This document shows positions 1 to 64,000 of a stretch of DNA of 64,000 nucleotides, piece after piece (position 1 is the first letter of the stretch; each line of letters starts with the position of its first letter). The translations under genes and the position numbers were made by a program. The DNA comes from Halovenus rubra (GTDB lineage Archaea > Halobacteriota > Halobacteria > Halobacteriales > Haloarculaceae), in assembly GCF_026586665.1 (NCBI RefSeq), contig NZ_JAODIY010000048.1:1-64000 (forward strand), given 5' to 3'. Below the pieces are notes generated by a model that ran no database searches, was not told the origin of the DNA, and saw only the letters and a list, made by a program, of their open reading frames with translations.

Positions 1-1
1 T

Positions 2-97
2 GAAGAACGTCTCTACCGTAGGATTATCTTGCAGGGTCGCTGGGCTCATACCACCTCAGCGTTCACCCTGCTCTCTGGTATGAGAACTGTTCTATGA
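2..97 (+). other. Possible broken 5' part of the kinase gene
   Basis: The frame of the downstream kinase is open from 84, just after a TGA at 81-83, and encodes plausible residues (YDTLITINGVGY and onward) ahead of the GTG at 189. A different frame is open from base 2 to a TGA at 95-97. The two frames overlap only at 84-97. This is what a one- or two-base indel in a longer gene would give, but the upstream part lies outside the window. Confidence 0.3.
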
Positions 98-188
98 CAC
101 CCTCATTACTATCAACGGCGTCGGGTACAATCATGAAGAGTATTTCGACCGACTCAAACGCCACGATAAGCAATTTGAGGTAGTTGAC

Positions 189-1073
189 GTGACTATTGAA
201 ACGGTGGTCGAACAGGAGAGCAAAATTGCACTGAAACATGAGTTGTTCCTAGAACATCAAGGCACTGCATTCGGTGTCTACCCCGAAAACGAGCGGTTTA
301 GTGAAGATGCCACTGCATTTATTCAGGTCAAGGATGAGCTGTTCCAGAGTGTCAATATTACGTACGACCCAACGGCGTCGCTTGAAAAGCTCGGCTTGCT
401 CTCCGATGACCCAACGACAGAAAAGCTCCGGGACCAATATTACGAAATCCTCAACCGCGTTCTGCGACATAACCTCCGGAACAAGCTCAATATCATCCTC
501 AACGCCTCTGAGACCGTCGCTGACAACCCAGAAGAGTCAGTTGAACAGATAAGACGCCAGACAACCGAGTTGCTCAATACCGTCGAGAAAGCCAGAAAAA
601 TCGAGCAAATGGCAATCGATTCTCCGCTCGAACTGGCTCGATTCGACGTTAAAGAAGCAATCGACGAAATAGTGGCACGTTTTGAGAGTCACCACGACCT
701 GACGTGTCACTGTGACTATTCGGCTGAGGAACTGAAACTCGACAGCGACAAACGTCTGTTCCAGAACATCCTCGAAGAGACATTCGAGAACGCTCTGCTG
801 TATGGCGACCCAGACTCTCCAGTCGTCGAGATAACCGCTCGTCCAGCGGCCAAAGAAAAGTACGCTCTCAACCTCCGTATCGAAGACAACGGCTCGGGTA
901 TCCCAGAAAGCGAACTCGAACCGCTCCGCAAAGAAGAGGAGACACAGGTTCTCCACGGGAGTGGGATTGGACTCTGGATTATCAAGTGGTGTGTTACTCG
1001 TCTCGATGGAAACATTGAGGTCGACAGTGATAATTCGACGGTCCTCATGGACATTCCAGATTTGACAGCGTAA
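189..1073 (+). CDS. Sensor histidine kinase, N-terminus uncertain
   Basis: A 294-residue two-component histidine kinase. The H box is at about 88-103 with phospho-accepting His94 (LRHNLRNKL). The ATPase domain has the N box around Asn201 (ETFENALLYG), a G1 box DNGSGIP at 233-239 and a G2 box GSGIGL at 257-262. There is no membrane segment, so it is probably cytosolic. Residues 1-80 match no sensor domain I recognise. The GTG start is preceded by a modest GAGGT at 177-181. The frame stays open back to 84 and reads as protein-like, so this start may be an artefact of a broken 5' end. No response regulator is adjacent. Confidence 0.85.
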   Translation: MTIETVVEQESKIALKHELFLEHQGTAFGVYPENERFSEDATAFIQVKDELFQSVNITYDPTASLEKLGLLSDDPTTEKLRDQYYEILNRVLRHNLRNKLNIILNASETVADNPEESVEQIRRQTTELLNTVEKARKIEQMAIDSPLELARFDVKEAIDEIVARFESHHDLTCHCDYSAEELKLDSDKRLFQNILEETFENALLYGDPDSPVVEITARPAAKEKYALNLRIEDNGSGIPESELEPLRKEEETQVLHGSGIGLWIIKWCVTRLDGNIEVDSDNSTVLMDIPDLTA

Positions 1074-1183
1074 CCGGGAGAGAATGTATCGGAGCGGTTA
1101 CCTGGCATAATCGAAGCCAACACTCGCCCGGCAACAGTACCGGAACCGCGGCTATTTTCCAGCAGCCACAGCAAAGCCATCAT

Positions 1184-1609
1184 ATGGATGACCGGGTCAG
1201 TGTACAGGTACAGCGCCAGCTTCTCAACGCTGAGCGCGAGGCAGTGATAGCAGTGTGTGAGGCTGGCCGAGCCGTCGCCACATCGTGGTCTGGGACGACC
1301 GTAACTGAGCCACACCAAGTTACAGAGCCACTTGCCAATCGACTGGGGGAAGACGTTCGTCGGCGACTGCTCGATGCTGTGACGAGCGCTCTCACGGCGG
1401 CCGGACAGACAGTCCAAGGCCAACCAGTCCCAGCACCGCCGTACTTTGTTGTCACCAGTCGGGGTCCACTCTGTCGCGTGACGCTCGATAACGGGCGCAG
1501 ACTTGTCGTGCGCTTTGACCTGTTTGCAGTCCAACATCGGCCACGTGCTTATCGACATAAAAGCGCCAATCCGAAGCACTGTCTCACGGTGAAACTCCGT
1601 GAGAAATAA
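1184..1609 (+). CDS. Conserved haloarchaeal protein of unknown function
   Basis: A 141-residue soluble protein. The N-terminal half is probably helical (residues 1-75); it is followed by a strand-rich segment containing PPYFVVTSRGPLCRVTLDNGRRLVVRF (written as PPYFVVTSRGP then LCRVTLDNGRR). I recall similar short proteins in other haloarchaea, but no function is known to me. The last 25 residues are basic and less typical of the family style. It stands alone, with 110 bases upstream and 151 downstream. Confidence 0.65.
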   Translation: MDDRVSVQVQRQLLNAEREAVIAVCEAGRAVATSWSGTTVTEPHQVTEPLANRLGEDVRRRLLDAVTSALTAAGQTVQGQPVPAPPYFVVTSRGPLCRVTLDNGRRLVVRFDLFAVQHRPRAYRHKSANPKHCLTVKLREK

Positions 1610-1760
1610 TAATTATTTGCTTTGATTACTTTCAGACATACAAATGTAGATAAATATTAAGTCGGTCACTGAGCGCCCAGTATCAACAGTAAGATTAGAG
1701 AAACCGACAGAGGTGAACGTTCCGGTGGAATTTTAAGAGAGAACAGCAAATATTACTGGT

Positions 1761-1994
1761 ATGACCCAGACCTGCAGGGACTGTAAGCGGACATTCAGTT
1801 CGGAACTCGAACTCGAACTCCACCAGGATAATTGCGAAGCCGGGCAGTTGTTCTGTGACAGTTGTGGCGCACGATTTGCAGAACAGGAGGCAACAGAAGA
1901 CGGATGGCATTACCGATGTCCGGAATCAGATTGCGATGGTGGCGGTATTGGCGAAGACCTCCACCGCGTAAAAGACGTTCGTGTTACGGCATAA
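1761..1994 (+). CDS. Small double zinc-finger protein (HVO_2901-like)
   Basis: A 77-residue protein. Residues 4-25 form a C2H2-type finger (CRDCKRTF ... HQDNC). Residues 32-58 form a zinc ribbon with CDSCG and a later CPESDC pair. The layout matches the small haloarchaeal zinc-finger proteins annotated as HVO_2901-like. Binding of nucleic acid or a protein partner is plausible, but the role is not known. It is convergent with infB, whose stop lies 14 bases away. Confidence 0.8.
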   Translation: MTQTCRDCKRTFSSELELELHQDNCEAGQLFCDSCGARFAEQEATEDGWHYRCPESDCDGGGIGEDLHRVKDVRVTA

Positions 1995-2007
1995 GCTCGT
2001 TAATCAG

Positions 2008-3816
2008 TCACTTCCCCCAGAAGGGGTCGCGGTTTCTATGTTTGTCAAGATACATCGAAAGAACCTCTCGTTCGTCGGCAGAGATATCTTCGGTGAGTTC
2101 TTGCTCAAGAATTTTTGCGTGTTTTTCTGGAATCTCGACCCATAGCTCATCGCCTTCCTTAATCTGCCGACCGACAGTCGGCCCATCGATGGACACAGCA
2201 ACGCGTTCACCAGTGCGGGCCTCGTCAACATCTTCGCCCTCATCCTGAATCGTCTTGAGAGAGCCAACGCGGTCAGGTGTGGAACCATCGAACAGAACAA
2301 CGTTCGAGTTCCGGCGCAGGAGGCCGCCACGCACTTCGACACCGACGACCGCCGGATCGGACTGGCGGAATGTGTGGTCTGGGAGAATCTTGAACCGTGC
2401 GGGGCGGGTAATGTTCTCTAGAATCTGTTCTTGTTGAGCTTCTTCGATTTCTTCGACGTACTCCTCGTATTCCTCGATAAGTCGGTAGATGACATCGTGT
2501 CCAAACAGGCGCACGTCTTCTTGGTCAGCTAGTTGTTGGGCGTCGTCGAGGACATCCACGTTGAACGCGAGGATGCTCTGCTCTTGGGAAGATGAAGCTG
2601 TCTCAGCCATCCGCACGTCGCGTGGCGCAACATCTCCCACACTCGCATCCATTACCGGAATCTCGGACTCTTCGAGTGTACTTACGAGTGCTTCAAGACT
2701 ACCGAGAGTGTCGGCCTTGACTGTCAACCCGTCATCATCTGTCGATACTTCGATATCGGCGAGTTCCTGCTGGACAAGGTCGACCACATCTGACGTGTCG
2801 CGGTCGCGGACAACCCGGATGGGTGCACCTGCCATCGCGTCGTCGAGGTCAGGTGCAGCGATTTTTACGCCCTCGGCGGCGGCTACCTCAGAAACCTGTT
2901 CGAACTCTTCGTCAGAGCGAATCTCGGCCAGCGGTTTCGGTTGAAGCAATGCCCGAACTTCAGTTACAATCGAGTTCGGCTTCGCGCCGACGACAATGGT
3001 GTCATTAGCCTGAATCGTACCATCGTAGATGACTCCGTCGATGGTCGTACCAAATCCTTGCGTGTCCTTGACTTCGAGAACCGTCCCGGCAGCAGGCCCG
3101 CCAACGTCGATAGCCATCTCGTCTTTCATGTACCGCTGTGAGAGACCCATAAGGACAGTCAGCAGGTCCGGAACTCCTTCGCCGGTTTCGGCAGACACTG
3201 GGACGACGCCGACGTTAGATTGGAAGTCCTGGACACGCCAGTACATATCCGCGGAGATATCCTTGCTGGAGAGTTGGCCAATAATTTCATAGAGACGTTC
3301 GTTCAGATCGGATTCGACGCGGTCACTCTGGGATTCAATAGCAACTTTTGAGGGGCGATTCGGTTCGGGGTTCCAGCCTGGAACGGTGTCAATCTTGTTC
3401 GCTGCGACAATAAATGGCGTCCCGGTTCTGGCGAGGATATCCATTGCCTCGTGAGTCTGTGGCTGGAACCCGTCGTTGACATCGACAACGAGAATAGCGA
3501 TATCCGCGAGCGCACCGCCTCGGGACCTGAGCGTCGAAAATGAGTGGTGACCGGGCGTGTCAATGTATAACAATCCAGGCAGGTCGAAATCGTCGGGGTC
3601 AACGAGTTCACCCGCGATATCTGAAATGGTATCGAGCGGGACAGCCGTCGACCCAATATGCTGTGTAATCGCTCCTGCCTCACCCTCGTGAACGGCGGAG
3701 CCACGTATCTTGTCGAGCAAACTCGTCTTTCCGTGGTCGACGTGGCCCAGCACGGCGACAATTGGCGTGCGGAGTGCTCCTGGCTCCCCCTCTGTCGTAT
3801 GGTCGTTATCTGACAT
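2008..3816 (-). CDS. infB: Translation initiation factor IF-2 (aIF5B)
   Basis: A 602-residue translational GTPase that promotes ribosomal subunit joining and initiator tRNA placement. The G domain starts at about residue 18 with G1 GHVDHGKTS, then G3 DTPGH and G4 ANKID. It is followed by the EF-Tu-like domain II, the IF2-specific domain III and a C-terminal domain IV barrel. Length and order are normal for archaeal aIF5B, which lacks the long bacterial N-terminus. There is no intein. The ATG is at 3816, and the next gene upstream is about 375 bases away. Confidence 0.97.
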   Translation of the reverse strand: MSDNDHTTEGEPGALRTPIVAVLGHVDHGKTSLLDKIRGSAVHEGEAGAITQHIGSTAVPLDTISDIAGELVDPDDFDLPGLLYIDTPGHHSFSTLRSRGGALADIAILVVDVNDGFQPQTHEAMDILARTGTPFIVAANKIDTVPGWNPEPNRPSKVAIESQSDRVESDLNERLYEIIGQLSSKDISADMYWRVQDFQSNVGVVPVSAETGEGVPDLLTVLMGLSQRYMKDEMAIDVGGPAAGTVLEVKDTQGFGTTIDGVIYDGTIQANDTIVVGAKPNSIVTEVRALLQPKPLAEIRSDEEFEQVSEVAAAEGVKIAAPDLDDAMAGAPIRVVRDRDTSDVVDLVQQELADIEVSTDDDGLTVKADTLGSLEALVSTLEESEIPVMDASVGDVAPRDVRMAETASSSQEQSILAFNVDVLDDAQQLADQEDVRLFGHDVIYRLIEEYEEYVEEIEEAQQEQILENITRPARFKILPDHTFRQSDPAVVGVEVRGGLLRRNSNVVLFDGSTPDRVGSLKTIQDEGEDVDEARTGERVAVSIDGPTVGRQIKEGDELWVEIPEKHAKILEQELTEDISADEREVLSMYLDKHRNRDPFWGK

Positions 3817-4191
3817 CCCGTCTCACCTCAGAACTGGTTGTAACCAGCCGGTGATTCCATTTAAGTCAATCGATGCCCGGCCATTTGAGGTGCTACCCCA
3901 GGGACTGTTCGAAGAGGAGTACCGTAGAAACAGCTCCGAAGGCACAAAAAGAGACAAGCTCGTCAGTGGTTGTCCAAACACCTTGACCGACTCGGCGGTA
4001 GCCATCATCTGGACACCCGCTTCAACTCACTCGTCGACAACTGCCCTTTCTCTGAGAGTACAAGAGAGTCTCTGTCATTTCAGACAGTAAAAAGGCCGAC
4101 ACCGAAGTCGACTGCACGGGCAGTTCAAAAAATAAGCCTCTCGAATGGACGCGACAGAGCAACGCACACTTAGATTACTCGACGGAGTGAT
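3817..4191. other. Intergenic region upstream of infB
   Basis: This is 375 bases without a convincing gene. Short open frames exist on both strands, but they lack acidic, haloarchaeal-like composition. On the minus strand there are TATA-like A/T tracts around 4128-4138 and 4085-4093 that could drive infB. If so, infB would have a leader of more than 200 bases. No RNA gene was recognised. Confidence 0.4.
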
Positions 4192-4587
4192 TCAGCGCCA
4201 GTTCGAACGGTCAAAGACAACTGCCGAGAGCTGTGATGCAAGGTTTCGGGCCGCTGTCTCGCTTGGTGTATGTAAATCTCCAGAGACTGCACCGGCCTCA
4301 CCACCGACCGATTCGGCCTGTGAGAGGGGGTCAGTTCCGCTCGGGAATTGGTCCATATCGCCGGTTGGATAGGGCTGGAACTCGGCGGTGTGGTCGCGAA
4401 GTTGACGGAGTGCTGGGTCGGTGAGTTCGTTGTCTAAATGCTGAAGGTCGTATCTGACAATGAACCCCCGGCGGGCATTCCGGATCGCTATGACAGGTTC
4501 GCCGCGCTTGCTACAACGACCCCACAGCCGCTCGCGTTGCTCGTCACTCTCGTACATTGGGACATGCTGGGGATAGAGACGGTCCAT
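4192..4587 (-). CDS. Conserved haloarchaeal protein of unknown function
   Basis: A 131-residue acidic soluble protein with codon use like its neighbours. The conserved-looking core is residues 12-80 (YESDEQRERLWGRC, then AIRNARRGFIVRYDLQHLDN). The C-terminal part from about 85 is low-complexity. An alternative start is Met12. A plus-strand frame at 4145-4372 overlaps it but has no protein-like composition. I do not know a function. Confidence 0.65.
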   Translation of the reverse strand: MDRLYPQHVPMYESDEQRERLWGRCSKRGEPVIAIRNARRGFIVRYDLQHLDNELTDPALRQLRDHTAEFQPYPTGDMDQFPSGTDPLSQAESVGGEAGAVSGDLHTPSETAARNLASQLSAVVFDRSNWR

Positions 4588-4886
4588 ACTACCAGTTGGC
4601 CTGCATCCTCAAGATTGTATCGACGGGCTCCCTGTTCGAGTAATGTGTGATGTTTATACTCCAGTAAATACGTCCAGAGAATACAGTACCATAGAATCGT
4701 CTCAAACGTGGGCAAGAATATCGCCAAAGCAGGTGACAGCCTCGATGAAACAACCAACAGGAGTGACAATATGAACGTGCTGGCCGTTCAGAGCGATATC
4801 TTGACACCGCCGTAACAGTGCTAGCCCAAAAGATAGCGGTCGTTGTTACGTGACTTCTGTCCCACGCTAAAGCCGGGACGTTTTCA
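4588..4886. other. Intergenic region, no gene seen
   Basis: This is 299 bases between the stop of the aminotransferase gene and the start of the small protein gene. One plus-strand frame (about 4650-4815) is open without a usable start codon and is not clearly coding. No tRNA, hairpin series or repeat stands out. Confidence 0.4.
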
Positions 4887-6014
4887 TCACAGTTCGGTAA
4901 CAGCGGCTGTCGCTTCCGACATGATGTCGAGTGCTTCCTTAAGCGTCTCCGTATCCGTCGCGTAGGAGAGACGGGCATAGCCTTCCCCGTGGTCACCAAA
5001 GGCTTCGCCGGGGACGACAACGACGCCACGGTCGATTACCTCGTCGACCCAGCCCTCAGGCACTTGGGGCATCGCATAGAACGCACCCTCGGGAGTCGGG
5101 ACCGAGAGCCCCATGTCTTCTAGTCCATCGAGAACCACGTCGCGGCGCTGCTCAAAGGCAGAAACCATCTCGTCGACTGGTTCCTGTGTCCCAGACAGTG
5201 CTGCCTCGGCGGCGTACTGGGCGGGTGCGCTGGCACAGGCCTGCACATACTGGTGGACGCGCAGCATCCGCTCGATGCGCTCGTGCGAACCGGTCACCCA
5301 CCCAAGACGCCACCCTGTCATCGAATAGCTCTTCGAACAGGCATTGACGAGGACGACGTTCCCCGAGTCGGCGAACTCCAGCGGTGAGCGGTGCTCGCCG
5401 TCAAAAACAATGTTCTCGTACACCTCGTCGGTGATACAGAGGACATCGTGCTCGTCGGCGATGCGGGCGAACTCACGCATGTCTGCGACGGATTGGACCG
5501 CGCCAGTGGGGTTACCGGGGCTGTTGACAATAAACGCCGCCGTGTCGTCGGTGATTGCTGCCTCGACAGCAGCAGGGTCAAGCGTGAGGTCGTCACGCAG
5601 GGCAACAGATTTGGGCGTCCCGCCGGCAAGGTTGGTCAGTGCCTCGTATGCGACGAACCCAGGGTCCGGAATGAGCACCTCATCCTCGGCGTCGATATGG
5701 GCCTCCATTGCAAGGTGAAGCGCCTCGCTTCCGCCCGCAGTGGCGATGACGTTCTCCGGGTCAACGTCGAGGTTGTTGTCCCGGGCGTGCTTGGTGGCGA
5801 TGGCCTGCCGAAGCCCTTCGGTTCCCTTATTCGAAGTGTACGCGTCGGCGTCACCGGCCTCAATTGCGTCAATCGCCGCCTGTCGTGCGTGTTTTGGTGT
5901 CGGAAAGTCGGGCTGACCGAGACCGAGGTTGATAGCGTCGTCGCCTGCTGCTTCGAAGACTTCGCGGATACCGCTTATCGAAACCTGTTCGACCCGCCGT
6001 GAGAAGCCAGTCAT
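4887..6014 (-). CDS. PLP-dependent aminotransferase, class I
   Basis: A 375-residue fold-type I aminotransferase, probably acting on aspartate or aromatic amino acids. The PLP Schiff-base lysine is Lys228 in NACSKSYSMTGWRLGW. Other family marks are GLGQPDFPTP (31-40), the NSPGNPTG motif (164-171) and DEVYE (196-200). The ATG at 6014 (MTGFSRRVEQ) was chosen because the longer open frame adds 32 hydrophobic, non-conserved residues. The exact substrate cannot be read from sequence. Confidence 0.93.
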   Translation of the reverse strand: MTGFSRRVEQVSISGIREVFEAAGDDAINLGLGQPDFPTPKHARQAAIDAIEAGDADAYTSNKGTEGLRQAIATKHARDNNLDVDPENVIATAGGSEALHLAMEAHIDAEDEVLIPDPGFVAYEALTNLAGGTPKSVALRDDLTLDPAAVEAAITDDTAAFIVNSPGNPTGAVQSVADMREFARIADEHDVLCITDEVYENIVFDGEHRSPLEFADSGNVVLVNACSKSYSMTGWRLGWVTGSHERIERMLRVHQYVQACASAPAQYAAEAALSGTQEPVDEMVSAFEQRRDVVLDGLEDMGLSVPTPEGAFYAMPQVPEGWVDEVIDRGVVVVPGEAFGDHGEGYARLSYATDTETLKEALDIMSEATAAVTEL

Positions 6015-6203
6015 ATTAAACACGGCGTTCGGCAGAGAGATAACTTTTGAGGTTACGGCAGCCATCCGAACCCCCGACACAAGAAGACCCCCAAACAGCA
6101 GCCACAGCACCAGCCACAGACATCACCAATTCCGGCACACGGACACTCGGAGAGTGTTCGCCGCTATCGACTCTTTTTCAAACGTGCCGGTCAATTCGAT
6201 GGT

Positions 6204-7196
6204 ATGGACCGCGCACTCATCATCGGCGGCACACGATTTATTGGCCGCCATCTCGTCGAAGAATTACTCGATAACGGCTACGAAGTCACACTGCTTAATC
6301 GGGGGAAACACGCCAATCCCTTCGAGGACCACAGCGACGTAAATCACATCACTGGAGACCGACAAAGCGGGGCAGCCATCGCCGAAGCCGCCGTAGAGTC
6401 TGAAGCACAAGCTGTCTTTGACATGGTTGCGTACTACCCCGGTGAAGTCGAACAGGCAACCCGGTGGCTCGACGACATTGAGAGTCACGCCATTGAGAGC
6501 TACGTCTATATCTCCAGTGGCGACGCCTATGGGGTCGACGAAATTCCAAAGCGTGAGGGCGAAACACCGATGGAACCGTGTAGCGACGAACAGGCTGTCG
6601 ATGATAGCCCCGAGACGTACGGGCCACGAAAAGCTGAAGGTGACCGGCGGGTGTTTGAGGCCGCCACGCATGGGTTCCCAGCGATGAGCGTCCGGCCAAC
6701 CATCGTCTACGGAAGCCACGATTACACCGGCCGCTTTGAGTACTGGGTCGACCGCGTCCGGAACCACGACCAGATTCTCGTCCCTGGCGACGGAACAAAT
6801 ATCCACCATATTGTTGCCGTCGAGAACGTTGTTCGGGCGCTCCGAACGGTCGCCGAAGCGGGCGAGGCAGGTGAAGTCTACAACGTCGGCGACCGGCGAA
6901 TCTGTACGCTCGGCGAGACAATCGAAACTATCGCAAGCATTCTCGACGAAGATGTCGAAATCGTGACTGCAAGCGAGCGCGAACTCGATACTGGCGGTAT
7001 TGACTCGACGGAGTTCCCGCTGTACAATCCGGACCCACACATCCTCTCAACAGAGAAACTCTCAGCATTGGGCTGGGAGCCACTCTCACCCCGTCGTGCT
7101 TTCGAGAACGCTATCGAGGGACCAGTCGACCCAGAACGCGATCCCGGCCCCGAACGTGAGGCTGAAACGGCAGTCTTGGAAGAACTTGGGTTGTAA
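6204..7196 (+). CDS. NAD-dependent epimerase/dehydratase family protein
   Basis: A 330-residue extended short-chain dehydrogenase. The Rossmann nucleotide motif is at 8-14 (GGTRFIG). A YxxxK pair follows a conserved serine region (SSGDAYG, then YGPRK). The segment RPTIVYG and the C-terminal Rossmann-adjacent region are typical of the nucleotide-sugar epimerase/dehydratase group. The substrate is unknown. It is divergent from the aminotransferase gene across about 190 bases. Confidence 0.9.
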   Translation: MDRALIIGGTRFIGRHLVEELLDNGYEVTLLNRGKHANPFEDHSDVNHITGDRQSGAAIAEAAVESEAQAVFDMVAYYPGEVEQATRWLDDIESHAIESYVYISSGDAYGVDEIPKREGETPMEPCSDEQAVDDSPETYGPRKAEGDRRVFEAATHGFPAMSVRPTIVYGSHDYTGRFEYWVDRVRNHDQILVPGDGTNIHHIVAVENVVRALRTVAEAGEAGEVYNVGDRRICTLGETIETIASILDEDVEIVTASERELDTGGIDSTEFPLYNPDPHILSTEKLSALGWEPLSPRRAFENAIEGPVDPERDPGPEREAETAVLEELGL

Positions 7197-7313
7197 CTGC
7201 CCTTATCACCTGTCAATTGGGGGTACCAACCGACAGAGGAACCCCTTGACAACCGCCGGTAGCACAAAGCATTTCTCTCGGGGTAACTGAATGTCAATAC
7301 ATCACAGCTTACT

Positions 7314-9539
7314 ATGAATGAAGTGCAACTGGAGGTGGCCAAAGCCTACCCCAACGACTCGGGACGTGGAATCGCCCGTCTCGACCCCGACACACTCCTC
7401 CATCTCAAACTCTCGCCGGGAGATATCATTGAGATAGAGGGTGCAGACACGACCGCCGCAAAAGTCTGGCGTGCGGACCGTCAGGATTGGAACACGGATA
7501 CTGTTCGTATCGACGGTTTCACCCGTCAAAACGCCGACGTGGGCATCGGCGAACGGGTCGAGATTCGAAAAGCAGAGGCCGAGAAGGCGGACTCACTCGT
7601 GCTCGCGCCGCCTGAAGAGGCGAGCGTCCAGTTTGGGAGCGACGCCGCCGGGATGGTCAAACGGCAGATTCTGAAACGCCCGGTCGTCGAGCGCGACATT
7701 GTGCCGGTGATGTCCTCGACGAACCATCCGTTCATGCGCTCGCCCGGACAGGCGATTCCGCTTATCGCCGTCGAAACCGAACCAGCGGGTGTTGTCCTCA
7801 TCACGGAAGATACCGACGTCGAACTCCGTGAAGAGCCAATCTCTGGCTACGAGAAGACCGGGGGCGGTATCACATACGAGGATATCGGCGGCCTGCAAAA
7901 AGAGATTCAGCGAGTCCGTGAGATGGTTGAGCTGCCGATGAAACACCCCCAGATATTCAAGAAACTCGGCATCGAGCCGCCACAGGGGGTGCTCTTGCAT
8001 GGCCCACCAGGAACAGGAAAGACGTTGCTGGCAAAAGCTGTCGCCAACGAGACATCCGCAAGTTTCTTCTCTATTGCGGGACCGGAGATTATCTCGAAGT
8101 ACTACGGCGAGTCTGAACAACAGCTCCGGGAGATATTCGAGGATGCAAGCGAGGAGTCACCCAGTATTATCTTCATCGACGAGCTGGATTCTATCGCACC
8201 CAAACGCGAGGATGTGACCGGCGAGGTCGAACGCCGTGTCGTTGCCCAGCTTCTGACGATGATGGACGGTCTAGAATCGCGAGGTCAAGTTATTGTCATC
8301 GCGGCAACGAACCGTGTCGACTCGGTTGACCCCGCGCTCCGTCGGCCGGGCCGGTTCGACCGCGAAATCGAGATTGGCGTCCCCGACGAGACGGGCCGCG
8401 AAGAGATTCTCCAGATACACACTCGTGGCATGCCACTGTCAGACGACGTGAACCTTGGTCGACTCGCCGAGGAAACCCACGGCTTCGTCGGCGCTGATAT
8501 CGAGAGTCTCACAAAAGAGGCGGCAATGAAGGCGCTCCGGCGCTACCTCCCGGAAATCGACCTCGACGAAGAAGATATCCCGCCAAGTCTCATCGACCGG
8601 ATGATAATCAAGCGCGACGACTTCAGCGGCGCACTCAATGAAGTGTCTCCAAGCGCGATGCGGGAAGTGCTCGTCGAGTTACCCAAGATTAACTGGGATC
8701 ACGTCGGCGGCCTCGAAGCTGCACAGAAAGAAGTCAGTGAGAGTGTCGAGTGGCCAATGAACAAGCCCGAGAAGTTTGACCGTATGGGTATCTCGCCACC
8801 GTCGGGCGTCTTGCTCTATGGTCCACCCGGAACGGGCAAGACGTTGATGGCCAAAGCCGTCGCCAACGAGACAGACGCAAACTTCATCAGTGTTCGTGGC
8901 CCGCAACTTCTCTCGAAGTGGGTCGGTGAAAGCGAGAAGGCAATCCGCCAGACGTTCCGGAAGGCGCGGCAGGTGGCTCCGACAGTCATCTTCTTCGACG
9001 AACTGGACTCGCTTGCACCCGGTCGTGGTGGTGGCGATGCCGGATCGAACGTCTCTGAGCGCGTGGTTAACCAGCTTCTAACCGAACTGGACGGGCTCGA
9101 AGAGATGGGTGAAGTGATGGTCATTGGCGCGACGAACCGTCCGGATATGATCGACCCAGCACTCATCCGGTCGGGCCGGTTCGACCGCCTTGTGATGGTC
9201 GGTGAACCCGACATTGAGGGCCGCGAGCAGATTCTCCAGATTCACTCGGACGACATGCCGCTCGGAGCGGATGTCAGCCTGCGAGAGCTTGCGGAAATCA
9301 GCGGTGGCTACGTTGGCTCCGACCTCGAAACGATTACCCAGGAGGCAGCCATCGAGGCGCTCCGGCAAGATGAGGATGCCGACGAAGTGACGATGCGTCA
9401 CTTCCGGCAGGCGCTTGAAAACGTCAGGCCGACCGTCACCGACGATATTCGGGAGTACTACGAACAGATGGAAGAAGAGTTCCGCGGTAGTGGTCCCGAT
9501 TCGGACCGTCGTCCCGGCGGTCGTGTCGGCTTCCAGTAA
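7314..9539 (+). CDS. cdc48: CDC48/VAT AAA ATPase
   Basis: A 741-residue hexameric unfoldase that feeds substrates to the proteasome. The order is an N-terminal double-psi barrel plus N2 domain (1-180), then two AAA modules. D1 has GPPGTGKT near 229-236 and FIDELDS near 287. D2 has GPPGTGKT near 503-510 and FFDELDS near 560. Both arginine-finger regions (RRPGRFDRE and RSGRFDRL) are intact. The C-terminus ends [10 protein letters not shown] rather than in an HbYX tail. It has the normal family length with no intein. Confidence 0.97.
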
Positions 9540-9730
9540 TTCTCTGTCCGTCTCTCTCGTTCGAATCTGTCGCAATATAACACCAGATGAAAGCAGTCCC
9601 AAGTCAAGGAAACGGACACCGATGATGACATTCCACGTTCGTATCACAAAGGCACAATAGGGAATCCAATCAGAGTCGAGTCTTCAAACTCGAGCAACAT
9701 AGACAGTTACTCCCGCGACAGACCACCGAT

Positions 9731-10438
9731 TTAGTTCCCCTCCGATTCTGACGCGGTCTCCAACAGGAGTGGCCGTATCTCGTCCACCGAATCCACACTG
9801 AACGTCGGGTCATAGTCGTGTACATTCGGCTGTGCTGAGACCCAGATAGACGCAAGTCCAGCAGCGGTTGCGCCGGCAACATCAGTTTCGAGCGAATCAC
9901 CGACGTGGACTGTGGTGGCTGGGGTTGATTCGAACGACTGCAGTACGCGTTCAAACGGTTCTGGGTTGGGCTTGGGTGGCGTGTCGTGTCCCGCAATGAC
10001 AACAGTCTCGACCCACTGGTCGAGAGAAACAGCCTCGATTTTCTTTTGTTGTGCGTCCCGTGCGCCGTTGGTGACGATAGCAATCTGATATTCGTCGACA
10101 AGTTCATCAAGGAGGCTGCCAACGGATGGCAAAAGCTCTACGTTCGATTGGTCGCGTTCGTCGCTGAACACCGCTGCGACCTCCCTTCCGAGGTGTCGCT
10201 CCTGTCCGTTCTCCGCAGCGAGCGTAGCAAAACATTCTGCTCGGAGTTCGTCCATCGAGTCACACTGTTTCGCGAACTCATCGTATCGAGCATAATACTC
10301 CTCGACACGAAATATTGGGGCGATTCCGAGCCGATCAAAACACACCTGAAGGACATCACCAGGGGGTCGTGTGTACTGCACAAGTGTGTCATCAAGGTCG
10401 AACGAAATCGCTTCGATGTTTCGAGAGTCCATACCCAT
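9731..10438 (-). CDS. HAD-family hydrolase
   Basis: A 235-residue phosphatase of the haloacid dehalogenase superfamily. Motif I is FDLDDTL with Asp14 and Asp16. Motif II lies in IVTNG. The motif III lysine is in PPKPNPEPF, and motif IV is HVGDSLETD. A helical cap sits between motifs I and II. Substrates are probably small phosphomonoesters; none can be assigned. Met1 and Met3 are both possible starts. It runs convergent to cdc48, 191 bases away. Confidence 0.9.
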   Translation of the reverse strand: MGMDSRNIEAISFDLDDTLVQYTRPPGDVLQVCFDRLGIAPIFRVEEYYARYDEFAKQCDSMDELRAECFATLAAENGQERHLGREVAAVFSDERDQSNVELLPSVGSLLDELVDEYQIAIVTNGARDAQQKKIEAVSLDQWVETVVIAGHDTPPKPNPEPFERVLQSFESTPATTVHVGDSLETDVAGATAAGLASIWVSAQPNVHDYDPTFSVDSVDEIRPLLLETASESEGN

Positions 10439-10581
10439 ACAGCGACCGTATCCAGAATAAAACGTGACGGATAGACATCGAACGTCACTATCGAATAAGA
10501 GCCATAGCCGGTCACTGATTGAAATTAGTCCGGTCGGTGGAGAAGCTCACTGCTCAGTGGGACAGCGTTGAGTAGGAAATG

Positions 10582-10659
10582 GTGCGAGGGAAGACCGCTT
10601 CCGTGGGTCTTCCGCACTGGTGCGAGGGCCCGCGTGGGCCGCAGTTCACGGCATCGCAC
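10582..10659 (-). other. Two tandem hairpins that mimic the tRNA-Leu 3' end
   Basis: Downstream of tRNA-Leu on its own strand lie two hairpins. Module A (10620-10659) closes GTGCGA with TCGCAC around an inner GGCCC/GGGCC stem. Module B (10582-10617) closes GTGCG with CGCAC around GAAGACC/GGTCTTC. Both end in CCCTCGCACCA, identical to the tRNA acceptor 3' strand, discriminator and CCA. They could be processing elements, a small RNA or remnants of tRNA 3' ends. Confidence 0.5.
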
Positions 10660-10691
10660 GCCGTGTATCGAGACGCGAACGCGCCTCACAG

Positions 10692-10776
10692 TGCGAGGGA
10701 TGCGATTCGAACGCATGGACCCCTACGGGAGCGGATCTTGAGTCCGCCGCCGTTGGCCAGGCTTGGCTACCCTCGC
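10692..10776 (-). tRNA. tRNA-Leu (anticodon CAA)
   Basis: An 85-base class II tRNA. The acceptor stem is GCGAGGG at the 5' end (10770-10776) with CCCTCGC plus discriminator A at the 3' end. The D arm contains TAGCCAAGCCTGG. The anticodon loop CTCAAGA sits on a five-pair GCGGA/TCCGC stem. There is a long variable arm and a T arm with TTCGAAT. CCA is not encoded. A TATA-like element (CCTATAAC) lies about 50 bases upstream. No intron was seen. Confidence 0.95.
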
Positions 10777-10862
10777 GCACTGTTTTCAGGTTTGGCGGCC
10801 TGTAATCCCGCGTAGCAACTGGACCGTTATAGGTAATGCGATTCTACTTTCCAAATCAGGAC

Positions 10863-12341
10863 CTACTCCGTTCGATTAGACGTTTGGTATGGCTCCGAAT
10901 GAGTTTCGTCTTCAGTTGTTGTGTTGTCTGTGTCGTCCCTAGCGTCGTCAAGGCCGTCGACATCAGCCGGTAACTCCTTGTCTGTTCTCTGTGAATTGTT
11001 GAGCGGCCTCGACTCACCGTCTAAGTCGAGCGTGATATCATGGTGAAGGTCTAGCCCCGCAACATCATCGAGCGTCGGTCGCTGGTGGCTGTCAGTGGTC
11101 CGAACAGAAGGAAGGTTATCGGCGGTCACGTCGTTGCCTGTGTCAGCGGTCTCTTTTGAGTTGGTATTTTTCACCGTACCACTTCCTCTTGCAGTGTCTT
11201 GCATCCCAAGGAGAATATCGAACATCTGGTTCAGTCGTGACTCGAATGCAGAAACTCTCTGTGGGTCGAACGTTTCAGCAAGTTCGTGAGCGCGTTCGAG
11301 GTGCTCCGTTGCGGCGGTACATGCCTCAATCGCATCCTCAAGCCAGTTCTCGGTCTCAAGCCGGGAGCCGTCATTCCACTTGGTCCGTGCAGCGCGCTCG
11401 TGACAGTCGATGAGTTGTGTGCCAATCTGTTTGCTGGTCTCTTGTATGGCTTCGGCATCGTTGGCAAGGTACCCGTACCACGCAACAGTCTGAATCCCAC
11501 GGTACCGGTCAAGCGCCGTTTCGAGATGGTCAATCTCCGCCGAAAGTGTCTCGGCAGTCTCGGCCCGTACCGTCGCCTCCTTGGCCTGTTGGACCGGTTC
11601 TGCCGCGGTGGTATCGATATCCCAACGCAGTGCTTCGAGGTCATCAACAAGCGTACGCTGGCGTCCGAACTGGAACGCATCGGCGCGTCTAATCTCTTCG
11701 GAGTGGCACTGCGCATGGTCGTAGTAATCGATAACACGCCCAAACACAGTTTCTGCTTGCTCATAGTCTTGACACTCAAGGAGGTGACTCACAAGTTCGA
11801 GTTGTGACCGGCTACGGTCGATGTACAGGCGAGCACACGCGCTTTCTAGCTGGCGGTCAAGGTTAGCAAGTTCTGGTGAGAGAGTGCCATCAGACAGTGG
11901 TGTTGTCGTCTGAACCATGCAAATAACTGCATCGAGCTGGGTGCGTATTTTCCGGTAGGTATCAACTGCAGCCCCCCACTCGTGGTTGTCCCTGAGCGCG
12001 CGGATTTGTCCAGTCGCCAACTCGACATCGTTTACAGTGCTACGGATGTGATTTCGAACGTCACCTACCCAACTCAGATGGCGGATGGCACCATCGACAC
12101 CGTCATGCACAGAGTCCGGGAGTACAAACCGCCAGTGTACCCCATCACTGGTCGTGAATACGAGCGCGTTCTCCGTCACGTCGACGCTTGCAAGCTCTCC
12201 GTACCCAAAAGAGACGGCATTCGAACCGTCACTGTCAACCGCCCCAAAGACAAGCTCTTTCTCAGTCACAATCAACCCGACTGGAATCTCGACTTGCTCT
12301 TGGCTATCTCCGTCCGTCCGAATAAGCCCATTTTCGTTCAC
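10863..12341 (-). CDS. Haloarchaeal coiled-coil protein with PH-like N-terminus
   Basis: A 492-residue soluble protein of unknown role. Residues 15-85 are strand-rich (IPVGLIVTEKELVFGAV, FVLPDSVHDG) and resemble a PH-like domain. Residues 95-370 are helical with coiled-coil character. Residues 380-492 are a Thr/Asp-rich disordered acidic tail. The start is GTG. The frame continues upstream for 42 codons without a stop or a standard start codon, so the true N-terminus may be longer. It sits upstream of no obvious partner. Confidence 0.65.
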   Translation of the reverse strand: MNENGLIRTDGDSQEQVEIPVGLIVTEKELVFGAVDSDGSNAVSFGYGELASVDVTENALVFTTSDGVHWRFVLPDSVHDGVDGAIRHLSWVGDVRNHIRSTVNDVELATGQIRALRDNHEWGAAVDTYRKIRTQLDAVICMVQTTTPLSDGTLSPELANLDRQLESACARLYIDRSRSQLELVSHLLECQDYEQAETVFGRVIDYYDHAQCHSEEIRRADAFQFGRQRTLVDDLEALRWDIDTTAAEPVQQAKEATVRAETAETLSAEIDHLETALDRYRGIQTVAWYGYLANDAEAIQETSKQIGTQLIDCHERAARTKWNDGSRLETENWLEDAIEACTAATEHLERAHELAETFDPQRVSAFESRLNQMFDILLGMQDTARGSGTVKNTNSKETADTGNDVTADNLPSVRTTDSHQRPTLDDVAGLDLHHDITLDLDGESRPLNNSQRTDKELPADVDGLDDARDDTDNTTTEDETHSEPYQTSNRTE

Positions 12342-12563
12342 AAGAGCGAACTGAATCTTGTCAGTATCTTCAACGATATCGCTAGAGAAAGACCGGGGTA
12401 GTGACTGCTCGGTGTATGTTCCCCCATCACCGCCGCGATTACCGCTATTGTCGTTGGTGATAGGAAATCACTACCAAACTATTGTCGCACGCAATAATAA
12501 AACGCTCGCCAACTCTAAGTCTGTAGATACGAACAGCAGTGGAGCTGCTGTCGGTGGACGTAA

Positions 12564-13532
12564 TCAGTGTCTGTCAGTACTGGGAGCTGAGTCTGTGGTA
12601 CTGGCTGATTGGGCCGCTGGCTCGGCTTCTCTATCCGACTCTTCGGAATCCGATTCTTCGGAATGAGTTCGGTCCTGTGTTATGCTGTCGTCGTGTGAAC
12701 CACCACCATCTATCGCACTCTCCGTCTCGGTCGCTTCATCTGGTGTTCTGTCGTGTTCGTCACGGTCAAAGGACGGTCGCTGCGCAACGAGCCCCAGAAA
12801 CGCACCTACCGACGAACAGACGGCGGGATAGGCTAACCCAAACATGAGCGCGGGAACCCGTTCTGGGCGAGTAAACACGTCTTCTCCTGACAGACCTGAA
12901 AAGAGAGCGACGCCATCGATGACGAACAGGAACAGTCCGGCAAGAACCAAGAGAGCAAAGCCGAGTGTCATCGTCCCGCCAGTGATGAGACTCCGGGTCA
13001 AAATATCATCCCACGATTGGGCACCCTCAAGCGAGACGAACCGGTAGGCAAGCAAAAAGCCGATGCCGAGCAACACCACAACCGGGATGGCAAGATAGAC
13101 AATATCTGGAAATGTCAACTCTGGCAGCGTTAACGAACCAGGATTCTCGGCTGTCAGCGTCTGTGATTGCTCATTGTAGAGGTTTCCATCCAAATACGTG
13201 CTGGTCTCTACATCGACGGTCCCTGATTCGAAAAACGGGTTATACCAGATATCTCGGATGGTTTCCTGTACGACTGTCTCGCCTTGGGCCTCGTTCTCAA
13301 AGACTTGCGTAGTTTGTTCGTGTGTTGGCACGAGAAGCGAGTTATAGAAGAACTGTCCGACCTGCCGAAGCGATTGGGCTTCGAGGTCGATACCGTCCCC
13401 AGTTCCCGCAGCGAGCCCCAAGAATGCGAGGTATCCAGTGATAAACGAAAGGATACCTCCAAGAAGCCCGCCAAGCAGCGGGACGCCTCGAAAACGGTCC
13501 CCCAGTTTGTTGAAGTCGATTATATCGCTCAC
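12564..13532 (-). CDS. Haloarchaeal membrane protein of unknown function
   Basis: A 322-residue integral membrane protein. Hydrophobic segments are at about 18-42, 148-170, 187-212 and 230-252. An extracellular-type loop of about 100 residues lies between the first two segments. The C-terminal 70 residues are highly acidic and repetitive (SEESDSEESDRE). The last part of the gene has a short direct repeat of TTCGGAATCCGATT type. I recall similar proteins only as haloarchaeal hypotheticals. Confidence 0.7.
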   Translation of the reverse strand: MSDIIDFNKLGDRFRGVPLLGGLLGGILSFITGYLAFLGLAAGTGDGIDLEAQSLRQVGQFFYNSLLVPTHEQTTQVFENEAQGETVVQETIRDIWYNPFFESGTVDVETSTYLDGNLYNEQSQTLTAENPGSLTLPELTFPDIVYLAIPVVVLLGIGFLLAYRFVSLEGAQSWDDILTRSLITGGTMTLGFALLVLAGLFLFVIDGVALFSGLSGEDVFTRPERVPALMFGLAYPAVCSSVGAFLGLVAQRPSFDRDEHDRTPDEATETESAIDGGGSHDDSITQDRTHSEESDSEESDREAEPAAQSASTTDSAPSTDRH

Positions 13533-13594
13533 ACATGTGTGCGCGACGACAGCGAATAAAAAGTTTCGGGGGTGATTTACCTGAGTGATAACGA

Positions 13595-13996
13595 CTACTC
13601 GTCAGGCTCGAAGTCGAGCGATGCAGAGTTAATACAGTATCGCTGGCCGGTTGGTTCTGGACCGTCGTCGAAGATGTGGCCCAAGTGGCCGCCACAGTTC
13701 GCACAGACGGCCTCAGTACGGCGCATTCCCTGACTCGTGTCGACCTGTGTTTCGATGTTACCTTCGTCGAGGACATCAAAAAAGCTCGGCCAGCCACTCC
13801 CCGAATCGTACTTTTTCTCGGAGTGGAACAGTTCTGACCCACAGCCGGCACACGCAAAGATACCGTCCTCGTCGATATCGAGCAGTTCACCGCTGAATCG
13901 TGGCTCTGTACCGCCTTCTCTGAGTACGTTGTACTCTTCTTTGGTTAGGATCTCTTGCCACTCTTCGTCTCGTTCAGGCGCGTCGTGTTCGCTCAT
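13595..13996 (-). CDS. msrB: Peptide-methionine (R)-S-oxide reductase MsrB
   Basis: A 133-residue repair enzyme reducing R-methionine sulfoxide in proteins. The four structural zinc cysteines are C49, C52, C98 and C101. The catalytic cysteine is C121 in RYCINSASL. The signature GSGWPSF is at 66-72. Length is normal for a stand-alone MsrB. No msrA is adjacent. Confidence 0.96.
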   Translation of the reverse strand: MSEHDAPERDEEWQEILTKEEYNVLREGGTEPRFSGELLDIDEDGIFACAGCGSELFHSEKKYDSGSGWPSFFDVLDEGNIETQVDTSQGMRRTEAVCANCGGHLGHIFDDGPEPTGQRYCINSASLDFEPDE

Positions 13997-14101
13997 TATG
14001 TCGAGTGTAAGTATGCATTCGCTACATATAATTGGCCGGTTTCGGGTCCTTCTGAGGTAAGATTCATCCGTCAGAGGGCCTGGCCATGTCCAAACTAGGC
14101 G

Positions 14102-14863
14102 TCATCGCCATACTGAGACGAGAACCGAGAGTACTGCAAAGATAGCGACAACCGCGACACCCCACAGCCCGTGTGAGATAGCAACGCTCTCTGCGAGGAA
14201 CGCGCTTAGGGCGAGTTCGGCGGCGTGGTGACCCGGGAGCCAGCGACTCCAGCTTGGTGGTTCGCCCAGGGGCATCCCCAACAGAAGGATATCAAGCATC
14301 GGTGCGAACAACAGGAGGTAGACGCCAGCCATCCGGTCGAGGAATAGCCCTATCAACACCCCAGTTGCACCGTAAGTTCCTGCTGCCAGCAGGAGTGCAA
14401 ACAGGAACCACCCTACGTGTTCTGGGACAACGCGGACGACGGTGACAGCCAACGATATCAGGACGACAACTGCAGTAACCCCTGCAAGGAGGACAAATCG
14501 AGCGACGAGGATTTCCGGCCCCCAGTACCCGACGACCCGCAGGCGCTCGTCGATACCTCGTGAGCGCTGGACGATAAACAATCCCGCGATACCCACCAAG
14601 AGCGCCCCCGTTACAGGACCGACCAGCGCCAGCATCAGAGAGACGAAATCAGTGGTGACCGTGGAAGTTCCCTCGGCGGTGGCTATCTCGGCCTGTACCG
14701 GGTCCTGGGGAAGAATCCACCCCCAGAGACCGATGAAATACACCGGAAGGAACGCGAGCAAGCCTAGCAACACGGGGTCGCGCAACACCTCACGACTAGC
14801 GACCGTCGTCGCGGTCCAAAGTCTTGCCCGCGTTTCAGAGCGGCGCAGGGTGTCGGTACTCAT
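14102..14863 (-). CDS. ABC-2 type transporter permease
   Basis: A 253-residue membrane protein with about six hydrophobic segments. It is the second of two permeases in a three-gene exporter operon and overlaps the preceding permease by four bases (ATGA). The sequence is typical of ABC-2 permeases with little motif content. The substrate is unknown. Confidence 0.85.
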   Translation of the reverse strand: MSTDTLRRSETRARLWTATTVASREVLRDPVLLGLLAFLPVYFIGLWGWILPQDPVQAEIATAEGTSTVTTDFVSLMLALVGPVTGALLVGIAGLFIVQRSRGIDERLRVVGYWGPEILVARFVLLAGVTAVVVLISLAVTVVRVVPEHVGWFLFALLLAAGTYGATGVLIGLFLDRMAGVYLLLFAPMLDILLLGMPLGEPPSWSRWLPGHHAAELALSAFLAESVAISHGLWGVAVVAIFAVLSVLVSVWR

Positions 14864-15588
14864 ATCGAGTCACCTCCGATAAGAACTGCACCGATTGCAA
14901 AGAGTCCAAGAACGAGGATGTACACGGCGACAGTCACTGCATCCCCACCCGAAACCGTTCCCTCATAGACGGTCGCATCTAGCATGTCATGAGGGGTGGC
15001 AAGTGGGAAGTACTCCAGAACATCGTTCTCGGTCGGGACTGCACCGATTGCGCCGAAGGAGTCGATGTCTGCCAGAAAAACCAACACGAGCGAGCCCTCG
15101 AGTTCTCGCCCAACAAGAGCGCCAAGACAAATTCCCAGAAGACCGTAGATGACCGCGGCACTGACGAGTACGCCAAAGGCGAGGGCTGGTCGCTCGGGAG
15201 TGATGTTGCTCCGTAAGAGAAAAGTAACGAACGTAATCCCCGCCACGAGTCCGCCAGCCAGCAGGATGGTCAGGAAGCGTGCGAGGAGAACCCCGACAGA
15301 ATGATATCCACAGACGACAAGTCGCCTGTCTGAGTCGACGGTCCCGACAACCTGGAACACACCCAGCAACCCGGAGAGAAAGGCAGTCGCGAACAGCGCA
15401 CCACCAAGTTCGGCCCCACCGGGTACGAACTCGATACCAGGTGCTTCGGTAATCGGGCCGAGCGCGAGGTCGTACATGAACAACACGAGAGGCGGGAGGA
15501 CGACCAGCAAGACGACATTCGTCGGCTCGCGGAGGAACGTACGGACGCCCGCGCTGACGGCCTCCCGCTGACGGGTTGCCCGCCCCAT
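14860..15588 (-). CDS. ABC-2 type transporter permease
   Basis: A 242-residue membrane protein with about six hydrophobic segments and a short basic N-terminus (MGRATRQREAV). It starts directly after the stop of the ATPase gene and overlaps the next permease gene by four bases, so the three are translationally coupled. It probably pairs with the other permease as a heterodimer. Confidence 0.85.
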   Translation of the reverse strand: MGRATRQREAVSAGVRTFLREPTNVVLLVVLPPLVLFMYDLALGPITEAPGIEFVPGGAELGGALFATAFLSGLLGVFQVVGTVDSDRRLVVCGYHSVGVLLARFLTILLAGGLVAGITFVTFLLRSNITPERPALAFGVLVSAAVIYGLLGICLGALVGRELEGSLVLVFLADIDSFGAIGAVPTENDVLEYFPLATPHDMLDATVYEGTVSGGDAVTVAVYILVLGLFAIGAVLIGGDSI

Positions 15589-16329
15589 CTACACACCCTC
15601 CGCTGGCACAGCCTGTTTTTCCGGCTCCTGGAGAGCGAGCCGGTGGTCTTGGAGTTCGTAAATCCGGTCGAACCGGTCGTGTTCCTCAACAAAGTGGCTG
15701 ATAATGACGATAGCAATTCCCTGTTTGGCCAGTTCGTCGGTGAGGTCCCAGAACGTCTGGTATGTCTCCCAGTCGAAGCCAGTGTAGGGTTCGTCGAGCA
15801 ACAGTACGTCCGGCTGGTGGAGCAGAGCGACTGAGAGGTTTACCTTCTGGTGGTTGCCGCCGCTCAGGTGGTCAATGCGGGTGTCGAGGTACTCCTCGTA
15901 CCCGAGTTTGTCGGCCAGCCACCCGAGTCGGTCCGCAATTTCGTCCCTGTCCATCCCGTAGCCCCTGCCGAACAGCCCCATCGTCTCCCGAACCGTCAAC
16001 CGGTCATACAGAAGCGTCTCCTGTGGACACCAGCCAACCGTCCCGCGACGCTCGACAGTCCCGCCGTCACGCTCTAACACCCCGACGAGTATCTCCATCA
16101 GCGTTGATTTCCCTGACCCGTTTCCGCCGACGATACCGACGAGTTCGGCCTCGTTGACCGTCAACGATGCCCCATCGAGGGCCTCGACCGTTCTCCCGAA
16201 CGGGAGCCACGAATCGTAGGTCTTCTCGATGTCCGTCCCGCGAATGACCCACTCATCTTTGTTCCCGCTCTCTTTCCCGCCGTCAGGCACTGCGTCGATA
16301 CTTGTTTTTGTTTTTTGTATATTCGGCAT
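15589..16329 (-). CDS. ABC transporter ATP-binding protein
   Basis: A 246-residue ATPase of an ABC-2 exporter. Walker A is GGNGSGKST (68-76), the Q loop is in CPQETLLY, the signature is LSGGNHQKV (155-163), and Walker B is LLLDEP (176-181) with a tyrosine after it. The ATG at 16329 lies inside the palindrome at 16319-16340, and a TATA-like tract sits about 25 bases upstream, so the message is probably leaderless. The divergent GbsR-type gene probably regulates it. Confidence 0.92.
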   Translation of the reverse strand: MPNIQKTKTSIDAVPDGGKESGNKDEWVIRGTDIEKTYDSWLPFGRTVEALDGASLTVNEAELVGIVGGNGSGKSTLMEILVGVLERDGGTVERRGTVGWCPQETLLYDRLTVRETMGLFGRGYGMDRDEIADRLGWLADKLGYEEYLDTRIDHLSGGNHQKVNLSVALLHQPDVLLLDEPYTGFDWETYQTFWDLTDELAKQGIAIVIISHFVEEHDRFDRIYELQDHRLALQEPEKQAVPAEGV

Positions 16330-16340
16330 ATACCGAATAT
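16319..16340. promoter_or_regulatory. Palindromic operator between exporter and regulator genes
   Basis: A 22-base near-perfect palindrome: ATATTCGG at 16319-16326 and CCGAATAT at 16333-16340, with only one mismatched pair in the six-base centre. It covers the ATPase start codon and lies 43 bases before the regulator start. The A/T stretch at 16350-16365 can serve as TATA box for both directions. It is a likely binding site of the GbsR/MarR-type regulator. Confidence 0.65.
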
Positions 16341-16382
16341 TCAGTACTAAGGTATTTGTATTTTACGCCCTAACGCCCCGTA

Positions 16383-16949
16383 ATGACAAACAACGATGGG
16401 ACGAGTGCTGGGGACGAGGTAGCCACAGCACGCGAAGAGGTCGTCGAGGCGATGGCGACGACCGCTGAGATGTACGGGATGAAACGGAGTGTCGGTCGAC
16501 TGTATGGTATCCTATATTTCGCGGATGGCCCGCTCTCGCTTGACGAACTCGTTGAACGAAGCGACTATGCCAAATCGACGGTTAGTACCGCGATGACGAC
16601 GCTAGAGCGGTATTATTTTGTACAGCGGCGGTCGCTACCGGGTGAAGGAAAGCGCGCCTTCTTCGAGGCAGAGCGTGACTGGTGGAGCGTCATGAGGCGG
16701 GTGCTCGAAACCGAAGGTCAACGCGAGGTCGTGACGATGACCCGGGCGCTGGAATCGGCCGAACGACAGCTCGGAGAGACCAACAGTGAACAGGCAACAG
16801 ACAGTCTCGAGCGGGTCCGTGAACTCCAGGCGTACTACCGGCAAATCGAGCAGTTCGTCGACCTGTTGACGGGGCTTTCCTCGGAAGAGCTGGCCGCGAT
16901 GGCTGAGATGATAGAAACTGAGACAGAACTGCCAAGCGACGACCGGTAA
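16383..16949 (+). CDS. GbsR/MarR-type transcriptional regulator
   Basis: A 188-residue winged-helix regulator. The HTH is at about residues 45-85 (LSLDELVERSDYAKSTVSTAMTTLE region). A charged wing (SLPGEGKRAFF) and a long C-terminal helical dimer segment follow, as in GbsR-type proteins. It is divergent from the ABC-2 operon and shares its control region, so it probably represses that operon and itself. The ligand is unknown. Confidence 0.85.
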   Translation: MTNNDGTSAGDEVATAREEVVEAMATTAEMYGMKRSVGRLYGILYFADGPLSLDELVERSDYAKSTVSTAMTTLERYYFVQRRSLPGEGKRAFFEAERDWWSVMRRVLETEGQREVVTMTRALESAERQLGETNSEQATDSLERVRELQAYYRQIEQFVDLLTGLSSEELAAMAEMIETETELPSDDR

Positions 16950-16991
16950 CGGGACCACTATCCTTTTGTTGGCCTGCTTTGAGTGGTCAGC

Positions 16992-17402
16992 ATGGGGTAT
17001 GACCACGCCGACCCCGAGTACGCGGGTACACTGCATCACGTCGAGCTGTCCACGGCCGACCTCCCGTCCTCGCTGGGTTTCTGGAACTGGTTCCTGGCAG
17101 AGCTAGGCTACGAGGTGAAAAACGACTGGGAGGGCGGTCGGTCCTGGATACGTGGGCCGACGTATATCGTCCTGAAGCAGGCCGACGAGGGCCACCCATT
17201 CAACCGGCACGAGTCGGGCCTCAATCATCTCGCGTTTCATGCCAAATCCCGCGAACAGGTAGACCAACTGACCGAAAGCATCCGGAAGCGGGACGGTTCG
17301 ACTGTTCTGTACGAGGAGCAACACCCCTACGCAGGCGGGTACTATGCACTCTACTGCGAGGACCCCGAGGGTGTGAAAGTGGAACTTGTCGGGCCGGAGT
17401 GA
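16992..17402 (+). CDS. VOC (glyoxalase/bleomycin-resistance) family protein
   Basis: A 136-residue metalloenzyme-fold protein. The first half carries HHVELSTADL and the second half HLAFHA and EDPEGVKVELVGPE, which supply the usual His and Glu metal ligands. The ATG at 16992 is preferred over the GTG three codons earlier. The reaction cannot be told from sequence; lyases, isomerases and dioxygenases share this fold. It lies 60 bases before the carotenoid genes, a position where other haloarchaea often have crtD. Confidence 0.8.
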   Translation: MGYDHADPEYAGTLHHVELSTADLPSSLGFWNWFLAELGYEVKNDWEGGRSWIRGPTYIVLKQADEGHPFNRHESGLNHLAFHAKSREQVDQLTESIRKRDGSTVLYEEQHPYAGGYYALYCEDPEGVKVELVGPE

Positions 17403-17461
17403 CTGCGGGTTGAGACACCGGTACCGTCGTCTTTAGTAGCTTGGCGACCAGACCGGCATAC

Positions 17462-18346
17462 GTGAGCGACGTGACAGACTTGCTCGGACGGGTTGCGCCG
17501 TCGGAGCAAACGTTTGCTGGCTATCTGTTCTGGCTCTCTCGTCCCCGGTTCTGGCTGTATCTGGCAGGACCAGTGGTTGTCGGGGTGGTCTACGCTGCGA
17601 CCGCGACCACAGAGTTCTTCCAGCCAGTTACCGTTGCGCTGTTCGTGTACTTTCTGGTACCGGCGAACATCTTTCTCTACGGTATTAACGACCGGTTTGA
17701 TGTCGATATCGACGAGGTTAATCCCAAAAAGTCCGCGGAAGGACGTGAGGTCCGATACGCAGGAGGCAATGCTGTTACTACCGTTGTCCTCGTTAGCGGA
17801 GCAGCAGGCTTAGCTTTTGTTTCGGTGGTTCCCGTCGAGGGAACTGCAGCGATAGTGGCGTTTCTGGCTCTCGGGGCAGCCTACAGCGTCCCGCCAGTGC
17901 GTTTCAAGACGACGCCGATAGTCGATTCAGTGTCGAACGGGCTGTACGTTATGCCAGCTGTCGTCGCCTACGGTGCTGTCGCCGGAACTGCGCCCCCACT
18001 GTTGGCTGTCGCTGGCGGCTGGGTATGGGCAATGGGGATGCATACATTTTCGGCAATTCCCGATATCCGACCGGACCGTCAAGCCGGTATCGAAACGACC
18101 GCGACACTGTTGGGCCAGACACGAACGCTCATCTACTGTGCAGCCTGCTGGGTGTTCGCGGCTGTCCTGATGGCAAGTGTCGACCTGCGATTGGGTGGTA
18201 TCTTTCTCATCTACCCGGCCTTTGTGGGGTTCATCGAGGCATTTGATATCGATATTGCCCGTGCTTACTGGTGGTTCCCGGTGCTCAATACTGTCACCGG
18301 GGCTGTACTGACAATGGGTCGCATCTGGGTGATGCTGTATGGCTGA
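17462..18346 (+). CDS. lyeJ: Lycopene elongase/hydratase (UbiA-type prenyltransferase)
   Basis: A 294-residue polytopic membrane enzyme that adds C5 units to lycopene on the way to C50 bacterioruberin. The first Asp-rich motif is NDRFDVDIDE and the second is DIRPDRQAGIETT, as expected for the UbiA family. About eight hydrophobic segments are visible. The GTG start at 17462 is chosen over an upstream TTG. It overlaps cruF by eight bases, which fixes the pathway. No crtD homologue is adjacent. Confidence 0.92.
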   Translation: MSDVTDLLGRVAPSEQTFAGYLFWLSRPRFWLYLAGPVVVGVVYAATATTEFFQPVTVALFVYFLVPANIFLYGINDRFDVDIDEVNPKKSAEGREVRYAGGNAVTTVVLVSGAAGLAFVSVVPVEGTAAIVAFLALGAAYSVPPVRFKTTPIVDSVSNGLYVMPAVVAYGAVAGTAPPLLAVAGGWVWAMGMHTFSAIPDIRPDRQAGIETTATLLGQTRTLIYCAACWVFAAVLMASVDLRLGGIFLIYPAFVGFIEAFDIDIARAYWWFPVLNTVTGAVLTMGRIWVMLYG

Positions 18347-19226
18347 CGGCGAGGAGCCGTATTCACCGGAGTACGGTAGTCTACTGGCCAGAAAAAACCT
18401 CACACGGACGTTTTCTGACCGGGACCACTTCGAGGCAGTCCTCAATTATGTTGTCGACACCAACCGGTTCACTATCGCCGTTGTCTTCCCGATTATTGGG
18501 GCAGGACTGTTACTCGCCAGCGCCGAGCAGTTGCTCCCATCCGTGCTCGCGTTCAACCCCTATCTAGTTCTTGTAGGGGTATTCGTGATGCGATTGCCGC
18601 TCGTTTCCGGTATCCTCCCGCTCATTGGCCGTCGGGCTGGGGCGGCGCTTGCAGTGTTGTTTGGTTATACCTACGCTATCGAGTATATCGGGGCAACAAC
18701 CGGTTTCCCTTACGGTGAGTTTAGCTACTCGGTCTCTCTTGGACCGATGTTGCTGGGGACAATTCCGCTAGCGCTCCCGCTGTTTTTTGTCCCACTGGTG
18801 GTCAACAGTTACCTGCTCTGTCTGTTGGTACTTGGTCCTCGTGCAAACTCCCCGGCACTCCGAATCCCGGCAGTTGCGGCGACTGTTGTTGCCGTTGACC
18901 TCGTCCTTGACCCCGGAGCGGTAGCACTCGGGTTTTGGTCGTTCGGCGATGGAGGGTTCTATGGCGTGCCGCCGATGAACTACGCGGGATGGGTCCTAAG
19001 CGCAATCGTTGCCACGCTGCTCATCGACGCGGCCTTTGACCGAACCGCGCTGTTGTCACGGGTCCGAAACTGTCCCTACATGCTGGATGACCTGGTGAGC
19101 TTTATTCTGTTGTGGGGCGCTATCAACGCGTTTTATCATGCGTGGGCACCGTTTGCCCTCGCTGTCGGGTTTGGCGTTGCCCTTCTCAGTACCGACCACT
19201 TCGATTTCGACGTGCGCCCGATTTGA
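18339..19226 (+). CDS. cruF: Bisanhydrobacterioruberin hydratase CruF
   Basis: A 295-residue membrane protein of the carotenoid biosynthesis (DUF422) family with about seven hydrophobic segments. It hydrates the ends of bisanhydrobacterioruberin to give bacterioruberin. The conserved region around YAIEYIGATTGFPYGEFSY and the FDPxA-like region LDPGAVALGFW are visible. It is translationally coupled to lyeJ. Confidence 0.92.
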   Translation: MADGEEPYSPEYGSLLARKNLTRTFSDRDHFEAVLNYVVDTNRFTIAVVFPIIGAGLLLASAEQLLPSVLAFNPYLVLVGVFVMRLPLVSGILPLIGRRAGAALAVLFGYTYAIEYIGATTGFPYGEFSYSVSLGPMLLGTIPLALPLFFVPLVVNSYLLCLLVLGPRANSPALRIPAVAATVVAVDLVLDPGAVALGFWSFGDGGFYGVPPMNYAGWVLSAIVATLLIDAAFDRTALLSRVRNCPYMLDDLVSFILLWGAINAFYHAWAPFALAVGFGVALLSTDHFDFDVRPI

Positions 19227-19291
19227 GAACACGAGTAGAACTCCGTGCCAGCATACTTAACCGACGAGGCGACAACACACAAGCAGAAACC

Positions 19292-19870
19292 ATGACAGGC
19301 CCCAAGAGGGGACAGGCCGGTGTCGGCAGACTGCTTGCGTTCGTTATCGTGATTACGGTTATTGTGGCAGTCGTCCCGGCAGCGCTTGGATTGGCCGGCA
19401 TCGACGTCCGGAACGAATCGCCCGGTGAGACAGCAGTAGGCGACCTCGACGACGGAGCGCTTCTCGTCGTCTCGTCGTTCGGGAGCGATATTAACGACGA
19501 CCAAACAAGCGTCGGCGTCGTCGAGTTGCTAGTTACGCCTGTTGGCGACACAGTTGATATTGCCGACGTTACCGTGACGTGGGATGGGGCCACCCAACAC
19601 ACACTGACGCCAGAACAAATTGATGCTGGTGGCGGTTCGTTCGGGGTAGAAATGGTCCGGGGCGAAGGGTCGATTTCCCCGTCGGACCGCGCGCTGTTAA
19701 CCTTCGACCTGGGAAGCGATGATATCGAAAATATCCAGCAGTTTGGTGAGCGACTCAAGCCCGGACAGACGGTGACGGTGACAGTGACGACCGGGACGGG
19801 TGCAGAGACAACGGAGACTATGACTGTCCCCGAATCGTTGCCGCAGGGGACAGCGGTCCGGTTCGTCTGA
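19292..19870 (+). CDS. Archaellin-like protein with class III signal peptide
   Basis: A 192-residue secreted protein. A short basic head (MTGPKRGQ) is followed by the hydrophobic segment at 11-35, the layout processed by the PibD prepilin peptidase between Gly and Gln. The rest is an acidic beta-rich domain resembling the archaellin fold (ALLVVSSFGS, VVELLVTPVGD). The ATG at 19292 replaces a longer frame that runs into cruF. There is no archaellum operon nearby, so this may be an orphan archaellin or pilin-like adhesin. It lies 65 bases after cruF. Confidence 0.75.
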   Translation: MTGPKRGQAGVGRLLAFVIVITVIVAVVPAALGLAGIDVRNESPGETAVGDLDDGALLVVSSFGSDINDDQTSVGVVELLVTPVGDTVDIADVTVTWDGATQHTLTPEQIDAGGGSFGVEMVRGEGSISPSDRALLTFDLGSDDIENIQQFGERLKPGQTVTVTVTTGTGAETTETMTVPESLPQGTAVRFV

Positions 19871-19907
19871 GCGACTCGGCGGCTGTTTGTCTGTGGGCAG
19901 AGTGTGT

Positions 19908-20498
19908 TCACATACCGTCACGAAGGTGTTCGTACTGCTCGCGGAAACTCGCCAGGCACGACGAGCAACAGAAGTGGTACACCTCACCGTCAAACTCTTC
20001 GCGTTCGCCTTCAGTAGAGACAGTGTTGCCACATTCGACGCATTCAGGAGCCAACTCTGCGTTATCAAGGCTGGGACTCCACGTAGTATTCTGAAGAAGT
20101 TTGACATCGTATGACCGGATCACATCAGTCGGAAACTCCGCATCAAACAACTGCTCGATATTGCCGTCAGGAACGGTTGCAGTACAGACGAGCGTCTCGT
20201 CGGCTGTGCGAAAGACGTGTTCGACCGGCTGGCTCGTCTGGAGTTCTGTGTGTAGTCGCTCACCCTCGCCCGGTGACGCCTGAATTCTCACGAGTATCGG
20301 TGTTCCTTCACGTAACATACCGCGGTCAATTGCGACCGTGAACCGCTCGATGAGACCGACTGTTTTGAGGCGGTCAATGCGGTCTGAGACGGCAGGGGCA
20401 GAGAGACCGACTGTTTCTGCAATCTCACTGTACGAACGTCGCCCGTCTTCGAGCAGAAGTCGCATGATTTCACGGTCCGTGTCGTCAAGTCCTCGCAT
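19908..20498 (-). CDS. Lrp/AsnC regulator with TRASH metal-binding domain
   Basis: A 196-residue regulator. An AsnC-type HTH (5-55) is followed by an Lrp-like sensor region and a C-terminal TRASH domain with C153, C156, C177, C178 and C181. The same architecture is found in the Halobacterium protein VNG1179C, linked to copper response. This suggests metal sensing here, most likely copper. The ATG at 20498 was chosen because the upstream extension is not conserved-looking. No copper ATPase is adjacent. Confidence 0.88.
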   Translation of the reverse strand: MRGLDDTDREIMRLLLEDGRRSYSEIAETVGLSAPAVSDRIDRLKTVGLIERFTVAIDRGMLREGTPILVRIQASPGEGERLHTELQTSQPVEHVFRTADETLVCTATVPDGNIEQLFDAEFPTDVIRSYDVKLLQNTTWSPSLDNAELAPECVECGNTVSTEGEREEFDGEVYHFCCSSCLASFREQYEHLRDGM

Positions 20499-20544
20499 AC
20501 CGATATTTCGTGGGGTGGTGGAAAATAACCGATGGTTGGACAGT

Positions 20545-21234
20545 TCAGATGCTCTCAGAAGAATCGTCATCCCCATCAGCAGCCCGAACATGGATCGAAC
20601 CCGCAATTGTTTCAGGAATCGAGACAGTGTCGCAGTCGTCGAGACCGACAGTTACCATTCCAATTGGGGCAACCTCTGTGACGCTGACTTCTGTCCCCGG
20701 CGTGAGACCGGCATCCTTGAGATAATCTAGTTCCTCAGCGTTGCGGTCCCTGACACGCTCGACCACAACGGTTGTCCCCTCCTCGCACTCCTCAAGCGTT
20801 CCCCCGTCAGTCCCGTCGATCGGGTCCAGGCTGTCAGTCGGAATTGGATCTCCATGTGGGTCAACAGCTGGGTCGTCGAGTGCGTCCGCAACGCGACGCT
20901 CGAATTCCTCGCTTATGTGATGTTCCAGACGATCGGCCTCGTCGTGGACCTCAGCCCAGTCGTAGTCAAGATGTTCAGCGAGGTAGGTTTCGATGAGTCG
21001 GTGGTGCCGGAGAACTTCAAGTGCGACTGTCTCACCCTCTGTGGTGAGCTCGACACCACTGTATTTCTCGCGGTCGACAAGCTCTCGCTCTTCGAGTTTC
21101 GTCATCATGCTCGTGACTGTCGGCGATGTCACCTCCATATACTCGGCGATGCTAGAGGTAGAAACCGGGTCCCCCTTCATCTCCTTGAGCTCGTAGATAG
21201 CCTTCAGATAATCCTCCATCTTCGCGCTCAACAT
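20545..21234 (-). CDS. DtxR/SirR-family metal-dependent regulator
   Basis: A 229-residue iron or manganese responsive regulator. The order is a winged helix (1-65), a metal-binding dimer domain with HHRLIETYLAEHL, then an acidic linker and a C-terminal SH3-like FeoA-type domain (about 155-220). The metal ligand region includes the Glu and His of the VALEVLRHHRLIE segment. The start is MLSAKMEDYL; a second ATG lies directly before it. An inverted repeat in its promoter suggests autoregulation. Confidence 0.92.
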   Translation of the reverse strand: MLSAKMEDYLKAIYELKEMKGDPVSTSSIAEYMEVTSPTVTSMMTKLEERELVDREKYSGVELTTEGETVALEVLRHHRLIETYLAEHLDYDWAEVHDEADRLEHHISEEFERRVADALDDPAVDPHGDPIPTDSLDPIDGTDGGTLEECEEGTTVVVERVRDRNAEELDYLKDAGLTPGTEVSVTEVAPIGMVTVGLDDCDTVSIPETIAGSIHVRAADGDDDSSESI

Positions 21235-21245
21235 CATAGGAAAGA

Positions 21246-21260
21246 TTAGAGTTGGTCTAA
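21246..21260. promoter_or_regulatory. Inverted repeat before the DtxR/SirR gene
   Basis: TTAGA at 21246-21250 and TCTAA at 21256-21260 form a 15-base inverted repeat with a five-base spacer, 12 bases before the start codon. Size, position and A/T character fit a DtxR-family operator, here probably autoregulatory. Confidence 0.5.
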
Positions 21261-21353
21261 ACAAAAACATGGCGACTGCCTCCGAGATAGGCAAAAGCTT
21301 GTCGAGACCGTGCGTGCCGAAGGCTTTTGGGGATGTTGTACCTAGCAGGTAGT

Positions 21354-21752
21354 ATGAGAGACGACCGCGACGACCCGTTCGACGAGTTCTTCAGCGAGAT
21401 AGAGCGCATGATGAACGAGATGATGGGCGGCGATGCAAACGTACATTTCGAACACAATGCTGGGACAAACGGTGGTCCGGAACCGACCGGAAATGTCCAC
21501 ATGGATATTCATGAGAGCGACGACGAGGTTCGACTGGTTGCGGATATCCCTGGCGTCGACAAAGAGGATATCGAACTCCAGTGCGACGGCCGGACCCTAC
21601 ACCTCGACGCGACAGGAGAGACTCGAGAGTATCGCGAGCAAGTATCACTCCCAGTTTCTGTCGATGAGCAGTCTGCACAGGCAACCTACAATAACGGCGT
21701 GCTCGAAGTTGTTTTTGACCGCGATGGCGATTCGACAAGCATCGATATCTGA
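21354..21752 (+). CDS. Hsp20/alpha-crystallin family chaperone
   Basis: A 132-residue small heat-shock protein. The alpha-crystallin domain covers about 52-132 with VRLVADIPGVDKEDIEL and a C-terminal NGVLEVVFDRDG. The N-terminus is acidic with Met-rich MMNEMMGG. No IXI tail is evident, so oligomer size may be small. The ATG at 21354 is preferred over a frame extension of nine residues. Confidence 0.92.
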   Translation: MRDDRDDPFDEFFSEIERMMNEMMGGDANVHFEHNAGTNGGPEPTGNVHMDIHESDDEVRLVADIPGVDKEDIELQCDGRTLHLDATGETREYREQVSLPVSVDEQSAQATYNNGVLEVVFDRDGDSTSIDI

Positions 21753-21854
21753 GTTGTCTTCCGTGTGAACGACACGTTGTGGGCTGGCAGGTACTAAATA
21801 TGTCCCCCAATATCAGGGTAACAGCGCTACGGGCTATTGGCGTGTAGGTAGCGT

Positions 21855-21980
21855 ATGGAAGTGACACAGCACCTTCCAATCGCCGGAACAGAGTTGAAAC
21901 AGCAGCTCATGCAGGTCATAGCCCTCTGGCTTGCACTGACCTTTACGCTTGCACTCGCGCTTACCCTGTTTCTGCCTTAG
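21855..21980 (+). CDS. 41-residue predicted single-pass membrane protein
   Basis: A very short open frame starting ATG at 21855 and ending TAG at 21980, directly abutting the hflX stop on the other strand. The product has a polar head (MEVTQHLPIAGTELKQQ) and a hydrophobic tail rich in Leu, Ala and Thr ending LTLFLP. Coding is suggested by a clean amphipathic-to-hydrophobic layout; function is unknown. Confidence 0.45.
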   Translation: MEVTQHLPIAGTELKQQLMQVIALWLALTFTLALALTLFLP

Positions 21981-23234
21981 TCAGGCAGGAAGCTCTTCGA
22001 GTCGAGAGCGCGCACGCTCCAATGTGGGTGGTCTGGCAGCGACCTCGACAGTTGCCCTATCGGTTCCATATGTAACCTCGACATCGACGGCCTCGTCATG
22101 TAGCCACGACAGCAGTGACATTGCCTCGTCGGTGAGTGGGAGTGTCAACTCTGTATGCGCTAGCGTTGGTAGCTGCTTGCAAATCTGCGTCGTCAACCCA
22201 TTGAGGTCGGTATCTTCCTCTGCGCTGATAACGACCGGATCGGGTGCGAGGTCAGCGATGGCTTTGGCTCGTTCTGTCCGCTTCGCCTCGGAAACGAGGT
22301 CAGCTTTATTGAGCACGGTTACAACGGGCGGATGGTCGTCACCAAGCGCGTCGTGGACGGTTTCGAGTTTTCGCCGAAGTTCGTCAGCAGACTGTGCGAG
22401 GTCTGCCACAACGACGACCGTATCCGCCTCTTCGACAGCCGTGAGCGTGTTTCGGAACGATTCGACCAGCCAGTGCGGGAGGTCATCAAGGAAGCCGACT
22501 GTATCAGTCAGTAAGGCCGACCGGCCGTTCAGCGTTGCGCGTCGAGTTGTCGTTTCGAGGGTCTTGAACAATCGGTCCTCGACGGTGGCGGTCTCATCGA
22601 GGTCCTCGTGTCTCTCGGGGTCGAGTTCCATCTCCTCAGCTAGCCGCCGGAGGAGCGTCGACTTGCCGGCGTTCGTGTAGCCGGCCAGCGCGACAAGCTC
22701 GAACCCGTTTTCGCGGCGCTGTTCGCGGTGTTGCTGGGCGACCGAGGGTAGGTCGTCGAGTTTGCGTTCGAGTTCGTCGATGCGGTCAAGCAGGTCGTAG
22801 TAGGGCGTCCCGCTCTCGGTGAATCGGTTGAGCGCACCCTCATCGGAGAGCGCCCTGACCCGCGGTAGGCGATAGCGCAGGCGGGCCAGTTCGACCTGTA
22901 ACTGTGCCCGTCGGGTTCTGGCCTGTTCAGCGAAGATTTCGAGAACGACACGGTGGCGGTCGACGACGTGTGCCCCGACGGTATCTTCGAGCGTAACCGT
23001 CTGCTGGGGCGTCAGTTCGGCGTCGACGACGACCGTATCCGCGCCCGTCGCTTCGACCATGTCGGCGATTTCGTCGACCTTGCCGGGCCCGAGTTCGGTC
23101 CCGGGGTCCGGCGGTCGCTGTTGTGTCACCTCCCCGAGGATGCGTGCGCCGGCGGCCTCGGTCAGTCCGCGAATCTCTTCTGTGTCCGGTTTCTCTTCAG
23201 CTGTTCGTTGTGCGACAATTGCCGTCTGTAACAT
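21981..23234 (-). CDS. hflX: GTPase HflX
   Basis: A 417-residue ribosome-associated GTPase. The N-terminal HflX domain includes the LGPGKVDEIADMV signature, then a coiled-coil linker, then a G domain with GYTNAGKST (G1), DTVGF (G3) and NKAD (G4). A C-terminal 80-residue tail follows. The start MLQTAIVAQR at 23234 was chosen over a 13-residue extension. In bacteria HflX splits stalled ribosomes; the archaeal role is presumed similar. Confidence 0.95.
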   Translation of the reverse strand: MLQTAIVAQRTAEEKPDTEEIRGLTEAAGARILGEVTQQRPPDPGTELGPGKVDEIADMVEATGADTVVVDAELTPQQTVTLEDTVGAHVVDRHRVVLEIFAEQARTRRAQLQVELARLRYRLPRVRALSDEGALNRFTESGTPYYDLLDRIDELERKLDDLPSVAQQHREQRRENGFELVALAGYTNAGKSTLLRRLAEEMELDPERHEDLDETATVEDRLFKTLETTTRRATLNGRSALLTDTVGFLDDLPHWLVESFRNTLTAVEEADTVVVVADLAQSADELRRKLETVHDALGDDHPPVVTVLNKADLVSEAKRTERAKAIADLAPDPVVISAEEDTDLNGLTTQICKQLPTLAHTELTLPLTDEAMSLLSWLHDEAVDVEVTYGTDRATVEVAARPPTLERARSRLEELPA

Positions 23235-23474
23235 GTGTGATGGACGGCTGCAGTACTCACTGCTCTGTCCCACCCCAGCGCTGCCGCTAGGGGTAAATCA
23301 AGCAAGACGGGCGTCAACAACACGCTAGCTATTCGGCAGCCTGGCGAAAAGCAAACGCGTTGAGAGACCCCGTCAGAAAGAGGAGAGCTTCATGCTATCT
23401 ATCTGTGGCGTATCAACGGATAAAAACATTATGTGACAAATGTGAACAAACAGGCCAGTCTCAGAGCCAGACAA

Positions 23475-24338
23475 CTACACCTGTTCGTATACGATGTCAG
23501 CCACGTCGTCCCAGAAGCCGTCATCGTACTTTGTCGCTGAGTCGACAGTGGGTCGGGCGTTCGTCTCGTTGACAACAGCTCGGTCGTCGGTAACGAGCAG
23601 GTCAACGCCGAGCCAAGAGAGACCTAGCACATCGGCAGCTGATTTGGCAAGCGATTGCAGGTCGTCGGTGAGGTCAATGCCCGTTGCTTCAGCCCCACGA
23701 TGGACATTGTGTTTCCACTGTCCGGCGGCGAGAGCGTCGTCGGGCAGTCGGCGTTCAACTGCGCCAACCACGTCTCCATCAACGAGCATCACACGGAAAT
23801 CACGTGCATTGGGCACATACTCTTGGACCAGAAACGACTGGTCACCGGTCGCGCGGTAGTCATGGACGAGATCAAGGTAATCACAGACCCCAAGAAAGGA
23901 GTCGAGGTCAGTGACTTTTGCAACCCCGATACCTCGCGTGGTCGAGTTCGGTTTGACCACGACAGGCCCCGAAATCTGTTCGAAGGCGGCCACAAGGTCG
24001 TCTTCGTTAGCAGGGTTCGAGACGATGACTGTCTCAGGCACAGAGAGACCGGCAGCTGACAAGCGCGCAAGACACTCACCCTTATGCCGCGAGCGCAGCA
24101 TCTCGTCGCGACCGTTTACCCACGGCACATCAAGCAGTGCGTCCGTGACGCCACCCTCAGCAAGCCGCGCGGGATAGACAAACCCAACGTCAAATGCAGC
24201 AGCATCGACGGGCGGGGACGAAAGTGAAATCGACTGGGTGGTCAAATCCACATGGTCAGCTTCGATACCGCGGGCTGCCAGTGGCTCTTGTATCCTATCG
24301 TAGGTCTCTGCGTTCGTCGCCACCGCCAGTCTAAGCAT
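23475..24338 (-). CDS. RimK-type ATP-grasp ligase
   Basis: A 287-residue ATP-grasp enzyme that joins an amino acid or similar amine to an acyl-phosphate. The ATP-binding lysine region is PVVVKPNSTTRGIGV. QEYVPNARDFRVMLVDGDVVGAVER is the family-specific loop (split as QEYVPNARDFR and VMLVDGDVV). The metal ligands are in VNETNARP. It resembles RimK and the cofactor-glutamylating MptN/CofF group; the acceptor is not clear. The gene stands alone. Confidence 0.88.
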   Translation of the reverse strand: MLRLAVATNAETYDRIQEPLAARGIEADHVDLTTQSISLSSPPVDAAAFDVGFVYPARLAEGGVTDALLDVPWVNGRDEMLRSRHKGECLARLSAAGLSVPETVIVSNPANEDDLVAAFEQISGPVVVKPNSTTRGIGVAKVTDLDSFLGVCDYLDLVHDYRATGDQSFLVQEYVPNARDFRVMLVDGDVVGAVERRLPDDALAAGQWKHNVHRGAEATGIDLTDDLQSLAKSAADVLGLSWLGVDLLVTDDRAVVNETNARPTVDSATKYDDGFWDDVADIVYEQV

Positions 24339-24389
24339 ACACGCAACAGCGGGCTGTAGGATAATAGCGTTCGCGGTTCAAGAAGAGCC

Positions 24390-25361
24390 TTATTCGAGTT
24401 CTTCAGCGAGGTCGTCGGCGTCGATGTCAGCGTCTTCGAGCGCTTCTTCGAGGCCAGCGCCACCGCCGCCACCCATGCCGCCCATCATGCCGGGCATGCC
24501 CATCGGGCTGTCCTCGATAATTTCTTCGACGACAATCCGGTCGATACCGAGCAGGTCAATGAGTTCCTGTCCAATCTGCTGTTTTTGCATCATCCACTGC
24601 TGGTTCATCGTCAGCTGGGGCGTCGCTTCGATATAAAGGGACTCCTTTTCGACTTCGACGGTCTCGTACTCGGGTTCGTCGTCTTCGTCGTCTTCGTCTG
24701 TCTCCTCGTCTTCGACAAGTTGTTCTTCTTCAACGGTGTCGGTCTCGAAGCGCATTTCGAGGTCGAGACCGAGGTACATGTCGACCAGTCCGTCGGCCAT
24801 CTCTTTGCGGTCGTCGATAGTGTCGACAATCTCGTAATCGTACTCAATGTCGTCACCGGCAAGAGGGTGATTGAAGTCGACACGCGCGCGACCGCCGATG
24901 ATTGTCTCAACAAACCCTTCTTCGCCGTCGATTGTGACCTGGCCACCGGGGTAGCGGTCATCCTCGGGAATCTTGTCTTTGCTGATGGTTCGGACTTCAT
25001 CCTCGTCAAACTCACCGAACGCCTCACTTGCTGGAACAGTCACGGACCCTTCGCTATCGACTTCCTGACCGCGGATGTCGTCTTCGACGCTGGCAAAGAT
25101 GTGACCCTGACCGAGCACAATCGTCCGCGGACCGAACTCTCGGTCCTCCTCGTCGATTCCTTCCTCTTCGGCGACCTCTTGGGAGGTTGTATCGACAAGT
25201 TGGCCGTCCTCAATCGTACGGGCGGTGTAATCGAGGTGAATAAAGTCGTCGTCCTGCAGTCCACTCTGCTCTTCGTTTTCTGTTTCTTCTTGGACTTCTT
25301 CTTCCTCGATGTCGCCGTCGGCCTGTGTCTGCTCGTCGTCGGCCTCGGATTCGTTGCTCAT
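24390..25361 (-). CDS. FKBP-type peptidyl-prolyl isomerase
   Basis: A 323-residue archaeal FKBP of the SlyD-like long type. After a highly acidic N-terminal tail of 35 residues comes the FKBP fold with an inserted flap domain (about 40-195, VDFNHPLAGDDIEYDYEIV is the typical end). A second domain with a very acidic loop and a C-terminal Gly/Met-rich tail (MGMPGMMGGMGGGGG) follow. It assists proline isomerisation and folding in the cytosol. The start at 25361 was chosen because the longer frame lacks family similarity. Confidence 0.93.
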   Translation of the reverse strand: MSNESEADDEQTQADGDIEEEEVQEETENEEQSGLQDDDFIHLDYTARTIEDGQLVDTTSQEVAEEEGIDEEDREFGPRTIVLGQGHIFASVEDDIRGQEVDSEGSVTVPASEAFGEFDEDEVRTISKDKIPEDDRYPGGQVTIDGEEGFVETIIGGRARVDFNHPLAGDDIEYDYEIVDTIDDRKEMADGLVDMYLGLDLEMRFETDTVEEEQLVEDEETDEDDEDDEPEYETVEVEKESLYIEATPQLTMNQQWMMQKQQIGQELIDLLGIDRIVVEEIIEDSPMGMPGMMGGMGGGGGAGLEEALEDADIDADDLAEELE

Positions 25362-25512
25362 ACCGTTTTGGTCAGTCGTTGTACTCTTAAGCACTCCGTT
25401 TCGACGCGCTCGTGACAGGATTTCACGTAGGAACGTGGCGCTATGACCAGAGACTGGTTTCAGGCCTGACAACACCACGCGGTTTTTAGCGGTGTAACTC
25501 ACAATCAGACCC

Positions 25513-26070
25513 ATGTACGAGGTTGAACTGAAGGTATCCGCAGAGCACGCGGTGGTCAGAGACACGCTAAAACGAGTGGGCGCGAGTCACATCGAATCGG
25601 TACAACAGGAAGATACGTACTACGATGCACCGGACCGCGAGTTTGTCGAAACCGACGAAGCACTGCGGATTCGTCGTGAAACAACTGACGGTGGAACGAA
25701 TCGGACAGCCGTGACCTACAAAGGACCACTTGTCGAGGAAGCCTCGAAAACCCGAGAGGAGGCAGAGACGTACATCGAGGACGATGAAGCGATGCATGCT
25801 GTCCTGACAGGATTGGGGTATGAGGCTGCTGCCACAGTGACCAAAACACGGGAACGGTACACCCTCGATGACTGTACCGTCACGCTGGATACGGTCGAAG
25901 GAGTTGGCGAATTTGTCGAGGTTGAACGCGATGCCAAAGACACCGAACAGGCGCTCTCGGCCGCGCGGGCAGACACTATCGATGTCCTCGAACAGCTTGG
26001 ACTTGACCACGACGACCAGATTCGGACGTCCTATCTTGACTTACTTCTCAGCGAAGGCGACTCATCTTAA
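25513..26070 (+). CDS. CYTH-domain protein (class IV cyclase-like)
   Basis: A 185-residue triphosphate-tunnel protein. The ExExK signature is at residues 3-7 (EVELK). Further tunnel residues include RIRRE, TYKGPL and TLDTVEGVGEFVEVE. Archaeal members are usually annotated as class IV adenylate cyclase or thiamine-triphosphatase-like; activity on polyphosphate is another option. It lies 75 bases before the SAM synthetase gene, in the same direction. Confidence 0.9.
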   Translation: MYEVELKVSAEHAVVRDTLKRVGASHIESVQQEDTYYDAPDREFVETDEALRIRRETTDGGTNRTAVTYKGPLVEEASKTREEAETYIEDDEAMHAVLTGLGYEAAATVTKTRERYTLDDCTVTLDTVEGVGEFVEVERDAKDTEQALSAARADTIDVLEQLGLDHDDQIRTSYLDLLLSEGDSS

Positions 26071-26145
26071 ATATTACTCACAGGTATCAGAGTAAGCATT
26101 AGCGTTTCCGTAAGTTATAGACACGCCGGTGTCGAAACAGGAGCA

Positions 26146-27351
26146 ATGACAGAGCGGAACATTCGTGTCGAAAATACAGAAGGGCTTGCAGTCGAAGACC
26201 AACACGTAGAGATTGTCGAGCGCAAGGGTCTCGGTCACCCTGACTCAATCTGTGACGGTGTCGCAGAGGAGGTCTCACGCACCCTTGCCCAGACATATAT
26301 CGACCGCTTTGGTAAGCCCCTGCATTTCAACACTGACGAGACCCAGTTAGTTGCCGGGACTGCATCGCCAGCGTTTGGCGGTGGCGAGATGCTCGAACCA
26401 ATCTATTTACTCATCGTCGGGCGTGCAACCAAGACCTACGACGGCGAGCGAATCCCCGTCGAGACAATCGCACTCCGGACTGCACGGGAGTATCTCGACG
26501 AACAGTTCCCGTATCTCGACGTTGGGTCGGATATCATCGTCGACGTGAAGCTTGGGGAGGGAAGTGGCGATCTTCAGGAAGTATTCGGCGAGGACGGACA
26601 GTCTGTCCCAATCGCAAACGATACCAGCTACGGCGTCGGTCACGCGCCACTAACCGAGACCGAGCAAATTGTCTACAACACAGAGCACAAGCTCAACACG
26701 GAGTATGCGTCCAATAACCCCGAGCTAGGACAGGATATCAAGGTGATGGGCAAGCGCGAGGAACACCACATCGACGTGACCGTCGCCGCCGCGATGGTTG
26801 ACGAACATCTCAGTGACCTTGATGCGTATCGCGACGCGGTCGCCAACGTCGAGACGTTCGTTACGGACCTGGCTACGGAGTACACTGACTGCGATGTGAC
26901 AGTGCATGTAAACACTGCAGACGAGTACGAAGATGGGTCGATTTATCTGACGACAACCGGTCTGAGCGCAGAGCAGGGTGACGACGGGTCCGTCGGTCGA
27001 GGTAATCGAGCGAACGGTCTTATCACACCAAACCGCCCGATGAGTATGGAGGCAACGAGCGGCAAGAACCCTATCAACCACATCGGGAAGATTTACAACC
27101 TACTCAGCACTGAAATTGCCAAGTCTGTCGCCGCAGACGTTGCCGGGGTCCGTGAGGTCCAGATTCGCCTTCTCTCACAGATTGGGCGGCCTATCGACAG
27201 ACCTCACGTTGCAGACGCAAAGATTGTCACTGACGACGACGTGACCGTCGAAGATATCCACGACGAGGTTGCAACAGCTATCGACGCCGAACTCAGCAGC
27301 GTGACTGACCTGACTCAACAGGTTATCGACGGCGAACTTTCCACATTCTAA
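26146..27351 (+). CDS. mat: S-adenosylmethionine synthetase, archaeal type
   Basis: A 401-residue enzyme making SAM from methionine and ATP. The archaeal signatures [15 protein letters not shown] (30-44) and GGGEML are present, as is the C-terminal [20 protein letters not shown] region. Length fits the archaeal family, which differs from bacterial MetK. The gene lies 50 bases before thiI in the same direction. Confidence 0.97.
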
Positions 27352-27401
27352 CCGGCAGTCGATTCAATGTGGGTTTAAGCCTCGACACGTTTTGCCAGCA
27401 T

Positions 27402-28619
27402 ATGAACCCACCCGGAGCCGATACCGTCCTCGTGCGGTTCAGCGGCGAGGTCGGCGTCAAGAGCCGGTCCGTCCAACACCGGATGGAAAGGCAACTCCGG
27501 CAGAACCTCAAGCAGATGCTCGCCCGACACGACCTTGATGTGTCTATCGAGGCTGAGCACGCGCGACTGTACGTTCATACGACACCCGAAGAAGTCGATG
27601 CAGTCGCCGAGGTCACTGCCAGAGTGTTTGGCGTTACCTCCGTTAGCTCTGTCAGGGAAATCGACCCAACACTGGACGCTATCCGTGACTTGCTAGCGGA
27701 GACGGCACGCGAGCACTACGAGAGCGGAACGTTCGCAGTGCGCGCTCGTCGGGCCGGCAACGAGGAAGACCACCCGTTTTCGAGCACGGATATCGAACGG
27801 GAGGGTGGAGCGGCAGTGTTTGAGGCTGCCCAAGCATCAGATATCGAGCCTGAGGTTGACCTCGACGACCCCGATCTCACGTTCCGCGTGGAGTGTCGGC
27901 CAGAACGAGCGTTCGTCTACGTCGGTATACAGTCCGGTGCCGGTGGATTACCGCTGGGCACCCAGCAACCAGTCGTTGCGCTGATGAGCGGTGGTATCGA
28001 CTCGCCGGTGGCGGCTTGGCACCTAATGAAACGGGGGTGCCCTGTCGTCCCTGTATACGTCAACCTCGGACGGTTTGGCGGCGTTGACCACCGCGCTCGT
28101 GCCGAGGAAATCACACAACAGTTGACTACATATACCCCCGACGGCTTCACGATGTGGGTCGTCCCCGGCGGCGACGGCCTCGAACAGATTGCCGAAGAGA
28201 CAGAGCGGTACCAGATGCTGTTGACACGTCGGTATATGCTCCGGATTGCCGAACTCATCGCGGAACAAACCGGTGCAGTCGGAATCGTCACTGGCGAATC
28301 TATCGGACAGAAATCGAGCCAGACCAGCGCAGCAATCCGGGTCACCGACGCAGTCACAGACTGCCCAGTCCACCGACCACTCCTCACGCTAGACAAACAC
28401 GAAATAACAGACCGTGCCCGCGAGATCGGGACCTACGAGGAGTCAACAATTGATGCGGGCTGTAACCGACTTGCCCCAGAAAACCCTGCGACACGCCCAC
28501 CGCTGGCAACAGTTCGTGAGACTGAGCCAACCAATATTAAGCGTTTGGCAGCGTCTGCTGTTGAGCAAGCCGAGCAGTGCAACTTAGAGGCTCCCGGCGA
28601 TAATCAGTTGTTGCAGTAG
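27402..28619 (+). CDS. thiI: tRNA 4-thiouridine synthase ThiI
   Basis: A 405-residue sulfurtransferase making s4U in tRNA. The N-terminal ferredoxin-like and THUMP domains cover 1-175. The PP-loop ATP pyrophosphatase has SGGIDS at 196-201, and a C-terminal part carries Cys in TDCPVHRP and DAGCN. There is no rhodanese domain, as usual in archaea. The ATG at 27402 is favoured over an 11-residue extension. Confidence 0.94.
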   Translation: MNPPGADTVLVRFSGEVGVKSRSVQHRMERQLRQNLKQMLARHDLDVSIEAEHARLYVHTTPEEVDAVAEVTARVFGVTSVSSVREIDPTLDAIRDLLAETAREHYESGTFAVRARRAGNEEDHPFSSTDIEREGGAAVFEAAQASDIEPEVDLDDPDLTFRVECRPERAFVYVGIQSGAGGLPLGTQQPVVALMSGGIDSPVAAWHLMKRGCPVVPVYVNLGRFGGVDHRARAEEITQQLTTYTPDGFTMWVVPGGDGLEQIAEETERYQMLLTRRYMLRIAELIAEQTGAVGIVTGESIGQKSSQTSAAIRVTDAVTDCPVHRPLLTLDKHEITDRAREIGTYEESTIDAGCNRLAPENPATRPPLATVRETEPTNIKRLAASAVEQAEQCNLEAPGDNQLLQ

Positions 28620-28672
28620 TTCGTTTCTCGCTCGGAAACACAGAATCTGGGTTTATGTTTTGTAAGGAGTAA

Positions 28673-28810
28673 ATGGATGATATGGTGTCAAAGAAGAAAC
28701 TCACAGCAGGTATCGCACTCTTTGCAACCGTCGCGTACGCAGTCACTCGTCTGAAAGGCTCGAATGAACCGGTCGCTCCCGAAGAAGACATTCACGTCGA
28801 AACGAACTAA
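28673..28810 (+). CDS. 45-residue small membrane protein
   Basis: A short frame beginning at an ATG five bases after a strong ribosome-binding sequence AAGGAG. The product has a basic start (MDDMVSKKKL), a short hydrophobic helix (TAGIALFATVAYAVTRL) and an acidic tail. The combination of RBS, charge layout and codon use supports coding. Another in-frame ATG lies at 28682. Function unknown. Confidence 0.55.
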   Translation: MDDMVSKKKLTAGIALFATVAYAVTRLKGSNEPVAPEEDIHVETN

Positions 28811-28928
28811 ACTCTCTTGGCCTTCGCGGGCTTGTGCGCTCGCTGTCGCGGTGTGAGATCGGCAAATCTTACATTTGATTGACTATTTCACAATAGATTT
28901 AAGAGAGTCTCTGTCGTGATAAAAACTG

Positions 28929-29354
28929 ATGGAACATTCACATCCAAGTCTGTCCGAGATAGGTCGTCTCAGTTCATACGCATTAGCGGGAATGATACTG
29001 CTATTCACGAGTGGCCTTCTTGGAGTGTTTGAGTTCATCCCGTTCTCAGCGGTGAGCCCAGACTGGAATCTCGGTACTATAAGTCCCGTAGACGACTCAG
29101 TCGTTGTCTTCGTCGGTCTGCCGCTTGCACTCGCTGTGACGCTTATTGTCCGTGCTACGTCCAAAGAGCCAGCAGATGTCACAGTAGCGTTGTTTGCTAC
29201 CCCATGTATACTCACGGGCTGTTTGGCACTGTATCAATACTACGTTACCCCGGCAGGTTTCCACTGGAGTGGCGCGCTGAGTATGGGAACCACAATACTG
29301 CTGTCGTTTGTCGTTGTTGCAGACGGCATGATCGAACACGTTACTGTGAGCTAA
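28929..29354 (+). CDS. Four-helix membrane protein of unknown function
   Basis: A 141-residue membrane protein with hydrophobic segments at about 15-40, 55-78, 85-102 and 115-135. It has no recognisable motif. It is convergent with the HalX regulator gene, 22 bases away. A TATA-like tract lies about 30 bases before the start. Confidence 0.7.
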   Translation: MEHSHPSLSEIGRLSSYALAGMILLFTSGLLGVFEFIPFSAVSPDWNLGTISPVDDSVVVFVGLPLALAVTLIVRATSKEPADVTVALFATPCILTGCLALYQYYVTPAGFHWSGALSMGTTILLSFVVVADGMIEHVTVS

Positions 29355-29376
29355 AAGCGGCGGTCGGTGTTACAGG

Positions 29377-29955
29377 TCAGCGACCTTCGCGACCGATTGC
29401 TTCGAAGCTTTCGACGATATCTGTCACGTCATCTAAAAGTCGCTGGACCCGCTGTTCCAGTTCCTCGGAACTCGTTTCAATTGAGAGGTACTCCTCGTGG
29501 GCTTTACGTTCTTCGTGGGGAATCTCTGCAGCAATGACGCGGCGTTTGGATTCGACACCAAAGTAGTCGCCGAGCAGTTCGTACCCCAGAATCTCACACT
29601 GACGCTCGACGGCAGTGCGCACGTCTTCGCGGTCGATAGGTTTGCAGAGATAGTCGTCGAAAGGCATGTCGAGTACGTCGAACCCCGGGTCGATTGCCGT
29701 TACCATGATAATCTTGCCGTCGAAGCCGTACTCATCGAGTTCAGCCAACACGTCATCGCCGGACATTCCCGGCATATGGCGGTCAAGCAACACGATATCT
29801 ATCTCTTCGTTCTTGACCGTAGAAAGAGCTGTCTCGCCGTTGTAGGCCGTCTCTACCTCACAAAGACCTCGAAGACGGAGGGCATACGCATCCGCCACCT
29901 CCTTCTCGTCGTCAACGATGAGTGCGATAGGACGGTGTTCCGTCGTATCCTCCAT
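29377..29955 (-). CDS. Response regulator with HalX domain
   Basis: A 192-residue regulator. The receiver domain (8-125) has acidic Asp15-Asp16, phospho-acceptor Asp58 (VLLDRHMPG), and a conserved Lys in YLCKPID. A C-terminal HalX domain, helical and common in haloarchaeal response regulators, follows. There is no DNA-binding domain that I can recognise. A TATATATA element lies about 35 bases upstream. The partner kinase is not adjacent. Confidence 0.9.
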   Translation of the reverse strand: MEDTTEHRPIALIVDDEKEVADAYALRLRGLCEVETAYNGETALSTVKNEEIDIVLLDRHMPGMSGDDVLAELDEYGFDGKIIMVTAIDPGFDVLDMPFDDYLCKPIDREDVRTAVERQCEILGYELLGDYFGVESKRRVIAAEIPHEERKAHEEYLSIETSSEELEQRVQRLLDDVTDIVESFEAIGREGR

Positions 29956-30067
29956 AGGCCAGTCTTACTGCTCCGTTTGTTGTCGGTATATATAATGGCT
30001 GGCATTCCTTAGGAACGCCCGACTCAGCGGGCGGCTGTCAACCACGAACGGCGAGTTACCGCGTATG

Positions 30068-30119
30068 TCTGTATTACTAGAGGGTGGTTGGCATCAGGTT
30101 CTTTGTAGTTAGTAATACA
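30068..30119. promoter_or_regulatory. Perfect 11-base inverted repeat before a winged-helix gene
   Basis: Arms CTGTATTACTA (30068-30078) and TAGTAATACAG (30109-30119) are separated by 30 bases. Arm centres are 41 bases apart, close to four helical turns, so they lie on the same DNA face. The right arm overlaps the expected TATA/BRE position of the downstream gene (start 30151). This suggests operator half-sites for autoregulation. Confidence 0.5.
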
Positions 30120-30150
30120 GGCGAAGTAGACAGGGTGCTTTGATAAAAAT

Positions 30151-30504
30151 ATGTTACAGCACCGTCCCCGTAACCGGAAAACGTCAGAAACGCCCGACGA
30201 GCAAGAAGCCGCCGCGGACGGCGTATCGACACAGGTCGTGCTGGAGCTTCTCGGTGATGAGTATACGCGTGCAGTCCTCCAGAGCGTTGCTGACGAACCC
30301 CGGAGTGGCTCAGAGGTCGCAGAGTGTACCTCGATGTCGAAACCGACCGCGTTTCGGCGGCTCAATCGGCTTGCCGAGGAAGGGTTGGTGCACGTTCACC
30401 AACGTATTGATACAGAGCAGGGACACCATCACAAGGTGTACGAGGCCCAACTAGACACCCTCGAAGTAGACCTCGACAGCCTACTCGAAAGCATCGATAC
30501 GTGA
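30151..30504 (+). CDS. Winged-helix (ArsR-like) transcriptional regulator
   Basis: A 117-residue regulator. The HTH lies at about 28-85 (VVLELLGDEYTRAVLQSVADEP, split here as VVLELLGDEY and TRAVLQSVADEP), with the wing near 88-95. It is clearly paralogous to the protein at 36751-37161, sharing ELLGDEYT and the recognition-helix pattern SKPTAFRRL/SKATAYRRL. It may govern its own promoter through the repeat at 30068-30119. It is convergent with the APC transporter gene. Confidence 0.82.
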   Translation: MLQHRPRNRKTSETPDEQEAAADGVSTQVVLELLGDEYTRAVLQSVADEPRSGSEVAECTSMSKPTAFRRLNRLAEEGLVHVHQRIDTEQGHHHKVYEAQLDTLEVDLDSLLESIDT

Positions 30505-30521
30505 GCACATGACGCCCTCCG

Positions 30522-32747
30522 TCACGAACTGAGGCGCCGGATTCGACGCCAGAGTCGCCGTGCAAGCGGGACTTGTTCTCCCGGTTCTTTCACAACCAGG
30601 ACAGATGTGTCTGTTTCAGCGGCTACGTAGTCAGTCGTCTGGCCGAAGAATTCGCGATATCGGTCAGGATGTGCTGGCGCTCCCATGACAAGCAGGTCTG
30701 CCCGATTAGCCCGAGTGACCAGCGCAGTTTCGATATCGTTTGTCCGAATCAGTTCCGTCTCGGCTGGCGAGGAGAGGAGGTCAGTCATATCAGCAAGATA
30801 CTCGCGGGCAGAGTTTTCGGCTGCTTCGGAGGCGTCCTCGGGAATGGCTTTGACCAGCGTGAGCGAGGCCCCCGTTGCAGTGGCTACTGTGTCAGCAACC
30901 CCAACCTCGGCGCGGTCGAACGGCCCGGTCTCGGTCGCAACGATGATATCTCCAATCTCACCCGTCCCGCGGTGTTTTAACACGGCCAGCCTGACTGGAA
31001 ACTCCGAACGCAGAATCTCGTCGACGTGACTCTCCCGGAGGTGTCGTTTCCGGATTGGGTCGAGCCAGTCAACCAGTACCAGTTCGGTCTGGTCGTTGAC
31101 ACTCTTGAGAAGTGCATCTGTTCGGTCGTGGGTTCGGACGTGGTCAAAGACGACAGCATGGTCTCGCAACGCCAGTTTGTGTTCAATCTGTTCTTGCCAG
31201 TCGTCGTCAACATCGTGCTCGGCTTCTGACAGTGGGAGCTGTGACGGGACTTCGGTGACAGTCAGTACGTCCAAGTCAGCGTCCAGTCGGTCAGCGAACG
31301 CACGCATGACTGTGACCAGATGAGGGCTAGTTGTTCCCTCGATGGTCTCGGCAAGCACGTGTTTCCCAATCGGGCTATCGTCGCCAATTTGCCCCTCTTT
31401 TTTGTCGATTGACTGCCGGTACTGGGCACCGAGTATCTGGTCTCTAATGTCGTGGTCTGGCTGAACCGGGTCACCGACGCGCGTCTGAACGAAATACCAG
31501 ACGACACCGAGCACAATGAACCCAACTGCCGTGACCTGTGAGAGCAGACCCATAAACGGAATCAGTGCGAGCGCCGCGGCCGCACCCACCAGTGGCAGAA
31601 CCGGCGAGAATGGCGTTCTATAGTCGGGATCGTACCATTCCGGCTGGGCAGTTCGAAGAATCACGACAGTGATGTTGAGCAGGGCAAATACGAGAATCCC
31701 AAACGTTCCACCGAGTTTTGCAAGTCCTTCGACATCGAGAACAAAGACAAGCGCGACCATGACACCGCCAGTAAGCCAGATAGAACGCGCTGGTGTCCCA
31801 AATCGGGGTGAGGAGCGTTCGAAGGCGGACGAAAGAAGATTATCACGGGCCATCGCAAACGGGAACCGTGATGAGGTGAGTACCGCGGCGTTGGCTGTCG
31901 AGACGGTCGCAAGAATACCAGCGATAGTAATAACTGCCCCGCCAATGCTGCCAAGGAACAAGCCGCCTGCGTCAGCCACCGGCGCAGTGCTTTGGGCGAT
32001 TTCGTCGGTACTCATTACGCCGGTGACGATGAGCATCACCAGAATATAGAGGAGTGTGACAAAAATGACGGCCCCGAACATCGCGCGGGGAAGCGTCCGA
32101 CCAGGGTCTTCGACTTCTTCGGCGACGGCAGTGGCCTTGACGATACCAAGATACGAGATGAACACGAGTCCTGTTGTCGAGATAATTCCTTCAACCCCCG
32201 ACGTTGCAGCTGTGGACCAGTTTGCGGGGTCCGCAGCGAGAACGCCCCCACCAGAGAAGATAGCGAGAATCCCGACAAGTCCGACGACGACCGCGTTTTG
32301 TAACTGACCGCTCTCCTCGGCACCGACCCAATTGATGATGGTCAGCACAAATCCGCCACCAATTGCGACGCCAAGAACCGGTACATCGAGAAACTCTGTG
32401 ATATACCATGCAAGACCGACAAGGGCAAATGATCCCTTGAAGATGAGAGATATCCACGCCCCGAACCCGACAACGGCCCCCACGAGTGGCCCCATTGCGC
32501 GGCTCGTAAAGTAATACGAGCCGCCAGATTGGGGCATCGCTGTCGACAGTTCGACCGCACACATCGTGGCGACAAGTGCAATCAGGCCAGCAATTCCAAA
32601 CGAAACTGCAGCCGCGGAACCTGCCCCCTCAGCTGCTGGACCAGGCAACACGAAGATACCGGCCCCAATCATTGTCCCAGCTGTCACGGTGAAAACTTCG
32701 AATACCCCAAGGTCGCGGCTTAATTCCGAATCGTCGTGACTGACCAT
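30522..32747 (-). CDS. APC amino-acid transporter fused to UspA domains
   Basis: A 741-residue fusion. Residues 1-430 form a 12-segment APC-family permease with the GAGIFVLPGPA signature at 28-38. From about 460 to 740 there are two universal-stress-protein-like domains; the second has LLVMGAPAHPDRYREFFG. Such fusions occur in archaeal and bacterial cationic or neutral amino-acid transporters. The Usp part may sense nucleotides and gate transport. A Lrp-family gene is divergent from it. Confidence 0.9.
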   Translation of the reverse strand: MVSHDDSELSRDLGVFEVFTVTAGTMIGAGIFVLPGPAAEGAGSAAAVSFGIAGLIALVATMCAVELSTAMPQSGGSYYFTSRAMGPLVGAVVGFGAWISLIFKGSFALVGLAWYITEFLDVPVLGVAIGGGFVLTIINWVGAEESGQLQNAVVVGLVGILAIFSGGGVLAADPANWSTAATSGVEGIISTTGLVFISYLGIVKATAVAEEVEDPGRTLPRAMFGAVIFVTLLYILVMLIVTGVMSTDEIAQSTAPVADAGGLFLGSIGGAVITIAGILATVSTANAAVLTSSRFPFAMARDNLLSSAFERSSPRFGTPARSIWLTGGVMVALVFVLDVEGLAKLGGTFGILVFALLNITVVILRTAQPEWYDPDYRTPFSPVLPLVGAAAALALIPFMGLLSQVTAVGFIVLGVVWYFVQTRVGDPVQPDHDIRDQILGAQYRQSIDKKEGQIGDDSPIGKHVLAETIEGTTSPHLVTVMRAFADRLDADLDVLTVTEVPSQLPLSEAEHDVDDDWQEQIEHKLALRDHAVVFDHVRTHDRTDALLKSVNDQTELVLVDWLDPIRKRHLRESHVDEILRSEFPVRLAVLKHRGTGEIGDIIVATETGPFDRAEVGVADTVATATGASLTLVKAIPEDASEAAENSAREYLADMTDLLSSPAETELIRTNDIETALVTRANRADLLVMGAPAHPDRYREFFGQTTDYVAAETDTSVLVVKEPGEQVPLARRLWRRIRRLSS

Positions 32748-33066
32748 CTATCTCCCCCTCTGAGTGGTCAGTAGTCCGCGCCAAACCAAGGGACCAACAG
32801 CAGCCGACGATTCCCAGTCAGGACACTCACCCTTACCCACCCAAGGTAGTACCAGTCGGTCCCGGACGATCGTCTTTCTTGTGAACATTATCGTTCTTAT
32901 TTGTGGTATTGTCTTTCAAGTATTTAAAACACCTGTTCAAACGATATTTATACGCCGGGATACTACTATACTGTTAAATCATGTATAATACGTGTAATCC
33001 GGAACGTCAGTCACATTGCTCACTAAGAAGAAAGATTCATTCACAAACCGTCAGAATGTGGAAGCG
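32748..33066. promoter_or_regulatory. A/T-rich divergent control region
   Basis: This is 319 bases between the APC transporter and the Lrp gene, with no gene seen. The part 32920-33000 is very A/T-rich, with several TATA-like elements (ATATTTATACG, CTATACTG, TGTATAATACG). This fits divergent promoters and Lrp-type sites. No perfect palindrome was recognised. Confidence 0.45.
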
Positions 33067-33534
33067 ATGAGTCGTCCTCTTGATAACGTTGACAAGCAAA
33101 TTTTATTCGAGTTACAGAAAGACGCTCGGAAGACATCTTCAAGCGATATCGCCGATGGAATCGGTATCTCCGCGAGTACTGTCCGTAACCGGATTACGCA
33201 ACTCGAAGAGCGTGGTATCATCCGGGGATACCATATCGATATCGACTACGAGCAGGCAGGGTATCCGCTGTACACCAAGATTGTCTGTACAGCCCCTATC
33301 GACAAACGCGGAGAGCTCGCACAGCGGGCGACGAAAGTCGAAGGCGTAACTGCGGTTCGTGAAATAATGACTGGTGAGCGAAACGTCTACGTCAACGCCA
33401 TTGGTGAGGACCACGATGAGCTCAGTCGGGTTGGACGAGAGCTGACCGAGCTGGGGCTGACAGTTGTTGACGAGCAACTCGTTCGTGACGAGTTTGTTTG
33501 TCCGTATCAGGGGTTTACAGGAGAAGAAGACTGA
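33067..33534 (+). CDS. Lrp/AsnC-family transcriptional regulator
   Basis: A 155-residue regulator: HTH (5-55, SSSDIADGIGISASTVRNRI) plus RAM ligand-binding domain (65-145). The ATG at 33067 is preferred over a TTG 17 codons earlier. It is divergent from the amino-acid transporter, a common pairing for Lrp-type regulators that respond to amino acids. Confidence 0.9.
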   Translation: MSRPLDNVDKQILFELQKDARKTSSSDIADGIGISASTVRNRITQLEERGIIRGYHIDIDYEQAGYPLYTKIVCTAPIDKRGELAQRATKVEGVTAVREIMTGERNVYVNAIGEDHDELSRVGRELTELGLTVVDEQLVRDEFVCPYQGFTGEED

Positions 33535-33542
33535 GTTGTTAC

Positions 33543-35075
33543 TCAGGATTCATCAGCGACGTCGAAGAACTCTTCGAGCAGTTTTCGCTGGCCTGCACGC
33601 AGGTGGTGTAACAGCGTCGGTCCCGTTATGTCGAGGGCTTCTGCCACTTCCTGTGCGCTGCTGCCTCGGGGTGACTCAAAGTAGTCCGCGAAAAAGGCTG
33701 TGCGAAGGGAGTTCTCTTGTCGGTCAGTGAGTTTGTCGCGAAGTTCGTCCCGAAACTCCCGTGCGGTAGTAACATCGCGCTCGCGTTCACGCTTGGCGAG
33801 CACGTCAACATCGTACTCCCGCGAAAGCGCCGCAACAATGCGTCGAACGTCTTCTTCCGGAGAGCATTCGATACCAATATTACCTTCGCCGGCCGTAAAC
33901 TCCCCAGAGCGGACGGTAACGCCGCTGGCAGCAAGTAACCCAAGTGGTGTCCGCGAGCCGAGACAGACTTCGAGAACACCACCCTCCTCGTACTCACCGA
34001 TGACACGAGCTTCGTGTGCACCATCATGTTCTCGGAGCGCCGTGGCAACCGATGGCACGTTCTCCTCAGCGACAACATAACAGAGCAACTCCTCACCCTG
34101 CGGGACAACGCCATCAAGTGAAAGCGCCGTCTCTGCCTGACTCGCGGTTGAGACAAGCGGGGCTTCGGGGTCAGACACCTGTAAATCAAGGTCAACGACC
34201 GTATCTGAGAGCAGGAGGTTCCGGTGACGAGTCGCGTTAATCGCAAACCCGGCCATTTCACCGACGGTCTCGAAACTCGACCGTTCGCGCTCGGAGAAGG
34301 CATCCTGTTCGGCGGTGTACACGCCGACGACACCGTACACGCTGGAGCCATAGATAAGTGGAATCGCCAGCAACGACTGTAATCCGTCTGCGAAGGCAGC
34401 CCGCCGAATCGGCTCGGCAACGCCGTCATCGTCCCCAATTGGCTGGACGACAACTGACTCACCGGAGTCGATGGCCCGTTCCTCGGGGACAGTGACCTCA
34501 TCGAGACAGGCGTCGATTTCGTCGAGCGTTCGCCCAGTGCGGCCCGCTGCTGCACGGATGACAATGTCATCACCGCCGAGTTCGTGCTCACCAACCCACG
34601 CGAACTCGTAGATATCGGTCTTGCCGAGTTGGCGGCAGATTGTCTCCGCAATTTCTTCGCGACTCGCTGCATCGACAAGGTCGGCAAGAATATCTGAGAT
34701 AAGTTCGTTGAGAACGGTCAGTCGTTCAAGGTTGTCACGCACCGCTTCAGTTCGCTGTTGTTCTCGGTAGCGGCTGGTCGAGTCAGTAACGTAGACGAAA
34801 ACCCCGTCATCGGCGGGGACAACTGTCACCTCGAACCACCGATCGAGTGACGGATAATACTCCTCGAAAGACTGTTCTTCCGCAGGTGGTGAGGCGAACG
34901 TATTCGAGAGTGAAGCCTCGATTGAGTCAGGAAAGACCGATTGAATCCGGGAATCCACTGCTTGTTCACAGGAGCACTCAAGCAGGTCACAGGCGGCATC
35001 GTTACAGTCCCGAATAGTCCCGTCGTAGTCGACGGTTAGAATTCCGACTGGCGCGCGGGCAGATGAGTCATTCAT
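33543..35075 (-). CDS. Bat-like regulator: PAS, GAF and HTH_10
   Basis: A 510-residue regulator like the bacterio-opsin activator. Residues 1-105 form a PAS domain, about 110-285 a GAF domain, and about 300-440 the Bat-type middle region. Residues 448-503 form the HTH_10 DNA-binding domain (LTDRQENSLRTAFFADYF is its start, GPTLLHHLRAGQ its recognition part). No bacteriorhodopsin or carotenoid gene is adjacent, so the target is open. The start at 35075 removes 33 unsupported residues. It follows the kinase gene by 55 bases. Confidence 0.9.
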   Translation of the reverse strand: MNDSSARAPVGILTVDYDGTIRDCNDAACDLLECSCEQAVDSRIQSVFPDSIEASLSNTFASPPAEEQSFEEYYPSLDRWFEVTVVPADDGVFVYVTDSTSRYREQQRTEAVRDNLERLTVLNELISDILADLVDAASREEIAETICRQLGKTDIYEFAWVGEHELGGDDIVIRAAAGRTGRTLDEIDACLDEVTVPEERAIDSGESVVVQPIGDDDGVAEPIRRAAFADGLQSLLAIPLIYGSSVYGVVGVYTAEQDAFSERERSSFETVGEMAGFAINATRHRNLLLSDTVVDLDLQVSDPEAPLVSTASQAETALSLDGVVPQGEELLCYVVAEENVPSVATALREHDGAHEARVIGEYEEGGVLEVCLGSRTPLGLLAASGVTVRSGEFTAGEGNIGIECSPEEDVRRIVAALSREYDVDVLAKRERERDVTTAREFRDELRDKLTDRQENSLRTAFFADYFESPRGSSAQEVAEALDITGPTLLHHLRAGQRKLLEEFFDVADES

Positions 35076-35130
35076 AATCAGTCCTCCATAGATCGTGCCA
35101 GAGAGCAAGTCTGACCGGTAAAGAAACGAG

Positions 35131-36237
35131 TCACTGCTGGTCAACTCCTCGTATCTCGAACTGCGCGCCACCAAGAGTCGACTCGGTCACGTCGACGTAC
35201 CATCCGTGAAGGTCAGCAATACGTGCGACGATTGCTAGCCCCAGTCCCGTTCCGTGCTCATCCGAAGAGTAGCCCGGTTCGAGCACTTTCTCGCGCTGAT
35301 GTTCCGGAATCCCGGGACCGTCGTCCGCAACGTAGAATCCATCTGTGTCGGCAATGTTTCCGACTGTTACCTGGACAGAAACCTCAGTGGACGTATGTTC
35401 ATCCTCGGCTGTGGCGTCTGTAGCAGCGTCACTCGTCTGTGAGTTATGATTCGTTGCCCCGTGTTCGACGGCGTTGCGAAACAGGTTCTCGAAGAGTCGG
35501 CTGACTCGGTCTGAGTCTGCCTGTGCAGTTGGCAGTTCGTCTTCAACAGTTAGCGTTGCGCCGTTCGTTTCGACCGTTTCCCAGGCCCGCTTGGCAACAA
35601 GACCAAGGTCGACGCTCTCATCTGGGTCGACAACGTCTTCGCCTCTCGCGAGTGTGAGGACATCCTGAATAATACGCTCCATGCGCTCGTGGGCCTGCTC
35701 AACGTGGTCAAAATGCTTGTCTTCATCAAACTCACGACCAGCATCTAGCCGCGCCCGCGCAACATCAAGTGGATTTCTGAGATCGTGGCTCACAACACTG
35801 GCAACATGGTCGACAGCGATACCCTGTTCAAATGGTTCGGCTTCTGTTTCACAGGTTTGTTCCGTCTCTGCGGGTGTGCAATCTGTCTCGGACATGTGAG
35901 AAACGTCAGTAAACAACAGACAGCCGGCAGTCGAGTCAGTCGGTGCTGTAACGTCGACAAGGTATCGCTGGGTCGGGCCACCATCTGGTTCGACTGTCGC
36001 AGTGAACTGCTCTCCATCGCGCAGCGCAGTTCGTATCTCATGGGAATCAGGTGTGTCAAAGTAATCGAACACCAGTGTGAACGAATCACCCGCTTTCAGC
36101 GCTACCAGTCGGTCATCGAACGGCTTGTTTGTCCCACTGACAACCGGCCCACCGTCATCGAACCTAAATCGACATACCGGTACCGGGAGGGTGTCAGCCG
36201 ACAGAGCATCGATCTGTGGGTTTCCGTTATCCATCAT
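35131..36237 (-). CDS. Sensor histidine kinase
   Basis: A 368-residue cytosolic kinase. A PAS-like domain (about 15-115) precedes the H box with His151 (VVSHDLRNPLDVA). The ATPase domain has the N box LFENLFRNAVEHG, G1 DDGPGIP and G2 GTGLGL. It also contains an acidic insert rich in Asp and Thr. It probably forms an operon with the Bat-like gene. Its promoter carries one of two identical 14-base elements. Confidence 0.92.
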   Translation of the reverse strand: MMDNGNPQIDALSADTLPVPVCRFRFDDGGPVVSGTNKPFDDRLVALKAGDSFTLVFDYFDTPDSHEIRTALRDGEQFTATVEPDGGPTQRYLVDVTAPTDSTAGCLLFTDVSHMSETDCTPAETEQTCETEAEPFEQGIAVDHVASVVSHDLRNPLDVARARLDAGREFDEDKHFDHVEQAHERMERIIQDVLTLARGEDVVDPDESVDLGLVAKRAWETVETNGATLTVEDELPTAQADSDRVSRLFENLFRNAVEHGATNHNSQTSDAATDATAEDEHTSTEVSVQVTVGNIADTDGFYVADDGPGIPEHQREKVLEPGYSSDEHGTGLGLAIVARIADLHGWYVDVTESTLGGAQFEIRGVDQQ

Positions 36238-36322
36238 TCTGTTAGCCGGTGATGCACTTTTTGTGTGACACCACCAGCGGTGCTATTTCATCGTCAGTGC
36301 TCTACCCTCTTAGTGGTGGATA

Positions 36323-36336
36323 CTAGCTATACAGAT
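36323..36336 (-). promoter_or_regulatory. Outward 14-base promoter-like element for the kinase gene
   Basis: Read on the minus strand this is ATCTGTATAGCTAG, identical to the plus-strand sequence at 36667-36680. The TGTATAGC core resembles an archaeal TATA box. The kinase start lies 86 bases downstream. Confidence 0.5.
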
Positions 36337-36455
36337 ATCGTAGTATCAACCCGATTTTCTACAGGGACAACGAGCCCGAAAAACGACAACCTAACAGTGT
36401 GGTTGAATGAACAAAAGGTAAACAAGACTGGTCGTACGGTGAAATAGAGAAGAAC

Positions 36456-36566
36456 GAACGGGCGCGAGGGCGGGGAAACCGGGGCAAGGTTTCCGATACC
36501 GCGCCCGTTCAATGAAAGCTGGCTGTCCGTCAGGGGGACGGAGTAAAGCGGCGATATGTCGCCGCC
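36456..36566 (-). ncRNA. Candidate structured small RNA of about 110-130 bases
   Basis: Three strong hairpins lie in a row. On the minus strand the first is GCGGCGA/TCGCCGC (36548-36565, plus-strand arms), the second TCCGTC/GACGGA (36526-36542), and the third a long compound stem: GAACGGGCGCG (36456-36466) with CGCGCCCGTTC (36500-36510), enclosing GGAAACC/GGTTTCC. A TATA-like GTTATATTGG at 36586-36596 (minus) lies about 25 bases before the first hairpin, and a U-rich run follows the last. No known RNA family was recognised. The strand is inferred. Confidence 0.55.
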
Positions 36567-36666
36567 ATCTATCCATATGGTGAGAACCAATATAACGTCG
36601 CTCCCCCGTTTCCGTCCCTGAGACAGACCACAACATTGATATGTATGTATACCGGCAATCCTTGCA

Positions 36667-36680
36667 ATCTGTATAGCTAG
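36667..36680 (+). promoter_or_regulatory. Outward 14-base promoter-like element for the winged-helix gene
   Basis: ATCTGTATAGCTAG, an exact reverse-complement match to 36323-36336. The next gene starts 71 bases downstream. A further inverted pair ACACTATC (36681-36688) and GATAGTGT (36739-36746) follows directly, the latter reaching almost to the start codon, and may be an operator. Confidence 0.5.
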
Positions 36681-36750
36681 ACACTATCTGAGTGGGCTAC
36701 GCAAATAACTAGCATACCCTTCCAGTAGGAACGGATGCGATAGTGTAGAT

Positions 36751-37161
36751 ATGGCAAGCACTCACCTGTCGACGAACCCACCGGAATCCCCCGTCACAGA
36801 CGGGGCTGATAGTCGAGAATACGACGCAGAATCGCTGCTCGAACTCCTTGGCGACGAGTACACACAGCAGGTTTTGGCTGCCCTCGGTGATAACTCTCTT
36901 ACAGGGAGTGAACTCATCGATTGTACGGGTGTCTCAAAAGCGACAGCGTACCGTCGTCTCGATGACCTGCAGGATGCCGGTATCGTCGAATCGGCGCTCC
37001 ACATCGACCCAGGTGGACACCACTGTGAACAGTACCGGCTCGCAGTCGACGAGCTCGCAATCTCGTTTGGTCCTGATGGGTTCGATGTAACCATCGATAA
37101 CCCTGAAACGGACTCGCCCGCCGACAAAGAATCGCTCTCGATAGCGCCCGCTGACGACTGA
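36751..37161 (+). CDS. Winged-helix (ArsR-like) transcriptional regulator
   Basis: A 136-residue paralogue of the regulator at 30151-30504. The HTH is at about 30-88 (LLELLGDEYTQQVLAALGDN is its start, SKATAYRRLDDL the recognition helix). The C-terminal part is acidic and probably disordered. It is divergent from the kinase/Bat-like pair and shares the identical promoter element, so it may belong to the same regulatory circuit. Confidence 0.82.
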   Translation: MASTHLSTNPPESPVTDGADSREYDAESLLELLGDEYTQQVLAALGDNSLTGSELIDCTGVSKATAYRRLDDLQDAGIVESALHIDPGGHHCEQYRLAVDELAISFGPDGFDVTIDNPETDSPADKESLSIAPADD

Positions 37162-37600
37162 ACCCCTCCACCATAGTTTTGTACCGATCCCATATTGTTT
37201 TCAGCACCCAAGACTGATTTTCTATACCAGTTATTTGGCAGTTGTTCTCACAAACCAAACAAATTATACGTTATATAGATCGGCCGAATCCGGGGTAGGT
37301 CGGAGTCAATCCGCCGTTTCCACTCGGCGTTGCTTGCGGGAGGGCGTATCGGGAGAGAGCAAAACATCTACCACAGTAATTCACCTTTTCGTGCGCGAGA
37401 ACAGACACAAACGGTCCAAGTCAAGACCGTAAACCAACCATTTGAAAGACTCATCAAGGCAAAGAGGACAGTTGCTAGGCAATCACAGAGAGATGGCGTC
37501 GCTAAGATTGGCTCCGAGATGGAACCCTGGAGTTCGAAAAAGGGTTGTCTGGGTGTGTGTCTGCCGAAGAGATTAGGCATCTGTGGTCTGAGTGTCTTGT
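37162..37600. other. 439-base region with an isolated strong TATA element
   Basis: No acidic, protein-like frame is present; short frames here are basic. A strong TATA-like TTATATAG at 37270-37277 lies over 320 bases before the next gene, which is far for this mostly leaderless organism. It is followed by a G/C-rich stretch (37280-37350). A small RNA or a long leader is possible. Confidence 0.35.
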
Positions 37601-37981
37601 ATGGATGAGACGAAAAGCGAGCGGTCAGGGAGCGGACTCATCGCGGCCCAAAACTGCCCCGAGCAGCTTGCCGACGAGACAGCACTAGATGCGTTCCGAC
37701 AGCATAATTCCGTCGCACTCGTCGAGTTTTATACCAACAATTGTGGCATTTGTCAAAGCATGGAACCGGTCATTGGTACTGTTGCACAAGCACTTAATCT
37801 CTCGGTCGGGTTGCTCAATCCACGAGATGACCCGACGCTGGTGAATCGGTTTCAAATCCAGCGTATCCCGCTTCTCGTTCTCTTTGTGGATGGCGACCCC
37901 GTTGGGCGACGGGACGACGGATTCGTCTCCGGCAATGAACTCACAGAATGGCTACGGGAAAAAACGGACCGTCAACTGTGA
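37601..37981 (+). CDS. Thioredoxin-family protein
   Basis: A 126-residue thioredoxin fold. The active site is CGIC (TNNCGICQ), and the cis-proline is in QRIPLLVLF. The Gly-Ile between the cysteines differs from the usual Gly-Pro, so its redox potential may differ. The ATG at 37601 was chosen over a GTG three codons earlier. It is an isolated gene; no reductase is adjacent. Confidence 0.88.
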   Translation: MDETKSERSGSGLIAAQNCPEQLADETALDAFRQHNSVALVEFYTNNCGICQSMEPVIGTVAQALNLSVGLLNPRDDPTLVNRFQIQRIPLLVLFVDGDPVGRRDDGFVSGNELTEWLREKTDRQL

Positions 37982-38117
37982 CCGACATATCCGATACTTT
38001 GAGAGAGAAGTAATCGATGCTTTTCGCCGAAATGACTTGGAATGAAGTCCCACTCTTCGCAAACTTATATACATAATATTACAAAACTCTTTCATACCGT
38101 TCACACAATCAAAAACC

Positions 38118-40754
38118 ATGTCCGGCACAGTCGACACACAGATTCAGATACTTCATGTCGACGACGAGTCTGAGGTAACGGAGTTGACTGAAACATTTCT
38201 TACCGAGGAGGACGCCCGGTTCACTATGACAACGGCGACTAGCGCGGAGGAAGGGTTATCGGTGCTAGATGACTGCTCGCCTGATTGTATCATCTCCGAT
38301 TATAATATGCCGGGAATGGATGGAATTGAATTTCTACAGGCTGTCAGAAGCACACAGCCGAACCTTCCCTTTATTCTGTATACTGGGAAAGGAAATGAAG
38401 CGGTCGCCAGCGAGGCAATCTCCGCCGGCGCAACCGACTACCTGCAAAAACAGTCTGGCGGCGAACAGTACCGGTTGTTGGCAAACCGTGTGTTGAACGC
38501 GGTCAGCCAATATCGCTCAAAAGCCAGGCTTCGAACGACGCGTGACGAGTATACAGCCGTTTTCGAGAGCGCACAGAGCGGGCTTCTTTTAGTCGACGTT
38601 GACGACAATGGCTTTTGTTATCGGCAATGTAACCCACGAGCAGTTGAGCTGATAGGGAAAGACCGAGAGAACGTTATCGGAGCGACGCCACAGGAGGTCC
38701 TTGGTCCGGTCGACGGAGCCAAAGTCACCGGAGCCTACCGCAAATGTATCGACACGGGAGAGGCAGTCAAGTATACGGTCACGCTCACGCAGTCGGGGAA
38801 ACGCGTAATTCGGGACTGTAAGGTCGCCCCTGTCAGTTCGACTGGGCAGGTCGAAGAGTTGGTTGTCACACTGCAGGATATCACTGACCAGCGACGTCAC
38901 GAACGCGAACTGGAGCGATACCGGACCGTATTTAACGAGCTACCGGACCCTGTAGCAGTCTGCGACGCGGATGGACAGTACGCCCTTGTCAACGATGCGT
39001 TTACTCAGATTCGTGACCAGTCACGTGAAGAACTCAACGGGAAGTCAAGCCCGTATCTCACAGAAGTTCGTGAGGAGAAACCAGACGCATTCGACGCATT
39101 GCGTGATGGTTCTCTAGCGACATTGCGAAGCGAGGTGACTGCGGACTTTTCGGGATGGGGGACTCGTACGCTCGAATGCCGGCTTTCCCGTGTCACAGCT
39201 GATGATGACGATAGCATAGTTATCGTCACACGCGATATCACAAGCCAAAAGCAACGCGAGCAGGATTTTTGGACGAAAAAACATCAGTATGAGACGTTAG
39301 CAGAGAACTTTCCGGATGGGGCAGTGTACCTGATTGACGAAGAGATGGTTTGTCTCCGCGCTCGTGGTGAGGAGTTGAGCGAAGTTGGCTTTACACCCGA
39401 AGATATCGAGGGACACACACCACATGAACTGTTCCCGGACGATATCGCGTCGGAACTATGTGACTATTACGACGCGGCTTTTGCAGGCACATCTCACACG
39501 TTCAGGCAAGAATACAACGGCGAGTGTTATCGAATTCAGACAGTTCCGGTCAGGTCAGGAAAGCATATCGAACAAGTTATGGCCGTCTCACAGAACATTA
39601 CCGACGACATTCAGGACCGTCGGCGACTCAGGCAGCGCGACGAACAGTTGACACAGCTCCACGATGTGACTCGTGAACTGCTTGCCGCCGGCAACCCCGA
39701 AGAGGTGGCAGCGGCAGCGAGCGAGTCGGCCAACAGTATCCTCGATTTACCGCTAAACGGCATCTATTTTTACGACGACAGCGTGGACGGACTGGTTCCT
39801 GTTACCCTCTCGTCTGCGAGTCGTGAACTGTGGGACGAAATGCCAGTGGTAGATGAGGGTATCGCCTGGGAGGCGTTCAAAGCAAACGAGAACCGGTTTT
39901 ATGACGACTTACGCGAAGAATCAAACCTATTCAATCCTGAAACCGAAGTGCGGAGTGAAATGTGCCTCCCGCTTGGTGACCACGGCATATTTATTCTCTC
40001 TTCACCGGAATCGGACTCATTCGACCAGCCCACGGTTGAACTCGCTCAAACACTCGCTGCAAACACCAAGGCTGCACTGGATCGAATCAGTCAAGAACAG
40101 GAGCTACGCAACCGAAAGGAAGCACTTGTTCGAAAAAACGAACGGCTAGACGAGTTCGCAAACATCATCAGCCACGACTTGCGCAGTCCCCTGACTGTGG
40201 CTGAAGGACATATCGAACTGGCTCAGGACAACCATGACGATCCACATCTTGCACAGGCAACCGAGGGAATCAACCGAAGCAAGGCACTCATCGACGACCT
40301 ACTAACGCTTGCACAAAATGGTGAGACAGTCGGTGAAATCAGGCATATCGAGCTTGCAACTCTGGTCAGACATAGCTGGCAAACCGTCGACACCGGAGAC
40401 ACAACACTGACTGTCGATGTGACAAGCACGATACAGGCAGACAGAAGCCGACTTCAACAGTTGTTCGAAAACCTCTACCGAAACGCAATCGAACACGCTG
40501 GTGAGGACGTGGCTGTCCATGTCGGTGAAACGGAGGGTGGCTTTTATGTTGCAGATACTGGGGCTGGTATCCCTGCAACAGACCGTGCCCAGATTTTCGA
40601 GGCAGGCTACTCGGCCAGCGGGACCGGAACTGGGTTGGGCCTCCGAATCGTCAAGCAAATAATCGAAGCCCATGGCTGGGAAATCGCAGTAACTGAAAGC
40701 GAGGCAGGTGGAACACAGTTCACCATCACTGGCGTCAGCTTCGTTGAGTCCTGA
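38118..40754 (+). CDS. Hybrid sensor histidine kinase REC-PAS-PAS-PAS-GAF-HK
   Basis: An 878-residue soluble kinase. An N-terminal receiver domain (8-125) with Asp61 as phospho-acceptor is followed by three PAS domains (about 140-260, 275-380, 385-500). A GAF domain (about 520-660) follows, then an H box with His686 (IISHDLRSPL) and an ATPase domain with LFENLYRNAIEHA, DTGAGIP and GTGLGL. A TATA-like run (CTTATATACATAATA) lies about 40-50 bases before the start. No DNA-binding output is present, so it must act through another protein. Confidence 0.92.
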   Translation: MSGTVDTQIQILHVDDESEVTELTETFLTEEDARFTMTTATSAEEGLSVLDDCSPDCIISDYNMPGMDGIEFLQAVRSTQPNLPFILYTGKGNEAVASEAISAGATDYLQKQSGGEQYRLLANRVLNAVSQYRSKARLRTTRDEYTAVFESAQSGLLLVDVDDNGFCYRQCNPRAVELIGKDRENVIGATPQEVLGPVDGAKVTGAYRKCIDTGEAVKYTVTLTQSGKRVIRDCKVAPVSSTGQVEELVVTLQDITDQRRHERELERYRTVFNELPDPVAVCDADGQYALVNDAFTQIRDQSREELNGKSSPYLTEVREEKPDAFDALRDGSLATLRSEVTADFSGWGTRTLECRLSRVTADDDDSIVIVTRDITSQKQREQDFWTKKHQYETLAENFPDGAVYLIDEEMVCLRARGEELSEVGFTPEDIEGHTPHELFPDDIASELCDYYDAAFAGTSHTFRQEYNGECYRIQTVPVRSGKHIEQVMAVSQNITDDIQDRRRLRQRDEQLTQLHDVTRELLAAGNPEEVAAAASESANSILDLPLNGIYFYDDSVDGLVPVTLSSASRELWDEMPVVDEGIAWEAFKANENRFYDDLREESNLFNPETEVRSEMCLPLGDHGIFILSSPESDSFDQPTVELAQTLAANTKAALDRISQEQELRNRKEALVRKNERLDEFANIISHDLRSPLTVAEGHIELAQDNHDDPHLAQATEGINRSKALIDDLLTLAQNGETVGEIRHIELATLVRHSWQTVDTGDTTLTVDVTSTIQADRSRLQQLFENLYRNAIEHAGEDVAVHVGETEGGFYVADTGAGIPATDRAQIFEAGYSASGTGTGLGLRIVKQIIEAHGWEIAVTESEAGGTQFTITGVSFVES

Positions 40755-40869
40755 TAGAACCGGGGTCTGTTGAGCTAGCGGTCCGGTTGGGGTCGAAAAG
40801 CTGCGAAATCGAAGGTGGAATAAAAAAAAGGAGGAGAAGGCCTATATTGATTAGCCACCAGGTTCGAGT

Positions 40870-41817
40870 ATGGGACTTTACCGCAGTGTCCGGGCCGTCA
40901 CAGGAGCGAGTGGTGACGGGCCCATCGACTGGAATGCCGTTGCCAAAGCAGCCAAAGCATCGGTCGACCCGGGCAACCTCGACGTCTCCGCGGCCGAACA
41001 GCAGGCATACGCCAATGATGCTCGCGATGCGCGCGACCGCGTCCGTGCGGTTACATCTCTTGACTTCGATTTGCCCGAGCGTGTCGAAATCCAGAACAGA
41101 CACCACTGGCTCGACGCAAACATAGCAACGTTCGAGCGTGTGATGACGCCACTCGAACAGCAGACCCAGAAAGCGCCAGGAGTGGCACAGATGACAAACA
41201 CAGGCTCAATGGCCTTCTCGTTGCGGTTTCTCTCTAGCCATGTCCTCGGCCAGTATGACCCGCTCTTGCTTGCTGATAACGACGCTCATGCACTCTATTT
41301 TGTCCGCCCGAATATCAAGCATGTTGCAGAGGTGCTAGACGTCTCCTACCCTCGCTTCCGTCGTTGGATCGCGTTCCACGAGATTACACATGCAGCAGAG
41401 TTCGGCGGGGCTCCGTGGTTGTCCGCCCACCTCGAAACCAACATGCAAGAAACCATTGAAAAGCTGTCAAGTGGCAATCTCGACCGATCGACACTTGGAC
41501 AACTCGATACGACGATGACAGCGGTCGAGGGGTACGCAGAGCTTATTATGGACCGTGCTTTCGACGAAGAGTACGACGACATGCGTCGGAAACTGGAGCA
41601 ACGACGAGATGGACAAGGGCCTGTCGAACAGCTGATTCGCCGGGTCCTCGGACTCAGTGTCAAGCGCCGCCAATACGAGCGCGGAAAGAACTTTTTCGAG
41701 ACAGTTGTCGAACTGCGAGATATCGAGACAGCAAGCCGCGTCTGGGAGTCGCCCGAACGGTTGCCGACCGACACAGAGCTTGATGACCCCCGTGCCTGGC
41801 TCTCACGAATCAACTGA
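40870..41817 (+). CDS. Zinc-dependent metalloprotein (DUF2342 type)
   Basis: A 315-residue protein with the metal motif HEITH at 170-174 and a nearby AAEFGGAPWL that helps identify the family, annotated as zinc-dependent metalloprotease or F420-biosynthesis-associated hydrolase. An acidic residue further on (AVEGYAELIMD) is the likely third ligand. Proteolytic activity is not proven for the family. It begins with ATG at 40870, about 115 bases after the kinase. Confidence 0.85.
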   Translation: MGLYRSVRAVTGASGDGPIDWNAVAKAAKASVDPGNLDVSAAEQQAYANDARDARDRVRAVTSLDFDLPERVEIQNRHHWLDANIATFERVMTPLEQQTQKAPGVAQMTNTGSMAFSLRFLSSHVLGQYDPLLLADNDAHALYFVRPNIKHVAEVLDVSYPRFRRWIAFHEITHAAEFGGAPWLSAHLETNMQETIEKLSSGNLDRSTLGQLDTTMTAVEGYAELIMDRAFDEEYDDMRRKLEQRRDGQGPVEQLIRRVLGLSVKRRQYERGKNFFETVVELRDIETASRVWESPERLPTDTELDDPRAWLSRIN

Positions 41818-41914
41818 GTGAGAAATAACTCTCCAGTCGCAACACGTCACAGTGTTGGCACTCTTTGCCAAGATAGCATAGCTTATTACCCAGCAACCAC
41901 AGGGTTGTGTCATA

Positions 41915-43723
41915 ATGAGACGTGGTACAACCGTGTTTGCGCTCGCAGTTGCCCTCCTGGCTATTACAGTGGTAGCCGTTCCAGGTGCAGCGAGTCTTGA
42001 TGACGAGAGACAATCCGTGGAATCGACTAACGCAGTGATATCTGATGAACACATCAGCGAATGTACTGCCGAGCCGCCGGACGATTTCGCCGACCCTGAT
42101 GGCGACGAGGTCATCGGCTGGGTTGATGGCTTCTGGTACAACGAGGGATTGAGCCTTGACACAACAGATGGCCTCAACGACACTGAGCTAGCGAATCTGG
42201 GTGCCCGCACCACCGCCCGTGTGGAAGCAATCCGCTGTCTGGACGCAATAAACGGCACGCCGCCTATTGAGGTCCAGACCCGCGAAGAGTTCCAAGATGA
42301 ACAGAGTGGGCTCTACGGGAATGTCAGCAAGAAAGATAGACTTTCGGACAACGCCGTGTTCGAGACGATGATGATGATTAGTTCGCAAAATGACTCGATT
42401 GACATCCGTGAGCAAAACCGTGGTGCGACAGTCGGTGGCTTTTACAGTCCGACAGAGAACCGCATCGTCATGGTCAGCGACGACCCGGACAACCTGCTTA
42501 TCGAGGAATATGTCTTGGCCCAAGAAGTCGGTCATGCTATTCAGGACCAGCAATTCAACCTGACGGACCTCGACCGGTCAACGACAGATATTGACAGCGG
42601 CATCAACGGTCTTATCGAGGGCGATATGAACCTCGTTGACCAGCGCTACCTCGAAGCGTGCGAGAATGACCTCTGGGGCGAGTCGTGTGTCAGCGAGACA
42701 CAAGGCGAGAGCGAAAGCAGTGGTGGCGGACAGCCAGCAAACTGGGGGAAATACTTCCAGTCGTTCCAGCCATACAGTGACGGACCGGCATTCGTACAGT
42801 CACTGTATCAACAAGAAGGATGGGACGCTGTGAACGAACTATACGAAGAGCCACCAAAGTCCGCACTCTATACCGTATTTCCCGAAACCTATCCGGACGT
42901 CGAGCCTACCGAAGTTGAGGTCACTGATCAAAGTAACGACGAGTGGGAACGCCTTACCTGGGAAGACAGCAAAGACTACGATACACTCGGCGTTGCCAGC
43001 ATCGCATCGATGTTCATCGCCCCGACAGCCGAATCGGGCGGCGCAGTGAACATCTACAACCCACAGAATATCCTCAATGACGAAGAAGGACCGGCCGCTA
43101 GCCCCTACAATTACGCACACCCCGAAACAGAGGGCTGGCGTGGTGACCGGATATACACGTACCGAAACGGTGAGGAAAGTGGCACAGTCTGGCAACTCGA
43201 CTGGGCCTCTGCCGAAGATGGGGAGCCGTTCGTCAGCACATACAAGGAACTCATCGAACTCCGCGGCGGAACGGCTGTCGACGGGTACAAACATACGTAC
43301 ACGTTTGAGGACAGTGACGAATGGAATCTCGCCGTTACGATAGTCCCTGACGGCAGTACTGTGACGGTCGTTACTGCCCCGACTGTCGACGACTTGACCG
43401 CCATCCACGATATCGAACTTGTCGAATCTGAGCAGACAGATGGCGACGACGGTACTGACAGTGGGGACGGATCGGACAATGAAGACAGCGCTGGCAGTGA
43501 GGATGGGAACAATACTGAAACTGAAACCGAAACCGAAACGCCAACTGAAGACGGCAGCGATGGTGGATCCAGCGCTGACGGCGGCGACAGTACCGAAACC
43601 GAAAGCAACGCTACCGAGCCAGACAGCACAGATGCCGACGATGACGGTGCTGGCTTTGGCATCGTTGTCGGTGCAGTTGCAGTGCTCATGACGACGCTGG
43701 TCGTTCGGCGACGCCGAAACTAG
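41915..43723 (+). CDS. Hvo_1808-like surface protein with C-terminal anchor
   Basis: A 602-residue secreted protein. A signal peptide (1-27) precedes a large folded domain (about 45-500) with QEVGHAIQDQQF and GDMNLVDQRYLEAC. A Thr/Glu and Ser/Asp-rich stalk with a TETETETETPTE run follows. The C-terminus has an AGFG-type motif, a hydrophobic helix and an Arg cluster (RRRRN), the archaeosortase-type PGF-CTERM layout. The domain resembles a gluzincin fold, but the first His of HExxH is Gln, so activity is doubtful. It probably sits on the S-layer side. Confidence 0.85.
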   Translation: MRRGTTVFALAVALLAITVVAVPGAASLDDERQSVESTNAVISDEHISECTAEPPDDFADPDGDEVIGWVDGFWYNEGLSLDTTDGLNDTELANLGARTTARVEAIRCLDAINGTPPIEVQTREEFQDEQSGLYGNVSKKDRLSDNAVFETMMMISSQNDSIDIREQNRGATVGGFYSPTENRIVMVSDDPDNLLIEEYVLAQEVGHAIQDQQFNLTDLDRSTTDIDSGINGLIEGDMNLVDQRYLEACENDLWGESCVSETQGESESSGGGQPANWGKYFQSFQPYSDGPAFVQSLYQQEGWDAVNELYEEPPKSALYTVFPETYPDVEPTEVEVTDQSNDEWERLTWEDSKDYDTLGVASIASMFIAPTAESGGAVNIYNPQNILNDEEGPAASPYNYAHPETEGWRGDRIYTYRNGEESGTVWQLDWASAEDGEPFVSTYKELIELRGGTAVDGYKHTYTFEDSDEWNLAVTIVPDGSTVTVVTAPTVDDLTAIHDIELVESEQTDGDDGTDSGDGSDNEDSAGSEDGNNTETETETETPTEDGSDGGSSADGGDSTETESNATEPDSTDADDDGAGFGIVVGAVAVLMTTLVVRRRRN

Positions 43724-43815
43724 AGCCGAAGCGAAACCGCGACTCTTCGGGCTGTTTCCTCCCGATGTAACACACCCCTGCCTTTTTTCATACCGCGCGA
43801 AAATGGTGATATAAT

Positions 43816-44871
43816 ATGGCCCTCCGGATGCAAATGCTTGCTGTTCTGGGACTACTTATCGGTCTCAATGCAGTGTTCGCGCTTGCGTTGCTTTGGGGAT
43901 TTACAGTACTTGTGCCAACGGTTGTGACTGCAGCCTTCCTCGGTGATCCATCAGTGCTGTCGGACCTGTTGCGATTGCCACTCTCACCAATAGCAGATCT
44001 CGGGGTGGTAGTGCTCTTTCTCAGCGGGCAGTTGTACTACGGTTACAACCGGGTCCTGGCTGCGTCGGCCACGTCCAGCGAGGGAGGGACCCACGAGGTC
44101 GACGACATTGTGCGCCGACTTTCGATGACTGTCGACGTTCCGACACCTTCGACACGCATTGTTGACGACGAGACACCAAGTTGCTACACTGTCGGTCGGT
44201 TTACTGATGCAACAATCGTCGTGACGACGGGACTGATTGGGGCACTCGACCAGGATGAACTCGAAGCGGTACTCGCACACGAGGTTGCACACGTTGTCAA
44301 CCGCGACGTGACGCTAATGACGGTCACGACACTCGTACTCGAACTCTCAACGCGTGCCTATCACACAGTCAGACTCGTCCCCCGTGCCTTTGGCGGGATG
44401 GAGAATCTCTCACGATATGAGCGCCTCGCACTTCGGTGGTTCCTTCCGCTTTCGGTCGTCGTCTATATTGTTGTCTCACCAGTGCTAGTTATCTTTCCGA
44501 GGGTTGCAAACTGGGCGACGCGGACGCTCTCACACGCCCGAGAATACGCTGCTGACGAGGCTGCGGCGACAATTACAGGAGAGCCACTCGCGCTGGCTAC
44601 AGCGCTTGGAACACTGGCGGATGCAACAGCCGAGCCAGCAACGGACCTGCGGCGCACGCAGGCACTCTGTGTGGTCCCAACGCGACCCGTGACAGGACCA
44701 GTCGCACGGGAGACACCGGAATCGGACGAACGCGTTGCTGACCGAGAAGCGGCTGTTGCTGACTGGATTGCCGGTCGGACAACCGGCAACCCAGTTTCGG
44801 GGACACATCCACCCGTTGAGCAACGTATCGAGCGCCTCCAGTCACTCATCGGGGCAGAGGCAACAACATGA
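43816..44871 (+). CDS. M48-family membrane metalloprotease (HtpX-like)
   Basis: A 351-residue integral membrane protease. Two hydrophobic segments (7-35 and 60-80) come first, then HEVAH at 155-159 and the third ligand Glu in AREYAADEAA. Further membrane segments lie near 215-235. It likely degrades misfolded membrane proteins. It begins a chain of five genes joined by ATGA overlaps, the first of them with the DUF4129 gene. Confidence 0.9.
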   Translation: MALRMQMLAVLGLLIGLNAVFALALLWGFTVLVPTVVTAAFLGDPSVLSDLLRLPLSPIADLGVVVLFLSGQLYYGYNRVLAASATSSEGGTHEVDDIVRRLSMTVDVPTPSTRIVDDETPSCYTVGRFTDATIVVTTGLIGALDQDELEAVLAHEVAHVVNRDVTLMTVTTLVLELSTRAYHTVRLVPRAFGGMENLSRYERLALRWFLPLSVVVYIVVSPVLVIFPRVANWATRTLSHAREYAADEAAATITGEPLALATALGTLADATAEPATDLRRTQALCVVPTRPVTGPVARETPESDERVADREAAVADWIAGRTTGNPVSGTHPPVEQRIERLQSLIGAEATT

Positions 44872-46484
44872 GGGCGCGACGCAACCTGTTGCTCGTATTC
44901 GTCTGCATAGTTGGAATACTGCTTGTAGCGGCCACACTCCCAGCGGCCGATCCGCGGGTCGATCCGCCTGGCGAACGCGCCAGCGGCGACTGGGAAAATG
45001 TGATCGAAACGCCGGAACGGGCAGGCGGAGAGAGTACGCCCGAAACCGAGCAAACGACACTCGGCGAATCACCGACGGACCTCGATCCGATTGTCAACGG
45101 AACGCTTGTTCCGGGGGAACGCGCACAGGCTGGCGTCTCAAAATCACAGCTTGAAGCGAGTGGTCATCAGCGAGTTACGATGCTTGTTGACGGGAAAAGG
45201 GTTGGTGCTGTGACCCCGGAGAGAATGGCGTCGTTTTCTGTTCCCCGGGAAGCCAAGAGCGTGAACATTACTGTTGAGGACACCGGCGACAGCGCCCGAT
45301 TCCAGACAGTCACAGACGTGCAAATTGAGACTCGGGGCTTTCGGGTCCCGGGTGAACGTATTGACATCAAAGGAACCATTGGAGAACACAATATCTCGAA
45401 TGCAGCCGTGCTCGTCGATGGCGAGACGGTCACGACAACCGATGCAGACGGCAAAGCCACCATCGAACTGCCCAAAACGTCGGAAGACCTGTCCTTGCAG
45501 GTCAAACGCGACATTCTTTCAGGGAATCATACCGTCGAAATGCCTGACCCGGAGGTATCGTTCTCGACGCCGGTTTATTTCCCCGGTGCGCCAACCCACA
45601 TCTCAGTGAGCGCTGACGGGAAGTCCATCCAAAACGCGACAGTCAGCGTCGGCAACACGACGACGACGACGGGTAACGGTGGCGGGACGTTTCTTCGTCT
45701 CCCGGTCAGTGATGAGGTGACAGTCACCGCGACTGTCGGCGAGGAGCAGGTAACGACGACCGTCTCGAACCTGTATCTCCGGACAACCCTTATTTTGCTC
45801 GTCATTCCGGGGCTTCTCCTTGGCATAGTATGGAGCTACCTGCGGTTCATTCCGGAACAACGCCACGTGGGAAGGGCCCTTTCAGAACTGATGCTCGTGT
45901 TAGCAAGTCTGCTTGCAGGTATAACAGCAGCCATCGCGAGGACCGTCGACTCTGTGACCGCAATCCGGTTGTCCCGGATTAGTTTTCCGAGCCTCGCGAA
46001 ACCAAGTCTGAGCATTCTAACCTCGACAGACAAGCGTTCATTGAGTTTCCCATCGTTTACCGGACTGATAGAGTCAGTGTTCTCTACAGGAACATCGACG
46101 GAGACGTCACTGACCGAAACCATCGAAGACGCATTTTCCCGGGACGAAAAGACAGACCAAAGTGAAATGTCAGAGACAGAAGACGAAACACCAGCGGTAG
46201 CTGATGAGGAGACACAGTCGCCAGACAGACAGACCGTCCTCAGAAAACACTGGCATATGTTCCTCGACCACGCCAACGTTTCCAATAGAGAGACACGAAC
46301 CCCAGGCGAGGTCGCTCGGTACGCACTCTCGGCTGGATATCCACAGGAGAGTGTTCAGTCCCTGCTCTCGTTGTTCCGGGATGTGGAGTATGGAGGTACC
46401 GAACCGTCAGAGTCAGACGTAGCAGACGCACAGACCGCGGTAGATACGCTTGGCGACTACGATCCAGAGGAGGATTCCAAATGA
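44868..46484 (+). CDS. DUF4129-domain membrane protein
   Basis: A 538-residue protein. An N-terminal hydrophobic segment (5-25) is followed by Ig-like or CNA-B-like extracytoplasmic segments (60-300), a second hydrophobic helix (about 305-325) and a long cytosolic part. The DUF4129 domain is at the C-terminus (about 455-530, HWHMFLDHANVSNRETRTPGE region). DUF4129 proteins usually accompany transglutaminase, MoxR and DUF58 genes. Its start overlaps the M48 stop by four bases. Confidence 0.85.
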   Translation: MRARRNLLLVFVCIVGILLVAATLPAADPRVDPPGERASGDWENVIETPERAGGESTPETEQTTLGESPTDLDPIVNGTLVPGERAQAGVSKSQLEASGHQRVTMLVDGKRVGAVTPERMASFSVPREAKSVNITVEDTGDSARFQTVTDVQIETRGFRVPGERIDIKGTIGEHNISNAAVLVDGETVTTTDADGKATIELPKTSEDLSLQVKRDILSGNHTVEMPDPEVSFSTPVYFPGAPTHISVSADGKSIQNATVSVGNTTTTTGNGGGTFLRLPVSDEVTVTATVGEEQVTTTVSNLYLRTTLILLVIPGLLLGIVWSYLRFIPEQRHVGRALSELMLVLASLLAGITAAIARTVDSVTAIRLSRISFPSLAKPSLSILTSTDKRSLSFPSFTGLIESVFSTGTSTETSLTETIEDAFSRDEKTDQSEMSETEDETPAVADEETQSPDRQTVLRKHWHMFLDHANVSNRETRTPGEVARYALSAGYPQESVQSLLSLFRDVEYGGTEPSESDVADAQTAVDTLGDYDPEEDSK

Positions 46485-47206
46485 CGCTCAGCCGACACCG
46501 TCTGGGTCGTTGGGTAGTCGGTCTCTCGCTTACGATTGCCGTCTTAACACTCGCTGTTGGTGGTCTGTTGCGTTCAGTACTGCATTTTAGCGGAGTGATA
46601 AACACGCTCCGACTGGTCGCATACCTGCTCCCGGCCGGTGGACTACTACTGGTTACCAGTGTCCTATGGTCGGTCCGGCGCAGTGCCAAAGGTAAGGCGG
46701 AGCCTGACGAATTTGCCCAGTCAAACGTCGAGCAGGTCGAACGAGAGACAGCGCACACCGGAAGAGAGATCGAACAGCAAATCGAGAACGCTGCTATCGA
46801 CTGCTACCAGTGCGAGGAGACCTACAGTATCGTCAATATCAAAGACCGCCTCAAAGAGAGCGCCATCAGAGCCGTTAAATCAAGTACAGGAGCCAGCCAA
46901 GAGCAGGCACGACAGATGCTCGAAAGTGGAACCTGGACCGACGACCGCGTCGCAGCAGCGTTTCTCTCGCCACGGTGTACACAGCCATTGAGCGAACGGC
47001 TCAGGAGTGTACTCGACCCCGGCCAAGGCTTTTATCGTCGTCTCAATCGGACGATTACAGCTATCGAAGCGCTAGAGGAGACGACCGTCAAAGCCGGAGG
47101 CGCTGAAACATTGAGCGAAACTGCAGCAGGTAATAAAACGAATGAAGCTGGAACGGTGCAGACGCTTGATTCCAGTGGGTCACCTGAAGAGGTGCGTGCA
47201 AAATGA
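46481..47206 (+). CDS. Membrane protein between DUF4129 and DUF58 genes
   Basis: A 241-residue protein. Two hydrophobic segments (12-32 and 47-65) are followed by a soluble part with a CYQCEE motif and a long helical segment. I recall haloarchaeal proteins annotated as DUF7269 in the same position, but cannot verify this. It overlaps both neighbours by four bases. The function is unknown; co-translation suggests it belongs to the same complex. Confidence 0.75.
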   Translation: MTLSRHRLGRWVVGLSLTIAVLTLAVGGLLRSVLHFSGVINTLRLVAYLLPAGGLLLVTSVLWSVRRSAKGKAEPDEFAQSNVEQVERETAHTGREIEQQIENAAIDCYQCEETYSIVNIKDRLKESAIRAVKSSTGASQEQARQMLESGTWTDDRVAAAFLSPRCTQPLSERLRSVLDPGQGFYRRLNRTITAIEALEETTVKAGGAETLSETAAGNKTNEAGTVQTLDSSGSPEEVRAK

Positions 47207-48483
47207 ACGATAACCAATGGGCAGTCAGCGTTGTTCTCGCACTGGTTGGTGTAGGAGTTGCGACTGGAACGCCGTTTCTTGTCGGGCTTGCAGTGGCACC
47301 ACTGTCGTTTGTCGCCGCCGCAGGCTTCGATACCGCACCGAAACCAGCCGTCGAGCTTACCCGTGAGTTTGTGACCGCTCACGAGACAGAAGTAAAAACC
47401 GGCGACCCGGGTGAACGGATTACGGTCAACCTTACGCTTAGAAACACTGCATCATATCCGCTCACTGATATCCGGGTTATCGATGGCGTCCCCACCGACA
47501 TCCCAGTTGTGAGTGGAACTCCGCGAGGCTGTTACAGCCTCGGCCCAGACGAAACCGCAACAATCGAATACGAAATCGAGTTGCGTCGCGGTGAACACGC
47601 CTTTAGAGATGCAACGGTCCGGAGTCGAGGCCCCAGTGCGGTCGGCCAACAAACCGAAACAAAGCCTGTCGCAGGTGATGCACAACTTGGCTGCTTGGCG
47701 TTCGTTGATAACGTGCCGATAGATCAAGGGACCAACGATTTCGCCGGTCAGATACCGACAAACGATGGCGGTAACGGAGTCGAATTCTACTCTGTCCGAG
47801 ACTACGAGCCCGGGGACTCAGTCCGCTCGATAGATTGGCGACGGTACGCGAACAGTCGAGAACTTGCAACTGTTGAGTTCAGAGCCGAACGGGCGACGCG
47901 AGTGGTGTGTCTCGTGGATAGCCGGCGGAGTCAACAGCGTGCGCCGTCGGACGACCATCTGCCCGCACTGAACCTGATAGTCGCTGCCGCCGAACGGACG
48001 TTCGACGCCGTCATCGACAATGGGTATCCAACGGGTGTCGTCAGCCTCAACAACCGCTCCCATCGGTTCGTGGAGCCGGGAACCGACGGCCAAACCCGGA
48101 CCACAGCGACATCACTGCTTGACGCAATCAGAGAACAGACAGAAGACACCGAGCAACACGTCCAGACACGCTGGGGCGAACCGCTCACTGTGATTCCGTC
48201 TTTGCTCCCGAGCAACGCACAGGTTATCCTGTTTTCGTCGTTCATTGATGACTATCCTGTGGATTTGGTCAAGCAACTCAGAGAACACGGCTATCCCGTC
48301 TGTGTCGTTTCACCGGATATTGCGACCGGTCGTAAAGATACAGCCGGCCGACTGACCGCTATCCAGCGTCGGACACGACTTACAGAGACACGCCAAACAG
48401 GTTCACACGTCGTCGACTGGGATATGGGCGACCCAATTGGTATTGTCCTGAATAAGGTTGTATCAGAGGTGTCACATATATGA
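47203..48483 (+). CDS. DUF58-domain protein
   Basis: A 426-residue protein. Two N-terminal hydrophobic segments (7-45) are followed by a beta-rich region (70-150) and the DUF58 signature YSVRDYEPGDSVRSIDWRRYA (split as YSVRDYEPGDS and VRSIDWRRYA). It continues into a VWA-like fold with LVDSRRS. DUF58 proteins pair with MoxR ATPases, apparently as a chaperone-like metal-insertion or assembly system. Both neighbours overlap it by four bases. Confidence 0.9.
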   Translation: MNDNQWAVSVVLALVGVGVATGTPFLVGLAVAPLSFVAAAGFDTAPKPAVELTREFVTAHETEVKTGDPGERITVNLTLRNTASYPLTDIRVIDGVPTDIPVVSGTPRGCYSLGPDETATIEYEIELRRGEHAFRDATVRSRGPSAVGQQTETKPVAGDAQLGCLAFVDNVPIDQGTNDFAGQIPTNDGGNGVEFYSVRDYEPGDSVRSIDWRRYANSRELATVEFRAERATRVVCLVDSRRSQQRAPSDDHLPALNLIVAAAERTFDAVIDNGYPTGVVSLNNRSHRFVEPGTDGQTRTTATSLLDAIREQTEDTEQHVQTRWGEPLTVIPSLLPSNAQVILFSSFIDDYPVDLVKQLREHGYPVCVVSPDIATGRKDTAGRLTAIQRRTRLTETRQTGSHVVDWDMGDPIGIVLNKVVSEVSHI

Positions 48484-49892
48484 GTATTGTTCGCAATGAG
48501 GATGAACTGCCACGAACAACACGCAATACGCTCATTGTTGGCGTCGCTATCGCTATCAGTGGGCTGGCACTACACGAGCCAGCCATTATCGGCGCTGCTA
48601 TCGCTGGGGTGTTGGTCGGAGTCAGCGTTGTCGGTCTCACTGGTTGCCCGGAGCGAGCCACACTGGGAGCGGCGATTCTCCCGCTGGGACTTAGTATCGC
48701 TGTTGGATTGGTTGGCGTGATGATAACTGGAGTCACTATCTCGACGCTCGGCGGCAATGTTGTGGTTTCCAGTTCAGTGTATAGTGGTGTTGCTGCTGTC
48801 GTCGCCACGTTACTCGGAGCAGGTGTCGTCGGGACAGTAACCAACAGCGTCTCCCACGAAGCGGCATCAAGAGCACTCCTCAGTGCATTCGTGGGGGCGC
48901 TCACGGCCGCGGGACTTGTCGGATTCAGTCTGTCGGTCACAACCCCGAGTTCAACCGAGTCCATAGTTCAGACAGTCACTTACACCACCGGAGGCAGTTG
49001 GGGGAAACTCGTGGCCGCCATTATGCTCTCGGCACAAATACTGGTATTCTCGGCCTATGCGACGCCAGCTGCCGCCATATCGTCACCGGGGAACCGAAAC
49101 AGGATTGTGACAATGAGACGGCAATTTCTGCTCGCTACCGTCCTCGTCACAGGGTCGTTCATCGCACTCATCTGGATGCTCCAGTCTGTCGGCGCTGACT
49201 GGGTTGTTACGAACATATTCAATACGGTAGTTGTCAGGCTGTTACTGACAGCCTGTTCTGCCCTCGGATTGGGTATCACGGTTGCCGCGCTGTTCGTACG
49301 AATATCGTGGCATCGCAAAGAAGACGGGCAGAACCCAGATGCGGGTATCATTGTAGGGACGATAATGAGCGTGACTGTCATTATCGGCGGAGGCATACTT
49401 CTTGGAGCCTCAGCAGAACAACTGTTTCTTGTGCCGACGCTGCTCGTGCTTGCCGGCCTCAGTATCTGGCTGGGAGTAGTGTTTGCAGATTTTAACCTTA
49501 CCCAGAAGGCAAGACAAGAACTTCCAGCAGTTCTCGGAGCTCTCTGCCTTGTTGGAGCACTTGCCGTCGGTGCTAGTGTCGGCGGAACGGCGACGCTTGG
49601 GCGCTCCGAACTCGGGACTGTCCTCGCACTGAGTGGCGGACTATTTACGTACGCGATTGGGCAGTACGGGACCACGGTTACAGCAGAAGTCGGCGGACGA
49701 GCCACAATGCCAGAGCCACAACTCGTTCACGTTGCCTACGTGGGAAGCGTCATCATTATCGGAATGGTGTTGGCAGTCGTCGGGTACCTGTGTGCGATGT
49801 TCGTTGCACCAACATTTTCACTCCCATCAACAGTCGGCTTGGTCAGCGCGCTCGTTGCGACAGTGGGGCTTCTCAGGTTCCTGCGTCGGTAG
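48480..49892 (+). CDS. Polytopic membrane protein of the DUF58/MoxR locus
   Basis: A 470-residue protein with about 12 hydrophobic segments and little else. I recall a similarly placed haloarchaeal family annotated as DUF7519, not verified. It starts in the DUF58 stop (ATGA) and its end overlaps the convergent MoxR gene by 20 bases. It may be the membrane platform of the system. Confidence 0.75.
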   Translation: MSIVRNEDELPRTTRNTLIVGVAIAISGLALHEPAIIGAAIAGVLVGVSVVGLTGCPERATLGAAILPLGLSIAVGLVGVMITGVTISTLGGNVVVSSSVYSGVAAVVATLLGAGVVGTVTNSVSHEAASRALLSAFVGALTAAGLVGFSLSVTTPSSTESIVQTVTYTTGGSWGKLVAAIMLSAQILVFSAYATPAAAISSPGNRNRIVTMRRQFLLATVLVTGSFIALIWMLQSVGADWVVTNIFNTVVVRLLLTACSALGLGITVAALFVRISWHRKEDGQNPDAGIIVGTIMSVTVIIGGGILLGASAEQLFLVPTLLVLAGLSIWLGVVFADFNLTQKARQELPAVLGALCLVGALAVGASVGGTATLGRSELGTVLALSGGLFTYAIGQYGTTVTAEVGGRATMPEPQLVHVAYVGSVIIIGMVLAVVGYLCAMFVAPTFSLPSTVGLVSALVATVGLLRFLRR

Positions 49893-50856
49893 CGCTCTCA
49901 GCCGGAGTCTCCATCGCAGGCACGTCAACGGAATTAAGCACAGATCGTACAACATCGGCTGGGTCTATACCGCGGACGCTCGCCTCGGGATCGAGGACCA
50001 GTCTATGTGCGAGTGCGGCGGGAGCAACGTGTTTTATATCATCAGGAACGACGTAGGATCGCCCCTCGATAGCAGCGTGGGCACGGGCAAGTTCAAACAA
50101 CCGTTGGACGCCACGAGGGGAGACGCCAACCTGAACGCGTCCGTCAGTGCGGGTTGCTCGACAGAGCGCGCCAATGTAGTCTCGGACCGGGTCGTCAACA
50201 GAGACAGTCTCAGGGCTCTTCTGTACCTCCAGTACGGTCTCACTGTCGATGACTTGTGAGACAGTTGGGTCGGGACGGTCCCGTTGTGCGCGGCGGTCGA
50301 TAAGTTCACGCGTGCCCGCTTCATCGGGATACCCCAACGATGTTTTGACCATGAACCGGTCGCGCTGCGCCTCTGGAAGTTCGAATGTGCCTTCCTGCTC
50401 AACGGGATTCTGTGTCGCGATGACGATAAACGGTTCCGGTAGTTTGTGGCTTTCGCCGTCGACGGTAACCTGTCTTTCTTCCATCGCTTCCAGCAGCGCA
50501 GATTGCGTCTTTGGCGGTGCACGGTTGATTTCATCGGCAAGGACAATGTTGGCAAACACGGGGCCGGGGGTGAAGTGGAACTCGCCAGTTCCTTCTTCGA
50601 AGACGTAGGAGCCGGTCACGTCAGAGGGCATGAGGTCGGGCGTAAACTGGATACGGGAGAAGTCAAGGCCGAGAGCAGTCGACAGCGACCGGGCAGTCAG
50701 CGTCTTTCCGGTCCCGGGAACGTCCTCAAGTAGGACGTGGCCCCGGGCGACAACGCCGGCCAGCAGCTCTCTCAGAACCGACCGGTCGACGACGACTACC
50801 GACTGTACTTCATCAAGGACAGTCTCGGCGCGGGTAGTAGTTTTCTCTACGGACAT
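49873..50856 (-). CDS. MoxR-family AAA ATPase
   Basis: A 327-residue AAA+ ATPase. Walker A is in EDVPGTGKT (44-52), Walker B is VLADEI (105-110), followed by the MoxR signature NRAPPKTQSALLEAMEE. A C-terminal helical lid with DDIKHVAP follows. The ATG at 50856 (MSVEKTTTRA) was chosen because a TATA-like GAATATAAACC lies about 27 bases upstream and the longer frame is unlike the family. It is convergent with the cluster it presumably serves and divergent from cetZ. Confidence 0.92.
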   Translation of the reverse strand: MSVEKTTTRAETVLDEVQSVVVVDRSVLRELLAGVVARGHVLLEDVPGTGKTLTARSLSTALGLDFSRIQFTPDLMPSDVTGSYVFEEGTGEFHFTPGPVFANIVLADEINRAPPKTQSALLEAMEERQVTVDGESHKLPEPFIVIATQNPVEQEGTFELPEAQRDRFMVKTSLGYPDEAGTRELIDRRAQRDRPDPTVSQVIDSETVLEVQKSPETVSVDDPVRDYIGALCRATRTDGRVQVGVSPRGVQRLFELARAHAAIEGRSYVVPDDIKHVAPAALAHRLVLDPEASVRGIDPADVVRSVLNSVDVPAMETPAESATDAGT

Positions 50857-51150
50857 ACCCGAGTACAAGATGCCAGCTGGTTTATATTCACTGGATACTC
50901 TCATACTGACAAGTTACAGATAGTTCGTGTGTCGCAGCAAAGAAAGCGCATGCAGCCAACGATGTGAGCAGAGGGTGACCCAATTGGCACCGAGAGAATG
51001 TCGGTGTTAATCGAAGCGCCAGCAGGTGCGTCAGACACAGATTCAAATAGGAGGAGATACTGGACCTCAACAGAGTGCAACCCCGTGGCAGACACGGCCG
51101 AAACACAGACATACCTCGCTACTCAACAGACCCAACATCAATCCACACTT

Positions 51151-52326
51151 ATGAAGCTTGCAACAATCGGTGTCGGTAACGCCGGCACAAAGATTCTTGA
51201 CCGGATGCTGGAGTTCGAAGATAAGACGAATCGAAGCCTCTGTCGACACGCAATGGCAATCAACACCGCCCGGACAGACCTTGCCAAACCGGATTTTATT
51301 CCACCGGAGCGGCGTGTCCTCATCGGCGATACACATCAAGGGGCAAAGGGCCACGGTGTTGGCGGCGATGTCGAAGTCGGCGCTGATGTCGCAAAGACCG
51401 AGATTGAGGAGATTCGCCGGGCGTTCGACGACGTAGAAATTCACGACGTAGACGCCCTTCTCGTCTCCGCCGGTCTCGGTGGCGGTACCGGCAGCGGTGC
51501 CGGTCCAGTCGTCATCGATGAACTACAGAAGATGTACGATGAACCGGTGTATGGACTGGGGGTTCTCCCAGGCGAGTACGAGGGTGGCCGTCCCGCACTG
51601 AACGCGGCCCGGTCACTGCAGTCGTTCGTTACGAAAGTCGACAATTTTGTCGCCTTCGATAACGACGCCTGGCGCGCTCGTGACCAGACCATCGAAGAAG
51701 GGTACGACGAGATGAACGGCGAGTTGGCGACTCGTATCGTCACACTCCTCGCTGCGGGCGAGAAAGACGATACAGACGTCGCAGAGAACGTGATGGACTC
51801 CAGTGACATCATGCGGACGCTTGATACCGGCGGTATCTCTTCGATTGGCTATGCTTCGAGCCCAGTCGACGCACAGAAAGGGCTTATCGGACGGTTCCGA
51901 GAAGACGACGAAGAGTTCAACGCTGATGAGGCAACCGACGCGACAAAAATCAAGGGCCTCGTCCGCCGTGCGGTTAACTCCCGGCTGACGATTCCCTGTG
52001 AGGTATCGAGTGCCGACCGCGTATTGGTAGTCATCTCGGGTCCCCCAGAGATGTTCGCCAGAAAAGGGCTCGAAAGCGCCCGCCAGTGGCTCGAAGACAC
52101 CGCAGATACCGTCGAGGTACTGGCCGGCGACGACCCACGAGAGAATGCAACCGAACTGGCCGCGGCCGTCCTGCTCTCGAACGTGACTGAGACCCCGCGT
52201 GTCGATGAGATTCAGGACCAAGCGGTCGACGCACAGAACAAGATTCAGGAACTTGACGCAGTCCGTGAGCAAGAAATCGAGGAGCTCATCACGGATGACG
52301 ATGACGAACTCGACCCGGTTGTCTAA
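51151..52326 (+). CDS. cetZ: CetZ tubulin-like protein, copy 1
   Basis: A 391-residue tubulin/FtsZ-superfamily GTPase of the CetZ group, which controls cell shape and motility in haloarchaea. The N-terminal nucleotide region is GVGNAGTK (7-14). The tubulin signature GGGTGSG is at 110-116. The T7-like loop is ENVMDSSDIMRTLD with acidic Asp216 and Asp219. The tail is acidic (TDDDDELDPVV), as in known CetZ. The start is the conserved MKLATIG; the upstream in-frame extension is not conserved. Confidence 0.93.
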   Translation: MKLATIGVGNAGTKILDRMLEFEDKTNRSLCRHAMAINTARTDLAKPDFIPPERRVLIGDTHQGAKGHGVGGDVEVGADVAKTEIEEIRRAFDDVEIHDVDALLVSAGLGGGTGSGAGPVVIDELQKMYDEPVYGLGVLPGEYEGGRPALNAARSLQSFVTKVDNFVAFDNDAWRARDQTIEEGYDEMNGELATRIVTLLAAGEKDDTDVAENVMDSSDIMRTLDTGGISSIGYASSPVDAQKGLIGRFREDDEEFNADEATDATKIKGLVRRAVNSRLTIPCEVSSADRVLVVISGPPEMFARKGLESARQWLEDTADTVEVLAGDDPRENATELAAAVLLSNVTETPRVDEIQDQAVDAQNKIQELDAVREQEIEELITDDDDELDPVV

Positions 52327-52368
52327 CCGTGACGACAGTATCCGAGAGGTCAGTACGGTGATACCGAT

Positions 52369-53505
52369 ATGAAATTCGCACTCGTCGGCGTCGGGGGTGC
52401 AGGAGGCCGAATCGTTGACCGACTCCATGAGGAGGAAGCTGCAACCGGTCGGTCGTTTTCGAACGGGAGCCTTCTCGCCTTCGATACGGACCGCTCGGCG
52501 TTCGAGGGAATGGACCATATTCCGCTGGACAGACATATCCTTGTCGGCGACACTCATCCCGACATCCGCGGGGAAGGTGTCGACGGCGATATCGAGCTTG
52601 CAGTCTCAGTTGCTCGTGAGGACCGCAACGAACTTCACCGAGAGTTCGACAAGCTCAAACTCCACGAACTTGACGCAGTCGTACTCGTTGGTGGGCTCGC
52701 TGGAGGCACCGGCGGTGGCCTCGGCGCGGTTATCCTGGAGAGCCTCCAGACGCTGACCGACATTCCAGTGTATGCTATCGGCGTTCTTCCTGACGGCGGC
52801 GAACCCGACCAACACATCGTAAACGCAGCCGAATCGCTTCAGTCATTTGTTCGCCTTGCCGACAGCGTCATCCTCTTTGATAATGACGCGTGGCACGACA
52901 GCGCCGACACCCTTGAAACAGCGTATGACAGTTTGAACGATGGGCTTGCCCAACGAGTAAGCGCAATGCTTGGGCTGAATGAACTTGCGGATGCCGACAT
53001 CGCCGAGAACACGCTGGACTCAAGCGACCTGATAAAGACACTTGATAGCGGTGGTATTTCGGTAATCGGACAGGCAACTGTCGAGTTAGAAGACAGCGGG
53101 TTCTTTGACCGAATCGTCTCGCTGTTCCGGAACGGTGATGAGACTGAAGACGATGGGACGACGACGACGCTTGCGATGCGAACACAGGACCTCGTCCAAG
53201 AGGCAACAACGCGAAACCTGACAACCCCCTGTGAGATGTCAAGTACAGACCGTGGGCTCCTGCTCGTTTCCGGGCCGGCGGAGGAAATTTCACGGAAAGG
53301 CTTCGAGAGTGGTCGCTACTGGCTCGAACAAGAGAGTGACGCAGCCGAGGTGTTTGCGGGCGACGAGCCACGGCCGAACGGATCGACAGTCACCGCGAGT
53401 GTTCTCCTCTCAAACGTGACTGAAATTCCACGAGTCGACCGGCTCAAAGAGCGCGCAGTCGAGGCAAAACAGACGTCTACCAGCAAGCACCAGCCACAAG
53501 ACTGA
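52369..53505 (+). CDS. CetZ-like protein, copy 2 (diverged)
   Basis: A 378-residue paralogue 42 bases after the first cetZ. Shared blocks include GVLP, LQSFV, FDNDAWH, DSSDLIKTLDSGGIS, LLSNVTEIPRVD. The signature loop is AGGTGGG (111-117) instead of GGGTGSG, the N-terminus is GVGGAGG (7-13), and the acidic tail is replaced by a short TSTSKHQPQD end. It probably co-polymerises with or regulates the first copy; whether it hydrolyses GTP is unclear. Confidence 0.9.
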   Translation: MKFALVGVGGAGGRIVDRLHEEEAATGRSFSNGSLLAFDTDRSAFEGMDHIPLDRHILVGDTHPDIRGEGVDGDIELAVSVAREDRNELHREFDKLKLHELDAVVLVGGLAGGTGGGLGAVILESLQTLTDIPVYAIGVLPDGGEPDQHIVNAAESLQSFVRLADSVILFDNDAWHDSADTLETAYDSLNDGLAQRVSAMLGLNELADADIAENTLDSSDLIKTLDSGGISVIGQATVELEDSGFFDRIVSLFRNGDETEDDGTTTTLAMRTQDLVQEATTRNLTTPCEMSSTDRGLLLVSGPAEEISRKGFESGRYWLEQESDAAEVFAGDEPRPNGSTVTASVLLSNVTEIPRVDRLKERAVEAKQTSTSKHQPQD

Positions 53506-53506
53506 G

Positions 53507-54526
53507 TCAGTCTGCTATGACGCCACCGTCGAGATTCGCCAAAAACCGCGAGAGGTGAATCCGGTCGCTTGTCCCATCGGCAATATCCATGTCTATTTCG
53601 CCGGCAAGCTGATGAACGGTGGCAAGTTCCGAACCGGTGTACCGCGACCGGGAGACATCAAGCACCGATTCGAGTACCTCCGCACCGCTGTACCCTTCAT
53701 CGATGAGTAGTTCATCAAGTGTCGAGCGTGCGTCAGTAAAGTCACCGGCTTCGGCATCGGCAATCATCTCCTGAACGCGCTCGTCGGTATCAACTGCAGA
53801 GAGCACTTCGTATGCGGTACTCATCGTCAGTTCGTCTTTCTGTTCGGCGGTTGTCTGGGCTGAGAGGATTGCCTCTCGCAGGTCGCCGCTTGCGGCCCCG
53901 GCAACGTACTCTAGTCCTTCCTCGTCGTATGGGACATCTTCCCGTTCGACAATTGTTTTGAGTACGCTGATTAGTTCGTCTTGCGTCGGTGCACGGACCG
54001 GAACAGGGTAACACCGTGACCGAATCGGCGAGATGAGGGCGGAGGGCTGTCGGGTAGCGATGACAAACTGTGTTACCTCGTGGTACTGTTCCATGACTCG
54101 ACGTAACGCCTGCTGGAAGTCTTCACGCATCCCCTCGGCGTTGTCGAGCAACACAGTCTTGTACTCGCCGGTGACTGGCATGTTGGCCGCTGATTCCTTG
54201 AGGACGTGGTTGATGAGGTCCGCTTTCGAGGAGTTGCGGCGGCGTTTGGAGTCGATAAACTGCGAGAAGCGTGGGTCTTTACTGATCTCTTTTTTTGTCG
54301 AGTCAAAGAAATCCGAAACGTTGATTTCGACTCGGTCGGCGTCGGGTTTGTCGTGTAACTCCCGCGTAAGCGCACGGACACCTGCAGTCTTGCCGCTTCC
54401 TTTTGGCCCGTGGACAACAAGATTCATCGGTTCTTCGAGCGCGCGGCCGAGGTTGTCCCTAACCTCTTTTTGGGGCAACTCATCCAGCGCGGGGGCATGT
54501 TGCTCCGTCCACAGTGGCGTCTCCAT
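53507..54526 (-). CDS. rfcC: Replication factor C small subunit (second type)
   Basis: A 339-residue AAA+ clamp-loader subunit. Walker A is GPKGSGKT (40-47); the Walker B position reads DNAE (128-131); the SRC motif is 170-172; a collar domain is C-terminal. Haloarchaea have two small subunits and this resembles the more diverged RfcC. The weak Walker B suggests a non-hydrolysing or slow position. It is convergent with cetZ copy 2, two bases apart. Confidence 0.88.
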   Translation of the reverse strand: METPLWTEQHAPALDELPQKEVRDNLGRALEEPMNLVVHGPKGSGKTAGVRALTRELHDKPDADRVEINVSDFFDSTKKEISKDPRFSQFIDSKRRRNSSKADLINHVLKESAANMPVTGEYKTVLLDNAEGMREDFQQALRRVMEQYHEVTQFVIATRQPSALISPIRSRCYPVPVRAPTQDELISVLKTIVEREDVPYDEEGLEYVAGAASGDLREAILSAQTTAEQKDELTMSTAYEVLSAVDTDERVQEMIADAEAGDFTDARSTLDELLIDEGYSGAEVLESVLDVSRSRYTGSELATVHQLAGEIDMDIADGTSDRIHLSRFLANLDGGVIAD

Positions 54527-54627
54527 TGCCAGAAACTACCAGTCCATCGAGTACAAATCTTCCCATCTTGGTCTGCGAAGCTCTCAGCAACAACAGCCTT
54601 TATTTGCATATTTAGCCATAGATATAT

Positions 54628-57357
54628 ATGGGAAATCCCTCCATCTCCCGCCGAGAGTTTGCCGCCCTCTCCGCTGGGGCTGCCGGTGCAGTCCTCGGGA
54701 CTGGTACCGCTACGAGCCGGTCGTTTTCAGCTGTAGAAACGACCCCGCGCTACGAGTTTCTGTTGAACAACGTCGAAGACGACCACACAATTCCAACGCT
54801 GGTCACGTTCACAGACGACTCTGGATACGACGTACTCGCGGAACACGTGCCATCGTACCGGAGTCATGAAGCTGACCTCGCTGCCTACGCAAAACTGGTT
54901 CCCAAGGACGCACGAGCAGTCGTCGAGGCAGAACCGACCGAACAAGTCGAGTACGCGCCCGGGTCCAACCCCTTCTGGAAACTCGATAAGTACGGCGATG
55001 GTGTCTTCCTTGACCCCGAGGATAGTGTCGATTTCATCGGGCTAGAAGAGGCTCGCTCCGGCGTCGAGTTTCTCGAACAGCGCCATGGTGACCGTCTGAA
55101 CGTCCGGACTCACGGGAACGGACCCGGACACGAGAATCTCTATCAAGAAACAACAGACCCACGCGATGTCTGGACACTCGAGGTCACAGAGAACATCGGT
55201 GATACGGCCACATTCGCCGAGAAGGAGAAACTGGTCTTTATGATGAGCGTTCACGGCGACGAACGCGCGGGAATCGAGGCCGGCCTCCGATTTGTCGAAG
55301 AGATACTGGACGGACAGCGAGCTGACATCGAAGAGCTTCTCTCGGAGTTTGTGCTTCTCTTTGTCAGCCCCAACCCCGGTGGCTGGGTTGTCAGGGAGCC
55401 GATATACGATAATCCGACTGAGCCGCCGGACTTCCGTCGTTTCAATGCTGCGGGGCTTGACCCGAACCGTCAGTATCCCGTCCCGGGCTGGATTCTGCCG
55501 AGCTATGCACCGGGGGAGCCAGATGGGTCAAACCTCGTCGATGATGATATCGGCGACGTAGACGACGACGTTCCTGACAACAGTAGCGAGCAAACACCCG
55601 ATACACTCGCCGTTGTCGACCACCTCCGGACCTACGAGAACGTCGAGTATCTGCTAGACCTACACGGGATGTACGCAAATTCGAGTGCAATCGCTTCGCT
55701 GACACCCGCTGGTGGGACACCCAGTGACCGGGCTGGGATGGAACTTCTCAACCGTACACTGAAACGGAATATAGAATCTTCACTCGGGTCGGTTGACAGG
55801 TGGCAAGACACGTTTGAGACTGCAGTCGAGGATTACGAGAATCAGGATGCCTGCCAGTACAACGGGTTCTGTGAGACACCGGAGACCCTGTTCGAGTACG
55901 GGTCAGCATTGGATTTGTTCGGCTACACGCCAACGGGTGCTATCGATAGCTGGGCAGTCACCCCAGAGTCGAAAGGCGGTCTTGGAGCGACAGCACTGAC
56001 ACTCGAAATCGTGTTCGCCAACTCTTTTCCCGAAGACATGCGGGTCAGTTTCCTGCCAGAGATAACCCGCTTTCACCTCGAGGCGTACGGGACCGCAATC
56101 GAGACGACAATCAGACAGGCAGCCAACGAAGTAGATGGGGCAGTGGCAACCGGGGAGCGGTCGACCGCTTACCTCGAAAGTGACAGTCTCACCCGGTCCT
56201 CGGCTGACCTGTCCTACGTCGGAGCGGGGGAAGCGGTTGCCGGTGGCGTTGGCACAGCAAGCCCGGTCGGTGGCGAGTATGTTCACAAGACCAGAGTATT
56301 CGGCGGCAAAGGGACGATTGATGCAGGGACCACACAGCTGACCGCAACCGAAAACACACCCGACCCGGAAGCGGTATTCGGCTACCAGCAACAGGAGTAC
56401 GAGGTGACACCGCTGTCAGTCTTCGAAACGCTTGCCGACTACGCTGACGCACCTGTTGAACCGGTTGGTGCCGACGAGATTCGCGGCGGTACACTGGTTG
56501 CAGATGGCACTCCGACGTACGATAACCTCGTGGTCTGTCATGACGACAGTATCGATACGGCGTTCCTGACGGCGCTGACGGAGTATGTCGAGGCTGGCGG
56601 GAATCTCGTGTTGACCGATGCGGGAGTCGAAGTCGCTGCTGGACTCGATATAGCCGGTCTCGAATCGGTCGACGAGGAGAGCGTTTCCCGGTCCGAGAAC
56701 AGGTTTCCCAGCTACGAAGTCGGTGATGAGGAGACACAGCAACTTCTTGATGACAATACAGGGTCCAAGTCGACCCGCGGGCGCTCTATCCAGGAACCGT
56801 GGAACTATCCACGGCTCGGATATAAAAGAGGGCAATCTCCAGAATACAGCGTCTCAGACTTTGCACTCGGCGAAGCTGTCGAGGTACATACTGGTCGCGA
56901 CGCTGCAGTCAGGCTTGCAAGCCTTCCAGTACAGGCAGAGCGTGTCGGCGTCCATCTGTTAGGGTCGCTTCTCCCGCCGGCCGAGCAAGGAAACCTCCAT
57001 CCATTTGGACTGTTCGACCACTCGCTGACGCTGTTTGGCTACCAGCTCCTGTATAACGCGTTGGGGTATCGGTTTGATTGTCTGCAAAACGGCAAACAGG
57101 AAGCAACGTTCGGGTCAACCATCGCTACGAAATTCGCCAAGCGTCCCGACGAGCAGACACCGACTGAAACAGCCACGCCAACGGCCACCGAAACGGCCGA
57201 GCCGACACCCGACGAGACTGAAACAGCAAGTCCAGCCGATGACGACGGCCCAGGGTTTGGTCCACTCACAGCACTGGCGGGCGCAGGCACCACGAGCTAC
57301 GTTCTCAGGCGACGACTCGACGACACCGCTTCGGATGAAGGAGTAAGTAGTGACTGA
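54628..57357 (+). CDS. Tat-exported M14-like carboxypeptidase with PGF anchor
   Basis: A 909-residue surface enzyme. A twin-arginine signal is at the N-terminus (SRREFAALSAG, Arg8-Arg9). The M14 zinc pair HGDE is at 209-212, a later ligand His lies in LLDLHG, and a candidate catalytic Glu in TLEIVF. Residues 560-850 form a second beta-rich region with a glutamine-amidotransferase-like look (GGNLVLTDAGV). A Thr/Glu/Pro-rich stalk, a PGFG motif, a hydrophobic helix and RRR form a PGF-CTERM anchor. It likely cuts peptides outside the cell. Confidence 0.88.
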   Translation: MGNPSISRREFAALSAGAAGAVLGTGTATSRSFSAVETTPRYEFLLNNVEDDHTIPTLVTFTDDSGYDVLAEHVPSYRSHEADLAAYAKLVPKDARAVVEAEPTEQVEYAPGSNPFWKLDKYGDGVFLDPEDSVDFIGLEEARSGVEFLEQRHGDRLNVRTHGNGPGHENLYQETTDPRDVWTLEVTENIGDTATFAEKEKLVFMMSVHGDERAGIEAGLRFVEEILDGQRADIEELLSEFVLLFVSPNPGGWVVREPIYDNPTEPPDFRRFNAAGLDPNRQYPVPGWILPSYAPGEPDGSNLVDDDIGDVDDDVPDNSSEQTPDTLAVVDHLRTYENVEYLLDLHGMYANSSAIASLTPAGGTPSDRAGMELLNRTLKRNIESSLGSVDRWQDTFETAVEDYENQDACQYNGFCETPETLFEYGSALDLFGYTPTGAIDSWAVTPESKGGLGATALTLEIVFANSFPEDMRVSFLPEITRFHLEAYGTAIETTIRQAANEVDGAVATGERSTAYLESDSLTRSSADLSYVGAGEAVAGGVGTASPVGGEYVHKTRVFGGKGTIDAGTTQLTATENTPDPEAVFGYQQQEYEVTPLSVFETLADYADAPVEPVGADEIRGGTLVADGTPTYDNLVVCHDDSIDTAFLTALTEYVEAGGNLVLTDAGVEVAAGLDIAGLESVDEESVSRSENRFPSYEVGDEETQQLLDDNTGSKSTRGRSIQEPWNYPRLGYKRGQSPEYSVSDFALGEAVEVHTGRDAAVRLASLPVQAERVGVHLLGSLLPPAEQGNLHPFGLFDHSLTLFGYQLLYNALGYRFDCLQNGKQEATFGSTIATKFAKRPDEQTPTETATPTATETAEPTPDETETASPADDDGPGFGPLTALAGAGTTSYVLRRRLDDTASDEGVSSD

Positions 57358-57364
57358 AAGGAAA

Positions 57365-58162
57365 CTACCGGTTCCAGGCGGCACCCTCGGGGTCGAGTAG
57401 TCGTTCTTTCTGCTCGATGTTCGCGATTCGGTCGAGATCTTCGTCGTCGAGTTCAAGCTGCTGTCCATCCCAGTTCTGGCGGATGTGGTCGCCAGTCGCT
57501 TTCGGGATTGGAACCACCGTTTCTTGTGCAAGCCCCCAGGCGAGGCAGACGAGCGGAACCGACGTGTCGTGTTTGTCGGCAATCTCTTCGAGTACTGGGT
57601 GTGTAATCGACGCCTGCCCGAGCGGGCAGTAGGCGACAAGAGAGTAGCCATGCTCGCGAGCATCGGCTCGGAGGGCGTCTTGCTGGAGTAACGGGTGACA
57701 TTCGACCTGATGGGCGACAATAGGGGAATCAAGGCGTTTCCGGGCATCATCGAGCAACTCCGGTGTGAAATTTGAGACACCGACAGATTGAGTGACTCCT
57801 TGCTCACGGAGCTCATCCATCGCACGCAACGTTTTTTCGGGGTCGTACGCCTGCATCGGCCAGTGGACGTATAGTAAGTCGACAGCGTCAACGCCGAGAC
57901 GGTCGAGACTCTCCTGGGCCGTCGAGTGTACGTCTTCGTATGCGAGATTTTCTGGGAGAATTTTTGTGGCGACCACGACCTCCTCGCGGTCGACACTACT
58001 CTGGCGGATACCCTCGCCGACTGCACGCTCGTTGTCGTACATCTGTGCGGTATCGATGTGGCGATACCCCATATCGAGGGCGGCTGTAACAGTCTCTTGA
58101 CAGGTATTGGGGTCAGTGTTGCCCGAGGTGCCCAGACCGAGTGCTGGCAGGTCACGTTCCAT
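57365..58162 (-). CDS. Aldo/keto reductase
   Basis: A 265-residue NADP-dependent oxidoreductase. The catalytic tetrad is Asp37, Tyr42, Lys67 and His100. HIDTAQMYDNE and YVHWPMQ are typical. A C-terminal IPKATGDHIRQN binds the cofactor phosphate. The substrate is probably a small aldehyde or keto compound; not assignable. It starts with ATG at 58162 and ends eight bases from the M14 gene stop. Confidence 0.93.
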   Translation of the reverse strand: MERDLPALGLGTSGNTDPNTCQETVTAALDMGYRHIDTAQMYDNERAVGEGIRQSSVDREEVVVATKILPENLAYEDVHSTAQESLDRLGVDAVDLLYVHWPMQAYDPEKTLRAMDELREQGVTQSVGVSNFTPELLDDARKRLDSPIVAHQVECHPLLQQDALRADAREHGYSLVAYCPLGQASITHPVLEEIADKHDTSVPLVCLAWGLAQETVVPIPKATGDHIRQNWDGQQLELDDEDLDRIANIEQKERLLDPEGAAWNR

Positions 58163-58218
58163 GGCTGGAGATTGGGCCGAGGGTAATAATCAGTACTGCT
58201 TGGTCCCTGGCCGTCTCG

Positions 58219-59091
58219 TTACCTATTTTCTTTGGCTGCTTTGTCGGCCCAGTCGGGACGTTCGACCGAAACATCTCCGAGTTGATGAATGACAAACGAC
58301 TGGTCAAGCGTGACTGTCTGAGCGTCTTCCTCAATTTCAAGAGATCGGGTCGCCTTGTGAACAACACTGTTGGTGTCGACGAAGATTGTCGCTGTCTCCT
58401 CGGTCACCGTGCCAGATATCTCAGATTCGTCAACCGAGTCCAGTTCGAACTGGAGGAGGAGCAATCCGGATTTACTGACCGTCTCGGGAGACGCGAATGC
58501 TCCGGTCCGGAGGATACCGCCGAGGCTTTCACCCCCGCCAAGCATCTCTGGTGGATGGGTCGCCCTGAAATCCTCCTGAAATGACCTGCTTTGCGTGGTC
58601 GTTTCGTCATCCGACGTGCTCCGGATAAATTGCGTTCCGTTTTCGATATACAACCGGTTTGTCTCGGTAGCAGCATCAAACACAAGGAGCCGTTTGTTCG
58701 AATCGAGATTGCTTGTGCGCCGCTGTGTAACATGGAGCGTCTGCTCCCCGTCAGTTGTGTTGACAAGTTCTTGCTCGATAGCGTAGCTGTTTTTTGTGAG
58801 CGCCGTCCGCGTCGCGTCGACGAGTTTCTCAGTGTCCTCGATACCGTCCTCACTGGTCCCTTCAGGCGGGTCGAGTGGTTCCGGTGTGTCGTTTTCGTCA
58901 GAGGCGACACCTCCCAGTTCGTTCTCGTCGGTGTCTTCGTTACCCGTCTCCTCGGTGTCTTTACTCCCCTGACAGCCTGCAAGTGCAGACAAAGCAGCGA
59001 CCCCGACTGTAGTCAGGAACGTTCGTCTGGTCGCCACTCCGGAGAGGTTCTCAAATTGCGCTCTCGGTTGTTCGTCGCTATCTTGTGGCAT
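58219..59091 (-). CDS. Tat-type lipoprotein of unknown function
   Basis: A 290-residue exported protein. A twin-arginine pair at 22-23 (ATRRTFLTT), a hydrophobic stretch and the lipobox ALAGC with Cys40 mark a Tat lipoprotein. A low-complexity acidic linker (45-85) leads into a folded domain. The domain resembles the LolA/OmpA-like lipid-carrier fold in shape (LLVFDAATETNRLYIENG), similar to haloarchaeal lipoprotein families annotated as DUF; not verified. Confidence 0.82.
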   Translation of the reverse strand: MPQDSDEQPRAQFENLSGVATRRTFLTTVGVAALSALAGCQGSKDTEETGNEDTDENELGGVASDENDTPEPLDPPEGTSEDGIEDTEKLVDATRTALTKNSYAIEQELVNTTDGEQTLHVTQRRTSNLDSNKRLLVFDAATETNRLYIENGTQFIRSTSDDETTTQSRSFQEDFRATHPPEMLGGGESLGGILRTGAFASPETVSKSGLLLLQFELDSVDESEISGTVTEETATIFVDTNSVVHKATRSLEIEEDAQTVTLDQSFVIHQLGDVSVERPDWADKAAKENR

Positions 59092-59164
59092 TTGTGAGGG
59101 GATTTCTGCGGTGGTTGCTTAATAATGTCCACTCAATACTCACGAGAGCTACTTTGAGCGGCGT

Positions 59165-59180
59165 GTTACTGTACAGTTAC
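59165..59180. promoter_or_regulatory. Near-palindrome between lipoprotein gene and tpiA
   Basis: GTTACTGTACAGTTAC, a 16-base near-palindrome with a perfect 10-base core ACTGTACAGT (59168-59177). It lies 140 bases before tpiA and 74 bases before the lipoprotein gene, between divergent starts. It is a candidate operator for either gene. Confidence 0.35.
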
Positions 59181-59319
59181 GTGCTAGTCAGCTTTCTTTG
59201 CTGTATTGACAGAGTATCAGCCGCGCTCCTCACGAGGGTCAGAAAAATGCCCACAATAGAGAGTGTCACAACGGTGGCAACACGCAACCTATTTGGCCGG
59301 CCCGACCACTCCCTCGGGT

Positions 59320-59958
59320 ATGTTCATCCTCATCAATCTGAAAGCGTACCCGTGTGACCCAGTCGAAATTGCACAGGCGGCAGACACAGTCACAACAGAG
59401 CACGACGCCGATATCGCAATCGCTCCACAGGCAGCCCACATCCAACGAGTCGCCGACACGGGCATCGAAACATGGGCACAGCATGTCAGCCCTGTCGAAC
59501 ATGGAAGCCATACAGGAAGTACACTTGCCGAAGCGCCAGCCGACGCGGGCGCGACCGGGACACTACTCAACCACTCCGAAAACCGGCGTACACTGGCAGA
59601 GATCGATGCCAGCCTCGACGCCGCCGACCGCGCCGGGCTGTCAACGGTCGTCTGTGCGAACAACCCTGAGCAAATCGCTGCTGCCACGTCGCTTGGTCCA
59701 GACGCTGTTGCTGTCGAGCCACCAGAGCTCATTGGGACTGGAACGCCAGTCAGCCAAGCTGACCCCGATATCGTTCGAGATGCTGTCACTGCTGTTGAGC
59801 GTGTCGACCCCGAAGTCGATGTATACTGTGGTGCGGGTATCTCAACTGGAGAAGACGTTACATCGGCCAAGGAACTTGGCGCTGATGGGGTCTTGCTGGC
59901 CAGCGGTGTCGCAAAGGCTGATGACCCCAAGGCAGCACTGGAATCGCTTATCGAGTAA
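59320..59958 (+). CDS. tpiA: Triosephosphate isomerase, archaeal short type
   Basis: A 212-residue enzyme interconverting dihydroxyacetone phosphate and glyceraldehyde 3-phosphate. Catalytic Lys8 (NLKAY), His85 (NHSENRR) and Glu133 ([10 protein letters not shown]) are visible, and phosphate-binding GAGIS is near the end. Length fits the archaeal tetrameric form. The ATG at 59320 is chosen over an upstream frame extension of 19 residues. Confidence 0.96.
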
Positions 59959-59975
59959 CAGCTGCTGTTAGAGAG

Positions 59976-60168
59976 CTACATCGACAACAAGTCTCTCAGG
60001 TTCTCATCAGCCCAGTGCCCATAGCGATGCCACAGCCCTACCCGAGTGAGAGGCCAAGTACAAGATTGTTTACCCATCAGTCCAAGCGAGATGGCAAAGG
60101 CACCGTCAAGACTAATCTCCCGTGCACGCGTTTCGGTTTGAGTTTCGTCGTCGGTTTGGCTCAGGCAT
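59976..60168 (-). pseudogene. Frameshifted small protein gene between tpiA and herA
   Basis: The minus strand from ATG at 60168 reads MPEPN, then needs a one-base shift to continue as DDETQTETRAREISLDGAF and GLMGKQSCTWPLTRVGLW, ending RDLLSM at a TAG (59976-59978). The total of 193 bases is one more than a whole number of codons. Composition and codon choice are fully haloarchaeal. The product would be about 63 residues. It may be a real pseudogene, a programmed shift or a sequencing error. Family not recognised. Confidence 0.55.
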
Positions 60169-60252
60169 TACAGCTTCGACGCTGATTGAACAGGTAATTC
60201 GCGACAAGAGTGTTCTTCGGTTGAATGCTGAGATTGCCAGAAAAAGAAGTGC

Positions 60253-62205
60253 TCAGATGTCGGTTGTCTCTTCGATTTCTCTGAGGTAAGCGTCGATAGT
60301 CGTTTGGTCGGTGTGACCGTCAACGTCGTCGGCCAATCGTTGCTCCAAGCAGTAGTCGTAGTGCCCTCGGCCAACGTGTTCGACGAGTCCCATTGTCCGG
60401 AGCTCCCGATTATGGGCGTAGGCGTTGGTGCGATTCCCGTCGCCGCCTGCTGCAAAGTGCGCGTTCAGCGGCGTACTTGGTCCGAACTCGCGATAGAAGG
60501 CAAGCATCTTCCGTGTCTTCGTCTCAAGTGCGCCAATATCAGCCTTGCATTCTCTCACCGCAAGCGGTTCGCCGTCCTCGCTGTCCTCGCCGTCATCAAT
60601 CAGTTCCGCGTCGTCACGGATTTCCGACTCGATTTCCTCGCGTGAGGTTCGTGATGACTCCGGCCACTCGTCACCTGTTTCAGACATGGAGCGCAACTCA
60701 CCGAGAATATCGTCCGCACTGACACCGCGGTCACCGCTAACGTCATCGCTAAACTCCGGTTGTGGTGTCGTTTCTTCTCCCTCCGGTTGTGGTGTTGTCT
60801 CGCAGGCTGTCGAACGCTCACCCACCGATGTAGAGTCGTCCATCTGTGTCGAAAGCCCGGCCGATGTCTCCGCATCTGTTCCTGTCGATAGAGACGATTC
60901 AGTGCTCTTTTCAGTCTGTTCAGAGTCCGCGTTGGCTCCCTCAGCTGCAACGTCGTCCCCATCTTCAGCACTCATCACAGCTGAAAGGACATCGCTCTGG
61001 CTTGCCATATCTACAGCCGTTGTGTCGCCGTTCGTCCCAGGACCGGGTTGGACAGCCACTTCGGTTTCCGGTAGTGTGGTCTGTTCGCTGGGCGGTTCTG
61101 CCTCCGGTCGGTGTTCCCGGCGCATACGCTCACGTTCCGTCCGGCCGGGAGCCGCTCCCTCAACCTGGTCAACCAATGCGTCGACAAACTGGTCGGCCAT
61201 CCGGCGCAAGTCGCGAGCATCCTGTAACTCGGTTTCGAGTTCGGCGATACGAGAGTTCTTTTTGTCGAGTTCACTACGCAGTTCTTCGACTCGATTCTCT
61301 CGCTCGGCCTGTTCCTCGCTGATTTCGGTCAACTCAGAGACGAGGTCGTCACTGACGCTTTTCAACTCTGGCCGTTCAAAATCGTCCAGTCCGGGCGTTG
61401 CCCCGGCGTCAAAGGTCTTCTTGCGGTGGAACTGAACCCGGCGAACGCGCTCTGACCAGTCTGTCGTCAGGAATCCCTCACCGTCATCGAGATTCTCGAC
61501 AGCATCGGCGTACTCGCCATCGAGAATCCGGCGGACAACTTTTGTGTCGTTGTTCCAAGTCAGGCGGTGCCAGAGAAGCCAGTCACATTGCGTGATGAAA
61601 TCTTTCTTTACATCTGCTGGCCGCTGGCTAATGCCACAGATCCCAAGCCCGTGCTTTCGGCCGCGTTTACCGATTTTGATGAGCATCTTGCCACACTCAC
61701 CGACAGACCCACGTTCAGGAATATACTCGTGGACCTCCTCGACCAGCAATAGGAACGGTTGTTTCTGCTTTTTTGCCTTGGCAAACAGGCTGCGGGCGAC
61801 TGCAGTCAGCAGTTCTTCTGCTTCATCTTCGTCAAGGTAGCTCGACACGTCGAGAATGATGGGAACGTTCTGTTCGAGTGCAAGCGAAGCAATTTTTTCG
61901 GCGTGCTCGGTCGTCACCTGGATGTCGCACTCTTCGTCACCGCCGACGTGGAGAATCTCGTACTCCTCTTTGAGTCCGTAATACTCCCCGTCGATATCGA
62001 CGATGAGCAGCCCAAATTCGTTGTCGAGCAGATTCTCCGCGAGAACGCTTGCAGAGTTGGATTTGCCGGAGCCACTCTTCCCAGTGACAAAGCCACGACC
62101 AGTCAGTAACTCGACGACTGGGAGGGATACGTCATCGCCGGGTCGAGCACTCCCGCCGGGACCCTCACTGGTTTCGGCGACAGTAATATGAGTTGTTTCA
62201 GCCAT
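60253..62205 (-). CDS. HerA-like ATPase
   Basis: A 650-residue ATPase of the HerA/FtsK superfamily. Walker A is GKSGSGKS (42-49), Walker B is LLLVEEVHE (152-160). SQRPADVKKDFITQC is typical of the DUF87/HerA group. A coiled coil (about 290-345) follows the motor. Then comes an acidic, low-complexity linker of about 200 residues including a doubled ETTPQPE unit, and a C-terminal domain (560-650). There is no NurA nuclease gene beside it. Confidence 0.88.
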   Translation of the reverse strand: MAETTHITVAETSEGPGGSARPGDDVSLPVVELLTGRGFVTGKSGSGKSNSASVLAENLLDNEFGLLIVDIDGEYYGLKEEYEILHVGGDEECDIQVTTEHAEKIASLALEQNVPIILDVSSYLDEDEAEELLTAVARSLFAKAKKQKQPFLLLVEEVHEYIPERGSVGECGKMLIKIGKRGRKHGLGICGISQRPADVKKDFITQCDWLLWHRLTWNNDTKVVRRILDGEYADAVENLDDGEGFLTTDWSERVRRVQFHRKKTFDAGATPGLDDFERPELKSVSDDLVSELTEISEEQAERENRVEELRSELDKKNSRIAELETELQDARDLRRMADQFVDALVDQVEGAAPGRTERERMRREHRPEAEPPSEQTTLPETEVAVQPGPGTNGDTTAVDMASQSDVLSAVMSAEDGDDVAAEGANADSEQTEKSTESSLSTGTDAETSAGLSTQMDDSTSVGERSTACETTPQPEGEETTPQPEFSDDVSGDRGVSADDILGELRSMSETGDEWPESSRTSREEIESEIRDDAELIDDGEDSEDGEPLAVRECKADIGALETKTRKMLAFYREFGPSTPLNAHFAAGGDGNRTNAYAHNRELRTMGLVEHVGRGHYDYCLEQRLADDVDGHTDQTTIDAYLREIEETTDI

Positions 62206-62341
62206 ACGCAGGTATCCTCTAGATTCCTTTGGCCCCTCATAATGCCTCGTCAGACAGATGACAGACGTAACCCACAGTGTGTGACAAATTCACACTAAAG
62301 ACAGCACGTTTACTTGTCTTGGATTGTAAGGGGCTATCTAA

Positions 62342-62353
62342 CGTAGTACTACG
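62342..62353. promoter_or_regulatory. Perfect 12-base palindrome before the second MoxR gene
   Basis: CGTAGTACTACG lies 48 bases before the MoxR start and is itself flanked by GCTATC (62333-62338) and GATAGC (62353-62358), allowing a larger hairpin or operator. Another inverted pair, AGTGTG (62276-62281) and CACACT (62291-62296), lies further upstream, between the divergent herA-like and MoxR genes. Confidence 0.4.
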
Positions 62354-62401
62354 ATAGCAAATTGCACAGTTTGTGATTATCGATGCGAAAGCAAGTCAGC
62401 T

Positions 62402-63376
62402 ATGACGAACTCCGAGACAGACCTCAAAGAAACAGAGGAGAATCGAGAGACGCCGGAGATGAGCGTCGCCGTTGCAAGTGAACTCGCACAGGATGTTGTC
62501 GAGAACGTCGAGCAGGTCCTAGTCGGCGGGCGTGACGAGATTGAACACGTTATGACGGCACTGCTAGGGCGTGGACACGTCTTGCTAGAAGACGTCCCCG
62601 GTGTCGGAAAAACGATGCTTGCACGGGCAGTCGCTCGCTCGTTCGGCGGGACGTTCAAGCGTGTTCAGTTCACTCCCGACCTCTTGCCGTCCGATGTGAC
62701 TGGCGTCAACGTGTTTAACCAACAGACACAGGAATTTGATTTTCGACCGGGACCAATATTTGCCGACGTGGTGCTGGGCGACGAAATCAACCGCGCACCG
62801 CCAAAAACACAGTCAGCCCTTCTGGAGGCGATGGAAGAACAACAGGCCACCATCGACGGTAAGACACACCACATTGAGGACCCATTCACCGTTATTGCCA
62901 CACAAAATACCGTCGAGGGTGACCAAGCGTATGAACTTCCGATGGCTGAACTCGACCGCTTTATGAAGACAGTAAGTCTCGGGTACCCTGACCACCACGA
63001 AGAAGTCGAGATGCTCGACCGCGTGGTGGGACATCACCCCATCGATGACCTCACGCCCGCCGTGTCCCTATCTGAGTTCCGACAGGCACGTGAACGTGCT
63101 GCCGAGGTTACTGTCGCACGCGATATCCGAGAGTATGCGACAAAGCTGGCAAACTATACGCGCACACACGCCAGTCTGGGTGTGAGCCCGCGTGGAACGA
63201 TTTCGTTACTTCGGGCCACACAGGGTCGTGCACTCCTTTCTGGCCGGGAGTACGTTGTTCCGGACGACGTACAGGAAGAAGTTGTCCCCGTCCTGAATCA
63301 TCGCATCCGGACAGGTCGTGACGACGACAGCGTAACGCTTCTACGAGAAGCACTCAACAGCGTTGACCCCGAGTAG
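62402..63376 (+). CDS. MoxR-family AAA ATPase, second copy
   Basis: A 324-residue paralogue of the MoxR at 49873-50856. Walker A is in EDVPGVGKT (63-71), Walker B is VVLGDEI (123-129), then NRAPPKTQSALLEAMEE as in the first copy. The N-terminus is acidic and variable. The stop is followed at once by a DUF58 gene, forming the classical MoxR-DUF58 pair. Confidence 0.93.
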   Translation: MTNSETDLKETEENRETPEMSVAVASELAQDVVENVEQVLVGGRDEIEHVMTALLGRGHVLLEDVPGVGKTMLARAVARSFGGTFKRVQFTPDLLPSDVTGVNVFNQQTQEFDFRPGPIFADVVLGDEINRAPPKTQSALLEAMEEQQATIDGKTHHIEDPFTVIATQNTVEGDQAYELPMAELDRFMKTVSLGYPDHHEEVEMLDRVVGHHPIDDLTPAVSLSEFRQARERAAEVTVARDIREYATKLANYTRTHASLGVSPRGTISLLRATQGRALLSGREYVVPDDVQEEVVPVLNHRIRTGRDDDSVTLLREALNSVDPE

Positions 63377-63377
63377 C

Positions 63378-64000
63378 ATGAAGCTGACACGTCGTGGGCG
63401 CGTAGCAGTCATGATGGTCCTCCTTGCGGTTGGAATGGGGCTTGTCTCCGGCGCACGCGCGCTCAACGCAATCGCTGCGCCGACGCTGACTGCGCTCGTT
63501 GTGAGTGCGGTGCTGGTCTATCGGCGTGAGCCACCGACCGCCTCGCTGTCGTCGGTCGAGCCGGGATTTCCCGGAGAGGAACGGTCGCTTAGCGTCGCTC
63601 TCACGGGAACCGGGTTATCGACGGTCTCACTCTCGCTTCCAGAACGGGTCAACGGTGACACTGCTGAACAAGAGGTGACACTGCCACAGAGTGTGAGCTA
63701 CAACCTCGAACTGGGTGGTCGTGGGGTCCACCAGATTGGGCCACCAACGCTGTCGCTTCGGGGACCACTTGGCTTGCTCGAACGGGACGTTTCTGTCGAG
63801 GGGACCACCGAAGTAACTGTATTCCCCCAGCGTTACAGCGTCGAAAACGAATCAATGCTAGCACGCTTGTTTGCTGACGAGTTGGAAGCCGAACGGCAGG
63901 AGTTTGACCGGCTACGAGAGTATCGACCCGGCGACCCGTTGCGTCATATCCACTGGAAATCGAGTGCCAAACACGACACGTTTCTGGTCACCGAATTCGA
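63378..64000 (+). CDS. DUF58-domain protein, incomplete at window end
   Basis: The first 207 residues of a DUF58 protein. Two hydrophobic segments (about 10-50) are followed by a beta-rich region and the signature YRPGDPLRHIHWKSSAKHD (just before the window end). It starts one base after the MoxR stop and is surely co-transcribed with it. The remainder, including the VWA-like part, lies outside the window. Confidence 0.9.
   Translation, partial: MKLTRRGRVAVMMVLLAVGMGLVSGARALNAIAAPTLTALVVSAVLVYRREPPTASLSSVEPGFPGEERSLSVALTGTGLSTVSLSLPERVNGDTAEQEVTLPQSVSYNLELGGRGVHQIGPPTLSLRGPLGLLERDVSVEGTTEVTVFPQRYSVENESMLARLFADELEAERQEFDRLREYRPGDPLRHIHWKSSAKHDTFLVTEF

Follow-up and report, generated by a model that had tools for sequence, protein, structure and literature searches.

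Two CetZ genes lying head to tail in Halovenus rubra, here called CetZ-A and CetZ-B (A and B), were shown by computation to descend by a single ancient duplication from a CetZ that belongs to neither CetZ1 nor CetZ2, and to be strictly co-inherited as a two-gene unit. It was also shown by computation that purifying selection acts on both genes and is relaxed in B, mainly on the nucleotide side of the protein. In our opinion, the pair may be regarded as a dedicated two-component CetZ module, in which B would serve as a built-in end cap or GTPase activator on filaments of A; this reading is put forward tentatively, and we would stop short of calling it probable.

Both genes are found in the window, which is the whole stretch of 64,000 nucleotides analysed (Table 1). 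A sequence-only reading of the window had reported two CetZ genes 42 bases apart at 51151-53505, the first with the GGGTGSG signature and an acidic tail, and the second with AGGTGGG, a different tail without an acidic end and a T7-like DSSD loop. Translation confirmed all of this, including the acidic end of A (ITDDDDELDPVV).

Table 1. Features of the CetZ-A/CetZ-B locus in the window
Feature	Position	Strand	Basis
CetZ-A, conserved partner, 391 aa	51151..52326	+	translation, 20 aligned orthologs, orthologs 72-91% identical, Pfam, rates, dN/dS
T4 signature of A, GGGTGSG, residues 110-116	51478..51498	+	translation
T7-loop DSSD of A, residues 216-219; Asp219 at the position of CetZ1 Glu218	51796..51807	+	
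Intergenic stretch, 42 nt, with Shine-Dalgarno-like GGTGAT immediately before the ATG of B	52327..52368	+	
CetZ-B, fast-evolving partner, 378 aa	52369..53505	+	translation, Pfam, rates, insert survey
T4 signature of B, AGGTGGG, residues 111-117	52699..52719	+	translation
T7-loop DSSD of B, residues 217-220; Asp220 invariant in 40 of 40 B sequences	53017..53028	+	

The start of A was taken at the position used by 20 of 20 aligned orthologs, the mechanical open reading frame beginning at 50998. According to the translation and the ortholog alignment, A has an intact nucleotide site, Asp219 as the T7 residue and a C-terminal tail that is both conserved and acidic. In B, the T7 Asp220 and the H10 helix are kept, the T2 and T3 loops are altered and the conserved CetZ tail is absent, the window protein ending in the non-acidic TSTSKHQPQD. 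The T4 signature varies across B orthologs and mostly reads GGGTG[GS]G. Pfam models PF00091 (Tubulin) and PF21011 (CetZ_C) both score above the cut-off in A and in B, with CetZ_C E-values of 1.1e-64 and 6.6e-46, respectively. The closest solved structures are those of Haloferax CetZ1 (4b46) and CetZ2 (4b45); the match to 4b46 has E-values of 1.9e-113 for A and 5.2e-77 for B, and the best matches to non-CetZ FtsZ structures reach 2.4e-16 and 7.6e-11, so the nearest relatives are CetZ proteins and not FtsZ or tubulin. Judging from the Pfam domains and these structures, A and B are members of the CetZ family. The common strand, the short gaps between A and B in relatives (-1 to 142 nt) and the GGTGAT before B suggest that the two genes belong to one operon or are translated from a shared message.

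Orthologs of A, 72-100% identical to it, were found in 21 of 195 genomes of the order (about 11% of the sampled Halobacteriales), and the identity gap below them is clear, the next CetZ in these 195 genomes being at 58%. B lies directly downstream in all 21 carriers. Among named genomes, scanned with two short conserved peptides of A by which divergent A genes may be missed, each of 48 A loci has B directly downstream or the start of B at the contig end; the carriers are Halovenus, Natrinema, Salinadaptatus, Halarchaeum, Halobacterium, Halopenitus, Salinigranum, Haloferax, Halorubrum, Halonotius, Halohasta and others. Among the 195 genomes, all close B matches adjoin an A, and B was never met alone; conversely, no A was found to lack B in these genomes or at the 48 named loci. 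A first scan of genome contigs with B gave no match, probably because B is too variable, and a scan with the A alignment worked. Such a head-to-tail arrangement, recurring in dozens of species, is far beyond chance. The single-copy sister clade never comes with B, and when 393 genomes were drawn from the phylum, a sample and not full coverage like the other genome draws, neither the pair nor the sister clade was seen outside the order.

The distribution of the pair is patchy, and the two genes pass from one family to another as a block. A is present in 8 of 18 Halovenus genomes, and two genomes of this genus rated 99% complete are without it. The pair is thus accessory and dispensable, being absent from most haloarchaea, including close relatives. 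The idea of a mobile or plasmid-borne module was dropped, since no A of more than 60% identity was present in the plasmid set and no match to B in the phage set.

Several loci deserve separate mention. In the environmental genomes A07HB70 and A07HN63, B is split into two frames and A is intact, which reflects either a real loss or an assembly error. In Halorubrum amylolyticum, a CetZ2 ortholog (locus L089, 12928-14050) follows about 0.3 kb downstream of the A-B pair, giving three CetZ genes in a row. Two Halovenus genomes have both the pair and a single-copy sister-like CetZ with 53% identity to A; elsewhere in the order, among the genomes listed, the pair and the single-copy sister CetZ looked mutually exclusive.

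The window genome (3.57 Mb) has the pair on contig 43 and also encodes FtsZ1, FtsZ2, CetZ1 (contig 41) and CetZ2 (contig 2), A being about 49% and B about 40% identical to its CetZ1. The pair is flanked upstream by a MoxR-type AAA gene and downstream by the gene of the replication factor C (RFC) small subunit, both on the opposite strand. Next to the RFC gene, a zinc carboxypeptidase of the M14 type is encoded (54628-57357), which has 909 aa and carries a PGF-CTERM surface-sorting signal. In a comparison of neighbourhoods, no family was kept beside the pair in all lineages as a conserved operon partner. A membrane-type protein of about 250 aa without Pfam match, usually single-copy and present in 151 of 195 order genomes, is encoded directly beside the pair in several lineages: after B on the same strand at four loci and on the opposite strand at seven. 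In five genomes, all of one genus, the same gene follows the single-copy sister CetZ; in the window genome it is not linked to the pair (contig 48). The protein is possibly a membrane partner of CetZ, or its position may mark a shared ancestral site.

In the phylogenetic analysis, A, B, A+B and the single-copy sister sequences each formed one clade, both in a tree of 114 rows and in a careful tree of 55 rows. In the latter, bootstrap/SH-aLRT values were 98/98 for A, 100/99 for B and 100/99 for A+B, and CetZ2, with the ortholog from Halorubrum amylolyticum included, was a separate clade (100/100) that leaves A+B outside. The two proteins also fall outside the CetZ1 clade and have Asp instead of Glu in T7; consequently, they belong neither to CetZ1 nor to CetZ2, which shares the Glu. 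A local duplication, modelled by forcing A and B together, was rejected in Halovenus (p-AU 4.5e-6) and in the Halobacterium/Halarchaeum/Halopenitus group (p-AU 4.5e-8), with the caveat that the B branches are long and the AU test shares the model's pull between B rows. One origin of B agrees with two states fixed in B only, each in 40 of 40 sequences: Arg at CetZ1 position 14 and Phe at position 311. The sequence-only reading, which had asked for such a phylogeny and had seen in the pair more than a simple duplicate, is upheld here: A and B are two stable, well-supported sister clades that always occur together. Tree distances of A and B are correlated (mirror-tree r = 0.83 for 36 pairs, at most 0.19 in 2000 permutations), as expected of any linked pair; taken alone, this correlation does not demonstrate contact.

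The acidic residue of T7 is Asp in 37 of 37 A, 40 of 40 B and 8 of 8 sequences of the single-copy sister clade; every CetZ1 and CetZ2 sampled has Glu at this position. The difference from CetZ1 after the two serines, which had been noted when the window was first read, is therefore real, 4b46 reading DSSE. As a mark specific to the pair, T7 Asp was rejected because the sister clade has it too; being common to both, it most likely predates the duplication.

The two partners evolve at very different rates. The tree of B is 2.9 times as long as that of A, and dN/dS among relatives is 0.01-0.07 for A, which is nearly frozen, and 0.05-0.29 for B. These values, together with frames intact in almost all loci, led to rejection of B as a pseudogene or decaying gene. 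In FtsZ and tubulin, the elements T2, T3, T5, T6 and H6 hold the nucleotide and meet the next subunit, and T7, H8, H10 and S9 form the opposite face, which in the tubulin superfamily reaches into the nucleotide site of the neighbour. We take this assignment of faces to hold for A and B, the loop names being carried over from FtsZ and tubulin and not from CetZ coordinates. With per-site rates that are relative within each tree, the nucleotide-side loops average 1.33 in B against 0.26 in A, and the T7/H8/H10/S9 face 0.44 in B against 0.46 in A. In B, the nucleotide side is thus about three times faster than the T7/H10 face (p = 1.6e-7), a result that was robust in 16 pairs without long T3 inserts, with another aligner and with other choices of segments. 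A showed no significant asymmetry between its faces, with low per-site rates on both, and CetZ1, CetZ2 and the sister clade taken together showed no such asymmetry either.

The same side of B takes inserts near positions 64 (T3) and 176 (T6/H6), 6-63 aa long and found in 12 B proteins each, the former in one group of B and the latter in another. No such inserts occurred near these positions in any A, sister, CetZ1 or CetZ2 protein examined. The B of the window has no long insert and a short tail, and its T3 changes are H to E and G to D. The glycine core of T1 and T4 is kept in B, and the base-contacting Asn in most B proteins; B has probably not lost nucleotide binding, and it may still bind nucleotide and polymerise. 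The conserved CetZ tail (ending in LDPVV in A) is missing from B; the tails there vary, and many of them are long and acidic. In Natrialbaceae these tails end in EF[IV]W, and in Halorubrum they hold F[DE]F; neither motif is seen in the window B, and both are possible short docking peptides.

According to the reading that we prefer, A would be a filament-forming GTPase, and B would use its conserved T7/H8/H10 face to dock on the nucleotide end of A and would supply its T7 Asp at the nucleotide site there. B would then either end the filament or trigger GTP hydrolysis at this end, and in this way could set the length or turnover of A filaments. The position of B on the nucleotide end of A is the simplest reading, since B keeps its T7 face and the nucleotide side of A is fully kept; given that the nucleotide side of B is free to drift and to take inserts, no further subunit need sit on top of B. 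By analogy with other CetZs, the pair may have a role in cell shape or surface organisation. The conservation of T7 and H10 in B could instead reflect B-B contacts or folding. To our knowledge, no cap or GTPase activator derived from a duplicated subunit has so far been reported in FtsZ, CetZ or prokaryotic tubulin systems. The broader picture of a two-component CetZ cytoskeleton, in which a frozen filament former is joined by a co-inherited, fast-evolving, end-binding subunit of the tubulin superfamily that has kept its catalytic T7 face and given up the contact on its nucleotide side, is a possibility that we regard with more doubt.

The first alternative is that B does not touch A at all, but is a duplicate with its own job, whose place beside A serves no more than common expression and joint transfer. 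The window genes on both sides of the pair are ordinary and unrelated to it, and transfer of a patchy pair between families as a block would alone be enough to give mirrored trees. Models of a fused A-B protein speak neither for nor against docking of B on A: since A and B share one reading frame in the window genome and many relatives, a read-through fusion is possible, and two AlphaFold runs on it, with 24 and 26 paired rows, folded both halves and fixed no docking or relative orientation (pTM 0.51 and 0.49). Against independence, A and B are not separated at any of the 48 named loci, which come from several families, though the flanking genes are not kept, and the asymmetry between the faces of B points to a specific lost contact and not to general relaxation. 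On balance, the absence of contact seems rather unlikely to us.

An obligate alternating polymer of A and B, similar to that of alpha/beta tubulin, in which each T7 would complete the site of the partner and the pocket of B would be non-exchangeable, is in our opinion unlikely. Strict co-inheritance with mirrored trees speaks for it, as does the retention in B of the T1/T4 glycines and, mostly, of the base-contacting Asn. The overlap or near contact of the two genes in several relatives would likewise suit production in equal amounts. The invariant T7 Asp of both proteins fits the mutual completion of sites but speaks against the tubulin parallel, because in alpha/beta tubulin one partner has lost the catalytic T7 acid. 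The 2.9-fold difference in rate is more than would be expected for equal subunits of one lattice, and the nucleotide-side loops of B, where the bottom of A would have to sit, are among its fastest parts and carry the long inserts. This evidence favours the one-sided cap or activator over a tubulin-like alternating polymer. The proposal of a heteropolymer or a regulatory partner, made when the window was first read, therefore holds as to partnership, in view of the co-inheritance and divergence of the genes; the regulatory partner fits better, and the alpha/beta-like form is disfavoured by the T7 acid in both proteins and the fast nucleotide side of B. That B is an antagonist removing free A or breaking A filaments, with an effect like that of SulA on FtsZ, seems improbable, because it is rather stable partners whose genes are so tightly coupled in all genomes, although the variable inserts and tails would fit a regulated inhibitor, and the one-sided conservation predicts the same binding of the T7 face of B to the nucleotide side of A, by which an antagonist is not separable from a cap by sequence alone.

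For most CetZs other than CetZ1 and CetZ2, the role is not clear. A pair never found separated, made up of a frozen and a fast partner and changing mainly on one polymer face, gives a directly testable prediction on the division of work between tubulin relatives. Several carriers, among them Haloferax larsenii and Halobacterium sp. KA-4, belong to culturable genera, and standard genetics exist for Haloferax.

The diversity of CetZ, including a third haloarchaeal subfamily, and quasi-tandem genes of the related Halo.Tub group are already known. Brown and Duggin (2023, PMC9856176) reported a third, uncharacterised CetZ subfamily in Halobacteria that is separate from CetZ1 and CetZ2, and their main text refers neither to a tandem pair nor to a partner clade; A and/or the single-copy sister clade may be this subfamily. 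The main texts of the open papers searched describe no CetZ pair that is tandem, co-inherited and relaxed on one side. Halo.Tub proteins of Halobacterota belong to the tubulin superfamily and are reported to occur in quasi-tandem copies, with C-termini that do not match the CetZ C-terminal model (Santana-Molina 2023, PMC9871819); A and B differ from them, since both match CetZ_C.

CetZ1 of Haloferax volcanii (4b46) has the same fold and CetZ_C domain as the pair, and A shares with it the intact T1-T6 loops and the acidic tail; A and B are distinguished by T7 Asp in place of Glu218, by their position outside CetZ1 and by their occurrence as a linked pair. CetZ1 itself, as stated in the text of PMC9856176, is a conserved gene usually located just downstream of nolA, near cofactor genes. 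CetZ2 (4b45), the second conserved haloarchaeal CetZ, belongs to the same family, and A+B are separate from it, the window genome having its own CetZ2.

Similarity of A and B to tubulins is far weaker than to CetZ. The pair resembles alpha/beta tubulin and BtubA/BtubB in that two paralogs of one tubulin-superfamily gene have diverged and yet been kept together, and the paralog clades are indeed always found together (48 of 48 and 21 of 21). In contrast to alpha/beta tubulin, both A and B keep the T7 acid, no partner being without it, and conservation of both faces was not found, as the asymmetry lies on the nucleotide side of B with its high rate and inserts. The A-B pair also provides an instance of partner evolution that is independent of alpha/beta tubulin.
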